A stretch of 64,000 bases of DNA from NCBI RefSeq assembly GCF_020735385.1, contig NZ_CP085953.1, forward strand, positions 806,001 through 870,000, given 5' to 3'. The stretch is from Granulicatella elegans (GTDB lineage: Bacteria > Bacillota > Bacilli > Lactobacillales > Aerococcaceae). The notes under the pieces are model-generated. The model had not been told where the DNA came from, searched no databases, and worked only from the letters and a program-made list of their open reading frames with translations. Both the position numbers and the translations under genes were made by a program. Shown here piece by piece: positions 1-64,000 of the stretch; within the stretch, counting starts at the first letter, position 1, and each line of letters opens with the position of its first letter.

Positions 1-947
1 TCGGGACTTGCTACTTTGAAACCTAAGCGACGTAATTCTTTTGCAAGATAGTCACGTCGTTGTTGGTATTCTACTTTCATAATGTCACAGTCACCTTCTC
101 CGTGTAACATCGCAGCTAAAGCACCGTATTGGCTTGAGCTACTTGGAGAAGTAACCATATATTGGTGAGTTTTAACAACTTCATTGATAAATGGAACTGG
201 GCCAAGGATGTACCCGATTCTCCAGCCAGTCATAGCATGAGATTTGGATAAACCGGTAATTACGATTGTTTGATTAGGTAAGAATGAAGCTAATGATTTA
301 TGAGTTCCGCTATACGTTAATTCAGCGTAAACTTCATCACATAATGCCCATAATCCATATTCTTTTAAGATAACACTTAAAGCTTCTAATTGTTCTTTAG
401 AATAAGTTACCCCTGTTGGGTTACTTGGATATACTAATACAACTGCTTTAAAAGTTTTTTCTGGATGAGCTTCAATAGTAGCACGTAATTTTTCTGGAGT
501 TAAAATAAAACCATCTTCACTAGTATCGACTGTAATAAAGTTCCCTTGGTTCACCATTGTAATTGGCATGTATAATGGGAAAACTGGAGTAGGAACAATA
601 ACTGTGTCTCCAGGGTTCAAAATAGCTTGGAAGCTAGCGTTAATCGCTTCAGTAGCTCCGATAGTAGTGATGACCTGTTCTGCTGTATAGTTTAAATTGA
701 ATTTTTTATTATAGTATGCTGCAGTTGCTTGACGTAATTCAGGAATCCCAGCATTTGGAGTATAGTGGGAATGATTATCACGAATGGCTTGAATAGCAGC
801 TTCTTTAATATGTTCTGGTGTGTTGAAATTTGGTTCACCTAATGTTAATTTGATGATTCCAGGAATTTGAGAAACTTCTGCATCAAATTGACGAATATCT
901 GAAACGGCAATTTTTTCAACGACTTGATTGAATGGATGTTCTAACAT
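1..947 (-). CDS. Class I/II PLP aminotransferase (3' end outside window)
   Basis: Fold-type I aminotransferase, probably of the aspartate/aromatic amino-acid aminotransferase (AraT/PatA-like) group, moving amino groups between amino acids and 2-oxo acids in the cytosol. The first 315 residues are present. The PLP-binding lysine lies in SKSHAMTGWRIGY (Lys about 235), preceded by the typical YPSNPTG and CDEVYAEL segments. The ATG at 947-945 follows a GGGGGTAA-type ribosome binding site. The C-terminal end is beyond base 1. The gene is transcribed away from mnmE and has its own sigma-A-like promoter. The exact substrate cannot be told from sequence; the family call is firm. Confidence 0.9.
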   Translation of the reverse strand, partial: MLEHPFNQVVEKIAVSDIRQFDAEVSQIPGIIKLTLGEPNFNTPEHIKEAAIQAIRDNHSHYTPNAGIPELRQATAAYYNKKFNLNYTAEQVITTIGATEAINASFQAILNPGDTVIVPTPVFPLYMPITMVNQGNFITVDTSEDGFILTPEKLRATIEAHPEKTFKAVVLVYPSNPTGVTYSKEQLEALSVILKEYGLWALCDEVYAELTYSGTHKSLASFLPNQTIVITGLSKSHAMTGWRIGYILGPVPFINEVVKTHQYMVTSPSSSSQYGALAAMLHGEGDCDIMKVEYQQRRDYLAKELRRLGFKVASP

Positions 948-976
948 TTGTTACCCCCTGTGTTATAGATAGGTAA

Positions 977-1005
977 ATTGTACCTTTTTTATCAAAAATT
1001 AGCAA
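977..1005 (-). promoter_or_regulatory. Promoter of the leftward aminotransferase gene
   Basis: On the minus strand, TTGCTA (1005-1000) and TACAAT (982-977) are separated by exactly 17 bases, a good sigma-A match about 30 bases upstream of the aminotransferase start. Confidence 0.55.
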
Positions 1006-1066
1006 TGTGGAAACGAAAAAAGTCTTCTAATCATTCCTCCTACTAGCACAAGTTCAAAAAGTATTG

Positions 1067-1072
1067 TATAAT
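1067..1072 (+). promoter_or_regulatory. -10 box of the mnmE promoter
   Basis: A perfect TATAAT preceded by TTG. No good -35 box stands 17 bases upstream. It is the only strong -10 element before mnmE, which places the hairpin at 1098-1147 inside the transcribed leader. Confidence 0.45.
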
Positions 1073-1097
1073 ATCACTGAAATATAGGTAAGCAGTC

Positions 1098-1147
1098 AAA
1101 GTGCGAGCCACCTTTTTGTTAATAAGGGGTGGAGTGTGCACTTTTTT
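1098..1147 (+). terminator. Terminator-like hairpin in the mnmE leader
   Basis: AAAGTGC (1098-1104) pairs with GCACTTT (1138-1144). Inside it, CCACCTTTT pairs with the segment ending GGGGTGG (up to 1132) through G-C and G-U pairs, and a run of seven T follows. This is the shape of an intrinsic terminator, but it lies between the promoter and the mnmE ribosome binding site, so it may attenuate mnmE. Confidence 0.5.
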
Positions 1148-1177
1148 TGTGCAATGAAGCCAAGAAAGGATATCAGT

Positions 1178-2566
1178 ATGCAAACAGAATTTGATACGAT
1201 TGCTGCGATTTCGACAGCACCTGGTGAAGGGGCTATCGGGATTGTCAGAATTAGTGGAGATTTGGCGATTTCAATCGCAAGTTCGATTTATCAATGTGGT
1301 ACTAAAAAATTAGAAGAACAAAAGACACATACGATTCATTATGGTCATATTGTCGACCCTAAATCTGGAGAAGTCTATGATGAAGTAATGGTAAGTGTTT
1401 TAAGAGCTCCAAAAACTTTTACACGAGAAGATATTGTGGAAATTAATTGTCATGGAGGGATTGTGGCGATTAATCGTGTGTTGCAATTAGTGTTGCGCAT
1501 GGGAGCAAGATTAGCGGAGCCTGGGGAATTTACGAAGCGTGCCTTTTTAAATGGACGTATTGATTTATCTCAAGCAGAAGCAGTGATGGATTTAATTCGA
1601 GCAAAAACGGATAAATCAATGCAATTAGCGATGCGTCAATTAGATGGTCAATTATCGCATTTAATTCAAAATTTACGTCAAGAAATTTTAAATACATTAG
1701 CACAAGTAGAAGTAAATATTGACTATCCAGAATACGATGATGTAGAAGAAATGACTTTGCAATTATTACGAGAAAAGACGCAACAAGTATTGCAAGGGAT
1801 TCGTGCTTTATTAAATACAGCTAGCCAAGGGAAGATTTTACGAGACGGGTTAAAAACAGCCATCGTAGGTCGCCCGAATGTTGGAAAATCTAGTTTATTA
1901 AATGTATTATTAAGAGAAGAGAAAGCCATTGTAACGGATATTGCTGGAACAACAAGAGATACAATCGAAGAATATGTCAATGTCCGTGGAGTGCCTTTAC
2001 AATTAATTGATACAGCAGGAATTCGTGAAACGGATGATGTCGTAGAAAAAATCGGGGTAGAACGTAGTCGTAAAGCGTTAAAAGAAGCGGATTTTGTATT
2101 GTTGTTATTGAACCAAAGTGAAACATTACAAGAGGAAGACATTCGTTTATTAGAAACGACAAAAGGAATGAAGCGAATTATTTTATTTAATAAAACAGAT
2201 TTGCCTTCAAAACTTTCAACAGAGGATATCGCTCCTTATGCTAAGGAAGAAGAAATTGTCACAACGTCTATGTTGAATAAAGAAGGAATCGATCAATTAG
2301 AAGAAAAAATTGCGGGATATTTCTTCCAAGGACAAATGAATGAACGAGATGCAACTTACTTATCAAATACTCGTCATATTGCCTTATTAGAAAAAGCAGA
2401 ACAGGCATTAGTCGAAGTGCAAAATGGGATTGAAATGGAAATGCCGGTCGATTTAATTCAAATTGATTTTACAAGAGCATGGGATTTATTAGGAGAAATC
2501 ACAGGAGACAGTATTCAAGATGAGCTTCTAACCCAATTATTTAGCCAATTCTGTTTAGGAAAATAA
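1178..2566 (+). CDS. mnmE: tRNA modification GTPase MnmE
   Basis: MnmE (TrmE) is a dimeric, K+-activated GTPase that works with MnmG to install the 5-carboxymethylaminomethyl group on U34 of certain tRNAs. The 462-residue protein has the N-terminal folate-binding domain, a helical domain, and an inserted G domain with GRPNVGKSS (about 231), DTAG (about 278) and NKTD (about 337). It ends in the family signature FCLGK, whose Cys is conserved. The start at 1178 is chosen because AAGAAAGGA stands 7 bases before it and the protein then begins [13 protein letters not shown] as in the family; an upstream in-frame ATG at 1136 falls in the leader hairpin. mnmG lies two genes downstream. Confidence 0.97.
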
Positions 2567-2599
2567 GAGAAAGCCACTATTGGAGAAAGGGAGTTTCGA

Positions 2600-3079
2600 A
2601 TGACAAAGTTAGCAACGATTTGCTATATCGATAATGGAAAAGAATTGTTATTACTAAAGCGCAATAAGAAGCCAAACGATGTACATGAAGGTAAATACAT
2701 TGGAGTAGGTGGTAAATTTGAAGCGGGTGAATCTCCAGAAGAATGTGCCATTCGTGAAATTTTTGAAGAAACAGGTTTGAAAGTTCATCAAATGGCGTTA
2801 AAAGGGATTATTACTTTTCCTGAATTTACTCCCGAACATGATTGGTACACGTATGTGTTTCGAGTGACGGATTTTTCCGGGGAATTAATCGACTCTCCTG
2901 AAGGTACTTTAGAGTGGGTTCCTTATGATCAAGTATTGACGAAGCCAACTTGGCAAGGTGATTTAATTTTTATGAGTTGGCTATTAGAGAATCGTCCATT
3001 TTTCTCAGCTAAATTTATATATGAAAATGGTGAATACATTCGCCATCAAGTGGAATTTTATACAACGAATGAACAATAG
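2600..3079 (+). CDS. Nudix hydrolase, MutT/8-oxo-dGTP diphosphatase-like
   Basis: A 159-residue Nudix protein. The complete Nudix box runs from Gly38 to Gly59 (G-x5-E-x7-REIFEETG), giving the Mg2+-binding helix that cleaves nucleoside diphosphates linked to X. Length and sequence resemble MutT/MTH1-like 8-oxo-purine triphosphatases, but the substrate is not determined by these motifs. It sits 33 bases after mnmE and 15 before mnmG on the same strand, so it is probably co-transcribed with the tRNA-modification genes. The start follows GAAAGGGAG. Confidence 0.85.
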   Translation: MTKLATICYIDNGKELLLLKRNKKPNDVHEGKYIGVGGKFEAGESPEECAIREIFEETGLKVHQMALKGIITFPEFTPEHDWYTYVFRVTDFSGELIDSPEGTLEWVPYDQVLTKPTWQGDLIFMSWLLENRPFFSAKFIYENGEYIRHQVEFYTTNEQ

Positions 3080-3094
3080 AAAGTAGGAGGAAGT

Positions 3095-4993
3095 ATGGTA
3101 ACAACTTATGAAGCTGGTAACTATGATGTTATCGTAGTCGGTGCGGGTCACGCTGGAAGTGAAGCTGCACTAGCAAGTGCTCGTATGGGTGCTAAAACAT
3201 TATTATTAACAATGAATTTGGAAATGGTGGCATTTATGCCTTGTAATCCGTCTGTTGGAGGCCCTGCAAAAGGAGTCGTTGTGCGTGAAATTGATGCGTT
3301 AGGCGGAGAAATGGGTAGAAATATCGATAAAACCTATATTCAAATGCGTATGTTAAATACAGGGAAAGGCCCTGCAGTACGTGCGTTACGTGCGCAAGCA
3401 GATAAACATTTATATGCGCAAGAAATGAAAAAAACAATTGAACAACAAGAAAATCTTGATTTAAAACAAGGAATTGCGGAACGTTTAATGGTAGAAGACG
3501 GTGTTTGTAAAGGGGTTGTATCTCATACAGGTGCAATTTACCGTTCAAAAGCAGTTGTTTTAACAGCTGGAACATCTTCTCGTGGACAAATTATTATTGG
3601 AGAATTGAAATATTCTTCTGGAGCTAATAATTCTCAACCGTCGATTAAATTATCAGAAAACTTATTAGAATTAGGATTTGAATTAGCTCGTTTTAAAACA
3701 GGGACTCCTCCAAGAATTAAGAGTTCTTCGATTGATTATAGCAAGACAGAAATCCAACCAGGAGATGAAACGCCAAATTTATTTAGTTTTACTTCTAAAG
3801 ATGAAGACTACCGCTATAATCAAATTCCATGTTGGTTGACGTATACAAATGAAGGGACTCATGAAAAAATTCGTGAAAACTTACATCGTGCGCCAATGTT
3901 TACAGGAATTGTAGAAGGTGTAGGAGCTCGTTATTGCCCATCTATTGAAGATAAAATCGTTCGTTTCAGCGACAAACCTCGTCACCAAATTTTCTTAGAA
4001 CCAGAAGGGGAAAATACGGAAGAAGTGTATATTCAAGGATTATCAACTTCTCTACCAGAAGATGTTCAAATTCAAATGATTCATACAGTAGAAGGTTTGG
4101 AAAAAGCTGAAATGATGAGAACTGGTTATGCCATTGAGTATGATGTAGTGATTCCTCACCAATTAAAAAATACATTTGAAACAAAAATTGTGGAGAATTT
4201 ATTTACAGCTGGACAAATGAATGGAACAAGTGGATATGAAGAAGCTGCCGGTCAAGGGCTTTATGCTGGAATTAATGCTGTTCGTAAAATCCGTGGTGAA
4301 GAACCATTTATTTTAGGTCGTAGTGATGCGTATATTGGAGTATTAGTAGATGATTTAGTTACAAAAGGAACGACAGAACCGTATCGTCTATTAACTTCTC
4401 GTGCAGAATATCGTTTATTATTACGTCATGATAATGCAGATTTACGTTTAACAGAAAAAGGTCGTGAACTAGGATTAATTTCAGATGAACGTTATGTAGC
4501 ATTCCAAGAAAAACAAGCAACCATTCAAGCAGAAATTAAACGTATCCAATCCATCCGTTTGAAACCAACTGAACAATTGCAATCATTCTTAGCTGAAAAA
4601 GAATCTGCAGAATTAAAAGACGGTATTTTATTAAGTGATTTATTAAAACGTCCAGAGTTATCTTATGATGATTTAATTGGCTTTGCAGAAGAAGAGGTAG
4701 CTGTTTCTCGTGAAGTAAAAGAACAAGTAGAAATTTCTGTGAAGTATGAAGGTTATATTGCCAAAGCGATTGAAAAAGTAGAAAAATTAAAACGAATGGA
4801 AGCAAAACGTATTCCATCGAATATTGATTATGATGCTATTAATGGACTTGCGACAGAAGCTCGTCAACGTTTGAAATTAATTCAACCAGAAACGATTGCG
4901 CAAGCAAGCCGTATTAGTGGGGTAAACCCTGCCGATGTATCGATTTTAATGGTGTATATCGAACAAGGAAAAATTGCGAAAGTTCAAGAATAG
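3095..4993 (+). CDS. mnmG: tRNA uridine 5-carboxymethylaminomethyl modification enzyme MnmG
   Basis: MnmG (GidA) is the FAD-dependent partner of MnmE in wobble-uridine modification. The 632-residue length is typical. The N-terminal dinucleotide-binding motif [10 protein letters not shown] lies at 16-25, followed by the GidA signature [11 protein letters not shown] near residue 50. The C-terminal helical domain that contacts MnmE and tRNA is intact. A strong GTAGGAGGA ribosome binding site precedes ATG. rsmG starts 9 bases downstream, the usual gidA-gidB order. Confidence 0.98.
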
Positions 4994-5002
4994 GAGAATT
5001 GT

Positions 5003-5716
5003 ATGAAACCAGAAGAATTTTATCAAAGACTCCAAGAAGTTCATGGCATTATTTTAACAGAGGTACAAAAAGAACAATTTCATCAATATTTTCAATTATT
5101 GGTGGAGTGGAATGAGAAGATGAATTTAACGGCAATTACCGATGAAGAAGGTGTCTATTTGAAACACTTCTATGATTCATTAGCGCTAGGATTTCATCAT
5201 GAATTGTCGAATCAAACATTGTGTGATGTCGGAGCTGGAGCAGGATTTCCAAGTATTCCATTGAAAATTGTATTTCCAGATTTAAAAGTGACAATTGTGG
5301 ATTCGCTTAATAAACGAATTACATTTTTAAATACTTTAGTAGAAACGTTAGGATTAATAGATGTGCAATGTTTCCATGATCGTGCAGAAACTTTTGGACA
5401 AAATAAAAATTTCAGAGCATTTTATGATGTCGTAACAGCTAGAGCGGTAGCAAAATTAAGTGTACTAAGCGAATTTTGTATGCCATTAGTGAAAAAACAA
5501 GGATACTTTTTAGCATTGAAAGCTGCTCATACAGAAGTGGAGTTAGAAGAAGCGAAAAAATCGATTGCCATTTTAGGTGGAAAAGTGGAAGGTGATGTGT
5601 CTTTTGATTTGCCATATGAAGGTGGAAATCGTCATGTTGTAACGATTTTAAAAACAAAAGAAACGCCAAATAAATATCCACGGAAACCAGGAATTCCATT
5701 GAAAAAACCATTATAA
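5003..5716 (+). CDS. rsmG: 16S rRNA (guanine-527-N7)-methyltransferase RsmG
   Basis: RsmG (GidB) uses S-adenosylmethionine to methylate N7 of G527 in the 530 loop of 16S rRNA. The SAM-binding motif is [10 protein letters not shown] (from about residue 74), followed by the VDSLNKR acidic loop. At 237 residues it is of normal length for Firmicutes. It closes the mnmE-Nudix-mnmG-rsmG run and is followed by a strong bidirectional terminator. In this family, loss of function gives low-level streptomycin resistance. Confidence 0.97.
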
Positions 5717-5720
5717 AAGA

Positions 5721-5785
5721 AGAAAGACTTTTCTGTTGTAGCAGAGCTGGTTCGTTAGCCACTGTTACAAAGAAGAGTCTTTTTT
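5721..5785. terminator. Bidirectional terminator between rsmG and the nucleoid-associated gene
   Basis: Long hairpin: AAAGACTTTTCT at the left pairs with AGAAGAGTCTTT at the right, with inner pairing TTGTAGCAG/CTGTTACAA and GCTGG/TTAGC around a TTCG loop. T runs on the right and A runs on the left let it serve both convergent genes. Confidence 0.85.
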
Positions 5786-6785
5786 ATGCGTTGAATCGAT
5801 TCATGATTGAGTCGATATTTTTAATTAATACAGAAATAGATCCGTCAGGATTATTGATAAACTCCACCATTTCTTTATTTTCGTAAATGTCACTTGGAAT
5901 AGTAATTTCAATTCCGTTATCGAGTTTGAATTTTTGTTTGCTGTATTTCTTCTCATATTTTGGCACATTTGTAACAGGAATTTTTTCTAGAATTTTTTCA
6001 GTCGTAATTGCTTGGTAAGCCGCTTCTTTTGCTAGAGGTTTATCTTTGAAGACTGTATCGAAAATAATACCAGCATCGATTTCATCACTTTCTTCTAATT
6101 GTGTTAAGATTGCTTGCTGTGTCGTTGCAAGTGCTAGATAATTTTCTTCGTCATATTTTTTGGCGACATGTGTGACAGTCTTTTTAATTTCTTTGATTTG
6201 TTCCTGTGTACTTGTAGGAGGTGTAATTTCTAAAAATTGTTCAGAGAAATACGGAATTTTTTTACCTTCTACGATATATTTTCGTTCGATTAATTGATAC
6301 TGACCATTACTTGTATCCACAATGAACGCTTCAGATAATTTTTGAGAAGGATTTGGTAAAATCGCATGATTTTGCAAAACGGTATTTAATACTTGATCAT
6401 CTTCATAATCTAAAAAATGTGTATATTTAGAGCTATAATCTAAACGCAAAATTGCAAAGAAATTTCCGCCTTGATCATTAATGCCTGATGCAAAGACATA
6501 ATCAGCTGCAGGGATATCTTCTGCTGGAGCGATGATTTCATATAATTTATGAGCCAGTTGTTGTGTTTTTTCAATAAAAGGGATGCTGTCATCTGCCAAA
6601 AATCCTAGAAGTGGTTCTTCTGGAGGTAAGACACCATGACGAGGGTCACTTTTTAATGTTTTTTCAATTATTTTTGTAAAATATTCTGTAATATAGGGAT
6701 TCGATAAAGGTAATTCTTTTTGGGATAACAGTAAGTTTCCGCTATTTTTATCGAAAATGTGTAAATAAGCTTGGTGTAAAATCAT
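5784..6785 (-). CDS. Nucleoid-associated protein, NdpA/YejK (37-kDa) family
   Basis: A 333-residue protein resembling the NA37/YejK family, which associates with the bacterial nucleoid; its biochemical role is poorly known. The N-terminus (MILHQAYLHIFDKNSG) and the internal pattern, with a segment near residue 120 rich in aromatic residues (LRLDYSSKYTHFLDYE), fit family members in Lactobacillales. No membrane segment or signal peptide is seen. The gene is convergent with rsmG and divergent from ogt, so it is probably a single-gene unit. The family call rests on overall resemblance, not on a catalytic motif. Confidence 0.75.
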   Translation of the reverse strand: MILHQAYLHIFDKNSGNLLLSQKELPLSNPYITEYFTKIIEKTLKSDPRHGVLPPEEPLLGFLADDSIPFIEKTQQLAHKLYEIIAPAEDIPAADYVFASGINDQGGNFFAILRLDYSSKYTHFLDYEDDQVLNTVLQNHAILPNPSQKLSEAFIVDTSNGQYQLIERKYIVEGKKIPYFSEQFLEITPPTSTQEQIKEIKKTVTHVAKKYDEENYLALATTQQAILTQLEESDEIDAGIIFDTVFKDKPLAKEAAYQAITTEKILEKIPVTNVPKYEKKYSKQKFKLDNGIEITIPSDIYENKEMVEFINNPDGSISVLIKNIDSIMNRFNA

Positions 6786-6885
6786 AAAAACTCCTTAAAA
6801 ATATTAGTAATACAAACATACCACTTCTTTTTTTGTAAGTAAATGGAGTATACTATTTTTATTCTGAGGAATGGGAGGTTGAAAA

Positions 6886-7377
6886 GTGTTTGAGAGTAGA
6901 ATACAAACCCCTCTAGGAGAAGTTCGATTAAGAAGTGATGGAAATTCACTAACAGGCTTATGGTTTGTAGGGCAAGTGAATGATGCCAAGGACAACCATG
7001 ATATTGAGATAAAAGATGATTTGCCAATTTTTGGTCAAGTAGAAAGTTGGTTAGAAAATTATTTTTCTGGAAAGCAAATTCCAATTACGATTCCGTTGAA
7101 ACCGAAAGGAACCGTTTTTCAAGAAAGAGTTTGGCAACTGTTGCAAGAAATTCCTTATGGAGAAACGATGACTTATGGAGAAATGGCGCAGAGAATGGCA
7201 AAAGAAAAAGGCGTAGAAACCTACTCCGCTCAAGCAGTTGGGCAAGCTGTTGGAAAAAATCCAATCAGCGTTTTCATTCCTTGCCATCGAGTGATAGGAA
7301 AAAATGGTGCATTAACTGGATATGCGGGTGGAGTTCATAGAAAAGAACAATTGTTAAATTTAGAAAGGGGAAAATAA
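6886..7377 (+). CDS. ogt: Methylated-DNA--protein-cysteine S-methyltransferase
   Basis: Suicide DNA-repair protein that moves alkyl groups from O6-alkylguanine (and O4-alkylthymine) to its own cysteine. The active-site motif IPCHRVIG is present, with Cys at about residue 133; the 163-residue size and the C-terminal helix-turn-helix region with GETMTYGE fit Ogt/MGMT. The start is GTG, 6 bases after GGGAGGTT. The next gene begins right after the stop, suggesting co-transcription. Confidence 0.95.
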   Translation: MFESRIQTPLGEVRLRSDGNSLTGLWFVGQVNDAKDNHDIEIKDDLPIFGQVESWLENYFSGKQIPITIPLKPKGTVFQERVWQLLQEIPYGETMTYGEMAQRMAKEKGVETYSAQAVGQAVGKNPISVFIPCHRVIGKNGALTGYAGGVHRKEQLLNLERGK

Positions 7378-8322
7378 ATGGTGTTAAAAGGGATAAAAAT
7401 GGTATTGGCGGCATTTGGGTCATTATTAGTGGCACAATATTTTGGATTGTCGTCAGCTTCGGTAGCATCGATTATTGCAATTCTAAGTGTTGGGAATACG
7501 AAGAAGTCATCCATCGTAATTGCTTGGAAACGAGTAGTGGCTATGTTATTAGCTTTAACAGTAGCGGTATGTGTTTTTTTAATGTTGGGACATTCTACCA
7601 TTAGTTTTGGAGTGTATTTAATCATTTATATTCCTCTTGCATTTTTATTAAAAGCAGAAGCAGGGATTGCACCAAGTTCGGTACTTGCGATTCACCTTTG
7701 GTTAAGTAATACGATAACAAATAGATTACTATTAAATGAGGCGTTGTTATTATTAGTGGGAACATCAGTAGCTCTTTTATTAAATTGGCATATGCCTAGC
7801 TATCAACAAGATATTGAAGATAAAAGACAAGAAATTGAAGATAAATTAAAAGATATTTTAAGAAAAATGGCATACTTTTTACGAATGGGAAATGGAACAA
7901 ATGATGCAAAACTCATTATTGAAGCAAAAGAAAAGTTAGCCCAGGCGCAAAAACTTTTATTTATTGAAAGTGAAAATCAGTTATTTAGTCAATTTAATAA
8001 AGATTTATGTTATTTTGAAATGCGAGCGGAACAAATACAGTTATTAGAAGTGATGGCTAAAAATTTAAATGATTTTCATTGTCCTGCTAGAGAGGCTGAG
8101 TTGTTAGCGGAAATGTTTGATTCAACAGCAGAACAATTGCACTTAACGAATACTGGGTTAGATTTAATGGCTGAGATTCAGGATTATATTGATGAATTTA
8201 GGAACTTAGAGCTACCAAAAACGAGAGATGAATTTGAATATCGTGCAACATTATTCCAGTTATTAAGGGATTTACAACGATTTATTGACCTTAAAGTATG
8301 TTATTTTAGAGATCATCATTAA
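7378..8322 (+). CDS. Aromatic acid exporter family membrane protein (FUSC-like)
   Basis: A 314-residue protein. The first ~145 residues hold several hydrophobic segments typical of the ArAE/FUSC-like N-terminal unit; the rest is a charged, helical cytosolic domain. It resembles the B. subtilis YqjA-type proteins annotated as aromatic acid exporters (the half-size Gram-positive form). The transported compound is unknown. It begins directly after the ogt stop with AAAGGGGAAAA as ribosome binding site. The assignment rests on topology and general resemblance. Confidence 0.75.
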   Translation: MVLKGIKMVLAAFGSLLVAQYFGLSSASVASIIAILSVGNTKKSSIVIAWKRVVAMLLALTVAVCVFLMLGHSTISFGVYLIIYIPLAFLLKAEAGIAPSSVLAIHLWLSNTITNRLLLNEALLLLVGTSVALLLNWHMPSYQQDIEDKRQEIEDKLKDILRKMAYFLRMGNGTNDAKLIIEAKEKLAQAQKLLFIESENQLFSQFNKDLCYFEMRAEQIQLLEVMAKNLNDFHCPAREAELLAEMFDSTAEQLHLTNTGLDLMAEIQDYIDEFRNLELPKTRDEFEYRATLFQLLRDLQRFIDLKVCYFRDHH

Positions 8323-8359
8323 TTTGGAAAAAAATATATCGAAAAAGTTGCAAAACAGC

Positions 8360-8388
8360 TTGCATTTCACAAGAATTCTTGCTAGAAT
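8360..8388 (+). promoter_or_regulatory. rplK promoter
   Basis: TTGCAT (8360-8365), a 17-base spacer and TAGAAT (8383-8388), with the extended -10 TGC just before. This is a near-ideal sigma-A promoter and begins a leader of about 90 bases before rplK. Confidence 0.8.
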
Positions 8389-8420
8389 ATCAAAGTGCAT
8401 TTGTGTGCACTGGAACAAAA

Positions 8421-8457
8421 CGTGGGAGGAGAAATCTTCATCTCCATTTAAACCACG
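8421..8457 (+). promoter_or_regulatory. Putative L1-binding mRNA motif in the rplK leader
   Basis: CGTGGGAGG (8421-8429) pairs at its base with CCACG (8453-8457), enclosing GGAG/CTCC. GTGGGAGG occurs in the L1 site of 23S rRNA, so the leader looks like a ribosomal mimic through which L1 could repress rplK-rplA translation. A second copy lies before rplA. Confidence 0.6.
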
Positions 8458-8485
8458 CGCGAAACAATCAAGGAGGTAATGTCTC

Positions 8486-8911
8486 GTGGCTAAAAAAGTT
8501 GTAAAACTAGTTAAATTACAAATTCCTGCAGGTAAAGCTACACCAGCTCCACCAGTAGGTCCAGCTTTAGGTCAAGCACAAGTTAACATCATGGGCTTCT
8601 GTAAAGAGTTCAACGCTCGTACAGCAGAACAAGCTGGTTTAATTATTCCGGTAGTGATTTCAGTATATGAAGACCGTTCATTCGACTTCATCTGTAAAAC
8701 ACCACCAGCAGCAGTATTATTAAAGAAAGCTGCTAAAGTAGAAAAAGGTTCAGGCGAACCAAACAAGAAAAAAGTTGCTACTGTAACTCGTGATCAAGTT
8801 AGAGAAATTGCTGAATTAAAAGCACCTGACTTAAATGCAGCAGATGTTGAAGCTGCAATGCGCATGGTCGAAGGTACAGCCCGTTCAATGGGATTTGTAG
8901 TAGAAGGCTAA
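8486..8911 (+). CDS. rplK: 50S ribosomal protein L11
   Basis: L11 (141 residues, the usual length) binds the GTPase-associated region of 23S rRNA and is needed for factor-dependent GTP hydrolysis and the stringent response. The N-terminal [21 protein letters not shown] block is the diagnostic L11 start. Initiation is at GTG, 7 bases after AAGGAGGTAA. It is the first gene of the rplK-rplA operon; no secE-nusG pair precedes it here, an aromatic-acid-exporter-like gene does. Confidence 0.98.
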
Positions 8912-8928
8912 CAAACATGCAGCTTCCA

Positions 8929-8991
8929 AAAGTCCCTAACACGAGTGTTTCACTCATGGACTTTGTGGGAGGTAGAACCGTTAAAACCACA
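8929..8991 (+). promoter_or_regulatory. rplK-rplA intergenic structure with second L1-type motif
   Basis: AAAGTCC (8929-8935) pairs with GGACTTT (8958-8964). Directly after it comes GTGGGAGG (8965-8972), closed by CCACA (8987-8991) 5 to 10 bases before the rplA ribosome binding site. The motif repeats the one before rplK and suggests L1 control of its own cistron. Confidence 0.55.
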
Positions 8992-9011
8992 CAATAGGAG
9001 GAAATTATACA

Positions 9012-9701
9012 ATGGCAAAGAAAAGCAAAAAATATTTAGAAGCCGCTAAAAAAATCGATTCTTCAAAAGCTTACTCAGTTCAAGAAGCAATCGCATTAGC
9101 AAAAGAAACAGACTTCGCTAAATTTGATGCATCTGTAGAAGTTGCATATCGTTTAGGATTAGATCCAAAGAAAGCTGACCAACAATTACGTGGAGCAGTA
9201 GTTCTTCCAAACGGAACAGGTAAAACTCAACGTGTATTAGTATTTGCAAAAGGTGAAAAAGCTAAAGAAGCTGAAGCAGCTGGTGCAGATTATGTTGGTG
9301 ATAGCGAATTAGCTCAAAAAATCCAAGGTGGATGGTTTGAGTTTGACGTTATCGTAGCTACACCTGACATGATGGGTGAAGTTGGTCGTTTAGGTCGTAT
9401 ATTAGGACCTAAAGGTTTAATGCCAAACCCTAAAACAGGTACTGTTACAATGGACGTAACGAAAGCTGTTGAAGAAATCAAAGCTGGTAAAGTAACTTAC
9501 CGTGTTGACAAAGCTGGTAACATCCACGTTCCAATCGGTAAAGTTTCATTCGAAAACGAAAAATTAGTAGAAAACTTCAAAACAATTCACGAAACATTAT
9601 TACGTATCAAACCTGCTACAGTTAAAGGTCAATACGTACGTAACGTTTCTGTAACAACTACTTTTGGCCCTGGGGTTAAAGTGGACGTAGCTTCTCTATA
9701 A
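9012..9701 (+). CDS. rplA: 50S ribosomal protein L1
   Basis: L1 (229 residues) forms the mobile L1 stalk at the E site and is a classic translational autoregulator. The central [21 protein letters not shown] block is the L1 signature. It lies 100 bases after rplK with its own TAGGAGGAAA ribosome binding site. The upstream GTGGGAGG motifs fit autoregulation. An intrinsic terminator follows immediately. Confidence 0.98.
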
Positions 9702-9714
9702 TTTTAACAATAAG

Positions 9715-9745
9715 AAAAGAGTCGAGTTATCTCGGCTCTTTTTTG
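9715..9745 (+). terminator. rplA terminator
   Basis: AAGAGTCGAG, loop TTAT, CTCGGCTCTT and a T run: a standard intrinsic terminator ending the rplK-rplA operon. Confidence 0.9.
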
Positions 9746-9755
9746 TGTTTATAGA

Positions 9756-9848
9756 AAGGACTTCTTGGGATAGTAGCTGAAAGACGGCAGTAGACTCGCA
9801 AAGCGAGTCTCATGTATAAATGCTGCTATGGGAAGTTCTTTTTATTTT
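9756..9848 (+). repeat. Complex hairpin element, copy A
   Basis: Outer arms AAAGGACTTC...GATAGTAGC and GCTGCTATGGGAAGTTCTTT enclose an inner hairpin AGACTCGC/GCGAGTCT, and a T run follows. Between the arms lie GACGGCAG and GTCTCATG, which recur in copy B after gltX (55526-55612). It sits just after a complete terminator, so it is not needed to end rplA. It may be a second terminator, a small RNA or a palindromic repeat. Confidence 0.55.
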
Positions 9849-9946
9849 TTGATTTGAGGGAAGGACGCCATTGTTAGAAGGGAAAAAATCATAATAACGA
9901 AATTACATTTTAAAAATAGTTTCTTTTTTATAAAAAACTATTTCAT

Positions 9947-9969
9947 TGTTAGCGCTTTTATGTTAGAAT
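9947..9969 (+). promoter_or_regulatory. murQ promoter -10 with candidate cre site
   Basis: TAGAAT at 9964-9969 is a likely -10. The 14 bases at 9947-9960 (TGTTAGCGCTTTTA) match the CcpA operator core TGNAANCGNWWNCA at all but two places and fall in the spacer, where CcpA binding would repress. That fits a secondary carbon-source operon. Confidence 0.45.
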
Positions 9970-9991
9970 AAACTTAGAAGGAGGTGGGATA

Positions 9992-10903
9992 ATGACAGAA
10001 ATAATTAGATTAGATACTGAGAAAAATAATGAACGTACTACTGATATAGATATTTTATCTACAGAGGGCATTCTTAAAAAAATTAATGCGGAAGACCAGA
10101 GTGTAGCAAGAGTGGTTGAGAAATGTATACCTCAAATTTCGAATTTAGTAGATAAAATAGTAGAACGAATTAGAATTGGTGGACGTTTGTTTTATGTTGG
10201 TGCAGGTACTTCTGGGCGACTTGGTATTCTAGATGCTGCAGAATGTCCCCCAACATATGGAGTAGATAATAATTTAGTAATTGGGGTTATAGCAGGTGGT
10301 AATGATGCGATGTTTGTTGCACAAGAAGGTGCAGAGGATTCAATGGAGTTACCTATAGTTGATTTATCGTCGTATCATTTTTGTGAAAAGGATATATTAA
10401 TAGGATTAGCAGCAAGTGGTAGAACGCCTTATGTGATTGGGGGACTAAAATATGGGCAACAACTAGGAGCTCTAACAGCAGCTATTTCATGTGTTACAAA
10501 TGCAGAAATTTCAAAATATGCAGATTACTCAATTGAAGCTGTAACAGGAGCTGAAGTTATCATGGGGTCTACTAGGATGAAAGCGGGAACTGCTCAAAAA
10601 TTAATTTTGAATATGATTTCTACTAGCGTAATGATAAAACTTGGGAAAGTATATAAAAATTATATGGTAGATTTAAAGCCTACTAATCAGAAGTTAATGA
10701 TTCGCTCAAAAAATATGATTAGAACCCTTACGGGAGTTTCTCAAGAACAGGCAGATTTTCTTTATGAAGAAAGTGGACATAATGTGAAAAAGGCATTAAT
10801 TATGGAAATTATGAATGTAGATAGAAATACAGCTGAGAATGCGCTAGAAAAAGGGAATGGGCATATTAAGAGTGCTATTCAGCTTCTAGGAGGTGAAATT
10901 TGA
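9992..10903 (+). CDS. murQ: N-acetylmuramic acid 6-phosphate etherase
   Basis: MurQ removes D-lactate from MurNAc-6-phosphate to give GlcNAc-6-phosphate, the key step that feeds cell-wall muramic acid into amino-sugar metabolism. The 303-residue protein carries the SIS domain with GAGTSGRLGILDAAECPPT (about residue 66 on) and the ESGHNVKKALIME segment near the C-terminus, both typical of MurQ. A strong GAAGGAGGTGGG ribosome binding site precedes ATG. It leads the PTS/muramidase operon; its last bases overlap the IIA start, indicating translational coupling. Confidence 0.96.
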   Translation: MTEIIRLDTEKNNERTTDIDILSTEGILKKINAEDQSVARVVEKCIPQISNLVDKIVERIRIGGRLFYVGAGTSGRLGILDAAECPPTYGVDNNLVIGVIAGGNDAMFVAQEGAEDSMELPIVDLSSYHFCEKDILIGLAASGRTPYVIGGLKYGQQLGALTAAISCVTNAEISKYADYSIEAVTGAEVIMGSTRMKAGTAQKLILNMISTSVMIKLGKVYKNYMVDLKPTNQKLMIRSKNMIRTLTGVSQEQADFLYEESGHNVKKALIMEIMNVDRNTAENALEKGNGHIKSAIQLLGGEI

Positions 10904-11229
10904 TGCAAGATATGGAATTGATAGTTTTTGAAATTATTAGTAATGGTGGGAATGCAAAAGCATTAGTTTATGAAGCGATAGAGGCTTCTGAAAAAGGAAA
11001 ATTTAAGGAAGCAAGAGAGCTTCTTAATGAAGCAGATACTTTTTTAAATAAAGCTCATCAAGTGCAAACGGATTTAATTCAAAAAGAAGCAGCTGGAGAA
11101 AGAAATGAAGTTACTGTGCTATTTGTTCATGCGCAAGATCACTTGATGACTTCGATAGAAGTTAGAACATTGGCAGAAAATATCATTCGAATGAATGAAA
11201 GACTTTGGAAGTTGGAGAATAGAGAGTAG
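10903..11229 (+). CDS. PTS lactose/cellobiose-family IIA component
   Basis: Cytosolic phosphocarrier of a Lac/Chb-family phosphotransferase system: it takes phosphate from HPr and passes it to IIB. The 108-residue all-helical protein has the active histidine in VHAQDHLM (His76). The start is the ATG at 10903, overlapping the murQ stop as TGATG, with AGGAGGTG 6 bases upstream. A TTG one codon earlier is less likely. Its place between murQ and IIB ties this PTS to muramic acid use, not to plain cellobiose. Confidence 0.9.
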   Translation: MQDMELIVFEIISNGGNAKALVYEAIEASEKGKFKEARELLNEADTFLNKAHQVQTDLIQKEAAGERNEVTVLFVHAQDHLMTSIEVRTLAENIIRMNERLWKLENRE

Positions 11230-11244
11230 AGAGTAGGAATAAGA

Positions 11245-11607
11245 ATGGCTAGATTTAGAAAATGGACTGTAAAAAATATGGAACAGAATAAAAAATACAA
11301 AACTTCTTTAGGGATTACTGATTATGATATTCCTATGTTTGGCTATAAAAGTATTATGTTAATTTTTGTTTCAATTATCCTATCAATGTTTTTGATTCCA
11401 ACTTTTTGTAATTTGATTCAAATTGATTTTAAATGGCCATTTATTATTGTGGGTAGTATTATAGCGGGATTTACAGTATCATTTTCTCAGTTTTTTATAA
11501 ATTCCAAAATAGGTATCACAAAATTATTTTGGTTAATAGGTATAATTTGGTCTGTTATTATTGGGATAATCTATTACTTTATTGTTATGACTGGAGTAAT
11601 TTTATAA
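11245..11607 (+). CDS. Small membrane protein of unknown function in the MurNAc PTS operon
   Basis: I do not recognise this 120-residue protein. After a basic N-terminus of about 33 residues it has three hydrophobic stretches (about 35-56, 66-85 and 93-118), so it is probably an integral membrane protein with three helices. No PTS active-site motif is seen. It lies 15 bases after IIA and 17 before IIB in the same direction, so it is surely co-transcribed and may assist the transporter or its substrate. The ribosome binding site (GAGTAGGAA) is moderate. Confidence 0.7.
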   Translation: MARFRKWTVKNMEQNKKYKTSLGITDYDIPMFGYKSIMLIFVSIILSMFLIPTFCNLIQIDFKWPFIIVGSIIAGFTVSFSQFFINSKIGITKLFWLIGIIWSVIIGIIYYFIVMTGVIL

Positions 11608-11624
11608 AAAGTGGAGGTGAAATT

Positions 11625-11936
11625 ATGAAAATATTATTAGTTTGTTCAGGGGGTATGTCAAGTGCTATTGTTGCTAAAGCTTTACATGACGCTGGTGCAA
11701 AAGAAGGTTTGGAATTAGTAGTAGATGAATGTGGTACACAAGCTTTTGCTGAGAAAGTAAAAGAAGACTATAACATTTCACTTGTGGCACCACAAATTAG
11801 ACATCGTTATGATGTATTGAAAGCTAGCGCAGATGAAGTAGGGGTTCCTTGTTTATTGATAAAACCTCAAGGATACACTCCTCTAGGAGGACCGAAATTG
11901 CTTCAACAAATTAAAGAAGAATTGGAAATAAAATAG
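11625..11936 (+). CDS. PTS lactose/cellobiose-family IIB component
   Basis: IIB takes phosphate from IIA on a cysteine and gives it to the incoming sugar bound by IIC. The 103-residue protein opens MKILLVCSGGMSS, with the phospho-cysteine at position 7, and has the PQIRHRY segment usual in the Chb/Cel family. The start is the ATG at 11625, 7 bases after GGAGGTG; an in-frame start further upstream overlaps the preceding gene and has no matching site. Confidence 0.92.
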   Translation: MKILLVCSGGMSSAIVAKALHDAGAKEGLELVVDECGTQAFAEKVKEDYNISLVAPQIRHRYDVLKASADEVGVPCLLIKPQGYTPLGGPKLLQQIKEELEIK

Positions 11937-11953
11937 GAAAGTGGGGATTTTTT

Positions 11954-13288
11954 ATGTTTGATAAAATAACAGAGTTTATGGATACAAAGCTATCGACTCC
12001 GATGGCAAAATTAGCTGAGCAGCGTCATTTAAGAGCAGTTCGTGATGGTATTATTGCAACACTACCAATTATTATTGTTGCTTCTATGTTTTTAGTAATT
12101 GCATTTTTACCAAATTCTTTACCTAAAGATTGGGGAATTACACAATTTATTCAAGCAAATCAAGCGAAAATTTTATTACCATATCGTGTTTCGATGTATA
12201 TTATGTCATTGTATGCAGTTTTTGGTATAGGTTTTTCTTTATCATCTTCATACGATTTAGATGGTTTATCAGGAGGGATTTTAGCTGAACTTGCTTATTT
12301 ATTAACAATTGTTCCTAAAGTTGTTCCAGCTGCCTCTGCAGAAATAAAAACTTTAGCAGAAACTAGTGAGCCATTAAAAAATTATTTATCTTCATTACCT
12401 TCAGGTTTTGTTTTACCGATGGCGAATTTAGGGTCAGCAGGTATGTTTATAGGTATTTTATCAGCATTTTTAGCAGTAGAAATTTATCGTTTTACTCAAA
12501 AGAGTGGATTCAAAATTTCAATGCCACCACAAGTGCCAGCTTCAGTTGCTAGATCTTTTGAATCGTTAACGCCTACAGTTATTGTATTATTATTAGTTTC
12601 TACAATTACAATGTTTATTGGCATTGATGTTCATAAAATTGTAGGAGGAATTGTTGCTCCTTTAGTACAAGCAACAGATTCTATTTTTTCAGTAATCATT
12701 ATTATTTTCTTAACACAATTCTTTTGGTCATTTGGTATTCATGGCTGGTCAATTGTAGGGTCTTTAGCAAGACCGCTATGGTTAGTATTATTAGATGAAA
12801 ATACCGCTGCGTTTGCTAGTGGAAGTGCTATTCCGAACATTGCGGCAGAACCATTCTATCAATGGTTTGTAATGATTGGTGGATCAGGGGCTACTATTGG
12901 TTTGGCTATTTTACTAGTTTGGCGTTCAAAATCAACTTATGGTAAATCGCTTGGAAAAACAGCTTTAATTCCAGCAATTTGTAATATTAATGAGCCTTTA
13001 ATCTTTGGAACACCTATTGTGTTAAACCCTCAATTGATTATTCCGTTCATTTTAGCTCCTCTAGTAAATAGTGTAATTGCTTGGGTAGCAATGTCTACAG
13101 GGCTAGTAAGTAGAGTTGTTGCGAGTGCTCCTTGGACACTTCCTGGACCAATTGGTGCCTTTTTAGCAACAGGAAGCGATTGGAGAGCGCTTGTATTAAA
13201 TGTTGTATTAATTGTATTATCAATTTTAATTTATTATCCATTCTTCGTAATGTATGACAAATCATTATTGGCTCAAGAGCAAGAGTAG
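11954..13288 (+). CDS. PTS lactose/cellobiose-family IIC permease
   Basis: Membrane channel of the same PTS, 444 residues with about ten hydrophobic segments. The signature NINEPLIFGTPIVLNP (near residue 345) is the family sugar-binding loop. It follows IIB by 17 bases. Lac/Chb permeases usually import beta-linked disaccharides such as cellobiose, chitobiose or lactose. Next to murQ and a MupG-like muramidase, a MurNAc-containing disaccharide is an attractive substrate, but that is inference. An intrinsic terminator follows. Confidence 0.93.
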   Translation: MFDKITEFMDTKLSTPMAKLAEQRHLRAVRDGIIATLPIIIVASMFLVIAFLPNSLPKDWGITQFIQANQAKILLPYRVSMYIMSLYAVFGIGFSLSSSYDLDGLSGGILAELAYLLTIVPKVVPAASAEIKTLAETSEPLKNYLSSLPSGFVLPMANLGSAGMFIGILSAFLAVEIYRFTQKSGFKISMPPQVPASVARSFESLTPTVIVLLLVSTITMFIGIDVHKIVGGIVAPLVQATDSIFSVIIIIFLTQFFWSFGIHGWSIVGSLARPLWLVLLDENTAAFASGSAIPNIAAEPFYQWFVMIGGSGATIGLAILLVWRSKSTYGKSLGKTALIPAICNINEPLIFGTPIVLNPQLIIPFILAPLVNSVIAWVAMSTGLVSRVVASAPWTLPGPIGAFLATGSDWRALVLNVVLIVLSILIYYPFFVMYDKSLLAQEQE

Positions 13289-13304
13289 TAAGAATGTATC
13301 TTTT

Positions 13305-13332
13305 AGCCCTGTTCTTGTAACAGGGCTTTTTA
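13305..13332 (+). terminator. Internal terminator after the PTS IIC gene
   Basis: AGCCCTG (13305-13311) and CAGGGCT (13321-13327), followed by T residues, form a compact intrinsic terminator inside the locus. Genes from mupG onward would be read by readthrough or from another promoter, lowering their level relative to the PTS. Confidence 0.75.
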
Positions 13333-13357
13333 CTAATATATTTTAAGGAGAAAGTGA

Positions 13358-14446
13358 ATGAAAAGATTAGGATTGTCGATTTATCCTGAAAAGAGTACCT
13401 TGGAAGCAATTAAGGGATATATTAAAGATGCGAGTGAGTTAGGTTTTTCTAGAGTGTTTTCTTGTTTGTTATCTGTAAATAAACCAGCAGAAGAAATAAA
13501 AAAAGAGTTTACTGAAATAAATACTTATGCACATGAGTTAAATTACGAAGTTATTGTGGATGTGTCTCCAAGAGTATTCGGGGAATTAAATATATCTTAT
13601 AAAGATTTATCTTTTTTTAAAGAAATTGGAGCAGATGGAATTCGTTTGGACGCTGGCTTTTCTGGATTAGAAGAATCTATAATGACGTATAATCCTGAAG
13701 GGTTAATGGTTGAAATTAATATGAGTAATAATGTTCATACAATAGACACAATAATGGATTATAGACCGAATAAATATAAGTTGTATGGATGTCATAATTT
13801 CTATCCACATCGTTTTTCTGGATTGAATTTAGATTTTTATAAGGAATGTACACAAAGGTTTAGTAAATACGGCATAAATACTGCAGCGTTTGTGACTTCA
13901 CAAGATGAAAGAGCTTTCGGGCCATGGCCGACAACAGAGGGATTACCAACATTAGAAATTCATCGCAATTTACCATTAGATGTTCAAGTAAAACATCATA
14001 TTGCAATGGAATTAGTAGATGATATTTTAATTTCTAATTGTTATCCAACTAAAGATGAATTAGAAAGTCTAAAAGGATTGGATTTGAATCTTGTAACATT
14101 TAATGTGGAACTAGTTAAAGATATTCCTGAAATTGAAAAGAAAATTGTTTTAGAAGAGTTTCATTTTAACAGAGGAGATCAAAATGATTATTTCATTCGT
14201 TCAACTCAAAGTAGAGTGAAATATAAAGGACATAATTTTCAAGTTTTTAATGCTCCTAGTGTTATTAAAAGAGGAGATATCATTATTGAAAGTAGTGAAT
14301 ATGGACATTATGCAGGTGAATTACAAATTGCTCTGAAAGATATGGAAAATTCTGGAAAATCGAATGTAGTTGGTAAAGTTGTTGATATTGAGCATTTTAT
14401 ATTAGATGAACTTAAACCGTGGCAGAAATTTAAATTTAGATTATGA
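13358..14446 (+). CDS. mupG: MupG-family (DUF871/GH170) 6-phospho-N-acetylmuramidase
   Basis: A 362-residue protein of the DUF871 family. Its characterised member, S. aureus MupG, hydrolyses MurNAc-6-phosphate-GlcNAc inside the cell to MurNAc-6-phosphate and GlcNAc. The N-terminal TIM-barrel opens RLGLSIYPEKST, and the segments DGIRLDAGF and GCHNFYPHRFSG are typical; a smaller beta-rich C-terminal domain follows. The start has AAGGAGAAAG 5 bases upstream. Together with murQ it supplies both steps needed to break down a phosphorylated muramyl disaccharide. The family is clear; the substrate is inferred from context. Confidence 0.85.
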   Translation: MKRLGLSIYPEKSTLEAIKGYIKDASELGFSRVFSCLLSVNKPAEEIKKEFTEINTYAHELNYEVIVDVSPRVFGELNISYKDLSFFKEIGADGIRLDAGFSGLEESIMTYNPEGLMVEINMSNNVHTIDTIMDYRPNKYKLYGCHNFYPHRFSGLNLDFYKECTQRFSKYGINTAAFVTSQDERAFGPWPTTEGLPTLEIHRNLPLDVQVKHHIAMELVDDILISNCYPTKDELESLKGLDLNLVTFNVELVKDIPEIEKKIVLEEFHFNRGDQNDYFIRSTQSRVKYKGHNFQVFNAPSVIKRGDIIIESSEYGHYAGELQIALKDMENSGKSNVVGKVVDIEHFILDELKPWQKFKFRL

Positions 14447-14465
14447 TAAGTAGGTTGAAAATATC

Positions 14466-15896
14466 ATGAAAATATTATGGGGTGGAGCAACTGCTGCTAG
14501 TCAATATGAAGGTGGGTTTGAAGGTGGAAAAGGATTAGATACTCAAGATTGTAGACCTTATTTGCCACGTACTTCTAATGCTACAGAGGAAACTAGATTG
14601 TTGACGAAAGAAAAAATAGAAGAAGCTAAGATAAAAAGTTCTAATCAATATTATCCGTTTAGAAATGGTACAAAAGGATATGAACATTTAGAAGAAGATA
14701 TTGAATATTTAGAGGAATTAGGGCTAGATATTTATAGATTTTCAATAAGCTGGGCTCGATTGTTTCCAAATGGTATAGATGAGTCACCTTCTCCTGAAGG
14801 AGTTGCTTATTATGATAAAGTTTTTAAATTATTAGTTAAGAAGAAAATAAAGATTTTTTTAACGTTGAATCATTATGCTTTACCTATAAATTTAGTGGAA
14901 TGTTATGGTGGTTGGAAAGGGAGAGAATGTATTAAATATTTTCTTCATTTTGTACAATTTGTTTTCGAAAGATGGGGGGAGTTGGTTGATTATTGGCTAC
15001 CGTTTAATGAAATAAATGCGGGATATTTTAGTCCGTTTAATGGAGTAGGTTTATTAAAAGGAGAAGATGGGTATAATTTATCAGAAGTTTTTCAAGCTTT
15101 ACATCATCAGTTTGTAGCGAGTGCGAAAACGATTCGTTTAGCCAAACAAATGAAGTTGAAAGGGAAATTTGGATCAATGATTGCTTGTTTTTGTTATTAT
15201 CCTCTAACAAGTAATCCAGAAGATAATCTTAAATTGTTGTTTGAAGAACAAATGAATCAATGGTATTGCATGGATATTTTATCAAAAGGAGAATATCCCT
15301 ATTATTCATCAAAGTTTTTTGAATCTAAGAATATTACATTAAATATTACGGGTGAAGATAGAAAGGTATTAAAAGAAAACACTTGTGATTTTGTTTCTAT
15401 ATCGTTTTATACTTCGTCTGTCATTACTGTTGATGAATCGGAAAAAGTAGCAGGAAATTTAGTGGTATCCACAAAGAATCCATATTTAAAAGCTAGTGAA
15501 TGGGGATGGCAAATAGATCCAGTTGGATTAAGAACTTCATTGCATCGAGTATACGAAAGATATGGAAAACCTGTTATAGTCTCAGAAAATGGATTAGGTG
15601 CAAGGGATGTATTAACAGAAGATTATCAAATTCATGATTCTTATCGAATTGATTATATGAAAGCTTATTATGAACAAGCTCAATTAGCTTTTTTAGATGG
15701 TGTACCTCTTGAGGCATTTATTGCTTGGGGAATTATCGATATTGTTTCTGCAGGTAGTTGTGAAATGGATAAACGTTATGGGGTAATCTATGTAGATGCA
15801 GATAATTATGGTAACGGTAGTTATAAACGATATAAAAAAGATAGTTTTTATTGGTATAAGGACTTTATTCAAAGGTATAAATCTGTGGGGAAGTAA
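14466..15896 (+). CDS. GH1 6-phospho-beta-glycosidase
   Basis: Glycoside hydrolase family 1 enzyme, 476 residues, cytosolic. The acid/base glutamate is in PFNEIN (about Glu182) and the nucleophile in VSENG (about Glu374). The C-terminal SCEMDKRYGVIYVD carries the Ser-Lys-Tyr pattern that binds a 6-phosphate, so it should cleave disaccharides delivered by a PTS. Annotation would normally say 6-phospho-beta-glucosidase; here a GlcNAc- or MurNAc-containing phospho-disaccharide is also possible. It lies 19 bases after mupG with a weak ribosome binding site. Confidence 0.9.
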   Translation: MKILWGGATAASQYEGGFEGGKGLDTQDCRPYLPRTSNATEETRLLTKEKIEEAKIKSSNQYYPFRNGTKGYEHLEEDIEYLEELGLDIYRFSISWARLFPNGIDESPSPEGVAYYDKVFKLLVKKKIKIFLTLNHYALPINLVECYGGWKGRECIKYFLHFVQFVFERWGELVDYWLPFNEINAGYFSPFNGVGLLKGEDGYNLSEVFQALHHQFVASAKTIRLAKQMKLKGKFGSMIACFCYYPLTSNPEDNLKLLFEEQMNQWYCMDILSKGEYPYYSSKFFESKNITLNITGEDRKVLKENTCDFVSISFYTSSVITVDESEKVAGNLVVSTKNPYLKASEWGWQIDPVGLRTSLHRVYERYGKPVIVSENGLGARDVLTEDYQIHDSYRIDYMKAYYEQAQLAFLDGVPLEAFIAWGIIDIVSAGSCEMDKRYGVIYVDADNYGNGSYKRYKKDSFYWYKDFIQRYKSVGK

Positions 15897-15951
15897 TTAA
15901 ATCAGAAGATATTCAAAAGAAGAATAATCAGATATAAAGAGAGTGTGTAGA

Positions 15952-16797
15952 ATGAGTGTATTATATAAAATTAAAAGTTCAATAAATGCTCTTACAGATA
16001 CAGAATATGTGATAGCAGATTTTATTTTGAAAAATAGACAACTAGTATTGGATTCTAATGCAAAAGAATTAGGAGATGCTACAAAGACTTCAGCATCTGC
16101 TTGGGTTAGATTTGCAAAAAAAATGGGGTATAGAGGATTACCTGCATTTAAAGTAGAGTTAGCTAAAGAGACTGAAATAGCTAGTGTTGAAGATGAAATT
16201 GAAACTTTTTTAAATCCCAATGATTCTTTACAATTGTTATTGAAAAAAACTGAAAATATGGTATCTCAAAATATAAAAGAGACTTTTAATTTAATAGATT
16301 ATCATGAATTAGAAAAAGCAATCGAAGCAATTAGTGGTGCTAAAACAATTTATTTATTAGGTGTTGGAGGAAGTAGTGTTGTTTGTTTAGATTTTTATCA
16401 TAAAATGACTAGGATTCATCAAAATGTTATATATGATAGAGATTTACATACATTAATGGCGCGAATTGCTCAATTAGAAAAAGATGATGTGGTAATTGTT
16501 GTTAGTTATAGTGGAGAAACTGAATCTGTTAATACTGTTGTTAAGAGTGCGAAGAAAATTGGTGCGAAAATTATAGGTGTGACTAAATTTAATTTGAAAT
16601 CCACGCTTTCTAATTTGTCAGATATTAAACTTTTTGTTCCGATTGAAGAGAAGGAAATTCGATTAGGTTCAATCACTTCTAGAAATAGTCTTCTGATTAT
16701 TACGGACTTACTGTATTATGGTATTGCAAAAATTGATTTTAATTCAACAAAAGGTTTGCTTGTTCGAACTCGTAATTTCATTAAGGGGGAATTATAG
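15952..16797 (+). CDS. murR: RpiR/MurR-family transcriptional regulator
   Basis: A 281-residue regulator with an N-terminal RpiR-type helix-turn-helix (about 1-75) and a C-terminal SIS domain that binds a phosphosugar (GVGGSS at about 133 and VSYSGETESVN at about 181). MurR of E. coli answers to MurNAc-6-phosphate; position in the murQ locus suggests the same here. The ATG at 15952 is preferred; GTG at 15943 is an in-frame alternative with poorer spacing. It overlaps the anmK start by one base. Confidence 0.85.
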   Translation: MSVLYKIKSSINALTDTEYVIADFILKNRQLVLDSNAKELGDATKTSASAWVRFAKKMGYRGLPAFKVELAKETEIASVEDEIETFLNPNDSLQLLLKKTENMVSQNIKETFNLIDYHELEKAIEAISGAKTIYLLGVGGSSVVCLDFYHKMTRIHQNVIYDRDLHTLMARIAQLEKDDVVIVVSYSGETESVNTVVKSAKKIGAKIIGVTKFNLKSTLSNLSDIKLFVPIEEKEIRLGSITSRNSLLIITDLLYYGIAKIDFNSTKGLLVRTRNFIKGEL

Positions 16798-17939
16798 TGT
16801 TAGCAGTTGGATTGATGTCTGGAACTTCGTTAGATGGTGTTGATGTAGTTCTTTGTGATATTACCGGTAAAGACGAAGATACTCAGGTAAAGCAATTGAA
16901 ATTTAAAACATATGGAATTCCTGAATATTTGAGAGAAAAAATAAGAAAATGTTGTAGTAGAGAATTGATTCCTGTAGAGTTAATTTGTTCTCTAAATTTT
17001 GAATTAGGGAAGTTATTTGCAGAATCAGTAAAAGCTTTATGTGAAGAATCTTCTGTGAATTTAGAAGACATAGCTTTTATAGCTAGTCATGGACAGACGA
17101 TATTTCATATACCAAAAGCATTTTCTGATTATATTCCTAGTACATTACAAATTGGAGAGGCTGCTATTATTGCTAATGAATGTAGAACTACAGTAATCTC
17201 AAATTTTAGAGTGATGGATATGGCTGTGGGTGGAGAAGGTGCTCCTTTAGTACCTTACAGTGAGTATTTATTATATGCAGATGAAAATCAAGCTGTTGCA
17301 TTACAAAATATAGGTGGAATTGGAAATGTTACGTTTCTTCCTAAAAAAGGAGATTTTACTAAAGTAATAGCGTTTGATACTGGACCAGGGAATATGATGA
17401 TTGATGCTGCAGTACAAAAGTTATATGGAGAAAAGTTTGATAAAAATGGAGAGTATGCAAGTAAGGGGAAATTAATACCTCTATTGGCTGAGGAGTTGAA
17501 GAAACATCCCTATTTTGCATTAGATATTCCTAAGACGACAGGTAGAGAGATGTTTGGAGAGCATTACACATATGCACTTTTAGAAAAATATCAAGATTAT
17601 AATAAGAATGATATTATTTTTACATTAACATGGTTTACAGCTTATTCTATTGCCTATCATTATAAAAAATATTTTATTCATCACCATAATTTTGATAAAT
17701 GTATAATTGCTGGTGGAGGAGCTTATAATGAGTGTCTTATAAATTTAATAAAAAGAGAATTACCAGAAATTGAGATACTGATTCAAGAAGAACTAGGGTA
17801 TTCTTCAGAGGCGAAAGAAGCGATAGCTTTTGTGATATTAGGCAATCAAACTTATCATATGAGACCGTCAAATGTACCTTCTGCAACAGGAGCAAGTAAA
17901 AGTGTTATTTTAGGGCAGATTACCTATCCAACTATATAA
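16797..17939 (+). CDS. anmK: Anhydro-N-acetylmuramic acid kinase
   Basis: AnmK opens and phosphorylates 1,6-anhydro-MurNAc to MurNAc-6-phosphate, the substrate of MurQ. The 380-residue protein shows the family motifs GLMSGTSLDGVD (5-16), SHGQT, NIGGIGNVT and DTGPGNMMID, and GGGAYN towards the C-terminus. The start is GTG, overlapping the regulator stop as TAGTG, with AAGGGGG upstream. Anhydro-sugars come from lytic transglycosylases, so this cell can take up muropeptide sugar in anhydro form too. The locus ends here at a bidirectional terminator. Confidence 0.95.
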   Translation: MLAVGLMSGTSLDGVDVVLCDITGKDEDTQVKQLKFKTYGIPEYLREKIRKCCSRELIPVELICSLNFELGKLFAESVKALCEESSVNLEDIAFIASHGQTIFHIPKAFSDYIPSTLQIGEAAIIANECRTTVISNFRVMDMAVGGEGAPLVPYSEYLLYADENQAVALQNIGGIGNVTFLPKKGDFTKVIAFDTGPGNMMIDAAVQKLYGEKFDKNGEYASKGKLIPLLAEELKKHPYFALDIPKTTGREMFGEHYTYALLEKYQDYNKNDIIFTLTWFTAYSIAYHYKKYFIHHHNFDKCIIAGGGAYNECLINLIKRELPEIEILIQEELGYSSEAKEAIAFVILGNQTYHMRPSNVPSATGASKSVILGQITYPTI

Positions 17940-17942
17940 AAT

Positions 17943-17981
17943 AAATAAACCTATTGTAGATGGACTGCAATAGGTTTATTT
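17943..17981. terminator. Bidirectional terminator between anmK and the amino-sugar kinase
   Basis: AAATAAACCTATTG and CAATAGGTTTATTT form a perfect 14-bp stem around a 10-base loop between two convergent genes. Confidence 0.88.
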
Positions 17982-17982
17982 G

Positions 17983-18834
17983 TTAGAAGTAGAAGATACT
18001 TTCGTTTGCTGGACGAGAGGGGATAATTGTTAAAGTCTTATTGTGTGATTCGATTTCAGCTAAAACACTATTTAATACATGGGAGTTGTTTTTAATAACA
18101 CTACCTTCAAAAGCAACAGTAATATTGTTTTCTTGATTACAAGATAATAAAGCTTTTGCAATATTTTTTCCGGCTTGTTTCGCAATAGATGTTAGAAATA
18201 GATTATTGTTGTAATCTAAGTATAATGTTGCTAATTTTGCTACTTCTGTTTTAGGACTGTTATATACTGTGTTTATAATTGATTGACGATTTGGGAAAAT
18301 TTGTTGAATAGTAGGTAGTAAATCAAGGAAGTCCATAGGACTTTCGTTATAATCTAAGAAGTTTATATATGTTTTTAGAATTTGTTTTCCAATCCAATAA
18401 CCACTTCCTTCATCACCAAGTATGTGCCCCCAACCACCTTTTTGAATAAATTGATTATTTTTTCTGCATAAAAGTGATGATCCTGTTCCTGCTATAAAAA
18501 GATTACCATCTTTATTTTTAAAAGTAGCAATATGACTCATTTTTAAATCTGATTCAATTGAAAATTTACAATGAAGTTTTTCCGCGAATGCTGATGTTAA
18601 CTCTGGAATGAGGGTACTAGCTCCCGCCATCCCAATACTAATATAGCTAATATTGGAATAATTTACTTTATTTTTTAAAAGTAAAATTTCGATTACTTGA
18701 ATGACATTGTTAACGGCTGTATCGAAATTAACAATAGGATTTCCCATTTCTCCTTTGATTCTATCGACAGCGTGGTTTTCTTGATATAAAATTCCAATTG
18801 TTTTTGTTCCTCCTGCATCAATTCCTATTTTCAT
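17983..18834 (-). CDS. BadF/BadG-family N-acetylglucosamine/N-acetylmuramic acid kinase
   Basis: A 283-residue ASKHA-fold kinase with the phosphate-1 motif DAGGTKT (6-12) and the second loop AGTGSSLL (about 115). It resembles the GlcNAc kinases and the MurK dual GlcNAc/MurNAc kinase of clostridia. GlcNAc set free by MupG or GH1 cleavage would need such a kinase before entry into glycolysis or wall synthesis, so it completes the locus although it is on the opposite strand. A perfect AAAAGGAGGT ribosome binding site precedes ATG. GlcNAc versus MurNAc preference cannot be read from sequence. Confidence 0.82.
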   Translation of the reverse strand: MKIGIDAGGTKTIGILYQENHAVDRIKGEMGNPIVNFDTAVNNVIQVIEILLLKNKVNYSNISYISIGMAGASTLIPELTSAFAEKLHCKFSIESDLKMSHIATFKNKDGNLFIAGTGSSLLCRKNNQFIQKGGWGHILGDEGSGYWIGKQILKTYINFLDYNESPMDFLDLLPTIQQIFPNRQSIINTVYNSPKTEVAKLATLYLDYNNNLFLTSIAKQAGKNIAKALLSCNQENNITVAFEGSVIKNNSHVLNSVLAEIESHNKTLTIIPSRPANESIFYF

Positions 18835-18890
18835 GAAAAGACCTCCTTTTGATTAATATCGTAAAGTAAAAACACAAGAAATTCAATGCT

Positions 18891-18932
18891 AAGAATTTTT
18901 TCTTTCATTTCTTAACTAAAAATATGAAGATT
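18891..18932. repeat. Decayed duplicate of the segment at 20672-20709
   Basis: AAGAATTTTTTC...TTAACT.AAAATATGAAGATT occurs here and, with small differences and a 4-base gap, at 20672-20709. On the minus strand the other copy reads as an open frame, while this one has stops. It joins directly, through the shared TGAAGATT, to the stray OYE-gene fragment. Confidence 0.6.
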
Positions 18933-18991
18933 ATCGTTGTGCAACTAAAATAGCGATTGAAGCAGGATTTGATGGGGTGGAAATTTCTTCT
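18925..18991. repeat. 67-bp stray copy of the OYE gene (65/67 identical to 22764-22830)
   Basis: Bases 18925-18991 match 22764-22830, inside the old-yellow-enzyme gene, with two mismatches and in the same orientation. Here the copy is out of context and is read in the minus direction as the tail of the truncated transposase frame. It marks an illegitimate recombination event. Confidence 0.85.
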
Positions 18992-19197
18992 TCCGTTGCA
19001 TGTTGGAAAATATTTTTCGTAAGGAGTAAACGCCACATACATACAACTGGATAATCATTTCTATCATTTTCTCGTTCTTCATCTAATTTTTTTAATAACT
19101 TTTCTGTTGGTAATACTGATAGTATTTGTGGTGATTTTTCTAGTTCCCCTAAATTTTCTTCTTCACTAAATAGGTTTATTTGTGTTACAATGCTCAT
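18931..19197 (-). pseudogene. Truncated transposase fused to foreign tail
   Basis: An 88-codon frame. Residues 1 to about 70 (MSIVTQINLFSEEENLGELE..., then NDYPVVCMWRLLLTKNIFQH) resemble the N-terminus of IS1182/IS4-like transposases with the DUF772-type domain. The remaining 16 or so residues are read from the stray OYE-gene copy in antisense and are not transposase. Real transposases of this kind have over 400 residues, so the DDE core is missing and the gene is dead. An AAGAAGGA ribosome binding site is still present. The family call is from resemblance only. Confidence 0.65.
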
Positions 19198-19403
19198 GTG
19201 AAAATTCCTTCTTTGATATTTTTAAACCAACTATATTATACAGGAATTTCCACTATTTTTTTAGTCGTAAAATTACAAAATAAACAAAATTGATACCATA
19301 AAATCTTTATTTTACGGGATTTCATGGTGCCGATTTTTATTTTAGTACTACTTCTATAGTATTGATTTCATTGGCTTTATTTAACTACGAAAATAATTCC
19401 TAC
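19198..19403. other. Transposase leader and possible IS end
   Basis: AT-rich non-coding sequence. ACCATAAAATC (from about 19297) and GATTTCATGGT (to about 19330) form an imperfect inverted repeat that may be a terminator or part of an old IS end. No gene is seen. Confidence 0.3.
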
Positions 19404-19595
19404 TCAATCACCACTATTCCCCTTAGCTTGTATTACTTTGAATAACTTATCTTGAAATGTTTCCTTGCTCTTTTTGTCAAAATATATCTCTGTTACAAAG
19501 GTCTTTCCATTTATCTTTTTTGTAAGAATACCATCAGGTTTTTGAGGTTCTTCTGTCTGTATTTCTTTAATATCTGTTTTCTCATTTTCTGCCAT
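19404..19595 (-). CDS. TnpW-like small protein of a conjugative/mobilizable element
   Basis: A 63-residue protein resembling TnpW, a small protein encoded in Tn4451/Tn916-type clostridial integrative elements; its function is unknown. The diagnostic part is ILTKKINGKTFVTEIYFDKKSKETFQDKL followed by a short helix, matching the TnpW pattern of an RRIGSTTY-like strand and FSxTSKETMxDKI. A perfect AAGGAGGAAC ribosome binding site suggests it can still be expressed. No integrase, relaxase or other element genes are nearby, so it is probably a remnant. Confidence 0.6.
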   Translation of the reverse strand: MAENEKTDIKEIQTEEPQKPDGILTKKINGKTFVTEIYFDKKSKETFQDKLFKVIQAKGNSGD

Positions 19596-19732
19596 TTAGT
19601 TCCTCCTTTCAACTTGCACAAAAAAGATTTCCTGTAATTAGAAACCCTCTTTTGTTTGGTTGATATTTAGTTTTAAGTTGTTATTGTAGTTTATTCTTTG
19701 ATCTATACTTTCTTGCTAATTTTGAAACTAAA

Positions 19733-19770
19733 AAAAGAACAGTAAATCTTTTGTGGTTTACTGCTCTTTC
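19733..19770 (-). terminator. Terminator downstream of the orphan minus-strand pair
   Basis: AGAACAGTAAA (19736-19746) pairs with TTTACTGCTCT (19757-19767). Read on the minus strand it is followed by T residues, ending the two genes that finish at 19792. Confidence 0.75.
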
Positions 19771-19791
19771 CATTTGTTTTTTATTGTTTTT

Positions 19792-20013
19792 TTATTTGAA
19801 GCTATTTTCTATTAGCATCTGCACTTGTCCTAATGGGATATTAAATAGGATACCGTAAATGGACATTCCTAGCAACAATATTGCAACAACTATGCCTATT
19901 CCATAAAGACATCCGTTACTAACTTTAGATTTTTTTACTTTTATATTGATATAGCTATATATGAGAAACACCGTAAACATAAAAGTCAAAATATAATTTG
20001 GCAACATACTCAT
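19792..20013 (-). CDS. Small membrane protein, unknown
   Basis: A 73-residue protein with two hydrophobic helices (about 6-22 and 36-58) separated by a lysine-rich loop (NIKVKKSKVSN). I do not recognise the family. It starts 13 bases after the stop of the upstream 171-residue gene and is followed by a terminator, so the two form a short operon. A moderate AAAAGGTAA ribosome binding site precedes ATG; a second ATG two codons in is an alternative. Confidence 0.55.
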   Translation of the reverse strand: MSMLPNYILTFMFTVFLIYSYINIKVKKSKVSNGCLYGIGIVVAILLLGMSIYGILFNIPLGQVQMLIENSFK

Positions 20014-20026
20014 TATACTTTACCTT

Positions 20027-20542
20027 TTAGTTGCAAAATTTATTCCAAAACTCAACCCAGTCACTGTGTTCTTCTCTTTGGTCAATGTAAGTGAATGTTT
20101 CTTCGTCATACCAATCGTGATTTACTATATCGTCAATAGTCTTAGGAACAAAAAAGTTGAAAAATTCTTTCTTGAATGAGTTTCCGTATTGTAGATAATA
20201 GGAACCTACCATCTTGGTGAAATTAGTTTTCTTTACATCTTGTGGTCTATAAAGAAGTGCTTCACCAACCTGAGTTAAATCAGGGCTTACCTCAAGAAAA
20301 ACTAAACTTAAATCGCTTTTTTTATAGCCAAGTATAAAACTTCTGTACTTATAGGAAACAGTACGAAGTACTGCGAAATTAGCTCCACCTATATCTTCTG
20401 AATAAGCATAGATTATTTTATATTCTGAGCCATTATCTACTTTCCTATCAAAGATTTCTCTCATCAATGACTTGTTTCTATCACTTTTTGCTTTATCTAG
20501 TTCAACTTCTTTTTTCCCTCCAAACAGTCCGAATAGTCCCAT
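20027..20542 (-). CDS. Uncharacterised 171-residue cytosolic protein
   Basis: No family recognised. The protein starts MGLFGLFGGKKEVE, a short glycine-rich hydrophobic motif seen on several cytosolic proteins that touch membranes, and continues as a mixed alpha/beta domain rich in aromatic residues (YKIIYAYSEDIGG, HDWYDEETFTYIDQREEHSDW). No signal peptide or catalytic motif is obvious. A strong CGGAGGAAC ribosome binding site supports a real gene. It lies with the small membrane protein in an island with mobile-element remnants, so it may be acquired. Confidence 0.6.
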   Translation of the reverse strand: MGLFGLFGGKKEVELDKAKSDRNKSLMREIFDRKVDNGSEYKIIYAYSEDIGGANFAVLRTVSYKYRSFILGYKKSDLSLVFLEVSPDLTQVGEALLYRPQDVKKTNFTKMVGSYYLQYGNSFKKEFFNFFVPKTIDDIVNHDWYDEETFTYIDQREEHSDWVEFWNKFCN

Positions 20543-20632
20543 TTTTTGTTCCTCCGTTCATTTTGTTTTTGAATATAATTATATTTTATTTTATTGTACT
20601 ACTTTTTAGTTATTTTTTCTATCTGGCATCAA

Positions 20633-20730
20633 TTATTTTTTCGTTTGTTGCACTTGACTTGACAATTCACGAAGAATTTTTTCATTTTTTAACTGAAAAT
20701 ATGAAGATTCTTCCCATGCATTCTCATTGC
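20633..20730 (-). pseudogene. Possible C-terminal gene remnant
   Basis: On the minus strand, from about 20724 to the stop at 20635-20633, the frame reads ENAWEESSYFQLKNEKILRE and continues for 10 more residues to the stop, a composition like a genuine soluble helix. There is no proper start codon. A damaged copy of the same stretch at 18891-18932 has in-frame stops. I infer a decayed gene end; no family is known. Confidence 0.3.
20672..20709. repeat. Intact partner of the duplicate at 18891-18932
   Basis: Second copy of the AAGAATTTTTTC...AACTGAAAATATGAAGATT segment, lying upstream of the amidase gene. The two copies flank the whole island of mobile-element remnants in direct orientation. 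Confidence 0.6.
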
Positions 20731-20789
20731 CAATAAAGAATGTACATGTATATAATAACAATGCGAAATAGTGTGAAAGAGGTGTGGAG

Positions 20790-22238
20790 ATGTTTCAAGA
20801 TGCGACTAGTATGGCGCAAGCGGTTCGGGATAAGAAAGTGAGTCCGTTGGAATTAGTGTTAGAAACGATTGAAAAGGCGGAGCGATTGAATCCAAGATTA
20901 AATGCGATTGTTTCGACACGCTATGAAGAAGCAATAGAAGAAGCGAAGAAGTTTCAAGTGAATAATCAACCTTTTGCCGGAGTTCCCTTATTTTTAAAAG
21001 ACTTAGGGCAAGAGAAAAAAGGGACACCGTGTACCTATGGTTCTCGTTTGTTGAAAGATTATATTTGTCATGAGACAAGTCATTTCGTGAAACGTCTAGA
21101 AGAACTTGGGTTTATTATATTAGGAAGAACAAATACGCCTGAGTTTGGGTATAAAATGGTGAGTGATGCTCAGTTACATGGTTCTGTTCGTCATTTTTTA
21201 GATGAAACCGTAAATGCTGGTGGTTCCAGTGGGGGTGCTGCTGCGATTGTTGCTGCAGGAATTTCGCCAATGGCAGCTGCAAGTGATGGGGGAGGTTCAA
21301 TTCGTGTACCTGCTAGCCATAATGGATTGATTGGGTTGAAGCCGACTCGTGGTCGTGTTCCGGTGGGGCCTGGTTCTTATCGTGGGTGGAATGGAGCGAC
21401 GGTTCAATTTGCTTTAACAAAAACGGTGAGAGATACTCGAAAGTTGTTATGGCATTTACAAACGTGTCAATTAGAAAGTCCGTTTCCATTGCCTTTGTTG
21501 CAAGAAGAACATTTATTTTCTCCTAAATTCAATCGTCCGTTGAAAGTAGGGATGTTATTAAAGCATCCAATTGGTGGGAAAGTTTCCGGTGAAGTGGAAC
21601 AAGTTATTCGTCAAATGGCGAAGAAATTTGAATTAGATGGCCATGAAGTGAGTGAAATCACAGAAGACCCGATTAATGGAGTTGAACTTCAAAAAGGCTT
21701 TTATCTCATTAGTGAGGCAGAGACTGTTGTGATGTTTCAAGGGATGGAGAAACAATTGCAACGTCCGATGACTCGATCCGATATGGAATTGATGACATGG
21801 GTCATGTATCAAAGTGGGCTAATGGTGACAGGTGCTGATTATGCACGAGTTGCGGGTGATTGGGATCGTTATGCGGAAGCGATGATGCAACTTCATGATA
21901 CGTATGATGTGTTATTATTGCCTACGGTTGCTCATACTGCACCGAAACAAGATGCATATTCTCTAGATGCTAACTTAATCGGGAAGATGGAGCATATTCA
22001 TGAATTATCACATGAAGAACGTCAAGAAGTTGTATGGAAGATGTTTGAGTCGAGTGTGGAAGATACTCCATTTACTCAACGAATGAATATTACAGGTCAA
22101 CCAGCGATTAGTCTTCCTGTGGGTTGTTCAAGTGAAGGGATGCCAATTGGAGTGCAATTAGTGGCTGCAAAAGGTAGAGAAGATCTATTGCTAGCAATTG
22201 CTGAACAGTGGGAACAAGATGAGTTGTGGAAGTTTTGA
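20790..22238 (+). CDS. Amidase (amidase-signature family)
   Basis: A 482-residue amidase-signature hydrolase with the Ser-cisSer-Lys triad: Lys70 in LFLKDLG, the GGSSGG glycine-serine loop near 145, and the nucleophilic serine region in [10 protein letters not shown] near 170. It resembles GatA, but no gatB or gatC is adjacent and it is closer to stand-alone amidases, so the physiological substrate is unknown. The start at 20790 follows AAAGAGGTG; GTG at 20784 is an in-frame alternative. It stands before the sirtuin-M operon, separated by a promoter. Confidence 0.88.
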
Positions 22239-22275
22239 TAAAGTTAAAAAAATTTCCAGCATAAAGTCAGAAAAG

Positions 22276-22284
22276 TGTTACAAT
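22276..22284 (+). promoter_or_regulatory. Extended -10 promoter of the sirtuin-M operon
   Basis: TGTTACAAT (22276-22284) is an extended -10 element, 34 bases before the OYE gene. The same TACAATAGAAA pattern appears before pepS and gltX, a recurring promoter form in this genome. Confidence 0.5.
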
Positions 22285-22317
22285 AGAAATATGTGTGGTT
22301 AAGGAAGGTGTTTAAAT

Positions 22318-23526
22318 TTGAAAACAATAGAAGCATTGTTTGAACCTTTTACATTGAAGGGGGATATTGTATTAGACAATCGTTTTGTGTTATCGCCAAT
22401 GGTGACGAATTCTTCAATGGAAGAAGGGTATATTACGCAAGATGATTTATTATATGCAAAGAGACGTGCAGGTTCTGCTGCTTTACAAATTACAGGGGCA
22501 GCGTATGTCAATAAGCAAGGGCAACTATTTGAATTTGGATTTAGTGCAATGGATGAGGCGGCTATTTCAGGATTGAAGAAATTAGCGCAGGAAATGAAAT
22601 CTCAAGGAGCAACGGCTATTTTACAATTAACTCATGCAGGACGTTTTGCCAGTCATGCATTGAATCGAGATAAAACGGTTGTAGGTCCCAGTGCAATGAA
22701 ATTACAATCGCCATTTCCTCATGAAGTACATGAGATGACGATTGAAGAAATTCAACAAGTAATTGAAGATTATCGTCGTGCAACTAAAATAGCGATTGAA
22801 GCAGGTTTTGATGGGGTGGAAATTTCTTCTGCTCAACGATTGTTAATTCAAACATTCTTCTCTACTTTTTCGAATGAGAGAATAGATGAATATGGATCAC
22901 AATCTTTAGAAAATCGCTCTCGTATTGGAATTGAAGTGTTGAAAGTCGTTCAAGAAACCATTCAACAATATGCGGGAGAACAATTTATATTAGGATTTAG
23001 AGCGACTCCAGAAGAAACTAGAGGGGATCAGATTGGCTATAGTATTGATGAGTTTCTAGAATTTTTCCATCAAGCTTTAAACATTGCTTCCATTGATTAT
23101 TTAGCGGTTGCGAGTTGGGGTCATGATGTATTTCGAAATAAAATTCGCGCAAAAGGTCCTCATCAAGGTGAATTAGTGAATGCTGTGATTTATAAAGCGT
23201 TAAAAGGAAAAGTTGCGGTGATTGCTTCAGGCGGGATTAATAGTCAAGAGAAATCGTTAGAAGCCTTAGAACATGCCGACCTTGTTGGCTTATCGACTCC
23301 GTTTATTACGGACCCAGAATTTGCCGAAAAAATTAAAGAAGGTAAACCAGAAGAAATTCAATTGTCGATTAAACCGGAGAATTTAGAAGAATTAGCCATT
23401 CCACAAGCGGCATTTAAAGATATTGTGCCATTAATGGATTTTGGAGAATCGCTTCATAAAGATGCTAGAGATTTCTTTAGAAGTTTAGAAGTGAACTATA
23501 AGGAGAGAGCTGTCGATGAAAATTAG
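22318..23526 (+). CDS. NADH:flavin oxidoreductase, old yellow enzyme family
   Basis: A 402-residue FMN-dependent ene-reductase-type TIM barrel. It shows LTHAGR (substrate and FMN contacts), DGVEISSAQRLLIQTFFS and SNERIDEYGSQSLENRSR in place of the usual HGAHGYL...YGG segment, and a C-terminal ASGGI phosphate loop. The change of the catalytic HxxH/HxxN pair to SSAQ suggests altered chemistry. Initiation is at TTG, after AAGGAAGGTG. It is the first gene of the extended sirtuin-M operon and overlaps the next gene by 11 bases. Confidence 0.9.
   Translation: MKTIEALFEPFTLKGDIVLDNRFVLSPMVTNSSMEEGYITQDDLLYAKRRAGSAALQITGAAYVNKQGQLFEFGFSAMDEAAISGLKKLAQEMKSQGATAILQLTHAGRFASHALNRDKTVVGPSAMKLQSPFPHEVHEMTIEEIQQVIEDYRRATKIAIEAGFDGVEISSAQRLLIQTFFSTFSNERIDEYGSQSLENRSRIGIEVLKVVQETIQQYAGEQFILGFRATPEETRGDQIGYSIDEFLEFFHQALNIASIDYLAVASWGHDVFRNKIRAKGPHQGELVNAVIYKALKGKVAVIASGGINSQEKSLEALEHADLVGLSTPFITDPEFAEKIKEGKPEEIQLSIKPENLEELAIPQAAFKDIVPLMDFGESLHKDARDFFRSLEVNYKERAVDEN
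22764..22830. repeat. Parent copy of the 67-bp duplicated fragment
   Basis: This part of the OYE gene, coding around DGVEISS, is the source of the copy at 18925-18991. Confidence 0.85.
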
Positions 23527-24484
23527 TATACTGGATTATGGTGTAGTTGATATTGGAAAGACAAATGAAGAAGCCATTCAAGAAACAATTCAATTAGCTC
23601 AAATTGCAGAAGAATTAGGCTATGAACGTTTTTGGGTGGCAGAACATCATGAAGTAAATGCTTTATCGATTAGTGCGCCTGAAGTAGTGATTCCAGCGAT
23701 TGCTTCTCAAACAAAGAGCATTCATGTTGGTTCAGGTGGTATTATGGGCTTGCATTACGCTCCTTATAAGGTAGCAGAAGTGATGCGCTCGTTAGAAGCA
23801 CTATTTCCAGGCAGAATCGATATCGGATTAGGAAATTCAATTGGAACGAAATCTGTTTCAACGGCTTTGAAAAGTCATTATACGAAACCTCAGTTTGGTG
23901 AATGGATAGCTGATTTACAAGAAATGATTCAGTCTAATGAAGCTGTTCCTTATACAAAGAAAGTTCCAGAACAATTTTTATTAGGAATGGGCGGAGAATC
24001 TGTTCATATTGCTGCGAAAAATGGCTTAGGATTCGTTTATGGAATTTTCCCGTATATTCCACAAGAACCTCTTGTACTTGCAAAAGAATTATCAACTGAT
24101 TATCGTAAAGAGTTTCAATCGGTCAATGGGACTGAATCACGCTTTATTTTAGCGGTTTTTGTAGTTATTGCAGATACTGAGGAAAAAGCGGAAGAGATGG
24201 CTAAAGCATTAGATTTATGGATGTTAGGAAAACAAGATTTTAGTGAATTTGAAACATTCCCAACTAAAAAAGATGTTGAAACAAGAAAAGTAACTCCAGC
24301 AGAAAGAAAAACAATCGAAGACAATCGTCAACGGTTAATGGTTGGAGATTCACGGGCAGTAAAAGAACAACTGGATGAATTATGCCAAGTTTGTAATCCG
24401 GATGAATTATTAATGATTCCACTAGTTGGAGGATTTGAAAATCGTAAACGTGCGTTAGAATTACTAGCGCAGTTGTATCAGTAG
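23516..24484 (+). CDS. Luciferase-like (bacterial LLM family) flavin oxidoreductase
   Basis: A 322-residue member of the bacterial-luciferase-like monooxygenase superfamily, using reduced FMN. The N-terminus ([10 protein letters not shown]) and [10 protein letters not shown] match the MsnO8/YdaM-type group. It overlaps the OYE gene by 11 bases, so the two are translationally coupled. The OYE-LLM pair is known as an accessory part of extended sirtuin-M operons in streptococci and lactobacilli. It may act in oxidative-stress chemistry, but no substrate is known. Confidence 0.88.
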
Positions 24485-24498
24485 AAAGGAAGAAAACA

Positions 24499-24831
24499 AT
24501 GAGAAAATTTGCAAATTTTTTATGGATTGATAAAGAAGGAGACCGTTATACGATTCGTATGACACCAGAATTACAAGATGATGTGGGTACAATTGGTTTT
24601 GTTCAATTTAGCCAAGATGACGTGTTAGAAGCCGAAGAAGAAATTGTTAGTATTGAAGCTTCTAAAACAGTGATGTCTATTGTGACTCCAATTGGAGGAA
24701 AAGTAGTGGCATATAACAAAGCGGCAGTAGATGAGCCAACATTATTAAATTCTGAAAAACCAGAAGAACATTGGTTAGTTGTATTAACAGATGTTGATGA
24801 AGCGCAATTTATGGCATTAGAAGATGAATAA
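24499..24831 (+). CDS. GcvH-like lipoyl carrier protein (GcvH-L)
   Basis: A 110-residue lipoyl-domain protein related to glycine cleavage H protein. The lipoyl-lysine is Lys56 in [10 protein letters not shown], followed by [11 protein letters not shown]. It is shorter than true GcvH (about 130), and no gcvT or gcvP is present, which marks the GcvH-L carrier of sirtuin-M operons. In that system LplA2 lipoylates it and SirTM then ADP-ribosylates the lipoylated form. An AAAGGAAGAA ribosome binding site precedes ATG, and the macrodomain gene overlaps its end by 8 bases. Confidence 0.92.
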
Positions 24832-25612
24832 AGACACACAAGTTACTCGATTACAGCAAATGATTGCATTTTTGATGGAAGAAAGAGGCGAAGCCATTTC
24901 AGATTTCTCTGGAAAATCAGAAAAAGAATTAGAAGAAATTTGGCGAGGATTGGTTAATATTAGACCTGCTAGTCCATCAGACATTCGTTATTTAGAATTA
25001 GAAGCGGCGTATTTAAGGCAATACCATACGGGCGCAATTGTTGGGTTGGAAAGTTGCCAAGATACAAATGCAGAGAGAGTAAAATTATATCATGGAGACT
25101 TATGTCATTTAGAAGTGGATGCAATTGTAAATGCGGCGAATAGTGATTTGTTAGGATGTTTTATTCCAAATCATCGTTGCATTGATAATGCTATTCATAC
25201 TTTTGCAGGAGTCCAGTTAAGAGAATGTTGTCATCAAATTCAACTCGCTCAAAATAAAAAAGAGCCGATGGGATCTGTGAAAGTGACACCAAGTTATCAT
25301 TTACCATGTGATTATGTTTTTCATACAGTGGGTCCTTTTATTCCGCCTGGAAAACCCGTTACGGGTATTCGGAAACAATTATTAGAGAAATGTTATATGA
25401 GTTGTTTGAAAAAAGCAGAAGAAATGAAGTTAGAAAGTATTGCTTTTTGTGGGATTTCAACAGGTCAATTTGGTTTTCCAGTAGAAGATGCTGCACAAAT
25501 TGCAGTTTCGGTTGTAAAAGGTTGGGTAAAAGAACACGTCTTTCCAAAAACGGTTATTTTATCGACGTATACCAATGAAGAACAAATGGCCTATAAAAAA
25601 TTATTACAATGA
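24824..25612 (+). CDS. Macrodomain ADP-ribosyl hydrolase of the SirTM operon
   Basis: A 262-residue protein with an N-terminal helical extension (about 1-75) and a C-terminal macrodomain that removes ADP-ribose. The motif [10 protein letters not shown] (about 100) is standard, but the usual glycine-rich GGGVD loop is replaced by [14 protein letters not shown], a Cys/His-rich form. That fits the zinc-dependent macrodomains reported with Sir[11 protein letters not shown] near 210 forms the phosphate loop. It should reverse the SirTM modification on GcvH-L. It is coupled by overlap to gcvH-L. Confidence 0.92.
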
Positions 25613-25633
25613 TGAGAGAAGGGAGGAAAAGCA

Positions 25634-26533
25634 GTGGAGTGGATTACACCGATACAAAAGATGGAGAGTCAGGCGCAACAATTAAAAAGCTTATTTGAAG
25701 AAGCGGATGCTATTGTTGTGGGGATTGGAGCGGGAATGTCTGCTGCAGATGGGTTCACTTATATTGGGGAACGTTTTGAGTCAGCTTTTCCAGATTTTAT
25801 AGAAAAGTATCAATTATTAGATATGTTACAAGCAAGTTTATTTCAATTTGCAAGTTGGGAAGAGTACTGGTCTTTCCAAAGTCGTTTTATTGCATTAAAT
25901 TACTTAGATCAACCAGTGGGAGCGGCTTATGTAGATTTGAAAGAAATGCTTGAAACAAAACCTTATCATATTATTACAACGAATGCTGATAATGCCTTTG
26001 AAGTAGCAGGATTTGATATGGAAAAAGTATTTCACATTCAAGGGGAATACGGATTGTTACAATGCAGTCAACATTGTCACCCAAAAACTTATCGAAAAGA
26101 TGAGTTGATTCGTGAAATGATTGCTCAGCAAAAAGATATGAAAGTTCCCTATGAATTGATTCCATTTTGTCCAGAATGTGGAGCGCCATTAGAGATTAAT
26201 AAGCGTAATGCAGAAAAAGGAATGGTGGAGTCTGCAGATTTCTTTGAACAAAAAGCACGTTATGATGCCTTTTTGAAACAATATGAAACTGGGAAAGTCG
26301 TCTATTTAGAAATCGGAATTGGATTTACAACACCACAATTTATTAAAACGCCATTCCAAAAGAAAGTTACAGAAAATCCAAATGCAGTTTATGTGAGCAT
26401 GAATCATAAACATTATCGAGTGCCTTTAGCCATTCGAAATCGCACCCTACTATTATCAGATAATATTGCAACATTAATACACGAAACACATCAATTATTA
26501 AAAGAAGAAGGAAAGCTTTATGTATTTGATTGA
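25634..26533 (+). CDS. Class M sirtuin, protein ADP-ribosyltransferase (SirTM)
   Basis: A 299-residue sirtuin. The NAD-binding [10 protein letters not shown] (about 33-42) and TNADNAFE are present, and the zinc ribbon is CSQHCH...CPECG. The catalytic His of deacylase sirtuins appears replaced by Gln in FHIQGEYG, as in class M enzymes that transfer ADP-ribose rather than deacylate. By the S. aureus and S. pyogenes model, it modifies GcvH-L after lipoylation, in reply to oxidative stress. The start is GTG, 5 bases after GGGAGGAAA; it overlaps lplA2 by 14 bases. Confidence 0.93.
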
Positions 26534-27542
26534 ACCAATTAGAAATGGAAAGTATGTTACAGACGGAGCAGTAGCTCTTGCAATGCAAGTGTATGTGCAA
26601 CAAAATGTATTTTTAGATGATGATATTTTATTTCCTTATTACTGTGATCCAAAAGTGGAAATAGGTAAATTTCAAAATACAGTGGCGGAAGTAAATGAAC
26701 AATATTTAAAAGAACATAACATTCAAATCGTTAGAAGAGATACAGGTGGTGGTGCCGTTTATGTAGATTCAGGTGCTGTAAATGTTTGTTATTTAATTCA
26801 AGATAATGGAGTGTTTGGAGATTTCAAGAGAACGTACGCTCCTGCAGTTCAAGCTCTTCATGAATTAGGAGCAACTGGAGTAGAACAAACGGGTCGAAAT
26901 GACTTAACGATTGATGAAAAGAAAGTTTCTGGAGCAGCGATGACGATTAGTAATGGTCGTGTGTATGGAGGCTATTCTTTACTATTAGATGTTGATTATG
27001 ATGCGATGGGAAAAGTTTTAAATCCAAATAAAAAGAAATTACAATCAAAAGGGATTCAATCTACAAGAGCAAGAGTAGGTTCGATTCGTCCGCATTTAGC
27101 TCCAGAATATCAGGACATTACGATTGATGAGTTTAAAAACTTAATGACTTGTAAGTTGTTAGGAATTGATTCCATTGATGAAGCCAAACGTTATGTATTA
27201 ACAGAAGAAGATTGGAAAGCGATTGATGAACTGACAACTAAAAAGTATAAAAATTGGGATTGGAATTACGGAGAATCACCACAATATAGCGACTATCGTG
27301 ATGGAAGATTTAAAGCAGGAACAATTCAAGTTTATTTAGAAGTAGAACAAGGAAGAATTACAAAATGTAGTATTCGTGGTGATTTCTTTTCTAAACGAGA
27401 AATTCAAGATGTAGAAACTCAATTAATAGGCATTCGTATGGTAGAGGAAGATATTAAAGCTGTATTAGACACGTTTGAGTTAACAGAATATTTTGGAGCA
27501 GTAACTTCTGAAGAGCTTACAAAACTCATTTTAGGAGAGTAA
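26520..27542 (+). CDS. Lipoate--protein ligase LplA2
   Basis: A 340-residue lipoate-protein ligase that makes lipoyl-AMP from lipoate and ATP and loads it on lipoyl domains. Motifs: [12 protein letters not shown] (about 73-84) and the catalytic lysine in [10 protein letters not shown], then a C-terminal accessory domain. In SirTM operons LplA2 is specific for GcvH-L and is a prerequisite for its ADP-ribosylation. It is the last gene of the six-gene operon. The GAAGGAAAG ribosome binding site lies in the sirtuin gene. Confidence 0.93.
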
Positions 27543-27573
27543 GCAAAAAATATTCAAAAATACAAAAAAATAG

Positions 27574-27602
27574 TTGACAAGGGCTTTTGGTTCCTGTAAA
27601 CT
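27574..27602 (+). promoter_or_regulatory. rplJ promoter
   Basis: Perfect TTGACA (27574-27579), 17-base spacer, TAAACT (27597-27602). It drives the rplJ-rplL operon. Confidence 0.85.
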
Positions 27603-27607
27603 GTTTT

Positions 27608-27751
27608 CTAGTTGAATGCGACCGAAGACAGTAGGAGGCGTTAGCCTTAATATCCTACCGAGGGAGAACAAGTTGATCTTATTTCTCTATGTCTTTGTGG
27701 GCATAGAGTTTTTTTATGCCCTACCTAAAATTCAGGAGGTGAAACACGAAG
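27608..27751 (+). promoter_or_regulatory. Ribosomal protein L10 leader with attenuator
   Basis: The leader before rplJ carries the usual L10-leader features of Firmicutes: GAATGCGACCGAAG, then GTAGGAGGCGTTAGCC and CCTACCGAGGG, which pair with each other. A hairpin CTCTATG (27685-27691)/CATAGAG (27702-27708) with seven T follows and is an intrinsic terminator. L10(L12)4 binding to the upstream part should favour termination. Confidence 0.85.
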
Positions 27752-28255
27752 ATGAGTGAAGCAATTATTGCTAAAAAAGCGCAACAAGTTTCTGAAGTTG
27801 CTGAACAATTCAAAAACGCAACATCTGTTGTAGTTGTGGATTATTTAGGAATTACAGTAGAACAAGCAACAAACTTACGTACAGAATTACGTAACGCAGG
27901 TGTACAATTTGCAGTTGTAAAAAACAGCATCTTATCACGTGCAGCTAAAGAAGCTGGTTTAGAAGGAATGGATGACATTTTCAAAGGACCATCAGCTGTA
28001 GCTTTCAGTAACGATGACGTAGTAGCTCCTGCTAAAATCTTAGCTGACTTTGCTAAAAAAGTTGAAGCTTTAGAAATTAAAGCAGGTGTAGTCGAAGGTA
28101 AAGTTTCTTCTAAAGAAGAAATCGAAGCTCTTGCAAAATTACCAAACCGCGAAGGCTTACTATCAATGCTATTATCAGTATTACAAGCACCAGTTCGCAA
28201 CACTGCATTGGTATTCAAAGCCGTTGCAGACCAAAAAGATGGCGCAGCTGCTTAA
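27752..28255 (+). CDS. rplJ: 50S ribosomal protein L10
   Basis: L10 (167 residues) anchors the L7/L12 dimers to the ribosomal stalk through its C-terminal helix, here ending [21 protein letters not shown], and represses its own operon. The N-terminus carries [23 protein letters not shown], typical for Firmicutes. CAGGAGGTGAAA precedes ATG. Separated from rplL by 61 bases. Confidence 0.97.
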
Positions 28256-28316
28256 AGTTAGCTAGCTAATCAAAAAAATAATAAAAAATAATGAACCAAA
28301 ATGGAGGAATTTTAAA

Positions 28317-28685
28317 ATGGCATTAAACATTGAACAAATCATTGCTGACATTAAAGAAGCAACTGTATTAGAATTAAACGACTTAGTAAAAGCAATCGAA
28401 GAAGAATTTGGCGTAACAGCAGCAGCTCCTGTAGCTGTAGTAGCTGGTGGCGCTGGTGAAGCTGCTGAAGAAAAATCAGACTTCGATGTAGAATTAACAT
28501 CTGCAGGCGACAGCAAAATTAAAGTAATTAAAGTTGTTCGTGAAGCTACTGGTTTAGGATTAAAAGAAGCTAAAGCTTTAGTTGATGGCGCTCCTGGAAT
28601 CTTAAAAGAAGGCGTTGCTAAAGAAGAAGCAGAAGCATTAAAAGCTCAATTAGAAGAAGTTGGAGCTTCTGTAACATTAAAATAA
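28317..28685 (+). CDS. rplL: 50S ribosomal protein L7/L12
   Basis: L7/L12 (122 residues) recruits elongation factors to the ribosome. It has the N-terminal dimerisation helix, an Ala/Gly/Glu-rich hinge ([18 protein letters not shown]) and the globular C-terminal domain ([20 protein letters not shown]). ATGGAGGAATTT precedes ATG. A strong terminator ends the operon. Confidence 0.98.
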
Positions 28686-28703
28686 TTTTTAATGACTATT
28701 TAG

Positions 28704-28734
28704 AGGTCGGACGAGTATGTCCGGCCTTTTTTTT
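28704..28734 (+). terminator. rplJ-rplL terminator
   Basis: AGGTCGGAC (28704-28712) pairs with GTCCGGCCT (28719-28727), followed by eight T. Confidence 0.92.
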
Positions 28735-28807
28735 ACCTAAAAATGAATGTTTTTAGTACATCTAAAATTAATTATTCGTTTTTAATCGAAATTTCATAAT
28801 CAATCTA

Positions 28808-28854
28808 TTGATTTTATAAAAGAATAGTATTAAAATACAGATATTCCGAATTTA
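28808..28854 (+). promoter_or_regulatory. xpt promoter and weak PurR-box-like site
   Basis: TTGATT (28808-28813), 17-base spacer and TAAAAT (28831-28836). Bases 28842-28854 hold a CCGAA core with AT flanks, a partial match to the PurR box. No guanine riboswitch is present in this leader. Confidence 0.4.
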
Positions 28855-28933
28855 TAACAACAGAAATGTATGTTTTTGGTTAGGATAAGTGTTGTGAGGA
28901 AGTAAGAAAACTATTTGATTAGTAGGAGGACTT

Positions 28934-29515
28934 ATGAAATTACTAGAAGAACGCATTTTGAAAGACGGTCATGTTTTAGGTGAGAATATCCTTAAAGTGG
29001 ATTCCTTTTTAACTCACCAAGTGGATATTCGTTTGATGCATAAAATTGGAGAAGTTTTCGCAGAAAAATTTGCGAATGCGGGTATTACAAAAGTTGTCAC
29101 GATTGAAGCGTCCGGTATTGCTCCGGCGGTTTATGTAGCTGACAAATTAGATGTTCCAATGATTTTTGCAAAGAAATCCAAAAACATTACGATGAATGAA
29201 GGAGTATTAACTGCTGAAGTGTATTCCTTTACTAAAAAAGTAAGTAATACGGTATCTATTGCAAGAAAATATCTGTCTACTGAAGATAAGGTGTTAATCA
29301 TTGATGATTTCTTAGCGAATGGCCAAGCGGCTAAAGGTTTGATTGAAATTATTGAACAAGCAGGTGCTAAAGTAGAAGCGGTAGGGATTGTTATTGAAAA
29401 ATCATTCCAAGATGGTCGTGGAATGATAGAAGAAGCTGGATATCCAGTATTATCTTTAGCTCGTATTGAACGTTTTGAAAATGGGAATGTTATTTTTAAG
29501 GAGGCAGACTTATAA
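28934..29515 (+). CDS. xpt: Xanthine phosphoribosyltransferase
   Basis: Purine-salvage enzyme converting xanthine and PRPP to XMP. At 193 residues it has the Firmicute Xpt length; the PRPP motif is [13 protein letters not shown] (about 120-132), and the N-terminus [12 protein letters not shown] is typical. AGTAGGAGGA precedes ATG. It overlaps pbuX by one base, so import and phosphoribosylation of xanthine are coupled. Confidence 0.96.
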
Positions 29516-30774
29516 TGCAACAACAAAAACATTCGCAAGCGGCTCTTTTAGGGTTACAACATTTATTAGCAATGTATTCAGGTTCAATTTTAGTTCCAAT
29601 TATGATTGCTACATCTTTGGGATATTCTAGTGAACAGTTAACATATTTAATTTCTACAGACATTTTTATGTGTGGAGTTGCTACATTATTACAACTTCAA
29701 TTAAACAAACACTTTGGTGTAGGACTTCCAATTGTATTAGGGGTTGCGTTTCAATCTGTTGCTCCGTTAATTATTATTGGAAAGAGTCACGGTAGTGGGG
29801 CAATGTTTGGAGCTTTAATTGTTTCAGGAATTTATGTCATTTTAGTGTCAGGATTTTTTTCTAAGCTAGCTAATTACTTCCCGTCTATTGTAACAGGATC
29901 AGTGATTACAACCATTGGATTAACATTAATCCCAGTAGCAATTGGGAATATGGGAAATAATTCTCCAGAACCTACTGCGCAAAGCTTATTATTAGCAACA
30001 ACTACCGTCGTTATTATTCTTTTAATGAACATTTTTACAAAAGGTTTTATTAAATCTATTTCTATTTTAATTGGATTAGTTGTAGGGACTGCGATTGCAG
30101 CAAGTATGGGACTTGTTGACTTTACTCCGATAAGAGAAGCTTCAGTTGTTCATGTTCCATCTCTATTCTATTTTGGAACGCCAACTTTTGAATTCTCATC
30201 TATAGCAATGATGTGTATTATTGCTACTGTTTCAATGGTTGAATCAACAGGTGTTTATATGGCTTTATCAAATATTACTGGTGAAACTATTGATTCAACT
30301 CGTCTTCGTAATGGTCTTCGTGCAGAAGGAATGGCTGTATTACTTGGAGGTATTTTTAATACATTCCCTTATACAGGTTTTTCTCAAAATGTAGGTTTAG
30401 TAAAAATTTCAGGAATTAAAACTCGTCTTCCAATTTATTATGCAGCAGCCTTTTTAATGGTATTAGGACTTTTACCAAAATTTGGTGCTTTAGCTCAAAT
30501 TATTCCGAGTCCAGTTATTGGTGGAGCAATGATTGTGATGTTTGGATTTGTATCGCTTCAAGGGATGCAAGTCTTATCAACGGTCGATTTTGTCAATAAT
30601 GAACATAATTTCTTAATTGCAGCAATTTCAATTAGTGTCGGAGTTGGTTTTAATAATAGTAATTTATTCGTTAGCATGCCAACAGCTGTTCAAATGTTCT
30701 TTTCAAATGGGATTGTAGTAGCGAGTGTTTTAGCAATCTTCTTAAATACAGTATTAAATCGAAAGAAAAATTAA
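29515..30774 (+). CDS. pbuX: Xanthine permease (NCS2/UraA family)
   Basis: A 419-residue nucleobase-cation symporter with about 12-14 membrane segments. SVAPLI and SVTG-like turns and the family signature FNTFPYTGFSQNVGLVKISG (about 283-302) are present. Pairing with xpt makes xanthine the likely substrate. The start overlaps the xpt stop (TAATG), with AAGGAGGC upstream. Confidence 0.94.
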   Translation: MQQQKHSQAALLGLQHLLAMYSGSILVPIMIATSLGYSSEQLTYLISTDIFMCGVATLLQLQLNKHFGVGLPIVLGVAFQSVAPLIIIGKSHGSGAMFGALIVSGIYVILVSGFFSKLANYFPSIVTGSVITTIGLTLIPVAIGNMGNNSPEPTAQSLLLATTTVVIILLMNIFTKGFIKSISILIGLVVGTAIAASMGLVDFTPIREASVVHVPSLFYFGTPTFEFSSIAMMCIIATVSMVESTGVYMALSNITGETIDSTRLRNGLRAEGMAVLLGGIFNTFPYTGFSQNVGLVKISGIKTRLPIYYAAAFLMVLGLLPKFGALAQIIPSPVIGGAMIVMFGFVSLQGMQVLSTVDFVNNEHNFLIAAISISVGVGFNNSNLFVSMPTAVQMFFSNGIVVASVLAIFLNTVLNRKKN

Positions 30775-30798
30775 AAAAATTATTTTTTACAAATTAGT

Positions 30799-30828
30799 AG
30801 AGAAGGTCTGGAGGATCTTCTCTTTTTT
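30799..30828 (+). terminator. xpt-pbuX terminator
   Basis: AGAGAAG (30799-30805) and CTTCTCT (30817-30823) with an 11-base loop and T run. Confidence 0.88.
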
Positions 30829-30878
30829 GTGTTAGAAGAAAAAAGAGATATAATAGGAATGTGATTGGAGGAAGATGC

Positions 30879-31409
30879 ATGAAAGATTTACATTTTTATT
30901 TAGAACTAGAAGACAAGGAATGGGAAAAAACAGGAGAGCAAAAAGATCGACATTGTGCTAGAGCGATTGTTGTGGATGAAGAGGATCGATTTTATTTTGT
31001 TCAAATTACTAGAGATGATTTATTTGGACAGGGAACTTATATAGAAACTGCCGGTGGAGGTTTGGAAGATGGTGAAAATGCAGAAGAAGCTGTTTTACGA
31101 GAAGTCAAAGAAGAATTAGGTATTGAAACTGAACTGCTATGTAAAATTGGAATCGTGAGTGACTATTATCATGCGGTGAATCGTCATAATATGAATCATT
31201 ATTATTTATGTCAAATGAAGAGTCGTGGAGAACAAGAATTACTAGATTATGAAAAAAATGATCTTCAAATGAAGGTATTAACGCTTGGATATGAAGAAGC
31301 GGTAAAATTGTATGAAAGACAAACAGACAAAAAACTAGGAAGATTATTAACGAATCGTGAGTTACCGATTTTAAAAGTAGCCAAACGATGGCTAGAGGAA
31401 AATCGATAG
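30879..31409 (+). CDS. Nudix hydrolase
   Basis: A 176-residue Nudix-fold protein with a full Nudix box GGGLEDGENAEEAVLREVKEELGI near residue 60 (G-x5-E-x7-REVKEELG). The N-terminal part (MKDLHFYLELEDKEWEK) and the histidine-rich DYYHAVNRHNMNHYY middle are not specific for a known substrate. The start at 30879 lies 6 bases after TTGGAGGA; an upstream in-frame start would remove that spacing. A degenerate gene follows 10 bases later, perhaps once in the same operon. Confidence 0.85.
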   Translation: MKDLHFYLELEDKEWEKTGEQKDRHCARAIVVDEEDRFYFVQITRDDLFGQGTYIETAGGGLEDGENAEEAVLREVKEELGIETELLCKIGIVSDYYHAVNRHNMNHYYLCQMKSRGEQELLDYEKNDLQMKVLTLGYEEAVKLYERQTDKKLGRLLTNRELPILKVAKRWLEENR

Positions 31410-31419
31410 GAGGCGAAAA

Positions 31420-31739
31420 ATGAATCAATCCTATTATTCTTTTGAAATATTGTCTCATTTATTGGATATGAATCAAATACAGTTGCCTCCAGATGAATTT
31501 AAAGGGATATGGGAAGTGTTGCAAGAAGATAATTTAGGTGAAGTGAAAAACAGCTTTTCTCCATTAGGATAATTAGTTGCAAAAGTATTCGAGCTAGAGC
31601 CTCTAAAGGCGTGACAATATTATTTTGTAGAATGTGGAAATCGAGCGGTGGCTGTTACGAGTAGTTCTTATTTGTTAGCAGTATTATATTAACGGCTGCG
31701 CCGGAAGAACCAGATATTCGAGTTTGTACAGAGAGATAG
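31420..31739 (+). pseudogene. Decayed small gene with in-frame stops and a frameshift
   Basis: A strong AGGAGGCGAAAA site leads an ATG frame of 50 codons (MNQSYYSFEILSHLLDMNQI...) that ends at TAA 31570. The same frame continues with protein-like sequence (LVAKVFELEPLKA), TGA at 31612, more sequence (QYYFVECGNRAVAVTSSSYL), TAA at 31690, then in another frame ILTAAPEEPDIRVCTER to TAG 31737. The intact gene would have had about 105 residues. Family unknown. The first 50-codon frame could still be translated. Confidence 0.6.
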
Positions 31740-31751
31740 AAGGAATGTAAA

Positions 31752-31782
31752 GTTAGAGAATTAAAAGTTCTCTAGCTTTTTT
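31752..31782 (+). terminator. Terminator after the decayed gene
   Basis: AGTTAGAGAA and TTCTCTAGCT around TTAAAAG, followed by six T. Confidence 0.85.
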
Positions 31783-31819
31783 AGTGACTTTAGTCATGTT
31801 AAGTAGTGACTTTAAGCGC

Positions 31820-31848
31820 TCAACAATGAAAAAAGAATTAGCTATACT
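31820..31848 (+). promoter_or_regulatory. Promoter of a mini-ORF
   Basis: TCAACA (31820-31825), 17-base spacer and TATACT (31843-31848). It precedes the 13-codon frame at 31881. Confidence 0.45.
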
Positions 31849-31880
31849 ATAAATGTAAAAACGTAAAGGAAGTGATTGGA

Positions 31881-31922
31881 ATGACAGAAGTAAAAGAAAA
31901 TAACAAAATGAAAAAAATTTAA
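31881..31922 (+). other. 13-codon mini-ORF between its own promoter and terminator
   Basis: AAAGGAAGTGATTGG precedes ATG and the frame MTEVKENNKMKKI stops at TAA. The transcription unit (promoter 31820-31848, terminator 31986-32024) is complete but holds no longer frame. It may be the stub of a lost gene, a small peptide or a small RNA. Confidence 0.35.
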
Positions 31923-31985
31923 AAAATAAATTTTCTAGAGAAAAATTGTATTGGTTTTCATGATTTTTAAGGCTCGGGATTAAAG

Positions 31986-32024
31986 AGCTAGAAACGTTGA
32001 TATAACAATGTTTCTAGCTGTTTT
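31986..32024 (+). terminator. Terminator of the mini-ORF unit
   Basis: AGCTAGAAACGTTG (31986-31999) pairs with CAATGTTTCTAGCT (32006-32019), then GTTTTT. Confidence 0.85.
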
Positions 32025-32089
32025 TAGGTAAAAATGAAACACACGGGGGCGTTTGTATAAAAAAAGATTGATAAATCAACAAAAAAAGC

Positions 32090-32118
32090 TTGCATTTTTT
32101 TAAATTAGCATGTATACT
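32090..32118 (+). promoter_or_regulatory. S10 operon promoter
   Basis: TTGCAT (32090-32095), 17-base spacer, TATACT (32113-32118), with TG at the extended -10 position. Starts a leader of about 170 bases. Confidence 0.85.
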
Positions 32119-32125
32119 ATTAAAA

Positions 32126-32290
32126 GTGTCGCAGGGGATAACTATGTCCACATGCGATACCCCCTGTAAAGGAAACAGGGGTAGCTATGAAACGAGAGGT
32201 TGCGACACACCCGGACGCTTTGCCACGGAAGGGAAACGTCGGAAATTCGCGTGGAGCTAGTCTTATGACAACATTAGACGAAGGAGGAAA
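32126..32290 (+). promoter_or_regulatory. Structured leader of the S10 operon
   Basis: GTGTCGCA (32126-32133) pairs with TGCGACAC (32201-32208) as a closing stem. Inside, TACCCCCTG (32158-32166) pairs with CAGGGGTA (32176-32183). A second hairpin is closed by CCACG/CGTGG (32223-32254). No T run follows, so control would act on translation or elongation. Likely a ribosomal-protein autoregulatory leader. Confidence 0.6.
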
Positions 32291-32294
32291 GAAA

Positions 32295-32603
32295 ATGGCA
32301 AAACAAAAAATCCGTATCCGTTTGAAAGCTTACGAACACCGTGCGCTTGATCAATCAGCGGAAAAAATCGTAGAAACAGCAAAAAGAACTGGTGCTAGCG
32401 TAGCTGGTCCAATTCCATTGCCTACAGAAAGATCGCTATATACAGTTATTCGTGCGACTCACAAATATAAAGATTCTCGCGAACAATTTGAAATGCGTAC
32501 TCACAAACGTTTGATTGACATTGTTAATCCAACGCCAAAAACAGTTGACGCCTTAATGAAACTTGATTTACCAAGTGGCGTTGACATCGAAATCAAATTA
32601 TAA
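32295..32603 (+). CDS. rpsJ: 30S ribosomal protein S10
   Basis: S10 (102 residues) belongs to the 3' domain of the 30S head and, as NusE, to antitermination complexes. It starts [20 protein letters not shown], the standard form; a longer in-frame start at 32187 lies in the structured leader and is rejected. AAGGAGGAAAGAAA precedes ATG. First gene of the S10-spc-alpha superoperon. Confidence 0.98.
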
Positions 32604-32628
32604 TTTATAGAAAAATGGAGGTGTAACC

Positions 32629-33261
32629 ATGACCAAAGGAATCTTAGGCAAAAAAGTAGGGATGACTCAATACTTTACAGAAGCAGGTGAACTTATTCCT
32701 GTAACAGTTGTAGAAGTAACTCCAAACGTTGTTCTTCAATTAAAAACAATCGAAAACGACGGTTACGAAGCTGTTCAATTAGGTTTCGACGACTTACGTG
32801 AAGTTTTATCAAATCGCCCTGCAAAAGGTCATGTAGCAAAAGCAAATGCTACTCCTAAGCGCTTCATTCGTGAATTCAACAATGTCGAGCTTAGCGAGTA
32901 CGAAGTAGGACAAGAAATCACTGTGGATGTATTTAAAGCAGGTGACATCGTTGACGTAACAGGAACATCTAAAGGAAAAGGTTTCCAAGGTGCAATTAAA
33001 CGTCATGGTCAATCTCGCGGACCAATGGCTCACGGTTCTCGTTACCACCGTCGTCCTGGTTCAATGGGTGGAGCATCATTCCCTTCACGTGTGTTCAAAG
33101 GTAAAGCATTACCTGGACAAATGGGTGGCAACCGTATCACTATTCAAAATCTTGAAGTGGTTAAAGTTGATGCAGAACGTAACGTTATCTTAATTAAAGG
33201 TAATGTACCAGGATCTAAAAAATCATTAGTAGAAATTAAAACAGCTATTAAATCAAAATAA
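32629..33261 (+). CDS. rplC: 50S ribosomal protein L3
   Basis: L3 (210 residues) is an early 23S-binding protein that reaches the peptidyl-transferase centre. Its long loop [20 protein letters not shown] is intact. Start [14 protein letters not shown] after GGAGGTGTAACC, 25 bases from rpsJ. Confidence 0.98.
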
Positions 33262-33287
33262 TTCAGTAAGGAAGGAGGAACGAGAGA

Positions 33288-33911
33288 ATGACAAAAGTTA
33301 CATTATACAAACAAGATGGAACAACAAATGGAGAAATTGAGTTAAACTCAGACATCTTCGGAATTGAACCAAATGAAAATGTAGTATTCGACGCAGTAAT
33401 CATGCAACGCGCTTCATTACGTCAAGGAACTCACGCAGTTAAAAATCGTAGTGCAGTAAGCGGAGGCGGCCGTAAACCATGGCGCCAAAAAGGAACTGGT
33501 CGTGCTCGTCAAGGATCAATCCGTTCACCACAATGGCGTGGCGGAGGTATTGTATTCGGACCAACACCTCGTTCATATAGTTACAAATTACCAAGAAAAG
33601 TACGTCGCTTAGCGATTAAATCAGTATTATCACAAAAAGTATTAGATCAAAAGCTTGTTGTAGTGGAAGCATTACAATTCGACGCACCAAAAACAAAAGA
33701 GTTTGCACAAGTATTAGCTAACTTAAAAGTTGACACAAAAGTGTTAGTAGTTGTTGAATCTTCAAACGAATTTGCACAATTAGCTGCACGTAACATTCCA
33801 AACGTAACAGTTGTTGATGAAACACAAGTTACTGTTTTAGATGTTGTAAACAACGATAAATTAGTATTAACACAAGCTGCTCTTTCTAAAGTAGAGGAGG
33901 GACTTCAATAA
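33288..33911 (+). CDS. rplD: 50S ribosomal protein L4
   Basis: L4 (207 residues) lines the exit tunnel with its extended loop [18 protein letters not shown]. In many bacteria it represses the S10 operon, so it may read the structured leader seen here. Overlaps rplW by one base (TAATG). Confidence 0.98.
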
Positions 33912-34201
33912 TGGATGCACGTGACGTAATCAAACGCCCAATCATTACTGAAGCTTCAATGCTTGCTACTGACGAAAAGAAATATACTTTCGAAGTAGAC
34001 GTACGCGCAAACAAAATCGAAGTACGTCAAGCCGTAGAAGAAATTTTTGGTGTTAAAGTAGAAAAAGTTAACATCTTAAATGTACGTGCTAAATTCAAAC
34101 GTGTTGGCCGCTATGCTGGTTACACAAACAAACGTCGTAAAGCAATCGTGAAGCTTACAAAAGACTCAAAAGATATTCAAATCTTCGCTGAAGAAGCATA
34201 A
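33911..34201 (+). CDS. rplW: 50S ribosomal protein L23
   Basis: L23 (96 residues) sits at the tunnel exit and is the docking site for trigger factor and SRP. Starts [17 protein letters not shown]; the start overlaps the rplD stop, and GTAGAGGAGGG upstream lies inside rplD. Confidence 0.97.
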
Positions 34202-34241
34202 TCTTCGAAGCAAAACTACTATTATATAGGAGGAATTAGAC

Positions 34242-35072
34242 GTGGCGATTAAAAAATATAATCCAACCTCAAACGGCCGTCGTAATATGACAGGTTATGA
34301 TTTCAGCGAAATTACAAAGTCAACACCAGAAAAAACTTTGTTAGAATCATCAAAAAACAACGCTGGTCGTAACAGCCAAGGTAAAATCACTGTACGTCAC
34401 CAAGGTGGCGGACACAAACGTGCTTATCGTGTGATTGACTTCAAACGTAACAAAGATAACGTTGAAGGAGTTGTTCACTCAATCGAGTACGATCCAAACC
34501 GTTCAGCAAATATTGCTTTAATTCACTATGTTGATGGTGTGAAAGCATATATCATAGCTCCAAAAGGTTTACAAGTAGGACAACGTATTGAATCAGGCGT
34601 TAACGCTGATATTAAAGTAGGTAATGCATTACCATTAGGAAGCATTCCAGTCGGTACTGTTATCCACAATATTGAAACAAAACCAGGAAAAGGCGGACAA
34701 TTAGTTCGTTCAGCTGGTACAAGTGCACAAGTACTTGGTCAAGAAGGTAAATACACTTTAGTTCGTTTGAACTCAGGTGAAGTTCGTATGATTTTAGCAA
34801 CATGCCGTGCAACTGTTGGTACTGTTGGTAACGAACAACATGAATTAATTAACTTTGGTAAAGCTGGTCGTGCTCGTTGGAAACGTAAACGTCCAGAAGT
34901 TCGTGGATCTGTAATGAACCCTAACGATCACCCGCACGGTGGTGGTGAAGGTCGTGCACCAATCGGACGTCCAACACCAGTATCTCCATGGGGCAAACCA
35001 GCTCTTGGATACAAGACTCGCAGCAAGAAAGCTCGTTCAAACAAACTTATTGTTCGCGGTCGTAAAAAATAA
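34242..35072 (+). CDS. rplB: 50S ribosomal protein L2
   Basis: L2 (276 residues) helps join the subunits and supports the peptidyl-transferase centre. The conserved [13 protein letters not shown] with the key histidine near residue 230 is present. GTG start after TAGGAGGAATT. Confidence 0.98.
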
Positions 35073-35123
35073 TTATTAAAACAAATCTGATTCTATTAAA
35101 ATTTTGGAAGGAGGATTTCCATA

Positions 35124-35405
35124 ATGGGTCGTAGTTTGAAAAAAGGACCTTTCGTTGATGAACATTTGATGAAAAAGGTTGAAGCAGCTCAAGGAAGCGA
35201 CAAAAAAGTAGTGATCAAAACTTGGTCTCGTCGTTCAACAATTTTCCCAAACTTTGTTGGACAAACAATTGCTGTATATGACGGCAGAAAACATGTTCCA
35301 GTTTATATTCAAGAAGACATGGTAGGACACAAACTAGGTGAATTCGCACCAACAAGAACTTACCGTGGTCATGCAAATGATGATAAGAAGAGTAAACGTA
35401 AATAA
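35124..35405 (+). CDS. rpsS: 30S ribosomal protein S19
   Basis: S19 (93 residues) forms a head complex with S13. The start [19 protein letters not shown] is the family hallmark. GGAAGGAGGATTTCC precedes ATG; 51 bases from rplB. Confidence 0.98.
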
Positions 35406-35424
35406 CGAGGGGAGGACTTAAACT

Positions 35425-35781
35425 ATGTCAGAACAAATCACATCTGCAAAAGCAGTTGCTAAAACAGTTCGTATTGCACCTCGTAAAGCTCGTCTTGTTG
35501 TCGATCTAATTAGAGGTAAAAAAATCGGTGATGCAATTTCAATCTTGAAATTCACACCACGTGCAGCTTCACCAATCGTAGAGAAAGTGTTGATGTCTGC
35601 AATTGCAAATGCTGAACACAATTTCGACTTAGATGTTGAAAACTTATATGTAAGTGAAGCATACGTGAACGAAGGGCCAACAATGAAACGTTTCCGTCCA
35701 CGTGCTAAAGGTTCAGCTTCACAAATCTTAAAACGCACAAGCCACATCACTGTAGTGGTATCAGAGAAGAAGGAGGGATAA
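35425..35781 (+). CDS. rplV: 50S ribosomal protein L22
   Basis: L22 (118 residues) lines the exit tunnel by its beta-hairpin ([18 protein letters not shown]), the site of macrolide-resistance changes in other species. RGGGGAGGACTT-type site upstream; only 3 bases separate it from rpsC. Confidence 0.98.
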
Positions 35782-35784
35782 TCA

Positions 35785-36447
35785 GTGGGTCAAAAAATTC
35801 ATCCAATTGGAATGCGTGTTGGAATCATCCGTGACTGGGATTCAAAATGGTACGCAGAAAAAGATTTCGCAGAATTCTTGCATGAAGATTTAAAAATCCG
35901 TGATTATATCCGTAAACAATTAAGCGACGCTAGCGTTTCAACAATTGAAGTTGAACGTGCAGCTAACCGCGTTAATGTTTCAATCCACACTGCAAAACCT
36001 GGTATGGTTATCGGTAAAGGTGGATCTGAAGTTGATAAATTACGTACAAACTTAAACAAATTAACAGGTAAAAAAGTACACATCAACATCGTGGAAATTA
36101 AAAAACCTGATTTAGATGCAAAATTAGTTGCTGAAGGAATCGCTCGTGACTTAGAACGTCGTATTGCATTCCGTCGTGCACAAAAACAAGCTATCCAACG
36201 TACAATGCGTGCAGGTGCCAAAGGGATTAAAACAATGGTATCAGGTCGTTTAAACGGTGCAGATATCGCTCGTTCAGAAAGCTATTCTGAAGGAACAGTT
36301 CCATTACACACATTACGTGCAGATATTGACTACGCTTGGGAAGAAGCAGATACTACTTACGGAAAATTAGGTGTTAAAACTTGGATTTACCGTGATGAAG
36401 TATTACCAACAAGAAAGAACAACAACTCTGAGAAAGGAGGGAAATAA
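35785..36447 (+). CDS. rpsC: 30S ribosomal protein S3
   Basis: S3 (220 residues) lies at the mRNA entry and has helicase activity with S4 and S5. The KH motif [14 protein letters not shown] (about 74) is intact. GTG start after AGAAGGAGGGAT. Confidence 0.98.
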
Positions 36448-36449
36448 AC

Positions 36450-36884
36450 ATGTTAGTACCAAAACGTGTAAAACACCGTCGTGAATTCCGTGGAAAAATG
36501 CGCGGGGAAGCTAAAGGTGGTAAAGAAGTAGTATTCGGTACATACGGTTTACAAGCAACAGAATCTCACTGGATTACAAACCGTCAAATCGAAGCAGCTC
36601 GTATTGCAATGACTCGTTATATGAAACGTGGTGGGAAAGTATGGATTAAAATTTTCCCTCACAAATCATATACAGCTAAAGCTATCGGGGTACGTATGGG
36701 TTCTGGTAAAGGGGCACCTGAAGGTTGGGTAGCGCCAGTTAAACGTGGTAAAATCATGTTTGAAATTGCTGGAGTTTCAGAAGAAGTAGCTCGTGAAGCT
36801 TTACGTTTGGCATCACACAAATTGCCAGTTAAAACAAAATTTGTGAAACGCGAAGAAAATGGTGGTGAATCGAATGAAGGTTAA
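36450..36884 (+). CDS. rplP: 50S ribosomal protein L16
   Basis: L16 (144 residues) contacts the A-site tRNA. Begins [19 protein letters not shown]. It starts 2 bases after rpsC and its end overlaps rpmC by 11 bases, so S3, L16 and L29 are tightly coupled. Confidence 0.98.
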
Positions 36885-37080
36885 TGCACTTAGAAAAGAA
36901 CTTAAAGGGTTATCCACTGCTGAACTTGTTGAAAAAGAAAAAGAATTAAAGCAAGAACTATTCAACTTACGATTCCAACTTGCTACTGGGCAATTAGAAG
37001 GTACAGCACGCATTCGTGAAGTACGTAAACAAATTGCGCGTATCAAGACTGCATTGCGTCAAGAAGAATTGCAAAAATAA
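36874..37080 (+). CDS. rpmC: 50S ribosomal protein L29
   Basis: L29 (68 residues) is a two-helix protein near the tunnel exit. The start is the ATG at 36874 giving [14 protein letters not shown]; an in-frame GTG at 36859 would add five non-conserved residues. Overlaps rplP. Confidence 0.95.
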
Positions 37081-37104
37081 TCATCAGCAAAGGAGGCAAT
37101 GAAC

Positions 37105-37371
37105 ATGACTGTAGAACGTAACCAACGTAAAGTGTATCAAGGTCGCGTTGTTTCAGATAAGATGGAAAAGACTATTGTAGTTGCTATTGAAACTTACAAG
37201 CGTCATAAAACTTACGGAAAACGCGTTAAATATACGAAAAAATTTGTAGCTCATGATGAAAATAACTCAGCTAAAATCGGTGATATTGTTAAGATCATGG
37301 AAACTCGTCCGTTGTCAGCAACAAAACGTTTCCGTTTAGTTGAGATTGTTGAAGAAGCAGTAATTATTTAA
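37105..37371 (+). CDS. rpsQ: 30S ribosomal protein S17
   Basis: S17 (88 residues), an early 16S-binding OB-fold protein. The ATG at 37105 stands 8 bases after AAGGAGG, while the ATG at 37099 is only 2 bases away and is rejected. The [17 protein letters not shown] block is conserved. Confidence 0.95.
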
Positions 37372-37394
37372 TTTCAAATTGTGTATACATTTGA

Positions 37395-37778
<384 letters not shown>

Positions 37779-37808
37779 TTCTCATCAAAATCGAAGGAGG
37801 TGTAACAC

Positions 37809-38120
37809 ATGCACGTAAAAACTGGTGATAAAGTTAAAGTAATCTCAGGTAAATACAAAGGAAAAGAAGGAGTAATCCTAAAAAGTTTTCCAAAACAAAA
37901 CCGAGTTCTTGTTGAAGGTGTGAACATTGTTAAGAAACATCAAAAACCATCTCAAGCTAACCAAACAGGCGGCGTAGTTGAAATGGAAGCACCAATTCAT
38001 GTTTCAAACGTAATGCTAATTGACCCTTCAACAGGTGCAGCTACACGTGTTAGCTACAAGGTTGAAAATGGTAAAAAAGTTCGTGTGTCTAAACGCACAG
38101 GTGAAGTACTAGATAAGTAA
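37809..38120 (+). CDS. rplX: 50S ribosomal protein L24
   Basis: L24 (103 residues) is an assembly initiator of the 50S subunit. The KOW motif ([19 protein letters not shown]) is at the N-terminus. GAAGGAGGTGTAA precedes ATG. Confidence 0.98.
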
Positions 38121-38144
38121 TTTTAGGAAGGAGGACCATCCTGC

Positions 38145-38684
38145 ATGAATCGCTTAAATGCAAAATACAAAAACGAAGTGGTAGCTTCTTTAATGGAAAA
38201 GTTTAACTACAAATCAATTATGGAAGTACCTAAAGTAGAAAAAATCGTTATCAACATGGGTGTTGGTGATGCTACATCAAATGCTAAAAACTTAGAAAAA
38301 GCAGTTGAAGAATTAACATTAATTTCTGGTCAAAAACCAGTTGTTACTACAGCTAAAAAATCAATCGCTGGTTTCCGTTTACGTGAAGGTATGCCTATCG
38401 GTACTAAAGTTACTTTACGCGGCGAACGTATGTATGATTTCTTAGATAAATTAGTAACTGTTTCATTACCTCGTGTACGTGACTTCCGTGGAATCTCTAA
38501 AAAATCATTTGACGGACGTGGAAACTACACTTTAGGTGTGAAAGAACAATTAATCTTCCCTGAAATTGACTACGATCGTGTAGACAAAGTACGTGGTATG
38601 GATATCGTTATCGTAACTACAGCTAATTCAGACGAAGAAGCTAAAGAATTATTAACTCAACTTGGAATGCCTTTCCAAAAATAA
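38145..38684 (+). CDS. rplE: 50S ribosomal protein L5
   Basis: L5 (179 residues) binds 5S rRNA in the central protuberance. Conserved [11 protein letters not shown] and the [10 protein letters not shown] end. GGAAGGAGGACCATCC precedes ATG. Confidence 0.98.
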
Positions 38685-38710
38685 AATAAAACTCACAGGA
38701 GGCGAGTAGT

Positions 38711-38896
38711 TTGGCTAAAAAATCAATGATCGCAAAGAACAAACGTCCAAAAAAATATTCAACACAAGAATATACTCGTTGTGAACGTTGTGGTCGACCA
38801 CATTCAGTTTATCGTAAATTCAAACTTTGCCGTATTTGTTTACGTGAGCTTGCCTATAAAGGGCAAATCCCAGGAATGAAGAAAGCAAGTTGGTAA
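38711..38896 (+). CDS. rpsN: 30S ribosomal protein S14, zinc form (type Z)
   Basis: S14 of 61 residues with a CERCG...CRICL zinc ribbon (Cys24/27/40/43). The C+ form keeps growth zinc-dependent; a zinc-free paralogue may exist elsewhere. Initiation is at TTG, 6 bases after AGGAGGCG. Confidence 0.97.
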
Positions 38897-38928
38897 TCAT
38901 TACTACTTGATAAAGGAGGTACTCATTA

Positions 38929-39327
38929 ATGGTTATGACAGATCCAATCGCGGATTTCTTAACTCGTATTCGTAATGCGAACATGGTTCGTCACGAATCT
39001 TTAGAAGTTCCGTCATCAAATATGAAAGTGGCTATTGCTAACATCTTAAAATCTGAAGGATTTATCAAAGACTTCACAGTTGAAGAAGATGGCAAGCAAG
39101 GTGTCATGAAAGTATTCTTGAAATATGGAAAAAATAACGAACGTGTAATCACAGGATTGAAACGTATTTCTAAACCTGGTTTACGTGTGTACGCTAAAAC
39201 AGGCGAAGTTCCTAAAGTATTAAACGGTTTAGGTATCGCTATCGTATCAACATCTGAAGGTGTTATTACAGACAAAGAAGCAAGAGCTAAAAACGTAGGT
39301 GGAGAAGTTCTAGCATACGTTTGGTAA
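38929..39327 (+). CDS. rpsH: 30S ribosomal protein S8
   Basis: S8 (132 residues) nucleates the 30S platform and is the spc-operon repressor in E. coli. Starts [18 protein letters not shown], as in Bacillus. AAAGGAGGTAC precedes ATG. Confidence 0.98.
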
Positions 39328-39353
39328 TCTAGAAAACAAGGAGGTGCAGCCAA

Positions 39354-39890
39354 GTGAGCCGTATCGGAAATAAACCAGTTGTTATCCCAGCAGGCGTAAC
39401 AATCGACTTAAAAGACAATACAGTAACTGTTAAAGGTCCAAAAGGTGAATTATCATATACATTCAACCAAAATATCACATTAGTTCAAAACGAAGGTAAA
39501 GTTGTTTTCACTCGTCCAGATGACTCAAAAGAAAACAAAACAATCCACGGAACAACTCGCGCAGTATTCAACAACATGGTTGTTGGTGTTACTGAAGGAT
39601 TCCAAAAAGAATTGGAATTAATCGGGGTTGGGTATCGTGCTCAATTACAAGGAAACAAACTTGTATTAAACGTTGGATATTCTCATCCAGTGGAATTCAC
39701 TCCAGAAAAAGGATTAGAAATCGAAGTTCCTTCAAATACTAAAGTAATCGTTAAAGGTTATGACAAACAAAAAGTTGGCGAATTAGCTGCTAACATTCGT
39801 GGCGTACGTCCACCAGAACCATATAAAGGTAAAGGTATTCGTTACGTTGATGAATTTGTACGTCGTAAAGAAGGTAAAACAGGTAAATAA
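39354..39890 (+). CDS. rplF: 50S ribosomal protein L6
   Basis: L6 (178 residues), near the sarcin-ricin loop and factor site. [15 protein letters not shown] start, C-terminal [23 protein letters not shown] start after AAGGAGGTGCAG. Confidence 0.98.
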
Positions 39891-39958
39891 TTTTCGTAAT
39901 TATTTACCTTTTGTTGCGCTATTAGTCGCATAAAAATATATTATAAGAGGTGAAAATT

Positions 39959-40315
39959 GTGATTACAAAACCAGACAAAAATAAAGTGCGTCAAAACCGT
40001 CACGCACGCGTTCGTCGCAAAATTTCTGGTACTGCTGAGTGCCCACGCTTGAACGTTTTTCGTTCTAACAAAAACATCTACGCTCAACTAATTGATGACG
40101 TAGCGGGTGTGACGCTAGCAAGTGCCTCTACTTTAGATACAAATGTAGAAAATGGAACAAAAACAGAGGAAGCTGTTGCAGTTGGTAAATTAATTGCAGA
40201 ACGTGGACTTGAAAAAAATATTAAGAAAGTAGTCTTTGACCGTGGTGGATACTTATACCATGGACGTGTAAAAGCTTTAGCTGAAGCAGCACGTGAAAAT
40301 GGACTAGTATTCTAG
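39959..40315 (+). CDS. rplR: 50S ribosomal protein L18
   Basis: L18 (118 residues) packs 5S rRNA onto the 50S. GTG at 39959 gives [15 protein letters not shown], the Bacillus-type start, 6 bases after AAGAGGTG; an in-frame GTG at 39950 lies within that site. The 68-base gap before it is the longest in the spc part and holds an imperfect palindrome around TTTTGTTGCGC. Confidence 0.93.
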
Positions 40316-40336
40316 GAAAAGGAGGACCCACAATTC

Positions 40337-40837
40337 ATGGTTAATATTGATGCAAGAAACTTAGAATTAGAAGATCGTGTAGTTGCGATTAACCGCGTTA
40401 CAAAAGTTGTAAAAGGTGGACGTCGTTTACGTTTTGCTGCTTTAGTTGTTGTAGGTGACCGTAATGGACATGTAGGTTTCGGTACTGGTAAAGCTCAAGA
40501 AGTACCAGAAGCTATCCGTAAAGCAATCGAAGATGCTAAGAAAAACTTAATTGAAGTACCAACAAGTGGTTCTACAATTCCTCACGAAGTTATCGGACGT
40601 TTCTGCGGTGGTAATGTGTTATTAAAACCAGCTCAAGCCGGTTCAGGAGTTGCTGCAGGTGGACCAGTTCGTGCCGTTGTTGAATTAGCAGGTATCGCTG
40701 ACGTAACTTCAAAATCTTTAGGTTCAAACACACCTGTAAACATGGTTCGTGCTACAATCGAAGGTTTGAAACAATTAAAACGTGTTGAAGATGTTGCTGC
40801 ATTACGTGGCAAATCAGTTGAAGAATTATTAGGATAG
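40337..40837 (+). CDS. rpsE: 30S ribosomal protein S5
   Basis: S5 (166 residues) helps decoding fidelity and mRNA entry; it is the site of spectinomycin-resistance changes in a loop corresponding to [13 protein letters not shown]. Start [19 protein letters not shown] after AAAAGGAGGACCC. Confidence 0.98.
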
Positions 40838-40850
40838 GAGGACATTGAAA

Positions 40851-41030
40851 ATGGCAGAATTAAAGATCACTTTAAAGAAAAGCTTGATTGGACGTCCTCA
40901 AAACCAAATCGATACTTGTAAAGCTTTAGGCTTAACAAAAATTCGTTCAACAGTTGTAAAACCAGCTAACGATGCTATCAAAGGCATGGTTAACACAGTA
41001 TCACATCTAGTGGATGTTGAGGAAGTTTAA
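40851..41030 (+). CDS. rpmD: 50S ribosomal protein L30
   Basis: L30 (59 residues), short form lacking any extension: [19 protein letters not shown]. The ATG at 40851 is 8 bases after ATAGGAGG; a TTG at 40845 in the same frame is rejected. Confidence 0.95.
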
Positions 41031-41062
41031 TTAATCAACTTATAAGAGGAGGTGCCCGAAAC

Positions 41063-41502
41063 ATGAAACTTCATGAATTACAACCAGCAGAAGGTTCTCG
41101 TAAAGAACGTAACCGTGTTGGTAGAGGTCAAGGTTCAGGAAACGGAAAAACTGCTGGACGCGGAAGCAAAGGTCAAAAAGCTCGTTCAGGCGGTGGCGTT
41201 AGATTAGGATTCGAAGGTGGACAAACTCCATTGTTCCGTCGTTTACCAAAACGTGGTTTCCAAAATATCAATCGTAAAGAATACGCAGTCGTAAATCTAG
41301 AAACATTAAACCGTTTCGAAGATGGTCAAGAAGTGACTGCTGCTGTACTAGTTGAGACTGGTATCGTTAAAAACGAGAAAGACGGTATCAAAGTATTAGC
41401 AAACGGAAAACTTGAACGTAAGTTAACTGTTAAAGCAAATAAATTCTCTCAAGCAGCAAAAGAAGCAATTGAAGCTGCAGGTGGAACTGTAGAGGTGATT
41501 TA

Positions 41503-41503
<1 letters not shown>
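41063..41503 (+). CDS. rplO: 50S ribosomal protein L15
   Basis: L15 (146 residues), late-assembly protein with a long basic N-terminal extension ([20 protein letters not shown]) inside the rRNA. Overlaps secY by one base. Confidence 0.98.
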
Positions 41504-43529
<2,026 letters not shown>

Positions 43530-43538
43530 CCTGTTATC

Positions 43539-43568
43539 TTGCATTTATTGTAGCTGAAATGGTATAAT
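43539..43568 (+). promoter_or_regulatory. Internal promoter before infA
   Basis: TTGCAT (43539-43544), 18-base spacer and perfect TATAAT (43563-43568) with extended TGG. It would allow infA-rplQ to be made apart from the S10-spc genes. Confidence 0.75.
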
Positions 43569-43641
43569 TAGAAAGTTAGATAACGGTAGAAGTCCGTCAG
43601 TAAAATCCGTAACAACTTTTTAAAAGTGAGGAGGATGAAGC

Positions 43642-43860
43642 ATGGCAAAGGAAGACGTAATTGAAATTGAAGGTATTGTTAATGAAACATTACCAAATGC
43701 GATGTTCAAGGTCGAACTTGAAAATGGTCATGAGGTTTTAGCGCATGTATCTGGTAAAATCCGGATGCACTATATTAAGATTTTACCGGGCGATAAAGTA
43801 ACGGTTGAATTATCACCTTACGATTTAACGCGCGGAAGAATCACATATCGCTTTAAATAA
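43642..43860 (+). CDS. infA: Translation initiation factor IF-1
   Basis: IF-1 (72 residues), an S1-like OB-fold protein that closes the A site in initiation. [20 protein letters not shown] start. GAGGAGGATG precedes the ATG. Heads the alpha part behind its own promoter. Confidence 0.98.
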
Positions 43861-43895
43861 TGGACTCCGTTAATGATATAAAGGAGGGAACTTAA

Positions 43896-44009
43896 ATGAA
43901 AGTTAGAGCATCAGTAAAACCAATTTGCGAAAAATGTAAAGTAATTAAACGCAATGGTAAAGTTATGGTGATTTGTCAAAATCCCAAACATAAACAACGT
44001 CAAGGATAA
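43896..44009 (+). CDS. rpmJ: 50S ribosomal protein L36
   Basis: L36 (37 residues) between infA and rps[20 protein letters not shown], then [15 protein letters not shown]. The C-x2-C...C-x4-H zinc ligands are intact. AAAGGAGGGAAC precedes ATG. It is one of the smallest ribosomal proteins and is easily missed by length filters. Confidence 0.97.
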
Positions 44010-44032
44010 TTTATAAGGAGGTACTTAAAAGT

Positions 44033-44398
44033 ATGGCTCGTATTGCAGGTGTGGATATTCCACGTGAGAAACGTGTTGTTATTTCTTTAACCTATATCTA
44101 CGGTATCGGTGTTACGACTTCTAAACAAGTATTAGCTGCTGCTAATGTAAGTGAAGATACTCGTGTTCGTGATTTATCAAATGATGAATTAGACCGTATC
44201 CGTGCAGAAGTGGATAAACTAAAAATTGAAGGTGACTTACGTCGTGAAGTGAACTTAAACATCAAACGTTTGATGGAAATTGGTTCATATCGTGGTGTTC
44301 GCCATCGTCGTGGTTTACCAGTTCGTGGTCAAAATACTAAAAACAATGCTCGTACTCGTAAAGGCCCAGCTAAGGCTATTGCAGGTAAGAAAAAATAA
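44033..44398 (+). CDS. rpsM: 30S ribosomal protein S13
   Basis: S13 (121 residues), head protein contacting the P-site tRNA and making subunit bridges. [21 protein letters not shown] and the C-terminal [14 protein letters not shown] tail are canonical. TAAGGAGGTAC precedes ATG. Confidence 0.98.
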
Positions 44399-44425
44399 TT
44401 TAGAGAAGAAGGAGGTTAATTCTTC

Positions 44426-44812
44426 ATGGCAAAGAAAGTTGTACGCAAACGCCGCGTGAAAAAGAATATTGAATCTGGTGTAGCTCACATCCGTTCAACA
44501 TTTAATAATACAATTGTTATGATTACAGATGTACATGGAAATGCTGTTTCATGGTCTTCTGCAGGTGCTTTAGGATTTAAAGGTTCTAAAAAATCAACAC
44601 CATTTGCTGCTCAAATGGCTGCTGAATCTGCTGCGAAAGGTTCAATGGAGCATGGTATGAAAACAGTTGAAGTTTCAGTTAAAGGTCCTGGTTCAGGTCG
44701 TGAAGCTGCAATTCGTTCATTACAAGCTACTGGTTTAGAAGTTACAGCAATTCGTGACGTAACACCAATCCCTCATAATGGATGTCGTCCTCCAAAACGC
44801 CGTCGTGTGTAA
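44426..44812 (+). CDS. rpsK: 30S ribosomal protein S11
   Basis: S11 (128 residues), platform protein near the mRNA exit. [20 protein letters not shown] and the [16 protein letters not shown] end are canonical. GAAGGAGGTTAATTC precedes ATG. Confidence 0.98.
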
Positions 44813-44882
44813 TGGATTGTTATTGTTGAATTTTGTTGGACAATCGCACATTGTACGTACGTTTTGAAAGGGGTAAAAAATA

Positions 44883-45827
44883 ATGATCGAAATTGAAAAA
44901 CCAAAAATTGAAACGATTGAGATCAGCGAAGATGCTAAATTTGGTAAATTCGTTGTTGAGCCACTTGAACGCGGTTATGGTACTACATTAGGGAACTCAT
45001 TACGCCGTATTCTATTATCGTCACTCCCTGGTACTGCAGTAACAGATATCCAAATGGATGGCGTGTTACATGAATTTTCAACAATAGATGGCGTGGTAGA
45101 AGATGTTGCTGCAATCATTTTAAATATTAAGAAAATTGCATTAAAATCTTTTGGCGAAGATGATAAAGTATTAGAAATCGATATCATTGGACCTGCTGTT
45201 GTTACAGCTGGGGACATCAAACATGATAGTGATATCGAAATCCTTAACCCTGATTTATATATTTGTACAGTAGCTGAAGGTCATCGCTTCCATGTTCGTA
45301 TGAACGCTAGAAATGGTCGTGGTTATGTTCGTGCTGACTATAATAAATCTGAAAATATGCCAATTGGTGTAATCCCAATTGATTCTATTTATACTCCGAT
45401 TAGTAAAGTGAACTACCAAGTCGAAAATACTCGTATTGGTCAAAAAAATATTTATGATAAATTAACGCTTGATGTATGGACAGATGGATCAATCTCTCCA
45501 GAAGAAGCAATCAGTTTAGCAGCTCGTATTTTAACAGAGCACTTAAATATTTTTGTTAATTTAACAGATGAAACTCGTCAAGTAGAAATTATGGTCGAAA
45601 AAGAAGAAACTCAAAAAGAAAAAATGCTTGAAATGACTATTGAAGAATTGGACTTATCTGTTCGTTCTTATAACTGCTTAAAACGTGCGGGAATTAATAC
45701 TGTACAAGAGTTAACAAATAAATCTGAAGCAGAAATGATCAAAGTTCGTAACTTAGGTCGTAAATCGCTTGAAGAAGTTAAACACAAATTAATCGAATTA
45801 AATTTAGATTTACGTCGTGAAGACTAA
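44883..45827 (+). CDS. rpoA: DNA-directed RNA polymerase alpha subunit
   Basis: Alpha (314 residues) forms the dimer that scaffolds RNA polymerase. The N-terminal domain includes [20 protein letters not shown]; the C-terminal domain (from about 245) contains the helix-hairpin-helix [13 protein letters not shown] that contacts UP elements and activators. GAAAGGGGTAAAAAATA precedes ATG. Confidence 0.98.
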
Positions 45828-45859
45828 TAGAAACTCTTAAGAAGGAGGAATATTAAAAA

Positions 45860-46240
45860 ATGGCTTATCGTAAATTAGGACGTACAAGTTCACAACGTAA
45901 AGCGTTATTACGTGACTTGACAACTGACTTAATTATTAACGAACGCATCGTTACAACAGAAGCTCGTGCTAAAGAAATCCGCTCAACTGTTGAGAAAATG
46001 ATTACTTTAGGTAAACGTGGAGATTTACATGCTCGTCGTCAAGCAGCTGCATATGTTCGTAACGAAGTAGCAGATGTACGCGAAGAAGGCGAAGAAATCG
46101 TTGTTGAAACTGCTTTACAAAAATTATTCAATGGTTTAGCATCACGTTACAGCGAACGTCAAGGTGGATACACTCGTATTCTTAAAACTGAACCTCGTCG
46201 TGGTGATGCTGCACCAATGGTTATCATTGAATTAGTTTAA
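45860..46240 (+). CDS. rplQ: 50S ribosomal protein L17
   Basis: L17 (126 residues) near the tunnel exit; last gene of the superoperon. [20 protein letters not shown] start. AAGAAGGAGGAAT precedes ATG. A long structured non-coding region with terminators follows. Confidence 0.98.
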
Positions 46241-46310
46241 TAAATAAACAAACACTTTTCGATGGTTGAAATGAGCGTCATGATGGTAATAATCATCTTT
46301 CGGTTGTGAG

Positions 46311-46432
46311 ATGAGAAGTCTGAGGCTACTGTAAAGTAGCCTTATTCTTTCTCATGATTATTTAGTCTAGCTCGCTGTCTCCCCGCCAGCGTTGGCGGGA
46401 AGGCACTTCATCATGAAGGTGTCTTTTTTTGT
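46311..46432 (+). terminator. Tandem hairpins ending the alpha operon
   Basis: First hairpin: ATGAGAA (46311)...TTCTTTCTCAT (46355) with inner GGCTACT/AGTAGCC. Second: CCCGCCA/TGGCGGG (46382-46399). Third: GGCACTTCA/TGAAGGTGTC (46402-46423) with seven T, a true intrinsic terminator. The 238-base gap has no gene. Confidence 0.7.
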
Positions 46433-46478
46433 TTATATACATATTTTGTTTTTTATACATATTATAAAAGGTTAAGAG

Positions 46479-47330
46479 GTGAATGAATTGACTCAACCAG
46501 TTATTTCAATTAAAAATATTTATTTTAATTATCAGAATCAAGATACTAGAGAAGCATTATCAGATGTATCATTAGATGTTTTTGAGGGAGAATGGTTAGC
46601 TATTATTGGGCATAATGGTTCAGGGAAATCTACACTAGCTAAAATGATGAATGGTTTATTAGAAGCTTCAAGTGGAGAAATTTATATCGACGGTGAATTG
46701 TTAATGGAAGAAACGGTTTATGAGGCACGTCGTAAGGTAGGAATGGTATTTCAAAATCCAGATAATCAATTTGTTGGAACAACTGTAGAAGATGATATTG
46801 CTTTCGGATTAGAAAATATTGGGATGTCACGTGAGGAGATGGTTCAAAAAATCAACGCTTCTTTAGAGATGGTTCGTATGACTTCGTTTAAAGAGAAAGA
46901 ACCAGCACGTTTATCTGGTGGTCAAAAACAACGTGTTGCGATTGCGGGAATGATTGCATTAGCACCAAAGGTAGTTATATTAGATGAAGCGACTTCCATG
47001 TTAGATCCTCAAGGTAGATTTGAAGTGATTTCAACGATTCAACAACTTCATAAAGATAAAGGTATCACAGTCATTTCTATTACTCATGATTTAGATGAGG
47101 CAGCACAAGCAGATCGTGTACTATTAATGGAAGGCGGAAAAGTAAATCGTATTGGAAAACCTTCAGAGATTTTTGGAATGGGAACAGCATTAGTGGATAA
47201 AGGATTAGATGTTCCTTTTTCGGAAAAATTAAAAGCCGTTTTAAAAGAAAAAGGTTTGAATGTGCCAAATGAGTATTTAGATGAAGAAGGGTTGGTGGAA
47301 TGGCTATGGACATCCGTTTTAAACAAGTAG
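46479..47330 (+). CDS. ecfA1: ECF transporter ATPase EcfA1
   Basis: One of two ATPases of the energy-coupling-factor module that powers vitamin uptake (riboflavin, folate, biotin and others) by interchangeable S components. Walker A GHNGSGKS (about 43-50), LSGGQKQR and Walker B VVILDEAT are present. At 283 residues it has the usual C-terminal dimerisation region. GTG at 46479 is listed; TTG at 46488, after AGAGGTGA, is an equal candidate. It overlaps ecfA2. Confidence 0.95.
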   Translation: MNELTQPVISIKNIYFNYQNQDTREALSDVSLDVFEGEWLAIIGHNGSGKSTLAKMMNGLLEASSGEIYIDGELLMEETVYEARRKVGMVFQNPDNQFVGTTVEDDIAFGLENIGMSREEMVQKINASLEMVRMTSFKEKEPARLSGGQKQRVAIAGMIALAPKVVILDEATSMLDPQGRFEVISTIQQLHKDKGITVISITHDLDEAAQADRVLLMEGGKVNRIGKPSEIFGMGTALVDKGLDVPFSEKLKAVLKEKGLNVPNEYLDEEGLVEWLWTSVLNK

Positions 47331-48166
47331 GATTTGCTTATCAAGCGGGGACGCCGTTTGAAATGAGAGCATTACATGATGTTACTTTTTCAGTAAAAGA
47401 TGGTTCTTATGTAGCCATTATTGGTCATACTGGTTCTGGTAAATCGACGATTCTTCAACATTTAAATGCGTTATTAAAACCAACTGAAGGTGTTGTAGAA
47501 TTAGGAGAAAAAACGATTGATTCAACTACTGGGAATAAAGACTTAAAACCTTTACGTAAAAAAGTAGGAATTGTTTTTCAATTTCCAGAAGCACAATTAT
47601 TTGAAGAAACTGTAGAAAAAGATATTGCTTTTGGACCCAAAAACTTCGGAGTTAGTGAAGAAGAATCGTTAAAAATTGCTGCTGAAGTCGTAAAAATAGT
47701 TGGATTACCTGAAGAAGTTTTGAAAAAATCACCATTTGATTTGTCGGGCGGGCAAATGAGACGTGTTGCGATTGCCGGTGTATTAGCGATGAAACCAGAA
47801 GTGTTAGTTTTAGATGAACCAACGGCTGGTCTTGATCCAAAAGGTCGTTTAGAAATGATGGAGATGTTTTATAAATTAAATAAAGAACAAAAAATGACCA
47901 TCGTTTTAGTGACACATCAAATGAATGATGTAAGTGATTATGCAGATCATGTGATTGTGATTGAATCTGGAAATGTTGTAAAGGAAGGTTCACCCAAGGA
48001 AGTGTTTGCAGATGCTTCTTGGTTATTAGAAAAACAATTAGGCGTTCCAACGACTTTAGCTTTTGTTGAAAAATTAAAAGAAAAAGGTTGGTCTACCGAT
48101 AAAATGCCTTTAACTTTAGATGAGTTAGCGAATGCTATTTTAGAAAAACGTGGGGTGAATGAATAA
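47306..48166 (+). CDS. ecfA2: ECF transporter ATPase EcfA2
   Basis: Second ATPase of the ECF module (286 residues): Walker A GHTGSGKS, LSGGQMRR, Walker B VLVLDEPTAGLD. The ATG at 47306 gives MDIRFKQVGFAYQ, as in B. subtilis EcfA2, 7 bases after GGTGG; ATG at 47300 is two codons upstream. Overlaps ecfA1 by 25 bases. EcfA1 and EcfA2 form a heterodimer. Confidence 0.95.
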   Translation: MDIRFKQVGFAYQAGTPFEMRALHDVTFSVKDGSYVAIIGHTGSGKSTILQHLNALLKPTEGVVELGEKTIDSTTGNKDLKPLRKKVGIVFQFPEAQLFEETVEKDIAFGPKNFGVSEEESLKIAAEVVKIVGLPEEVLKKSPFDLSGGQMRRVAIAGVLAMKPEVLVLDEPTAGLDPKGRLEMMEMFYKLNKEQKMTIVLVTHQMNDVSDYADHVIVIESGNVVKEGSPKEVFADASWLLEKQLGVPTTLAFVEKLKEKGWSTDKMPLTLDELANAILEKRGVNE

Positions 48167-48967
48167 ATGTTAGATAAATTGTTATTAGGACGCTATTTAC
48201 AAGGTGACTCTTTTGTTCATCAATTGGATCCTCGCACCAAATTTATTTCTACATTCGTGTTCATTATTATTATTTTCCTTGCGAATAATTGGTTAACTTA
48301 TTTAATTTTAGCAATCTTCACATGGGTAGCTTTATTAGCTTCTAAAATCCCAATGAAATTCTTTTGGAATGGTGTGAAACCACTATTGTGGGTCATTTTA
48401 TTTACTGTTGTATTGCAAATGTTGTTTACAACTGGTGGAGATGTTTATTTTGAATGGAGCTTTATTAAAGTTACTTCCTTTGGTGTTATTAATGCGATTT
48501 ATATTTTTTTACGTTTTGTATTGATTATTTTTATTTCTACATTGATGACATTAACAACACCCCCTTTACAAATTGCAGATGCGATGGAATCGATTATGAA
48601 ACCTTTAGGGAAAATTGGTGTTCCAGTTCATGAGATTGCATTAATGCTATCGATTGCTTTACGTTTTGTTCCTACATTAATGGATGAAGCTCAAAAGATT
48701 ATGAATGCACAACGTGCTCGTGGCGTAGATTTTGGAGAAGGTAATTTATTTGAACAAATGAAAGCTATTATTCCGATTTTAATTCCATTGTTTGTGAGTT
48801 CATTTAATCGGGCAGAAGATTTAGCGACTGCAATGGAAGCTAGAGGATATCAAGGTGGAACTGGTAGAACAAAATATCGTGTGCTAACATATGGTCAGAA
48901 AGATGGAGTAACAGCTCTTACACTTGTTGTTTTAACAATTGCTCTAGTTGTTTTTAGAGGACAGTAA
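48167..48967 (+). CDS. ecfT: ECF transporter transmembrane protein EcfT
   Basis: EcfT (266 residues) links the ATPases to the S components. It has about six membrane helices at the N-terminal part and the cytosolic coupling motifs with ARG signatures (NAQRARGVDFG and AMEARGYQGG), which contact EcfA1/A2. Starts immediately after the ecfA2 stop. In related genomes truA follows directly; here an ISL3 element lies between. Confidence 0.95.
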   Translation: MLDKLLLGRYLQGDSFVHQLDPRTKFISTFVFIIIIFLANNWLTYLILAIFTWVALLASKIPMKFFWNGVKPLLWVILFTVVLQMLFTTGGDVYFEWSFIKVTSFGVINAIYIFLRFVLIIFISTLMTLTTPPLQIADAMESIMKPLGKIGVPVHEIALMLSIALRFVPTLMDEAQKIMNAQRARGVDFGEGNLFEQMKAIIPILIPLFVSSFNRAEDLATAMEARGYQGGTGRTKYRVLTYGQKDGVTALTLVVLTIALVVFRGQ

Positions 48968-49244
48968 TGCATATGGAAAATGATTTAACACTATTAAGAT
49001 ATTTATTGAGAAAAATCTATCATGCAGAAACACGAATGAAGAAATTAAAAACGTGAATGCTGTTTGATTTTTTTAGCGAATGCAAATTTACATATTTCGA
49101 ATACAACTTGGGATTATATTTTCGTTTTGTGGTTAGATAATGTTGTCGTAGATTTTATGATTTATAAAAATGTATAAGAGATTTCGCGAAACTTTGATTC
49201 GCTAAAAGTAGTAGTTGTTCGCTTAATGAAACAACAATTGCATT
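48968..49244. other. Non-coding spacer between ecfT and the insertion sequence
   Basis: AT-rich sequence with only very short frames (one of 27 codons from 48973, no family). It may be old downstream sequence of ecfT now cut off from truA. No promoter or RNA gene is evident. Confidence 0.4.
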
Positions 49245-49296
49245 AAAGACTTTCCCGTAGTAGAAGAATGATTTTCTTGCTACGGGAAAGTCTTTT
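49245..49296. terminator. Strong palindromic terminator before the IS
   Basis: AAAGACTTTCCCGTAG (49245-49260) and CTACGGGAAAGTCTTT (49280-49295) pair perfectly. T runs on both strands make it bidirectional. It ends the ecf operon and shields the IS from outside transcription. Confidence 0.88.
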
Positions 49297-49412
49297 GGTT
49301 GTTCGACAAATCCTGTTGGTGAGAAATCACCGACAGGATTTTTTACATGCAAAAAAGAGAAATCCGAGTTATGATTAAGTCGACTAAAACAAATCAAAGG
49401 AGGATTTCTCTC

Positions 49413-50693
49413 ATGGACTATTGTATACGAAAATTACTAAGATTAACAGAAGAAAATTTTATTACGGATGAAAATTGGTTAGAAATCGTGACAGAAAACA
49501 ATGAAACAGTTCATAAAATTAATGGAACTTGGACAAGTGCTTGTACTTCTTGTCTATATTGTTCTAGCGAAAATGTGATGAAACATTCTCCTATGGAACA
49601 TAAAATTAGAATTCCACACCTATTTGGACATAAGACTATTTTAGACCTTAAAGTACAACGATTCATCTGTAAAGATTGTCATAAAACATGGGTTGCAGAT
49701 TGCCCTCTTGTTCCAAAAAATAGTAATATTTCTTATGATTTAGAGTGTCAAATTATGTTGTATTTAAAAGAAAACTTCTCTAGAAAAGCAATCGCTAAAC
49801 TCCTTTCAATTTCTGATAAGACTGTTGAAAGAGTGATGAAAAAGTTTAAAATAAAAACAATGCAGCAGTATCATTATTTACCTAAAGTGCTTTGTTTAGA
49901 TGAATTTAGAGGCGTTAAAACGCAACAAGGGAAAATGAATTTCATTTGTTTAGATGGAGAAAATCGCCAATTAATTGATATTTTGCCTGGTAGAACACTT
50001 CATGAAATGATTTCATTCTTTATGAAGTTTTCTCGTAAACAACGTTTAAAAGTAAGATATTTAGTGATGGATATGAATGCTTCTTATCAAAATCTTATTA
50101 AAACTGTATTTCCAAACGCTGTTATCGTAGTAGATCGATTCCATATCATTCAACATATGAATCGTAATTTTAATCAACTGCGCATTGTGATTATGAAGCA
50201 ATTCTCAGCGAAATCAACACAACAGAAGACATTGAAACGTTACTGGAAAGTACTCTTAAAGCCTAGTGATGAATTAGATGAAGAAAAATTAAGGTACAAT
50301 TATCACTTCAAAACCTATCTTACTCAAGCTCAATTGGTAGAAAAATTATTGAGTTTTGACGAAGTGTTATCAGATGCATATGATTTCATTCAAGAACTTA
50401 GAAAAGCCTATAAAAAGAAAAATTACGAGGCATTTATGACATGTATAAAGGAAATTCCAAAACAATTACCTTATGAATTTAAGAAGAAGTTTGAAGTGTT
50501 TAAACGTTTTAAGAATGGGATTTATCAAGCTTTTACGACAGGATATTCCAATGGAGCTATTGAAGGAACGAATAATCTCATTAAAGTAATTAAACGTGTT
50601 GCATATGGATATCGAAATTTTGAGAATATGAAATTAAGAATCAAGATTATTAAAGGTTGTTTCTTTACCCCGGTCAATAGAAAGTCATTATGA
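49413..50693 (+). CDS. ISL3-family transposase
   Basis: A 426-residue DDE transposase of normal ISL3 length. N-terminal zinc-binding region with CTSCLYC and CKDCHKTW, then a helix-turn-helix (SRKAIAKLLSISDKTVERVM), the catalytic Asp residues in VLCLDEF and LVMDMNASY, and the Glu in GAIEGTNN. No stop or frameshift, so it is probably active. The ATG at 49413 follows AAAGGAGG; an in-frame upstream ATG at 49347 is inside the IS end and less likely. Confidence 0.93.
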   Translation: MDYCIRKLLRLTEENFITDENWLEIVTENNETVHKINGTWTSACTSCLYCSSENVMKHSPMEHKIRIPHLFGHKTILDLKVQRFICKDCHKTWVADCPLVPKNSNISYDLECQIMLYLKENFSRKAIAKLLSISDKTVERVMKKFKIKTMQQYHYLPKVLCLDEFRGVKTQQGKMNFICLDGENRQLIDILPGRTLHEMISFFMKFSRKQRLKVRYLVMDMNASYQNLIKTVFPNAVIVVDRFHIIQHMNRNFNQLRIVIMKQFSAKSTQQKTLKRYWKVLLKPSDELDEEKLRYNYHFKTYLTQAQLVEKLLSFDEVLSDAYDFIQELRKAYKKKNYEAFMTCIKEIPKQLPYEFKKKFEVFKRFKNGIYQAFTTGYSNGAIEGTNNLIKVIKRVAYGYRNFENMKLRIKIIKGCFFTPVNRKSL

Positions 50694-50716
50694 GTTAAAA
50701 AAGTATGTATAGAGTC

Positions 50717-50843
50717 GTTTTAACTTGACAATGAGCCTCCATGGGCATGTTGAATTGGGGGAAGCGAAAAATAATATCAAATTTCACAGCCCCCAAACCG
50801 CTAATCGCGGATAACATGCCCCTGCTCATTATAAAGTTAAAAC
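50717..50843. repeat. 127-bp imperfect palindrome inside the IS
   Basis: Arms match as inverted repeats in order: GTTTTAACTT, AATGAGC, GGGCATGTT and TTGGGGG, with the complements on the right side ending AAGTTAAAAC. A side hairpin CCGC/GCGG lies near the right arm. It lies between the transposase gene and the right IS end and has no coding potential. Confidence 0.7.
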
Positions 50844-51006
50844 TAGATTTCGTTCATAGTTATGTTTGTGGTTGATTGTTAAATTAATTAAATCGTTAAT
50901 TTTCTTCCACCTTGTTCATTTAAAATTAAAGACTTAATTTGGTGTTAAATTTAATCCACCAACAGAATTTGTCGATGAGCCAGTCTTTTCCACTTTTTGA
51001 ACAGGG

Positions 51007-51018
51007 ATATGGTACAAT
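51007..51018 (+). promoter_or_regulatory. Likely own promoter of truA
   Basis: An extended -10 of the form TATGGTACAAT lies 30-40 bases before truA and outside the IS, so truA can be transcribed although the IS and terminators cut it off from the ecf operon. No clear -35 is present. Confidence 0.4.
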
Positions 51019-51049
51019 AAGACGAAGGAATTATGAAGGAGGAAATCGA

Positions 51050-51802
51050 GTGGGATTTCGTTATAAAGTCATTTTAAGTTATGATGGAACGAATTATGTA
51101 GGGTTTCAAGTGCAAGAAAATGGTAACAGTATTCAAGCAGAATTAAATAAAGCACTGAAAAAAATGACAAAGGGATTGTATATTCCGGTTTGTGGTTCCG
51201 GTAGAACAGATTCAGGAGTACATGCAAATGGACAAGTGATTCATTTTGACTATCCGACAAAAATTGAAGAACAAAATTTACAGCGAGCAATGAATAGTTT
51301 ATTGCCGGATGATATTTGTGCAAGAGAAGTGATGGCCGTTAGTGATGACTTTCATGCAAGGTATAGTGTGACGGGAAAACGATATATTTACCGAGTAAAT
51401 ATTCAAAAATTTGTCAACCCATTTAGTCGTTTATATACTCTTCATCATCCTTATAGAGTTAATGTGAATCAGATAAATGAAGCTTTACAAGTTGTTATCG
51501 GAGAACATGATTTTACAAGTTTTTGTTCTACAAAGACGGATAAGGAGTCGAAAGTTAGAAGTGTTACGAAGGCGGAAGTGGTAGAGCAAGATGGTGAATT
51601 AGTCTTCACGTTCGAAGGAAATGGATTTTTATACAATATGATTCGTATATTAGTGGGAACGAGTCTGCAAATCGGTGATGGATTAAGACCTGTTTCAGAT
51701 ATGAAAGAGATTTTGGTAGCAAGGGACCGACAAAAAGCAGGGCCAACAGCTCCTCCTCAAGGCTTGTATTTGGATGAAGTTTTCTATGAAGAAAAGGAAT
51801 AA
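51050..51802 (+). CDS. truA: tRNA pseudouridine(38-40) synthase TruA
   Basis: TruA makes pseudouridine at positions 38-40 in the anticodon arm. The 250-residue protein has the catalytic Asp in GSGRTDSGVHA (about residue 53). The GTG at 51050 gives MGFRYKVILSYDGTNY, 7 bases after AAGGAGG; the longer in-frame start near 50939 lies in the IS and is rejected. It normally ends the ecfA1-ecfA2-ecfT-truA cluster. Confidence 0.95.
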   Translation: MGFRYKVILSYDGTNYVGFQVQENGNSIQAELNKALKKMTKGLYIPVCGSGRTDSGVHANGQVIHFDYPTKIEEQNLQRAMNSLLPDDICAREVMAVSDDFHARYSVTGKRYIYRVNIQKFVNPFSRLYTLHHPYRVNVNQINEALQVVIGEHDFTSFCSTKTDKESKVRSVTKAEVVEQDGELVFTFEGNGFLYNMIRILVGTSLQIGDGLRPVSDMKEILVARDRQKAGPTAPPQGLYLDEVFYEEKE

Positions 51803-51821
51803 TGCAGTTTTATCAAGAGTA

Positions 51822-51830
51822 TGTTACAAT
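51822..51830 (+). promoter_or_regulatory. Extended -10 promoter before the aminopeptidase gene
   Basis: TGTTACAAT at 51822-51830 followed by AGAAA, the same pattern as before the OYE gene. Confidence 0.45.
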
Positions 51831-51861
51831 AGAAACGGATTTAATTTAAAGGAGAGATTCG

Positions 51862-53106
51862 ATGGTATTAGAAAATTTTGATGTAAATTTACAAAAATAT
51901 GCAAAATTGCTAGTGTCTACAGGGATTAATGTTCAACCAGGACATACGGTAGTCATTTATGTGGAAGTGGAACAAGCTGCATTTGCACGCTTATTAGTAA
52001 AAGAAGCCTATCAATTAGGAGCAAGCGAAGTTATCGTTCAATGGAGTGATGATGAAATTAACCGTGACCGTTTATTATATGCTGCTGAAGAGCGTATTAC
52101 GACTGTTCCAGAATATAAAGTACAAGAAATGCACTATTTATTAGACCATAAAGCAAGTCGTTTAAGCATTGTCTCTAAAGATCCAGATGCTTTAAATGGA
52201 GTAGATACAAGTCGTCTTGCAAAATCAATGAAAGCTACAAGTGTTGCGTTAAAACCAATGCGTGTTGCAACTCAATCGAATAAAGTAAGCTGGACAGTAG
52301 CAGCTGCAGCAGGTAGCGCATGGGCTAAAAAAGTATTCCCAGAAGCAACATCAACTGAAGAAGCTGTGGATTTGTTATGGAATCAAATCTTTACAACTTG
52401 CCGAGTATATGCAGATGATCCAGTTGCAGCTTGGAAAGAACATGAAGAAAAATTAGATAAAAAAGCAGCTGTTCTAAATAAAGAACAATTTGCTAAATTA
52501 CACTACACTGCACCAGGAACTGACTTAACTCTTGGAATGCCTAAAAACCATGTTTGGGAAAGTGCTGGAAGCTACAATGCACAAGGGGAGCACTTTATTG
52601 CGAATATGCCAACAGAAGAAGTATTCTCAGCTCCAGATTACCGTGTAGCAGATGGTTATGTAACAAGTACAAAACCATTAAGTTATAACGGAACTATTAT
52701 CGAAGGAATTAAAGTTACTTTTAAAGATGGTCAAATCGTAGAAGTTTCTGCTGAAAAAGGCGATCAAGTAATGAAAGATTTAGTATTCGAAAATATGGGG
52801 GCTCGTGGATTAGGAGAAGTTGCCTTAGTAAGCGACCCTTCTCCAATTTCTCAATCAGGGATTACATTCTTTAATACATTATATGATGAAAATGCTTCAA
52901 ACCACTTAGCAATTGGTTCAGCTTATGCGACAAGTGTTAAAGGTGGAGAAAAATTTGAAACTGAAGAAGAATTAGCTGCAGCCGGATTAAATCGTTCAGA
53001 CGTTCATGTGGACTTCATGATTGGTGGTCCAAATATGAATGTTGATGGTATTCGTGAAGATGGAACAGTTGTACCAATCTTCCGTAATGGAGACTGGGCG
53101 ATTTAA
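51862..53106 (+). CDS. M29-family aminopeptidase (PepS/AmpS-like)
   Basis: A 414-residue metallo-aminopeptidase of family M29, like PepS of streptococci, cleaving N-terminal residues (often Arg or aromatic) from peptides in the cytosol. Visible metal-ligand regions include ENMGARGLGEVALVSDPSPIS, FFNTLYDENASNHLAIG and DVHVDFMIGGP near the C-terminus. AAAGGAGAGATTCG precedes ATG. It stands alone behind its own promoter. Confidence 0.93.
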   Translation: MVLENFDVNLQKYAKLLVSTGINVQPGHTVVIYVEVEQAAFARLLVKEAYQLGASEVIVQWSDDEINRDRLLYAAEERITTVPEYKVQEMHYLLDHKASRLSIVSKDPDALNGVDTSRLAKSMKATSVALKPMRVATQSNKVSWTVAAAAGSAWAKKVFPEATSTEEAVDLLWNQIFTTCRVYADDPVAAWKEHEEKLDKKAAVLNKEQFAKLHYTAPGTDLTLGMPKNHVWESAGSYNAQGEHFIANMPTEEVFSAPDYRVADGYVTSTKPLSYNGTIIEGIKVTFKDGQIVEVSAEKGDQVMKDLVFENMGARGLGEVALVSDPSPISQSGITFFNTLYDENASNHLAIGSAYATSVKGGEKFETEEELAAAGLNRSDVHVDFMIGGPNMNVDGIREDGTVVPIFRNGDWAI

Positions 53107-53188
53107 TGACATTGAAAGCATCCTATCCATTGTTAACCTCAGATGGATGGGATGTTTTTTTATGTAACAAACGAAGGGAGTTGAAAGT

Positions 53189-53923
53189 ATGACTCGACAA
53201 AGAAAATGGTTTTATGGAATTTTTGGAGCGTTATTTGCACTGATTTTATTATTTTATGGCTTGATTCTCATGTTTACTTATCGTGGAACTCCTGAAGCAA
53301 TGGAGAAGTGGAATAAGCATTCATATGTGAAAAAGAATCAGTATTATCGATTTGAAGCAAAGGGAGAAGAACAAGCGAACCTATTATTCTATACAGGAGC
53401 TTTAGTAGAACCTCAAGCGTATGTTGGAATAGCAGAAGGGTTAGCACAAAATGGCATTACGACTTATGTCATTGAATCTTCATTAAACTTACCCATTTTT
53501 GAAATGGGAACAATGGAGACGATTGTAAAAGAAGAAAAGTTGGATAAAGTTTATGTAGCAGGACATTCCTTAGGAGGAGTTGTTGCGAGTTTAGATGCAT
53601 TAAAGTTACAAAAAGAAAATCATTTAGCAGGAGTGATTTTATTAGCTAGTTATCCAGATAAAAGTGTTGATTTCAGTAGTAGTCATATTCCAGTTTTATC
53701 GATTGTAGCCAGTCATGATAAAATTTTGAAATGGGAAAAATATGAAGCTAGCAAGTCTCGTTTGCCTAAGACTAGTGAAGAACTCATGATTGAAGGTGGA
53801 AATCATAGCGGCTTTGGAATGTATGGCGAACAAAAAGGAGATGGTGCTCGCTCGATTTCAAATGAAGAACAACAACAGAAAGTGATTGAAAAAATGACGG
53901 AATTTATGAGAAAAGCAAAATAG
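53189..53923 (+). CDS. Membrane-anchored alpha/beta hydrolase
   Basis: A 244-residue protein with an N-terminal hydrophobic anchor (about 7-29: WFYGIFGALFALILLFYGLI) and no signal-peptidase site, so the domain probably faces outside. The nucleophile elbow GHSLGG (Ser near 128), SHDK for the acid loop and a His in GGNHSGFG complete a catalytic triad. It matches the alpha/beta-hydrolase proteins common in Lactobacillales; the substrate is unknown. AAGGGAGTTGAAAG precedes ATG. Confidence 0.85.
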   Translation: MTRQRKWFYGIFGALFALILLFYGLILMFTYRGTPEAMEKWNKHSYVKKNQYYRFEAKGEEQANLLFYTGALVEPQAYVGIAEGLAQNGITTYVIESSLNLPIFEMGTMETIVKEEKLDKVYVAGHSLGGVVASLDALKLQKENHLAGVILLASYPDKSVDFSSSHIPVLSIVASHDKILKWEKYEASKSRLPKTSEELMIEGGNHSGFGMYGEQKGDGARSISNEEQQQKVIEKMTEFMRKAK

Positions 53924-53988
53924 TTGGCTGATTACAATTAGAATTTTAAAGAAAAAGCATTAAAGTCATAGCAATTTTACTGAAAAAG

Positions 53989-53997
53989 TTTTACAAT
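53989..53997 (+). promoter_or_regulatory. gltX promoter -10
   Basis: TTTTACAAT with AGAAAC after it, 38 bases before gltX; same pattern as other promoters here. No T-box is present. Confidence 0.4.
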
Positions 53998-54034
53998 AGA
54001 AACGATAGACAAATTAGAAGGGAAGTTATTTAAA

Positions 54035-55513
54035 ATGGCAGATAAAGTGCGTGTACGTTATGCACCAAGTCCAACAGGGCATTTGCATATTGGTAATGCA
54101 AGAACAGCTCTATTTAATTATTTATTCGCAAGACATTACGGTGGAGAATTTATTATTCGTATTGAAGATACTGACCGTAAGAGAAATATTGCTCATGGAG
54201 AAGAAAGTCAATTAGAAAACTTAACTTGGTTAGGAATTGACTGGGATGAAGGTCCAGATAAATCAAAAAATGTTGGCCCATATCGTCAATCAGAACGTGA
54301 ACATATTTATAATCCATTAATTGAACAATTAATTGCTGAAGATAAAGCTTATAAATGCTACATGACTGAAGAAGAGTTAGAAGCAGAACGTGAAGCACAA
54401 CGTGCAAATGGAGAAATGCCACACTATAGTGGTCAACATGCTCATTTAACACAAGAACAACGTGATGCTTTTGAAGCAGAAGGACGTACTCCAGTTGTTC
54501 GTTTCAGAGTTCCTCAAAATAGAACGTATACTTTTGATGATATTGTTAAAGGTGAAATTACTTTTGAATCTGGTAGTGTAGGTGGCGACTTTGTTATTTT
54601 AAAACGTGATGGTATGCCAACATATAACTTTGCAGTAGCAGTGGATGATCACTTTATGGAGATTACTCATGTATTACGTGGGGATGACCATATTGCTAAT
54701 ACTCCTAAACAAATGATGGTTTATGAAGCTTTTGGATGGGATACTCCTAGATTTGGTCATATGACATTAATTATTAATACAGAAACTGGTAAAAAATTAT
54801 CAAAACGTGATGAGTCTATTTTACAATTTATTGAACAATATAAAGATTTAGGCTATTTACCAGAAGCAATGTTCAACTTCATTACTTTATTAGGATGGTC
54901 TCCACAAGGGGAAGATGAAATTTTCTCAAGAGAAGAATTTATTCAAATTTTTGATGAAAAACGTCTTGGAAAATCTCCAGCAGCATTCGATCCTAAGAAA
55001 TTAGAATGGATTAACAACACTTATGTGAAGAAAACTCCATTAGAAGAAGTTGCACCATTAGCAATTCACCAATTACAATTAGCAGGTTTATTACCTGAAA
55101 CATTGAGTGAAGAGCAACAAGTTTGGGCGAATAAATTAGTAGCGTTATATCATGATCAAATGAGTTACATGAATGAGATTGTTTCTATTTCAAGTTTATT
55201 CTTCCAAAAAGACTTCGTTGTAGAAAATGATGAAGCAAGAGAAGTGCTTCAAGGTGAAACTGTACCGACTGTACTTCATGCATTTAAGGCTCAATTAGAA
55301 GCTTTAGAAGTGTTTGATGAAGCTAGTGTGATGGCAGCGATTAAGGCTGTTCAAAAAGAAACTGGTGTAAAAGGTAAGAATTTATTTATGCCAATTCGTG
55401 TGGCAACAAGTGGTCAAACTCATGGCCCTTCTTTAGGTCAAACGATTGAATTATTAGGGAAAGAACGTAGCCTTGTACATTTAAACGAAGCGTTGGCTTT
55501 AATCCAAGCTTAG
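54035..55513 (+). CDS. gltX: Glutamate--tRNA ligase
   Basis: Class I aminoacyl-tRNA synthetase, 492 residues, probably nondiscriminating (charging tRNA-Glu and tRNA-Gln) as in most Firmicutes. HIGH-type motif [10 protein letters not shown] (about 12-21) and KMSKS-type KKLSKRDE (about 253). AAGGGAAGTTATTT precedes ATG. cysE-cysS, which often follows gltX in Bacillales, is absent; a complex hairpin follows instead. Confidence 0.97.
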
Positions 55514-55525
55514 ATATTGCGAATT

Positions 55526-55612
55526 AGACTTCCTGTGATAGTAGCATTAGGACGCCAGCAGCCCTAGCGGTCTCATGGCTATGCCCATACTACTATAGGA
55601 AGTCTTTTTTTA
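55526..55612 (+). repeat. Complex hairpin element, copy B (gltX terminator)
   Basis: AGACTTCCT...ATAGTAG (55526 on) pairs with CTACTATAGGAAGTCT (to 55605), followed by eight T. Between the arms are GACGCCAGCAG and GTCTCATG, which recur in copy A (9756-9848), although the terminator stem does not need them. Confidence 0.65.
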
Positions 55613-55706
55613 TAATGAAAATATCAGAGTGTGGATTGAAAATAATAGTTTGTTTTCAAAAAGATTATGATATAATCAGTCCATTGAAAAGAAAGGGGGA
55701 ATGAAT

Positions 55707-56768
55707 ATGGATACAAATAAAACTTATTCAGCAAAAGAGTTTACAATGACCGTATTAAATGCATTAGCATTAGGGGTAGTTGTAACTTTAATTCCTGGTG
55801 CGATTTTAGGTGAATTAACAAAAGCGTTATTACCAGTATTTCCACAAGGACAATTAATTATTCAAGCAACTCAAGTCGCTAATACGATGATGGGTGCTAT
55901 TATTGGTTTAATGGTAGGACATTTCTTTAAATTTACTCCGATTCAATCAGGAGCCATTGCTTTAGCAACTGTTTTTGCAGGAGGTGCGCCAGGCTTTAAT
56001 CCGGATGTTAAAGGTATGGTGTTCTCTGGTACTGGGGATATTATTACAATGGGAGTAACAGCAGCATTAGCAGCTGGATTTATTTTATGGATTGGAGATA
56101 AAGCAAAAGCTTATTCGATTATTGTGATTCCAACAGTTACATTAGTCGTTATTGGTGGGATTGGAAGACTTTCGCAACCATACATTGTTAAAATTACAGC
56201 ATTAATTGGTCAAGGAGTGGAATTCTTATTAACCTTACAACCAATTATTATGTGTATGTTAATTGCGATGACTTTCTGTATTTTAATTGTGTCACCATTT
56301 ACAACAGTAGGGATTAGCTTAGCAATTGGATTGTCAGGCATTGGTTCTGGTGCGGCGAACTTAGGAATCTGTGCGGCAGGTTTTGGTTTAGCAGTTGCAG
56401 GATTAAAAGTTAATTCAGTAGGAACTTGTATTGCACACTTTATTGGATCTCCTAAAATGTCAATGGCAAATGTGATTGCAAAACCTAAAATTTTATTGCC
56501 AATGTTATGTTCTTCAGCATTATTAGGTGTTTTAGCAACAGTCTTTTCCATTCAAGGAACTCCTGCTAGTGCCGGGTTTGGATTTAGTGGTTTAGTAGGT
56601 CCAATTTATGCTTTAAACTTAATGGAAAATGGATGGACAGCAGGAAATATTCTATTAGTAGCAATTGTTTTCGTAGTTGCACCAATTATTTTCAACATTA
56701 TTTTTATCCATGTGTTCGAAAAAGTGGTACAATGGATTCAACCAGAAGATTATAAAGTAACGGTATAA
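55707..56768 (+). CDS. EIIC_2-family (PfoR-like) membrane transporter
   Basis: A 353-residue membrane protein with about nine hydrophobic segments, matching the PTS EIIC_2 family (PfoR-like proteins). Typical features are GAPGFNPDVKGMVFSGTGD and NSVGTCIAHFIGSPKMSMANV. No IIA or IIB gene is near, so it may not be sugar-phosphorylating. The ATG at 55707 stands 7 bases after AAAGGGGG; ATG at 55701 is two codons earlier. Coupled to the ketopantoate-reductase gene 15 bases downstream. Substrate unknown. Confidence 0.85.
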   Translation: MDTNKTYSAKEFTMTVLNALALGVVVTLIPGAILGELTKALLPVFPQGQLIIQATQVANTMMGAIIGLMVGHFFKFTPIQSGAIALATVFAGGAPGFNPDVKGMVFSGTGDIITMGVTAALAAGFILWIGDKAKAYSIIVIPTVTLVVIGGIGRLSQPYIVKITALIGQGVEFLLTLQPIIMCMLIAMTFCILIVSPFTTVGISLAIGLSGIGSGAANLGICAAGFGLAVAGLKVNSVGTCIAHFIGSPKMSMANVIAKPKILLPMLCSSALLGVLATVFSIQGTPASAGFGFSGLVGPIYALNLMENGWTAGNILLVAIVFVVAPIIFNIIFIHVFEKVVQWIQPEDYKVTV

Positions 56769-56783
56769 TAAGGAGGAATTATA

Positions 56784-57713
56784 ATGAAAATTGCAATTGC
56801 AGGTGCTGGAGCAATGGGATGTCGCTTTGGTTATATGTTAACAAAAGCAGGACAAGAAGTTGTTTTAATCGATGAATGGCCAGCGCATATTGAAGCAATT
56901 CGTACAAATGGATTACAAGTAGTAGATGGAAATACAACAGATACATTACAAATCCCAATCTACAGACCTGAAGAAGTTCATGAAGAAGTAGATGTGGTTA
57001 TCGCATTTACAAAATCAATGAAATTAGGAGAAATGCTTGAAAAAATCAAAGCAATTATTCATGAAGATACAAAAGTAGTATGTTTATTAAATGGTTTAGG
57101 TCATGAATATACAATGGAAAAATATGTTCCACGTAAAAACATTATTATGGGTGTAACGATTTGGACAGCAGGAATTAATGCGCCAGGTGTGGCTCGTTTA
57201 GGTGGAACAGGTACTGTTGAAATTCAAGCAGTAGAAGAAGCGAGCGGTCGTGCGATTGCAGAAGAATTAGTCGCTGTTATGAATCAAGGGGGATTAAATG
57301 CTAGTTATAGTGAAGATGTTTTATTCTCAATTTGGAGAAAAGCATGTGTAAATGGAACAATGAATGCAACATGTGCGATTTTAGATGCGAATATTGGAGA
57401 AGTATTTGATACAACTACAGCAGAAGCAGTTGTTGAGCAAATTATTCATGAGTTTGTGGAAGTGGCACATCATGAAGGTGTGAAAATTGACGCAGCTGAA
57501 ATGAAAAACTATGTTTATACTGCGTCAAACAAAGTTCGTGCACACTATCCATCAATGCACCAAGATTTAATGCAAAATCATCGCTTTACTGAGATTGATT
57601 ACTTAAATGGATTTGTTGCGAAACGCGGACTAGAGTATGGAATTCCAACTCCATATTGTGCTATGATTACACAATTAATTCATGCAAAAGAACAAATTTT
57701 AAAAGTACAATAA
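56784..57713 (+). CDS. 2-dehydropantoate 2-reductase (ApbA/PanE family)
   Basis: A 309-residue NADPH-dependent reductase. The N-terminal nucleotide-binding motif GAGAMGCRFGYML (about 7-19) and the C-terminal dehydrogenase domain with the conserved lysine region SIWRKACVNGTMNA (about Lys190) are typical. PanE makes pantoate for coenzyme A, but lactic-acid-bacterial members also reduce branched 2-oxo acids to hydroxy acids, so the substrate is open. No panB, panC or coaA gene is nearby. A strong terminator follows. Confidence 0.9.
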   Translation: MKIAIAGAGAMGCRFGYMLTKAGQEVVLIDEWPAHIEAIRTNGLQVVDGNTTDTLQIPIYRPEEVHEEVDVVIAFTKSMKLGEMLEKIKAIIHEDTKVVCLLNGLGHEYTMEKYVPRKNIIMGVTIWTAGINAPGVARLGGTGTVEIQAVEEASGRAIAEELVAVMNQGGLNASYSEDVLFSIWRKACVNGTMNATCAILDANIGEVFDTTTAEAVVEQIIHEFVEVAHHEGVKIDAAEMKNYVYTASNKVRAHYPSMHQDLMQNHRFTEIDYLNGFVAKRGLEYGIPTPYCAMITQLIHAKEQILKVQ

Positions 57714-57726
57714 AAGGAATTTTGAG

Positions 57727-57752
57727 AGACGAGACGAGAGTCTCGTCTTTTT
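57727..57752 (+). terminator. Terminator after the ketopantoate-reductase gene
   Basis: AGACGAGAC (57727-57735) and GTCTCGTCT (57740-57748) with a four-base loop and T run. Confidence 0.92.
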
Positions 57753-58027
57753 TATGGAGAAATTAACAGTATTTTTTATATAAAAACCCACCTAACTATT
57801 TAAAAATCACATCAATAAAAAGGAAAAATAAGGAATGGATAACCACTATTTTTACGAATATATTATACGATTTTTATTACTTTCTCAAAAGTGAAAACAT
57901 TTAAATTTAACAAATTTCTTTCTTACAAAAATGTAAGAAACAAACAGAAAATGATAGCTAAAATATAGGAATGCATCGATTTTATTTGATAGAATAAATA
58001 CAAATCAAAGAGAAAGTAGGAATTGTA
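57753..58027. other. Intergenic region before the BceA-like gene
   Basis: AT-rich spacer without genes. Bases 57905-57960 hold TTTCTTTCTTACAAAAATGTAAGAAA, an inverted repeat (TTCTTACA/TGTAAGAA at about 57921-57940) that could be a response-regulator or repressor site for the transporter. No clear two-component genes are nearby. Confidence 0.4.
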
Positions 58028-58795
58028 ATGACATTATTAGATGTAAAACAAGTACAAAAAATTTACCATACAAGATTTGGAGCGATGCAAATAGAGGTGT
58101 TAAAAGATATTACTTTTAGTGTTGAAAAAGGAGAATATGTTGCCATTATGGGGGAATCTGGTTCTGGTAAAACAACGCTGTTAAATATTTTAGCCACATT
58201 AGATCGTCCTACAAAAGGACAAGTATTATTGAATCAATTAGATATTCAAAATATACCAGACAAAACATTAGCAGCCTTTCGTCGTGATCATTTAGGATTT
58301 GTATTCCAAGATTTTAATTTATTAGAAACATTGTCTGTTAAAGATAATATGTTACTCCCATTAGTCCTAGCAAAGAAAACTGTTCAAGAAATGGAGCAAA
58401 AAGTAAAATCTGTTGCTACATTATTAGGAATTGAAAAATTATTAGAAAAATATCCTTATGAATTATCAGGTGGACAACAACAACGTGTAGCGATTGGACG
58501 TGCAATGATGGCTAATCCAAGTATATTACTAGCAGATGAACCAACTGGAGCATTAGATTCAAAATCTTCTAGCAATATTTTAGATGTTTTTGATACCTTA
58601 AATGAAAAGGGACAAACCATTTTAATGGTAACTCATAGTACATTAGCTGCTAGTCGAGCGAAACGAGTGTTATTTATTAAAGATGGTATTTTGTATCATC
58701 AATTATTTAAAGGTGAGCGTACAGATGAAGAAATGTTTGAAGCAATTTCGGATACGTTAACAGTAATGGCTAATCGAGGTGAGACTCATGTTTAA
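58028..58795 (+). CDS. BceA-type ABC transporter ATPase
   Basis: A 255-residue ATPase of the MacB/LolD group that pairs with BceB/FtsX-type permeases in peptide-antibiotic (bacitracin-like) resistance. Walker A GESGSGKT (about 39-46), signature LSGGQQQR, Walker B ILLADEPTGALD and the H-loop THS are present. AGAAAGTAGGAA precedes ATG. No BceRS regulators are in the window. The permease gene overlaps its end by 8 bases. Confidence 0.9.
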   Translation: MTLLDVKQVQKIYHTRFGAMQIEVLKDITFSVEKGEYVAIMGESGSGKTTLLNILATLDRPTKGQVLLNQLDIQNIPDKTLAAFRRDHLGFVFQDFNLLETLSVKDNMLLPLVLAKKTVQEMEQKVKSVATLLGIEKLLEKYPYELSGGQQQRVAIGRAMMANPSILLADEPTGALDSKSSSNILDVFDTLNEKGQTILMVTHSTLAASRAKRVLFIKDGILYHQLFKGERTDEEMFEAISDTLTVMANRGETHV

Positions 58796-60769
58796 ATTCA
58801 TTCATTAGCAGTATCCAATTTAAAGAAAAATCGAACATTGTATATTCCGTTTTCGATTGCTTCTATTACCATGATGGTCATTACCTATATTCTATTAGCA
58901 CTATCTACAAATAAAACGATTTCACAAAGTAGTGGAGGAAATACGGTAGTCATGGCATTAGGGTTTGGCGTTGTGATTATGTTACTTGTCTCTACCTTAA
59001 CGATGATTTATGCCAATGGATTTGTAATGAAAAACCGTTCAAAAGAATTTGGATTGTATAGTATTTTAGGATTAGGCCGCACACAAATTCAATTGTTACA
59101 AGTTATTGAAATGGTATTATTCGCAGTGCTAAATCTAATTGTAGGTCTGGTATTAGGTGTATTGTTCAATCGATTAGCCTTTGCCTTGTTACTGAAAGCA
59201 ATGCGTTTTTCAGTTCCTTTAGCGTATGAATTTCAAATTTCAACAGTCATTATAATTGGAATTTTATTTAGTGGAATTTTTGTTTCCTTAATGATTTTAA
59301 ATGCGATTAAGATTAGAGTGAGTCGTCCATTAGAATTACTACGCGAGAAAAAATCAGGAGAAAAAACAGGACGTTTCTTAAGTATTCGTGCACTAATTGG
59401 AGTAGCGATTTTAGGATATGCTTACTATATTTCTCAATCAATCGAAAGTCCGATTAAAGCGTTAGGTTGGTTCTTTATTGCAGTACTATTAGTAGTTATT
59501 GCAACTTATATTTTATTTGATGCTGGAAGTATTGCACTTTTACGCTTCTTGAAAAATCGTAAAACATTTTATTATCGTCCAATTAACTTCATCTCTGTTT
59601 CTAATTTAATTTTTAGAATGAGAAAAAATGCGATGGGCTTAGCAAGTATTTGTGTTTTATCAACAATGGTACTCGTGACTCTTGGAACGACAGTTTCGTT
59701 GCAGTTTGGGGCACAGGAAGTGATTAATAAAACAAGTCCAACTGATTTTACGTTTAGAAATATGTATCGTAATCCTGAAGAAACAGCAGAATATTCAAAA
59801 GAGGCGAAACAATTAGCGGAAGGAATTGCTTCAAAAGTAACAGATTTTTATGAATATTCGTATATTTTAACAGGGGGAAATCAAGAAGGGGATGTATTAG
59901 ATACAAATGTTAAAAAACTGGGTACTCTTCCAGAAGCAATGGTCGTCCTAGTATCAGTGGAAGATTATAATTGTAATAGTGGAGAAAATATTACTGTTAA
60001 ACCTGGAGAAATGGTGATAGGAGAACAAAATACTGAGAAAACTAAACCTAGTTTCACTCAAATAGCAGTTGGGGAAAATACTTTTTCAATTGGACAAGTC
60101 ATCGAAGTGAATAAATTCGCTGCAGGATTAATTGTAAATCCGAATATAACCGATCATTCTTATATTGGCATTTTAAATGAAGAGGATATGGCGAAAGTTG
60201 TTCCATATTACAGTAAAGGAAATGATGAAGGATATCGTGCTTATACAAGACAATATATTGCATTATGGAATACTTCTAGTAAAACAGATGATGAGAAGCA
60301 AAAAGAATTAGAAGTGTATCAACAATCTGATATTGCTGGAGGAATTGATGGAAAAATAGAAATTGCTCAATTATTATTCCAATTTTATGGTTCCCTATTA
60401 TTCTTAGGGTTTTTATTAGCCATTGCCTTTTCAGTTGGAGCAGTCTTAGTCATTTACTATAAACAAATTTCAGAAGGGTATGAAGATCGTGAGCGTTATG
60501 TCATTTTGAAGAAAATCGGAATTGATCAATCAATGATTCATCAATCAATTAATCGTCAAGTATTAATTGTATTCTTCTTACCGCTATTAACAGCGTTCTT
60601 GCATACTGCATTATCGTATAAAATTGTGAGTAAAATTGTCTTAATCTTTGGCATTAAAGGAAGTATTATTGGGTTGACGATGTTAGCAGTAGCAGGAGTC
60701 TTTATGATTGCTTACTTCTTAGTTTACAAAATTACTTCAAGAGAGTACTTCAAAATTATCAATCGATAG
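58788..60769 (+). pseudogene. BceB-type permease gene with a frameshift at codon 7
   Basis: The natural start ATG (58788, overlapping the ATPase end) reads MFKFIH and stops at TAG 58806. From the next frame the sequence LAVSNLKKNRTLYIPF continues exactly as a BceB N-terminus and stays open to 60769, with FtsX-like membrane helices, the big extracellular domain (about 280-520) and the C-terminal helices (GSLLFLGFLLAIAFSVGAV). Adding one T in CATTA (CATTTA) restores the gene. The long open part (from about TTG 58838) has 643 codons. It may be a real mutation, a phase-variable site, or an assembly error; otherwise the permease is unaltered. Confidence 0.75.
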
Positions 60770-60772
60770 TAA

Positions 60773-60810
60773 AAATAAACGTCTTTAGTGAAAGCTAGAG
60801 GCGTTTATTT
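60773..60810. terminator. Terminator after bceB
   Basis: AAATAAACGTCTTTAG (60773-60788) and CTAGAGGCGTTTATTT (60795-60810), 16-base arms, allowing G-U pairs. Confidence 0.88.
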
Positions 60811-60887
60811 ATTGCGTATTTTATTCAGAAATTATTCGAAAAATACCGTATAAAAAAATATTTTTTAAAAAATTCTTAATATTTGTA

Positions 60888-60916
60888 TTTCATGAAAGCG
60901 TAAAACATGATATACT
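60888..60916 (+). promoter_or_regulatory. Promoter and cre-like site of the ABC sugar-type importer
   Basis: TTTCAT (60888-60893), 17-base spacer, TATACT (60911-60916). In the spacer, ATGAAAGCGTAAAAC (60892-60906) matches the CcpA site consensus WTGAAARCGYTTWWN at 13 of 15 positions, suggesting catabolite repression. Confidence 0.6.
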
Positions 60917-60953
60917 AGAATGTATTCAAGTAAAGAAATTTGGAGGTTTACTC

Positions 60954-62024
60954 ATGATTGATGTTATCGATTTAAATAAAGTATTCGATAATGGCTTTGA
61001 AGCATTAAAGTCTGTTAATTTTTCAATTGAACAAGGGGATTTAGTATGCTTATTAGGGCCTAGTGGTTGCGGAAAATCAACTATTTTAAATATGATTGCA
61101 GGGTTATTACAACCAACTGGTGGAGATATCCAATTTAAAAAATCTTCTGTGATTAATACAGAACCAAAAGATAGAAATATTGGATTTGTGTTCCAAAACT
61201 ACGCATTATATCCTCATATGACAGTGTTAGAGAACATTATGTTCCCATTAACTGTAGGGCAAAATAAAGTTTCAAAAGAAGAAGCTAAAGCAATTGCAGA
61301 AGAATACATGCAATTAACAAATATTGAAGAACTAGCTGCAAAAAAACCTGGAACTTTATCTGGAGGACAACAACAACGTGTTGCGATTACTCGTGCATTA
61401 GTTCAAAAACCAGAAGTATTATTATTAGACGAACCATTAAGTAACTTAGATGCTCGTTTACGTTTAAAAATTCGTGAAGAAATTCGTCGTTTAGTAAAAG
61501 AAGTAGGAATTACAACAATTTTCGTAACTCATGACCAAGAAGAAGCTTTATCAATCAGTGATAAAATTATCTTATTAAATGAAGGTGTTATCCAACAACA
61601 TGATGACCCTCAAAACCTGTATTTAGAACCAAATAATTTATTTGTGGCTAAATTTATCGGAAATCCTATTATTAACATTTCAGAAGTGGATGTAAAAGAT
61701 GGTGTGATTCATCACCCAGCGTTTACTATGCAAGCAAGTGAATTAGTAGCAAGTCGTTTCCGTAAAGAATTAGAACAGGGACATTATTATTTAGGATTAC
61801 GTCCTGAAGATTTGTTTCCAAGTGAAAATGGATTGTTCACAGTAACCATTACGTCAGTGGAATTAATTGGACGTGAACGTATTTTACACTTTACATTAGG
61901 AGAACAAGATATTAAATCAATCGTTAGTGTGGAACATAAGATTGAAGAAGGAGACACACTTTCATTTGACCTTCTAAGACATAAGTTATTCTTATTCAAT
62001 CAAAATGGAGAACGTGTATACTAA
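60954..62024 (+). CDS. MalK/UgpC-type ABC transporter ATPase
   Basis: A 356-residue ATPase of the carbohydrate-uptake-1 class with the C-terminal OB/TOBE regulatory domain from about 240. Walker A GPSGCGKS (about 36-43), signature LSGGQQQR, Walker B VLLLDEPLSNLD, H-loop VTHD. The GGAGGTTTACTC site precedes ATG. It overlaps the first permease by one base. The order ATPase-permease-permease resembles the ugp (glycerol-3-phosphate) and msm families. Confidence 0.92.
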   Translation: MIDVIDLNKVFDNGFEALKSVNFSIEQGDLVCLLGPSGCGKSTILNMIAGLLQPTGGDIQFKKSSVINTEPKDRNIGFVFQNYALYPHMTVLENIMFPLTVGQNKVSKEEAKAIAEEYMQLTNIEELAAKKPGTLSGGQQQRVAITRALVQKPEVLLLDEPLSNLDARLRLKIREEIRRLVKEVGITTIFVTHDQEEALSISDKIILLNEGVIQQHDDPQNLYLEPNNLFVAKFIGNPIINISEVDVKDGVIHHPAFTMQASELVASRFRKELEQGHYYLGLRPEDLFPSENGLFTVTITSVELIGRERILHFTLGEQDIKSIVSVEHKIEEGDTLSFDLLRHKLFLFNQNGERVY

Positions 62025-62899
62025 TGAAAAAATATAATCCTGAGAATCAACCAAAGGCGTGGTTATTCCTTCTTCCGTCATTAGGTGTGATTTTACTATT
62101 TAATATTTACCCATTAATTCGTTCATTTTGGATGAGTTTTCAAAAAGGTTCATTGTTAAAACTTCAATTTACAGGTTTATCAAACTATCAAAAAGTTTTA
62201 GCAGATCCAGTGTTTCATAGAGCATTAATGAATACAGCTTTATATGCATTTGTAGTAGTTCCAGTTGCACTATGTATTTCAGTTGTGGTTGCTTGGATTA
62301 TCTTTGAAAAGGTAAAACATAAGAGTGTGTTTGAAACAATTTTCTTCATGCCATATGTTACAAGTACAATCGCAATTGGGATTGTCTTCCGTTATTTCTT
62401 TAATGGAAGTTATGGATTAATTAACTTCTTACTAGGTTTAGTAGGAATTCCTGCAGTGAATTGGTTAGATAATGTTAATATGAGTATGCCAACTTTAATT
62501 ATTTTTGGTATTTGGACAGGACTTGCATTTAATATCATCATTTTATTAGCAGGTTTGAGAAATATTGACCCAGAACACTTTAAAATTGCAAAAATGTTTG
62601 GTGCTACAGAAAAAGAAATTTTCTGGAGAATTACATTCCCTCAATTAGTTCCAACAATTGCGTTCTTATCTACGGTGAACTTAATTGGTGCTTTCAAAGT
62701 TTATACGCAAGTATATGCGTTATTTGGAGGAACACCAGGGGTTGCCAATAGTGCTACAACTGCCGTGTACTATATTTATGACAAGTTCCATGTGGCTGGA
62801 CGTCCAGGAATTGCGATGGCAGCAACTGTAATCTTATTTGTGATTATTCTAATTGCTACTTTCTTCCAAAATAAATTCTTGAGAAGAGCGGAGGGTTAA
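62024..62899 (+). CDS. ABC transporter permease, UgpA/MalF-like
   Basis: A 291-residue inner-membrane permease with six helices and the EAA motif (KIAKMFGATEKEIFWRITFPQL, near 182-203) for contact with the ATPase. Belongs to the binding-protein-dependent carbohydrate uptake group. Coupled to the ATPase gene by one base overlap and to the second permease by 2 bases. The substrate is not fixed by sequence. Confidence 0.93.
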   Translation: MKKYNPENQPKAWLFLLPSLGVILLFNIYPLIRSFWMSFQKGSLLKLQFTGLSNYQKVLADPVFHRALMNTALYAFVVVPVALCISVVVAWIIFEKVKHKSVFETIFFMPYVTSTIAIGIVFRYFFNGSYGLINFLLGLVGIPAVNWLDNVNMSMPTLIIFGIWTGLAFNIIILLAGLRNIDPEHFKIAKMFGATEKEIFWRITFPQLVPTIAFLSTVNLIGAFKVYTQVYALFGGTPGVANSATTAVYYIYDKFHVAGRPGIAMAATVILFVIILIATFFQNKFLRRAEG

Positions 62900-62901
62900 T
62901 C

Positions 62902-63720
62902 ATGAAAAAAGTGATCAATTATTTATTATTAGCACTGATTGTGGTTTTATCAATCATTACGATATTTCCATTTATTTATATGATTTTAACAGGGTTAATG
63001 ACTTATGCAGAAGCAACAAGTTTGCCACCTACATTAATTCCTAAATCATTACAATTCCAAAACTATTTTGAAGTATTCCAAAGAGCACCGTTCTTACGTT
63101 ACTTTGCCAATACATTATTTGTATCATTATGTACAACTACTGCAACGGTTATTACTTCATTACTAGCAGCATTTGCATTAACAAGTTTAGAATTTAAATA
63201 TAAAAAAGTTGTGACATTAGTGATGGTTTCATTATTAATGGTTCCTTATGAATCCATTATCTTTACAAATTATCAGACCATTGCACAATTAGGATTATTA
63301 GATACTTATTTAGCATTAATCCTTCCATTTTTAACAAGTATTTTCTATATTTACTATTTAAATGGTTATCTTCGTGGAATTCCAAGTACATTCTACAAAG
63401 CAGCTAAAATTGATGGCGCATCTGATTTAGAATATATTCGTCGAATTTTAGTGCCAATGTGTAAGCCAGCGCTTGTAACAGTTGGGATTTTAACATTCAT
63501 TATGAGCTGGAATTCATTCCTATGGCCATTGCTTGCAACAAATACTAAATACTTCCGTCTATTAAACAACGGATTGTCTGCCTTCACGACTGAAAGTGGT
63601 AGTGATGTGCAATTACAAATGGCTGCCGCAACATTGACAGTAGTTCCTATTTTGATTATCTATTTTGTATTTAGAAAAGAAATTATTAGAGGGGTTGCTA
63701 AGAATGGTATCAAAGGATAA
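62902..63720 (+). CDS. ABC transporter permease, UgpE/MalG-like
   Basis: A 272-residue partner permease, six helices, EAA motif FYKAAKIDGASDLEYIRRILVP near residue 168. The N-terminus (VINYLLLALIVVLSIITIFPFIYM) is a membrane helix. It overlaps the next gene by 17 bases. The solute-binding-protein gene is not seen between these genes and may lie to the right of the window. Confidence 0.93.
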   Translation: MKKVINYLLLALIVVLSIITIFPFIYMILTGLMTYAEATSLPPTLIPKSLQFQNYFEVFQRAPFLRYFANTLFVSLCTTTATVITSLLAAFALTSLEFKYKKVVTLVMVSLLMVPYESIIFTNYQTIAQLGLLDTYLALILPFLTSIFYIYYLNGYLRGIPSTFYKAAKIDGASDLEYIRRILVPMCKPALVTVGILTFIMSWNSFLWPLLATNTKYFRLLNNGLSAFTTESGSDVQLQMAAATLTVVPILIIYFVFRKEIIRGVAKNGIKG

Positions 63721-64000
63721 AACAGTTGTGACATTCCATAGCGGAATTCTAACAATTGGCGGAACCGTCATTGAAGTTAGTTATGGAAATTCTCATATTT
63801 TCTTTGACTTCGGGACAGAGTTTCGTCCAGAATTAGATTTGCCAGATGAACAGTTACAAACATTGATTCAATATGGGATTATCCCAAAATTAAATCATGT
63901 TTATGATCCACGTTTGGGATATGAGTACGATGGAGAAGAAACCGGAGAGTATGAAAATACAGCGGTATTTTTATCACATGCTCATCTTGATCATTCAAGA
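63704..64000 (+). CDS. Metallo-beta-lactamase-fold hydrolase (3' end outside window)
   Basis: The first 99 codons of an MBL-fold protein. It has GGTVIEVSYGNSHIFFDFG, the usual first strands, and the zinc motif SHAHLDHS (HxHxDH, near residue 91), at the window end. AGAGGGG precedes ATG 63704, inside the permease gene, so it is co-transcribed and coupled with the importer. Such enzymes hydrolyse phosphodiesters or lactones; its tie to the importer suggests processing of the imported compound. Start and family are firm, function is open. Confidence 0.85.
   Translation, partial: MVSKDKTVVTFHSGILTIGGTVIEVSYGNSHIFFDFGTEFRPELDLPDEQLQTLIQYGIIPKLNHVYDPRLGYEYDGEETGEYENTAVFLSHAHLDHSR

Follow-up and report, generated by a model that had tools for sequence, protein, structure and literature searches.

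A gene cluster of Granulicatella elegans, located at positions 9992 to 18834 of the 64,000-nucleotide stretch analyzed here (the window), joins murQ and anmK with a PTS of the lactose/cellobiose (Lac) class, which probably imports cell-wall disaccharide fragments in place of the usual uptake system; judging from clusters of this kind elsewhere among Gram-positive bacteria, these fragments may have the opposite orientation to those handled by the known Staphylococcus system. With moderate confidence, we interpret the locus as an operon that salvages peptidoglycan disaccharides whose non-reducing sugar is GlcNAc. The first-pass annotation of this DNA had proposed that a beta-linked muramyl disaccharide is taken up intact, which is supported as the likeliest purpose of the locus; its murQ/anmK set around a Lac-class PTS and the lack of a recognizable MurP in the genome were likewise supported.

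All genes named in the first-pass annotation were found in the order it gave, without internal stops, and profile matches covered every one of them. On the forward strand, an intrinsic-terminator-like hairpin (9713..9744; a stem of 14 base pairs with a run of T behind it) separates upstream ribosomal-protein genes from murQ. A cre-like box 5' of murQ (9946..9961, forward strand), detected by a pattern match with one mismatch permitted, is one mismatch from what we take to be the cre consensus, and its core aligned in two relatives (loci L013 and L205). The genes that follow are on the forward strand except for the last. murQ, encoding MurNAc-6-phosphate etherase (9992..10903), scored 368.4 bits against the equivalog model TIGR00274 (cut-off 302), and the nearest solved structures of its product are 4lzj, 1nri and 4s12. 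PTS components of the lactose/cellobiose class are encoded at 10900..11229 (IIA; PF02255, 120.5 bits; TIGR00823, 117 bits, below the cut-off of 137), 11625..11936 (IIB; PF02302, 41 bits; TIGR00853, 60 bits, below the cut-off of 110) and 11954..13288 (IIC; TIGR00410, 379.5 bits, cut-off 236); the IIC falls short of the cellobiose equivalog TIGR00359 (380 bits vs. a cut-off of 434). Between IIA and IIB lies a gene absent from the first-pass annotation (11245..11607), encoding a small protein of 120 amino acids that appears hydrophobic by eye and yielded no match above cut-off in a Pfam search; nine ORFs resembling it were found across the compared loci. Another terminator-like hairpin (13305..13327, forward strand), near-identical in two relatives, occupies the gap between IIC and the GH170 gene and is a possible partial terminator within the operon. 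Downstream are genes for a GH170 (DUF871) phosphoglycosidase (13358..14446; PF19200, 298 bits; PF05913, 136 bits), a GH1 6-phospho-beta-glycosidase (14466..15896; PF00232, 344 bits), an RpiR/MurR-type regulator (15952..16797; PF01418 and SIS) and the anhydro-MurNAc kinase AnmK (16797..17939; equivalog NF007142, 549.7 bits, cut-off 435; nearest solved structure 3cqy), while a BadF-family sugar kinase (17983..18834; PF01869, 61.5 bits) is encoded on the reverse strand, convergent to the rest of the locus. The most likely starts of IIB and RpiR are the ATGs at 11625 and 15952, as compared to 11529 and 15943 in the ORF listing; the search queries for these two proteins started 6 and 3 bases 5' of the likely ATGs, respectively. 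As the gene neighborhood was seen again in at least seven named genera, it is not a chance arrangement. The first-pass annotation had suggested that the full set seems undescribed; among the literature matches listed, none described it, and the set also occurs in other genomes.

That this murQ/anmK locus is built on a Lac-class PTS rather than on MurP, as had been noted from the sequence, agreed with the profile matches: IIA, IIB and IIC are separate proteins with scores over the cut-offs of PF02255, PF02302 and TIGR00410, and the fused Glc-class IIBC of the MurP architecture was not found at the locus, where Lac-class components stand instead. A check for murP elsewhere, also suggested by the first-pass annotation, covered the Glc-class transporters encoded on the single contig that makes up the genome holding the window (genus Granulicatella), and none of them was recognizable as MurP; the cut-off of model NF007152 (516) is not decisive alone in this respect, since even the MurP of S. 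aureus stays below it with a score of 339.

GH170 proteins, a family founded on the 6-phospho-N-acetylmuramidase MupG, split into clade A (50 rows, including the window protein) and clade B (49 rows, including S. aureus MupG), with 100% SH-aLRT support in a quick tree in which the placement of long rows within clade B is unsure. As the window GH170 falls in the other clade and is 24% identical to S. aureus MupG, we rejected it as a MupG orthologue, and its earlier description as a MupG-like 6-phospho-muramidase was not borne out. Clade B proteins were partnered with MurP in 48 of 49 rows, while clade A proteins were mostly partnered with a Lac-class PTS (44 of 50 rows, including the Borrelia chitobiose PTS); 6 of the 50 showed no Lac-class PTS gene in the examined stretch. 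Because clade A is found in several contexts (chitobiose PTS, DgaE-type operons and murQ) in addition to these six rows, membership in it does not tell which substrate an enzyme takes. The nearest solved structure is 1x7f from B. cereus, listed as uncharacterized on its deposition in 2004; a model of the window protein gave Z = 43.5 against 1x7f and Z = 32.2 against 2p0o.

A survey of 140 murQ loci included 6 Lac-type, 71 MurP-type and 35 ABC-type loci. Clade A GH170 genes were present in 6/6 Lac-type and 0/71 MurP-type loci, and clade B genes in 0/6 and 50/71, respectively. Both anmK and badF were present in all six Lac-type loci and each in 0/71 MurP-type loci (P = 4e-9, Fisher's test, which ignores kinship among the six loci, drawn from four genera); within the 8 kb scanned, AnmK, BadF, GH1 and GH4 were found in none of the 71 MurP-type loci. 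ABC-type loci carried anmK in 12/35, badF in 24/35 and RpiR in 24/35. This distribution suggests that both kinases go with routes that would deliver unphosphorylated MurNAc or anhydroMurNAc. Among 52 loci combining a Lac-class IIC with a clade A GH170, murQ lay within 8 kb in 29; anmK was found in 26 and a BadF kinase in 28 of these, several of which are close kin (nine are connected by stretches 93-95% alike). The 23 loci without murQ within 8 kb had anmK in 5 and badF in 7. For 17 genomes with clade A GH170 in which murQ was absent from the stretch initially fetched, a genome-wide search found no murQ over the cut-off in five (L017, L030, L045, L047 and L048).

The substrate of AnmK, anhydroMurNAc, is a reducing-end sugar, which, together with the distribution above, suggests that GlcNAc-MurNAc and GlcNAc-anhydroMurNAc are the imported disaccharides. 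The BadF kinase has as its best solved match the MurNAc/GlcNAc kinase 8zo3, a weak match (E = 1.5e-14), and scored 87 bits against the NagK model NF046058 (cut-off 370). With AnmK and a MurK-like BadF kinase present, GlcNAc-(anhydro)MurNAc is a more fitting substrate than MurNAc-GlcNAc. GH3 (NagZ-type) proteins yielded no matches in the window genome, so no GH3-family NagZ feeds AnmK there; of 20 genomes that carry Lac-class loci of this kind, 12 have a GH3, and both of the closest relatives (G267 and G308) are among these. A reading in line with the first-pass annotation implies another substrate, in that the Lac-class PTS would import MurNAc-GlcNAc, GH170 would cut MurNAc6P-GlcNAc like S. 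aureus MupG, BadF would phosphorylate the freed GlcNAc and AnmK would serve a side branch. While the shared glycosidase family, the adjoining murQ and the usefulness of a kinase for released GlcNAc favor this version, it is unlikely given the clade and low MupG identity of the window GH170. Moreover, MurP loci with clade B GH170 should also release GlcNAc, yet none carries badF, and neither do most Lac-class loci with clade A GH170 that lack nearby murQ, so that badF tracks murQ and anmK, not GlcNAc release; AnmK would also be left without a source.

The sole solved relative of the IIC by sequence is 3qnq, an entry named cellobiose-specific IIC that we take to be the chitobiose IIC of B. cereus. 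This relationship would favor a chitobiose/cellobiose PTS into whose operon murQ, anmK and badF were drawn to form a general amino-sugar regulon, with muramyl sugars entering otherwise, as would the clade A GH170 gene adjoining Borrelia chbCAB and those in DUF3284-type loci without nearby murQ (L030, L044 and L195). Among the matches listed for 20 close IIC relatives (at least 45% identity, 250 Bacilli genomes), 13 had no murQ alongside, which is also in its favor, and 5 had no murQ, anmK or GH170; murQ adjoined at least 7 and anmK 10. However, every sampled IIC near murQ belongs to a single clade of 24 rows that does not include 3qnq or Borrelia ChbC; 20 of these 24 rows are near murQ (19 by label and Priestia L215 by annotation), compared to none of the other 26 rows in this tree of non-randomly sampled loci. 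As, in addition, none of the remaining PTSs in the window genome resembles MurP and anmK, badF and murQ co-vary in the surveyed loci, we consider a general amino-sugar regulon improbable.

Salvage of GlcNAc-MurNAc does not fully account for the pairing of two glycosidases in one operon. The window GH1 scored 445 bits against NF007158 (cut-off 639); its nearest solved structure is 6wgd, and the best seven are (putative) 6-phospho-beta-glucosidases. GH1 proteins linked to mur genes show the motif SAGSCEM in five distinct sequences, and SASTGEM and SAGTGEM in two others. A second, unrelated phosphoglycosidase was present in 22 of the 29 murQ-linked loci; this was a GH4 in 17 loci and a GH1 in 5, as though the two kinds stood in for each other. 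This could mean that one of GH170 and GH1 (GH4 elsewhere) acts on MurNAc6P-GlcNAc and the other on GlcNAc6P-(anhydro)MurNAc, so that muramidase and glucosaminidase products are both used. Such dual use seems very unlikely, as 7/29 loci lack both GH4 and GH1 within 8 kb, and as it would render redundant the MurP-type operon that directly adjoins the Lac-type operon in L013 and L205 (L205 ends inside the MurP gene) and is likewise kept beside it in L039. The paired operons in L013 and L205 fit different substrates.

We infer that the Lac-class PTS route probably has the following substrate and polarity. The PTS would import GlcNAc-MurNAc and GlcNAc-1,6-anhydroMurNAc, phosphorylating GlcNAc; clade A GH170 and/or GH1 would split the phospho-disaccharide into GlcNAc-6P and MurNAc or anhydroMurNAc. 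AnmK, by its family function (equivalog match), would convert anhydroMurNAc to MurNAc-6P, a MurK-like BadF kinase may do so with MurNAc, and MurQ, likewise by family function (equivalog match), would yield GlcNAc-6P and lactate, under the presumed control of RpiR. The route would be the mirror image of S. aureus MurP-MupG, which takes MurNAc-GlcNAc, with MurNAc non-reducing. A more specific and rather doubtful elaboration would make it the PTS counterpart of Gram-negative AmpG-NagZ-AnmK, in which this Lac-class subfamily imports GlcNAc-anhydroMurNAc, clade A GH170 plays the part of a phospho-NagZ that cleaves N-acetylated GlcNAc6P-(anhydro)MurNAc, and its GH1/GH4 partner, either of which can fill the place, takes N-deacetylated GlcN6P-MurNAc from wall-deacetylating bacteria; for the latter role, the single source is a statement that an E. 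coli GH4 enzyme cleaves glucosamine-6P glycosides (PMC12791066).

If true, wall sugars would enter Gram-positive bacteria by two PTS routes that mirror each other, with MurP and clade B MupG serving glucosaminidase products (MurNAc-GlcNAc), and the Lac-class PTS and clade A GH170 serving muramidase and transglycosylase products (GlcNAc-MurNAc and GlcNAc-anhydroMurNAc). The AnmK of these bacteria would gain a source and a role, and an activity open to testing could be assigned to clade A proteins such as B. cereus 1x7f and Borrelia BBB07; clade A proteins labeled "MupG family" or "6-phospho-N-acetylmuramidase" (annotation, Pfam) may in that case have been given their function from the other side of a deep split in GH170.

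Among the systems compared, the ABC-type murQ loci of Bacilli share murQ, a BadF kinase, anmK and RpiR with the window, but have an ABC importer and, in 17/35, a gene from a sequence cluster that we take to be candidate NagZ-type GH3, in place of the PTS and GH170/GH1. On Borrelia burgdorferi cp26, chbCAB and BBB07 combine, like the window, a Lac-class IIABC with an adjoining clade A GH170 (44% identical to the window protein), whereas the 10 features of that stretch include neither murQ nor anmK, both present in the window. BBB07 is annotated as integrin-binding. chbCAB is described as a chitobiose transporter (PMC4331090). The L. paracasei chb cluster likewise has a cellobiose-class PTS and a GH170, ChbE (26% identical to S. 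aureus MupG and likened at the level of family, not clade), which is required for growth on diacetylchitobiose, so that both PTS and GH170 are needed for a beta-1,4 GlcNAc disaccharide (PMC12791066). As described there, murQ, anmK and kinases, which the window has, are not among the chb genes, and these include the DUF3284 protein ChbD, whereas the window genome yielded no PF11687 matches. In E. coli, AnmK and MurQ process anhydroMurNAc released from GlcNAc-anhydroMurNAc, with AmpG permease and NagZ (PMC5061867) where the window has a PTS and phosphoglycosidase and its genome no GH3 matches. S. aureus mupG-murQ-murP-murR, the MurP-MupG route for MurNAc-GlcNAc (Kluj et al. 2018, PMC6262408), resembles the window in GH170, MurQ and an RpiR-type regulator and in having a PTS that takes up the muramyl disaccharide whole (predicted in the window), but relies on Glc-class MurP and clade B GH170, as compared to Lac-class IIABC and clade A GH170 in the window.

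The gene set that the first-pass annotation had placed at 9992-18834 is encoded there, with no internal stop in any of the ten frames. Genes for MurQ, a Lac-class IIA, a small protein of 120 aa, IIB, IIC, a GH170 (DUF871) protein, GH1, RpiR and AnmK lie on the forward strand, while the gene for the BadF kinase stands on the reverse strand at the 3' end, convergent to the others. MurQ, IIC (as a member of the Lac family) and AnmK passed curated cut-offs; IIA and IIB scored over the Pfam cut-offs and under the stricter NCBIfam subfamily cut-offs, and GH1 and BadF likewise scored over their Pfam and under their NCBIfam cut-offs. The small protein between IIA and IIB (11245-11607) is hydrophobic and belongs to no family; other small ORFs (approx. 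95-100 aa) adjoin IIC in Bacillus-type and Carnobacterium-type loci. A terminator-like hairpin separates the ribosomal-protein genes from murQ, and a cre-like box is located 5' of this gene. The gap between IIC and GH170 holds a further hairpin, which two relatives share in almost the same form. As a promoter scan found 41 candidates, fewer than the 48.8 expected from shuffling, no promoter is claimed.

To place the locus among murQ loci in general, we took, besides the window, 140 murQ regions from listed places in 250 Bacilli genomes, 135 of which carry a murQ over the cut-off; eight listed places (G243, G207, G101, G134, G159, G180, G053:C9:491818 and G202:C1:345520) and all unlisted ones were left out. 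Judged by neighbours up to 8 kb from murQ and by best-hit labels against our own reference set, 71 regions had a Glc-class IIBC (here termed MurP-type, which does not imply that each individual protein is MurP), 35 had an ABC transporter, 6 a Lac-class PTS and 19 none of these; in 9 of the 140 regions the murQ ORF was lost to the ORF filter. All six Lac-type regions contained anmK, badF and a GH170 gene of clade A (GH170-A, the clade that includes the window protein). By comparison, anmK was found in 0/71 MurP-type regions, 12/35 ABC regions and 8/19 regions with none of these transporters, badF in 0/71, 24/35 and 4/19, and GH170-A in none of the three classes (0/71, 0/35 and 0/19). The other clade, GH170-B, which includes S. 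aureus MupG, occurred in 50/71 MurP-type regions and in no region of the remaining classes (0/6 Lac, 0/35 ABC and 0/19 none). Fisher's exact test gave 4e-9 for each of anmK, badF and GH170-A, values which overstate the independence of the data as just 4 genera contributed the six Lac-type loci.

A scan with the GH170 protein yielded 36 loci, whose neighbours were annotated by comparison with the window proteins. These loci were pooled with the murQ survey and 20 further loci, minus four duplicates (L178, L194, L203 and L207), each 100% identical to a kept locus over 13,021-16,992 bases. In 52 loci of this pool, a clade-A GH170 gene has a Lac-class IIC at most 8 kb away, a count that does not measure frequency because the loci were partly picked by GH170 likeness. 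No further identical pair was present among them. Of the 29 loci in which murQ lies no more than 8 kb from IIC, nine are connected through shared stretches (1.6-15 kb, 93-95% alike). These 29 murQ-linked loci frequently carry anmK (26/29) and badF (28/29), and 22 of them carry GH4 or GH1 (17 and 5 loci, respectively); the other 23 loci, which include one (L028) with a murQ slightly past 8 kb, carry anmK and badF in 5 and 7 cases, respectively. GH1 occupies the place of GH4 in Bacillus-type loci, and five distinct murQ-linked GH1 proteins share the motif SAGSCEM, as compared to SASTGEM and SAGTGEM in two other GH1 proteins of the alignment. Overall, the locus is real and recurrent.

The full set with a Lac-class transporter had seemed undescribed, and a literature search, which covered listings and excerpts and few subscription papers, retrieved no description of it. 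The locus is probably a PTS-based muramyl-sugar salvage system in a form not found described in the literature so covered. Two papers may touch on further examples. For C. difficile, PMC11633334 tabulates an etherase and an AnmK whose locus tags end in 15565 and 15590, perhaps another such locus. In two disease groups of Enterococcus cecorum, LicC3 (a IIC of 431 aa) was reported from 84/113 and 14/33 isolates and AnmK from 85/113 and 14/33 isolates (PMC13391275); as the counts are nearly the same, both markers may represent a single locus of the window type.

A murP gene elsewhere in the genome would speak against the earlier proposal that the Lac-class PTS replaces MurP, the Glc-class MurNAc PTS. 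The genome is a single contig of 1,890,620 bases and, by the genus grouping used, belongs to Granulicatella, as G277, which is grouped with it, carries a stretch matching Granulicatella seriolae without difference over 15,001 bases. We searched the PTS proteins of the whole genome and found nine PTS_EIIC matches, eight of them above the cut-off, and four Glc-class IIB domains. The highest score against the MurP model NF007152 was 181 bits (cut-off 516). As S. aureus MurP itself scored only 339 bits, this cut-off was dropped as an insufficient test and sequences were compared directly. The top-scoring protein is a sucrose PTS (TIGR01996 score of 601 versus a cut-off of 559) adjoining a GH32-like gene; it showed 28-29% identity over nearly its full length to S. 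aureus MurP and to the MurP-type protein of L013, a locus from one of the two nearest relatives; these two proteins are 37% identical to each other. The other three Glc-class proteins, i.e., one adjoining a NanE-like gene, an IICBA protein, and one with a stop in its front part adjoining a GH4-like gene, matched these two over short pieces of just 48-74 residues; the neighbouring genes are presumably GH32, NanE and GH4, as named from their sequences. No MurP was thus recognised among the four Glc-class proteins, and the proposal is not contradicted. MurP-type and Lac-type systems occur side by side in L013, in Vagococcus allomyrinae (L039) and, as far as the stretch runs, in L205, from the other nearest relative. 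The position past badF is occupied in L013 and L205 by the second, MurP-type operon; in the window, 18835-19300 just past badF holds a 71-base piece 96% identical to part of the gene at 22318-23526, a rearrangement scar that perhaps marks loss of the MurP operon.

A quick IQ-TREE run on 99 GH170 proteins, several of them long rows of unsure place, split the family with 100% support on a long branch. A Glc-class IIBC was present in the stretch for 48 of the 49 clade-B rows; Lac-class PTS genes were present for 44 of the 50 clade-A rows, one being the GH170 adjoining Borrelia chbCAB, and absent from the stretch for 6. Sites differing between the clades include N227 (98% of A) versus D (49/49 in B) and W190, a residue of clade A that stands opposite a gap in every B row (49/49). 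The window protein, in clade A, shares 44% identity with the Borrelia protein and 24% with S. aureus MupG. Its earlier naming as a MupG-like 6-phospho-muramidase is therefore not upheld; Kluj et al. (PMC6262408) anticipated that more distant members of the family might act on other substrates. Comparison of a structure model (mean pLDDT 91.7) with solved structures gave no clue to the substrate: the nearest entries were 1x7f and 2p0o (E. faecalis EF_2437), and the other 48 rows shown (Z 14.3-15.4) were other barrel enzymes, e.g. pyruvate kinase, with 1ur0 (Z 14.5) as sole glycosidase. In 17 genomes the stretch first retrieved contained GH170-A but lacked murQ; 5 of them had no murQ over the cut-off anywhere, which makes it probable that clade A has other sugar substrates as well. 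The clade-A genes of E. faecalis (L216:7001-8089) and C. difficile (L222:5995-7089) are flanked by PTS genes on one side and DgaE-type ammonia-lyase genes on the other, which hints at a different disaccharide as substrate, one of an amino sugar or a sugar acid. In Priestia megaterium (L215), GH170-A is accompanied by a 6-phospho-beta-glucosidase. Separately, a plasmid record of the wall-less Mycoplasmopsis columboralis (L221) holds a GH170-A-like sequence (18-1047, three aligned pieces) with an annotated anmK (1042-2202) directly downstream.

A quick tree of IIC proteins, for which sampling favoured murQ-near loci, placed all 20 murQ-near rows in one 24-row clade (99% SH-aLRT). This suggested an exclusive transporter family, a reading weakened by an unbiased search and not claimed here. 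In the 250 genomes, 20 IICs of at least 45% identity (the window's included) occur in 19 genomes; judged from coordinates, their neighbours include GH170 in 15, AnmK in 10 and murQ in at least 7 cases, and 5 (in G087, G120, G204, G213 and G240) have none of these listed beside them. As murQ over the cut-off occurs in all 19 genomes (versus 135/250 overall), the PTS is murQ-associated; given the five IICs lacking these neighbours, the wider family is not exclusive.

The substrate opened by AnmK, 1,6-anhydroMurNAc, can only be a reducing-end residue. A PTS of this class phosphorylates the non-reducing sugar, as PMC12791066 states for diacetylchitobiose in E. coli. Taken together, these two points would make GlcNAc6P-anhydroMurNAc the intermediate. 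The non-anhydro form would need a MurNAc kinase, for which the BadF protein is the candidate; its nearest solved relative, a weak match, is a MurNAc/GlcNAc kinase. A role for BadF as a plain GlcNAc kinase is less likely, as badF was found in 0/71 MurP-type loci. GH3 had no match in the window genome, so no GH3-family NagZ would feed AnmK there; among 20 genomes with such loci GH3 was absent from 8 and present in 12, including both nearest relatives (G267, which holds L013, and G308, which holds L205). We consider it likely that the locus serves a muropeptide-derived disaccharide, and put the chances of a GlcNAc-first polarity, i.e., import of GlcNAc-MurNAc and GlcNAc-anhydroMurNAc, at about even.

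Chitobiose systems offer one comparison. According to the same paper (PMC12791066), growth of L. paracasei on diacetylchitobiose requires both a cellobiose-class PTS and ChbE, a member of GH170 with 26% identity to MupG of S. aureus, which provides genetic evidence that a GH170 protein can serve a disaccharide with non-reducing GlcNAc. Three of our loci (L030, L044 and L195), chb-like by gene content only, have a DUF3284 gene beside a clade-A GH170 and IIC. In Borrelia, a chbC mutant was reportedly unable to use chitobiose (PMC4331090). The gene annotated as alpha3-beta1 integrin-binding on B. burgdorferi B31 cp26 (BBB07, BB_RS05510; L214:3601-4698) encodes a full-length GH170 (PF19200 271 bits, PF05913 129 bits) and adjoins chbA and chbB, with chbC divergent; an alternative role for it would be that of a cytoplasmic phosphoglycosidase for chitobiose-6P. 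The MurP route delivers MurNAc already phosphorylated, so that it requires neither kinase for this sugar, and AnmK and BadF were found in 0/71 MurP-type loci.
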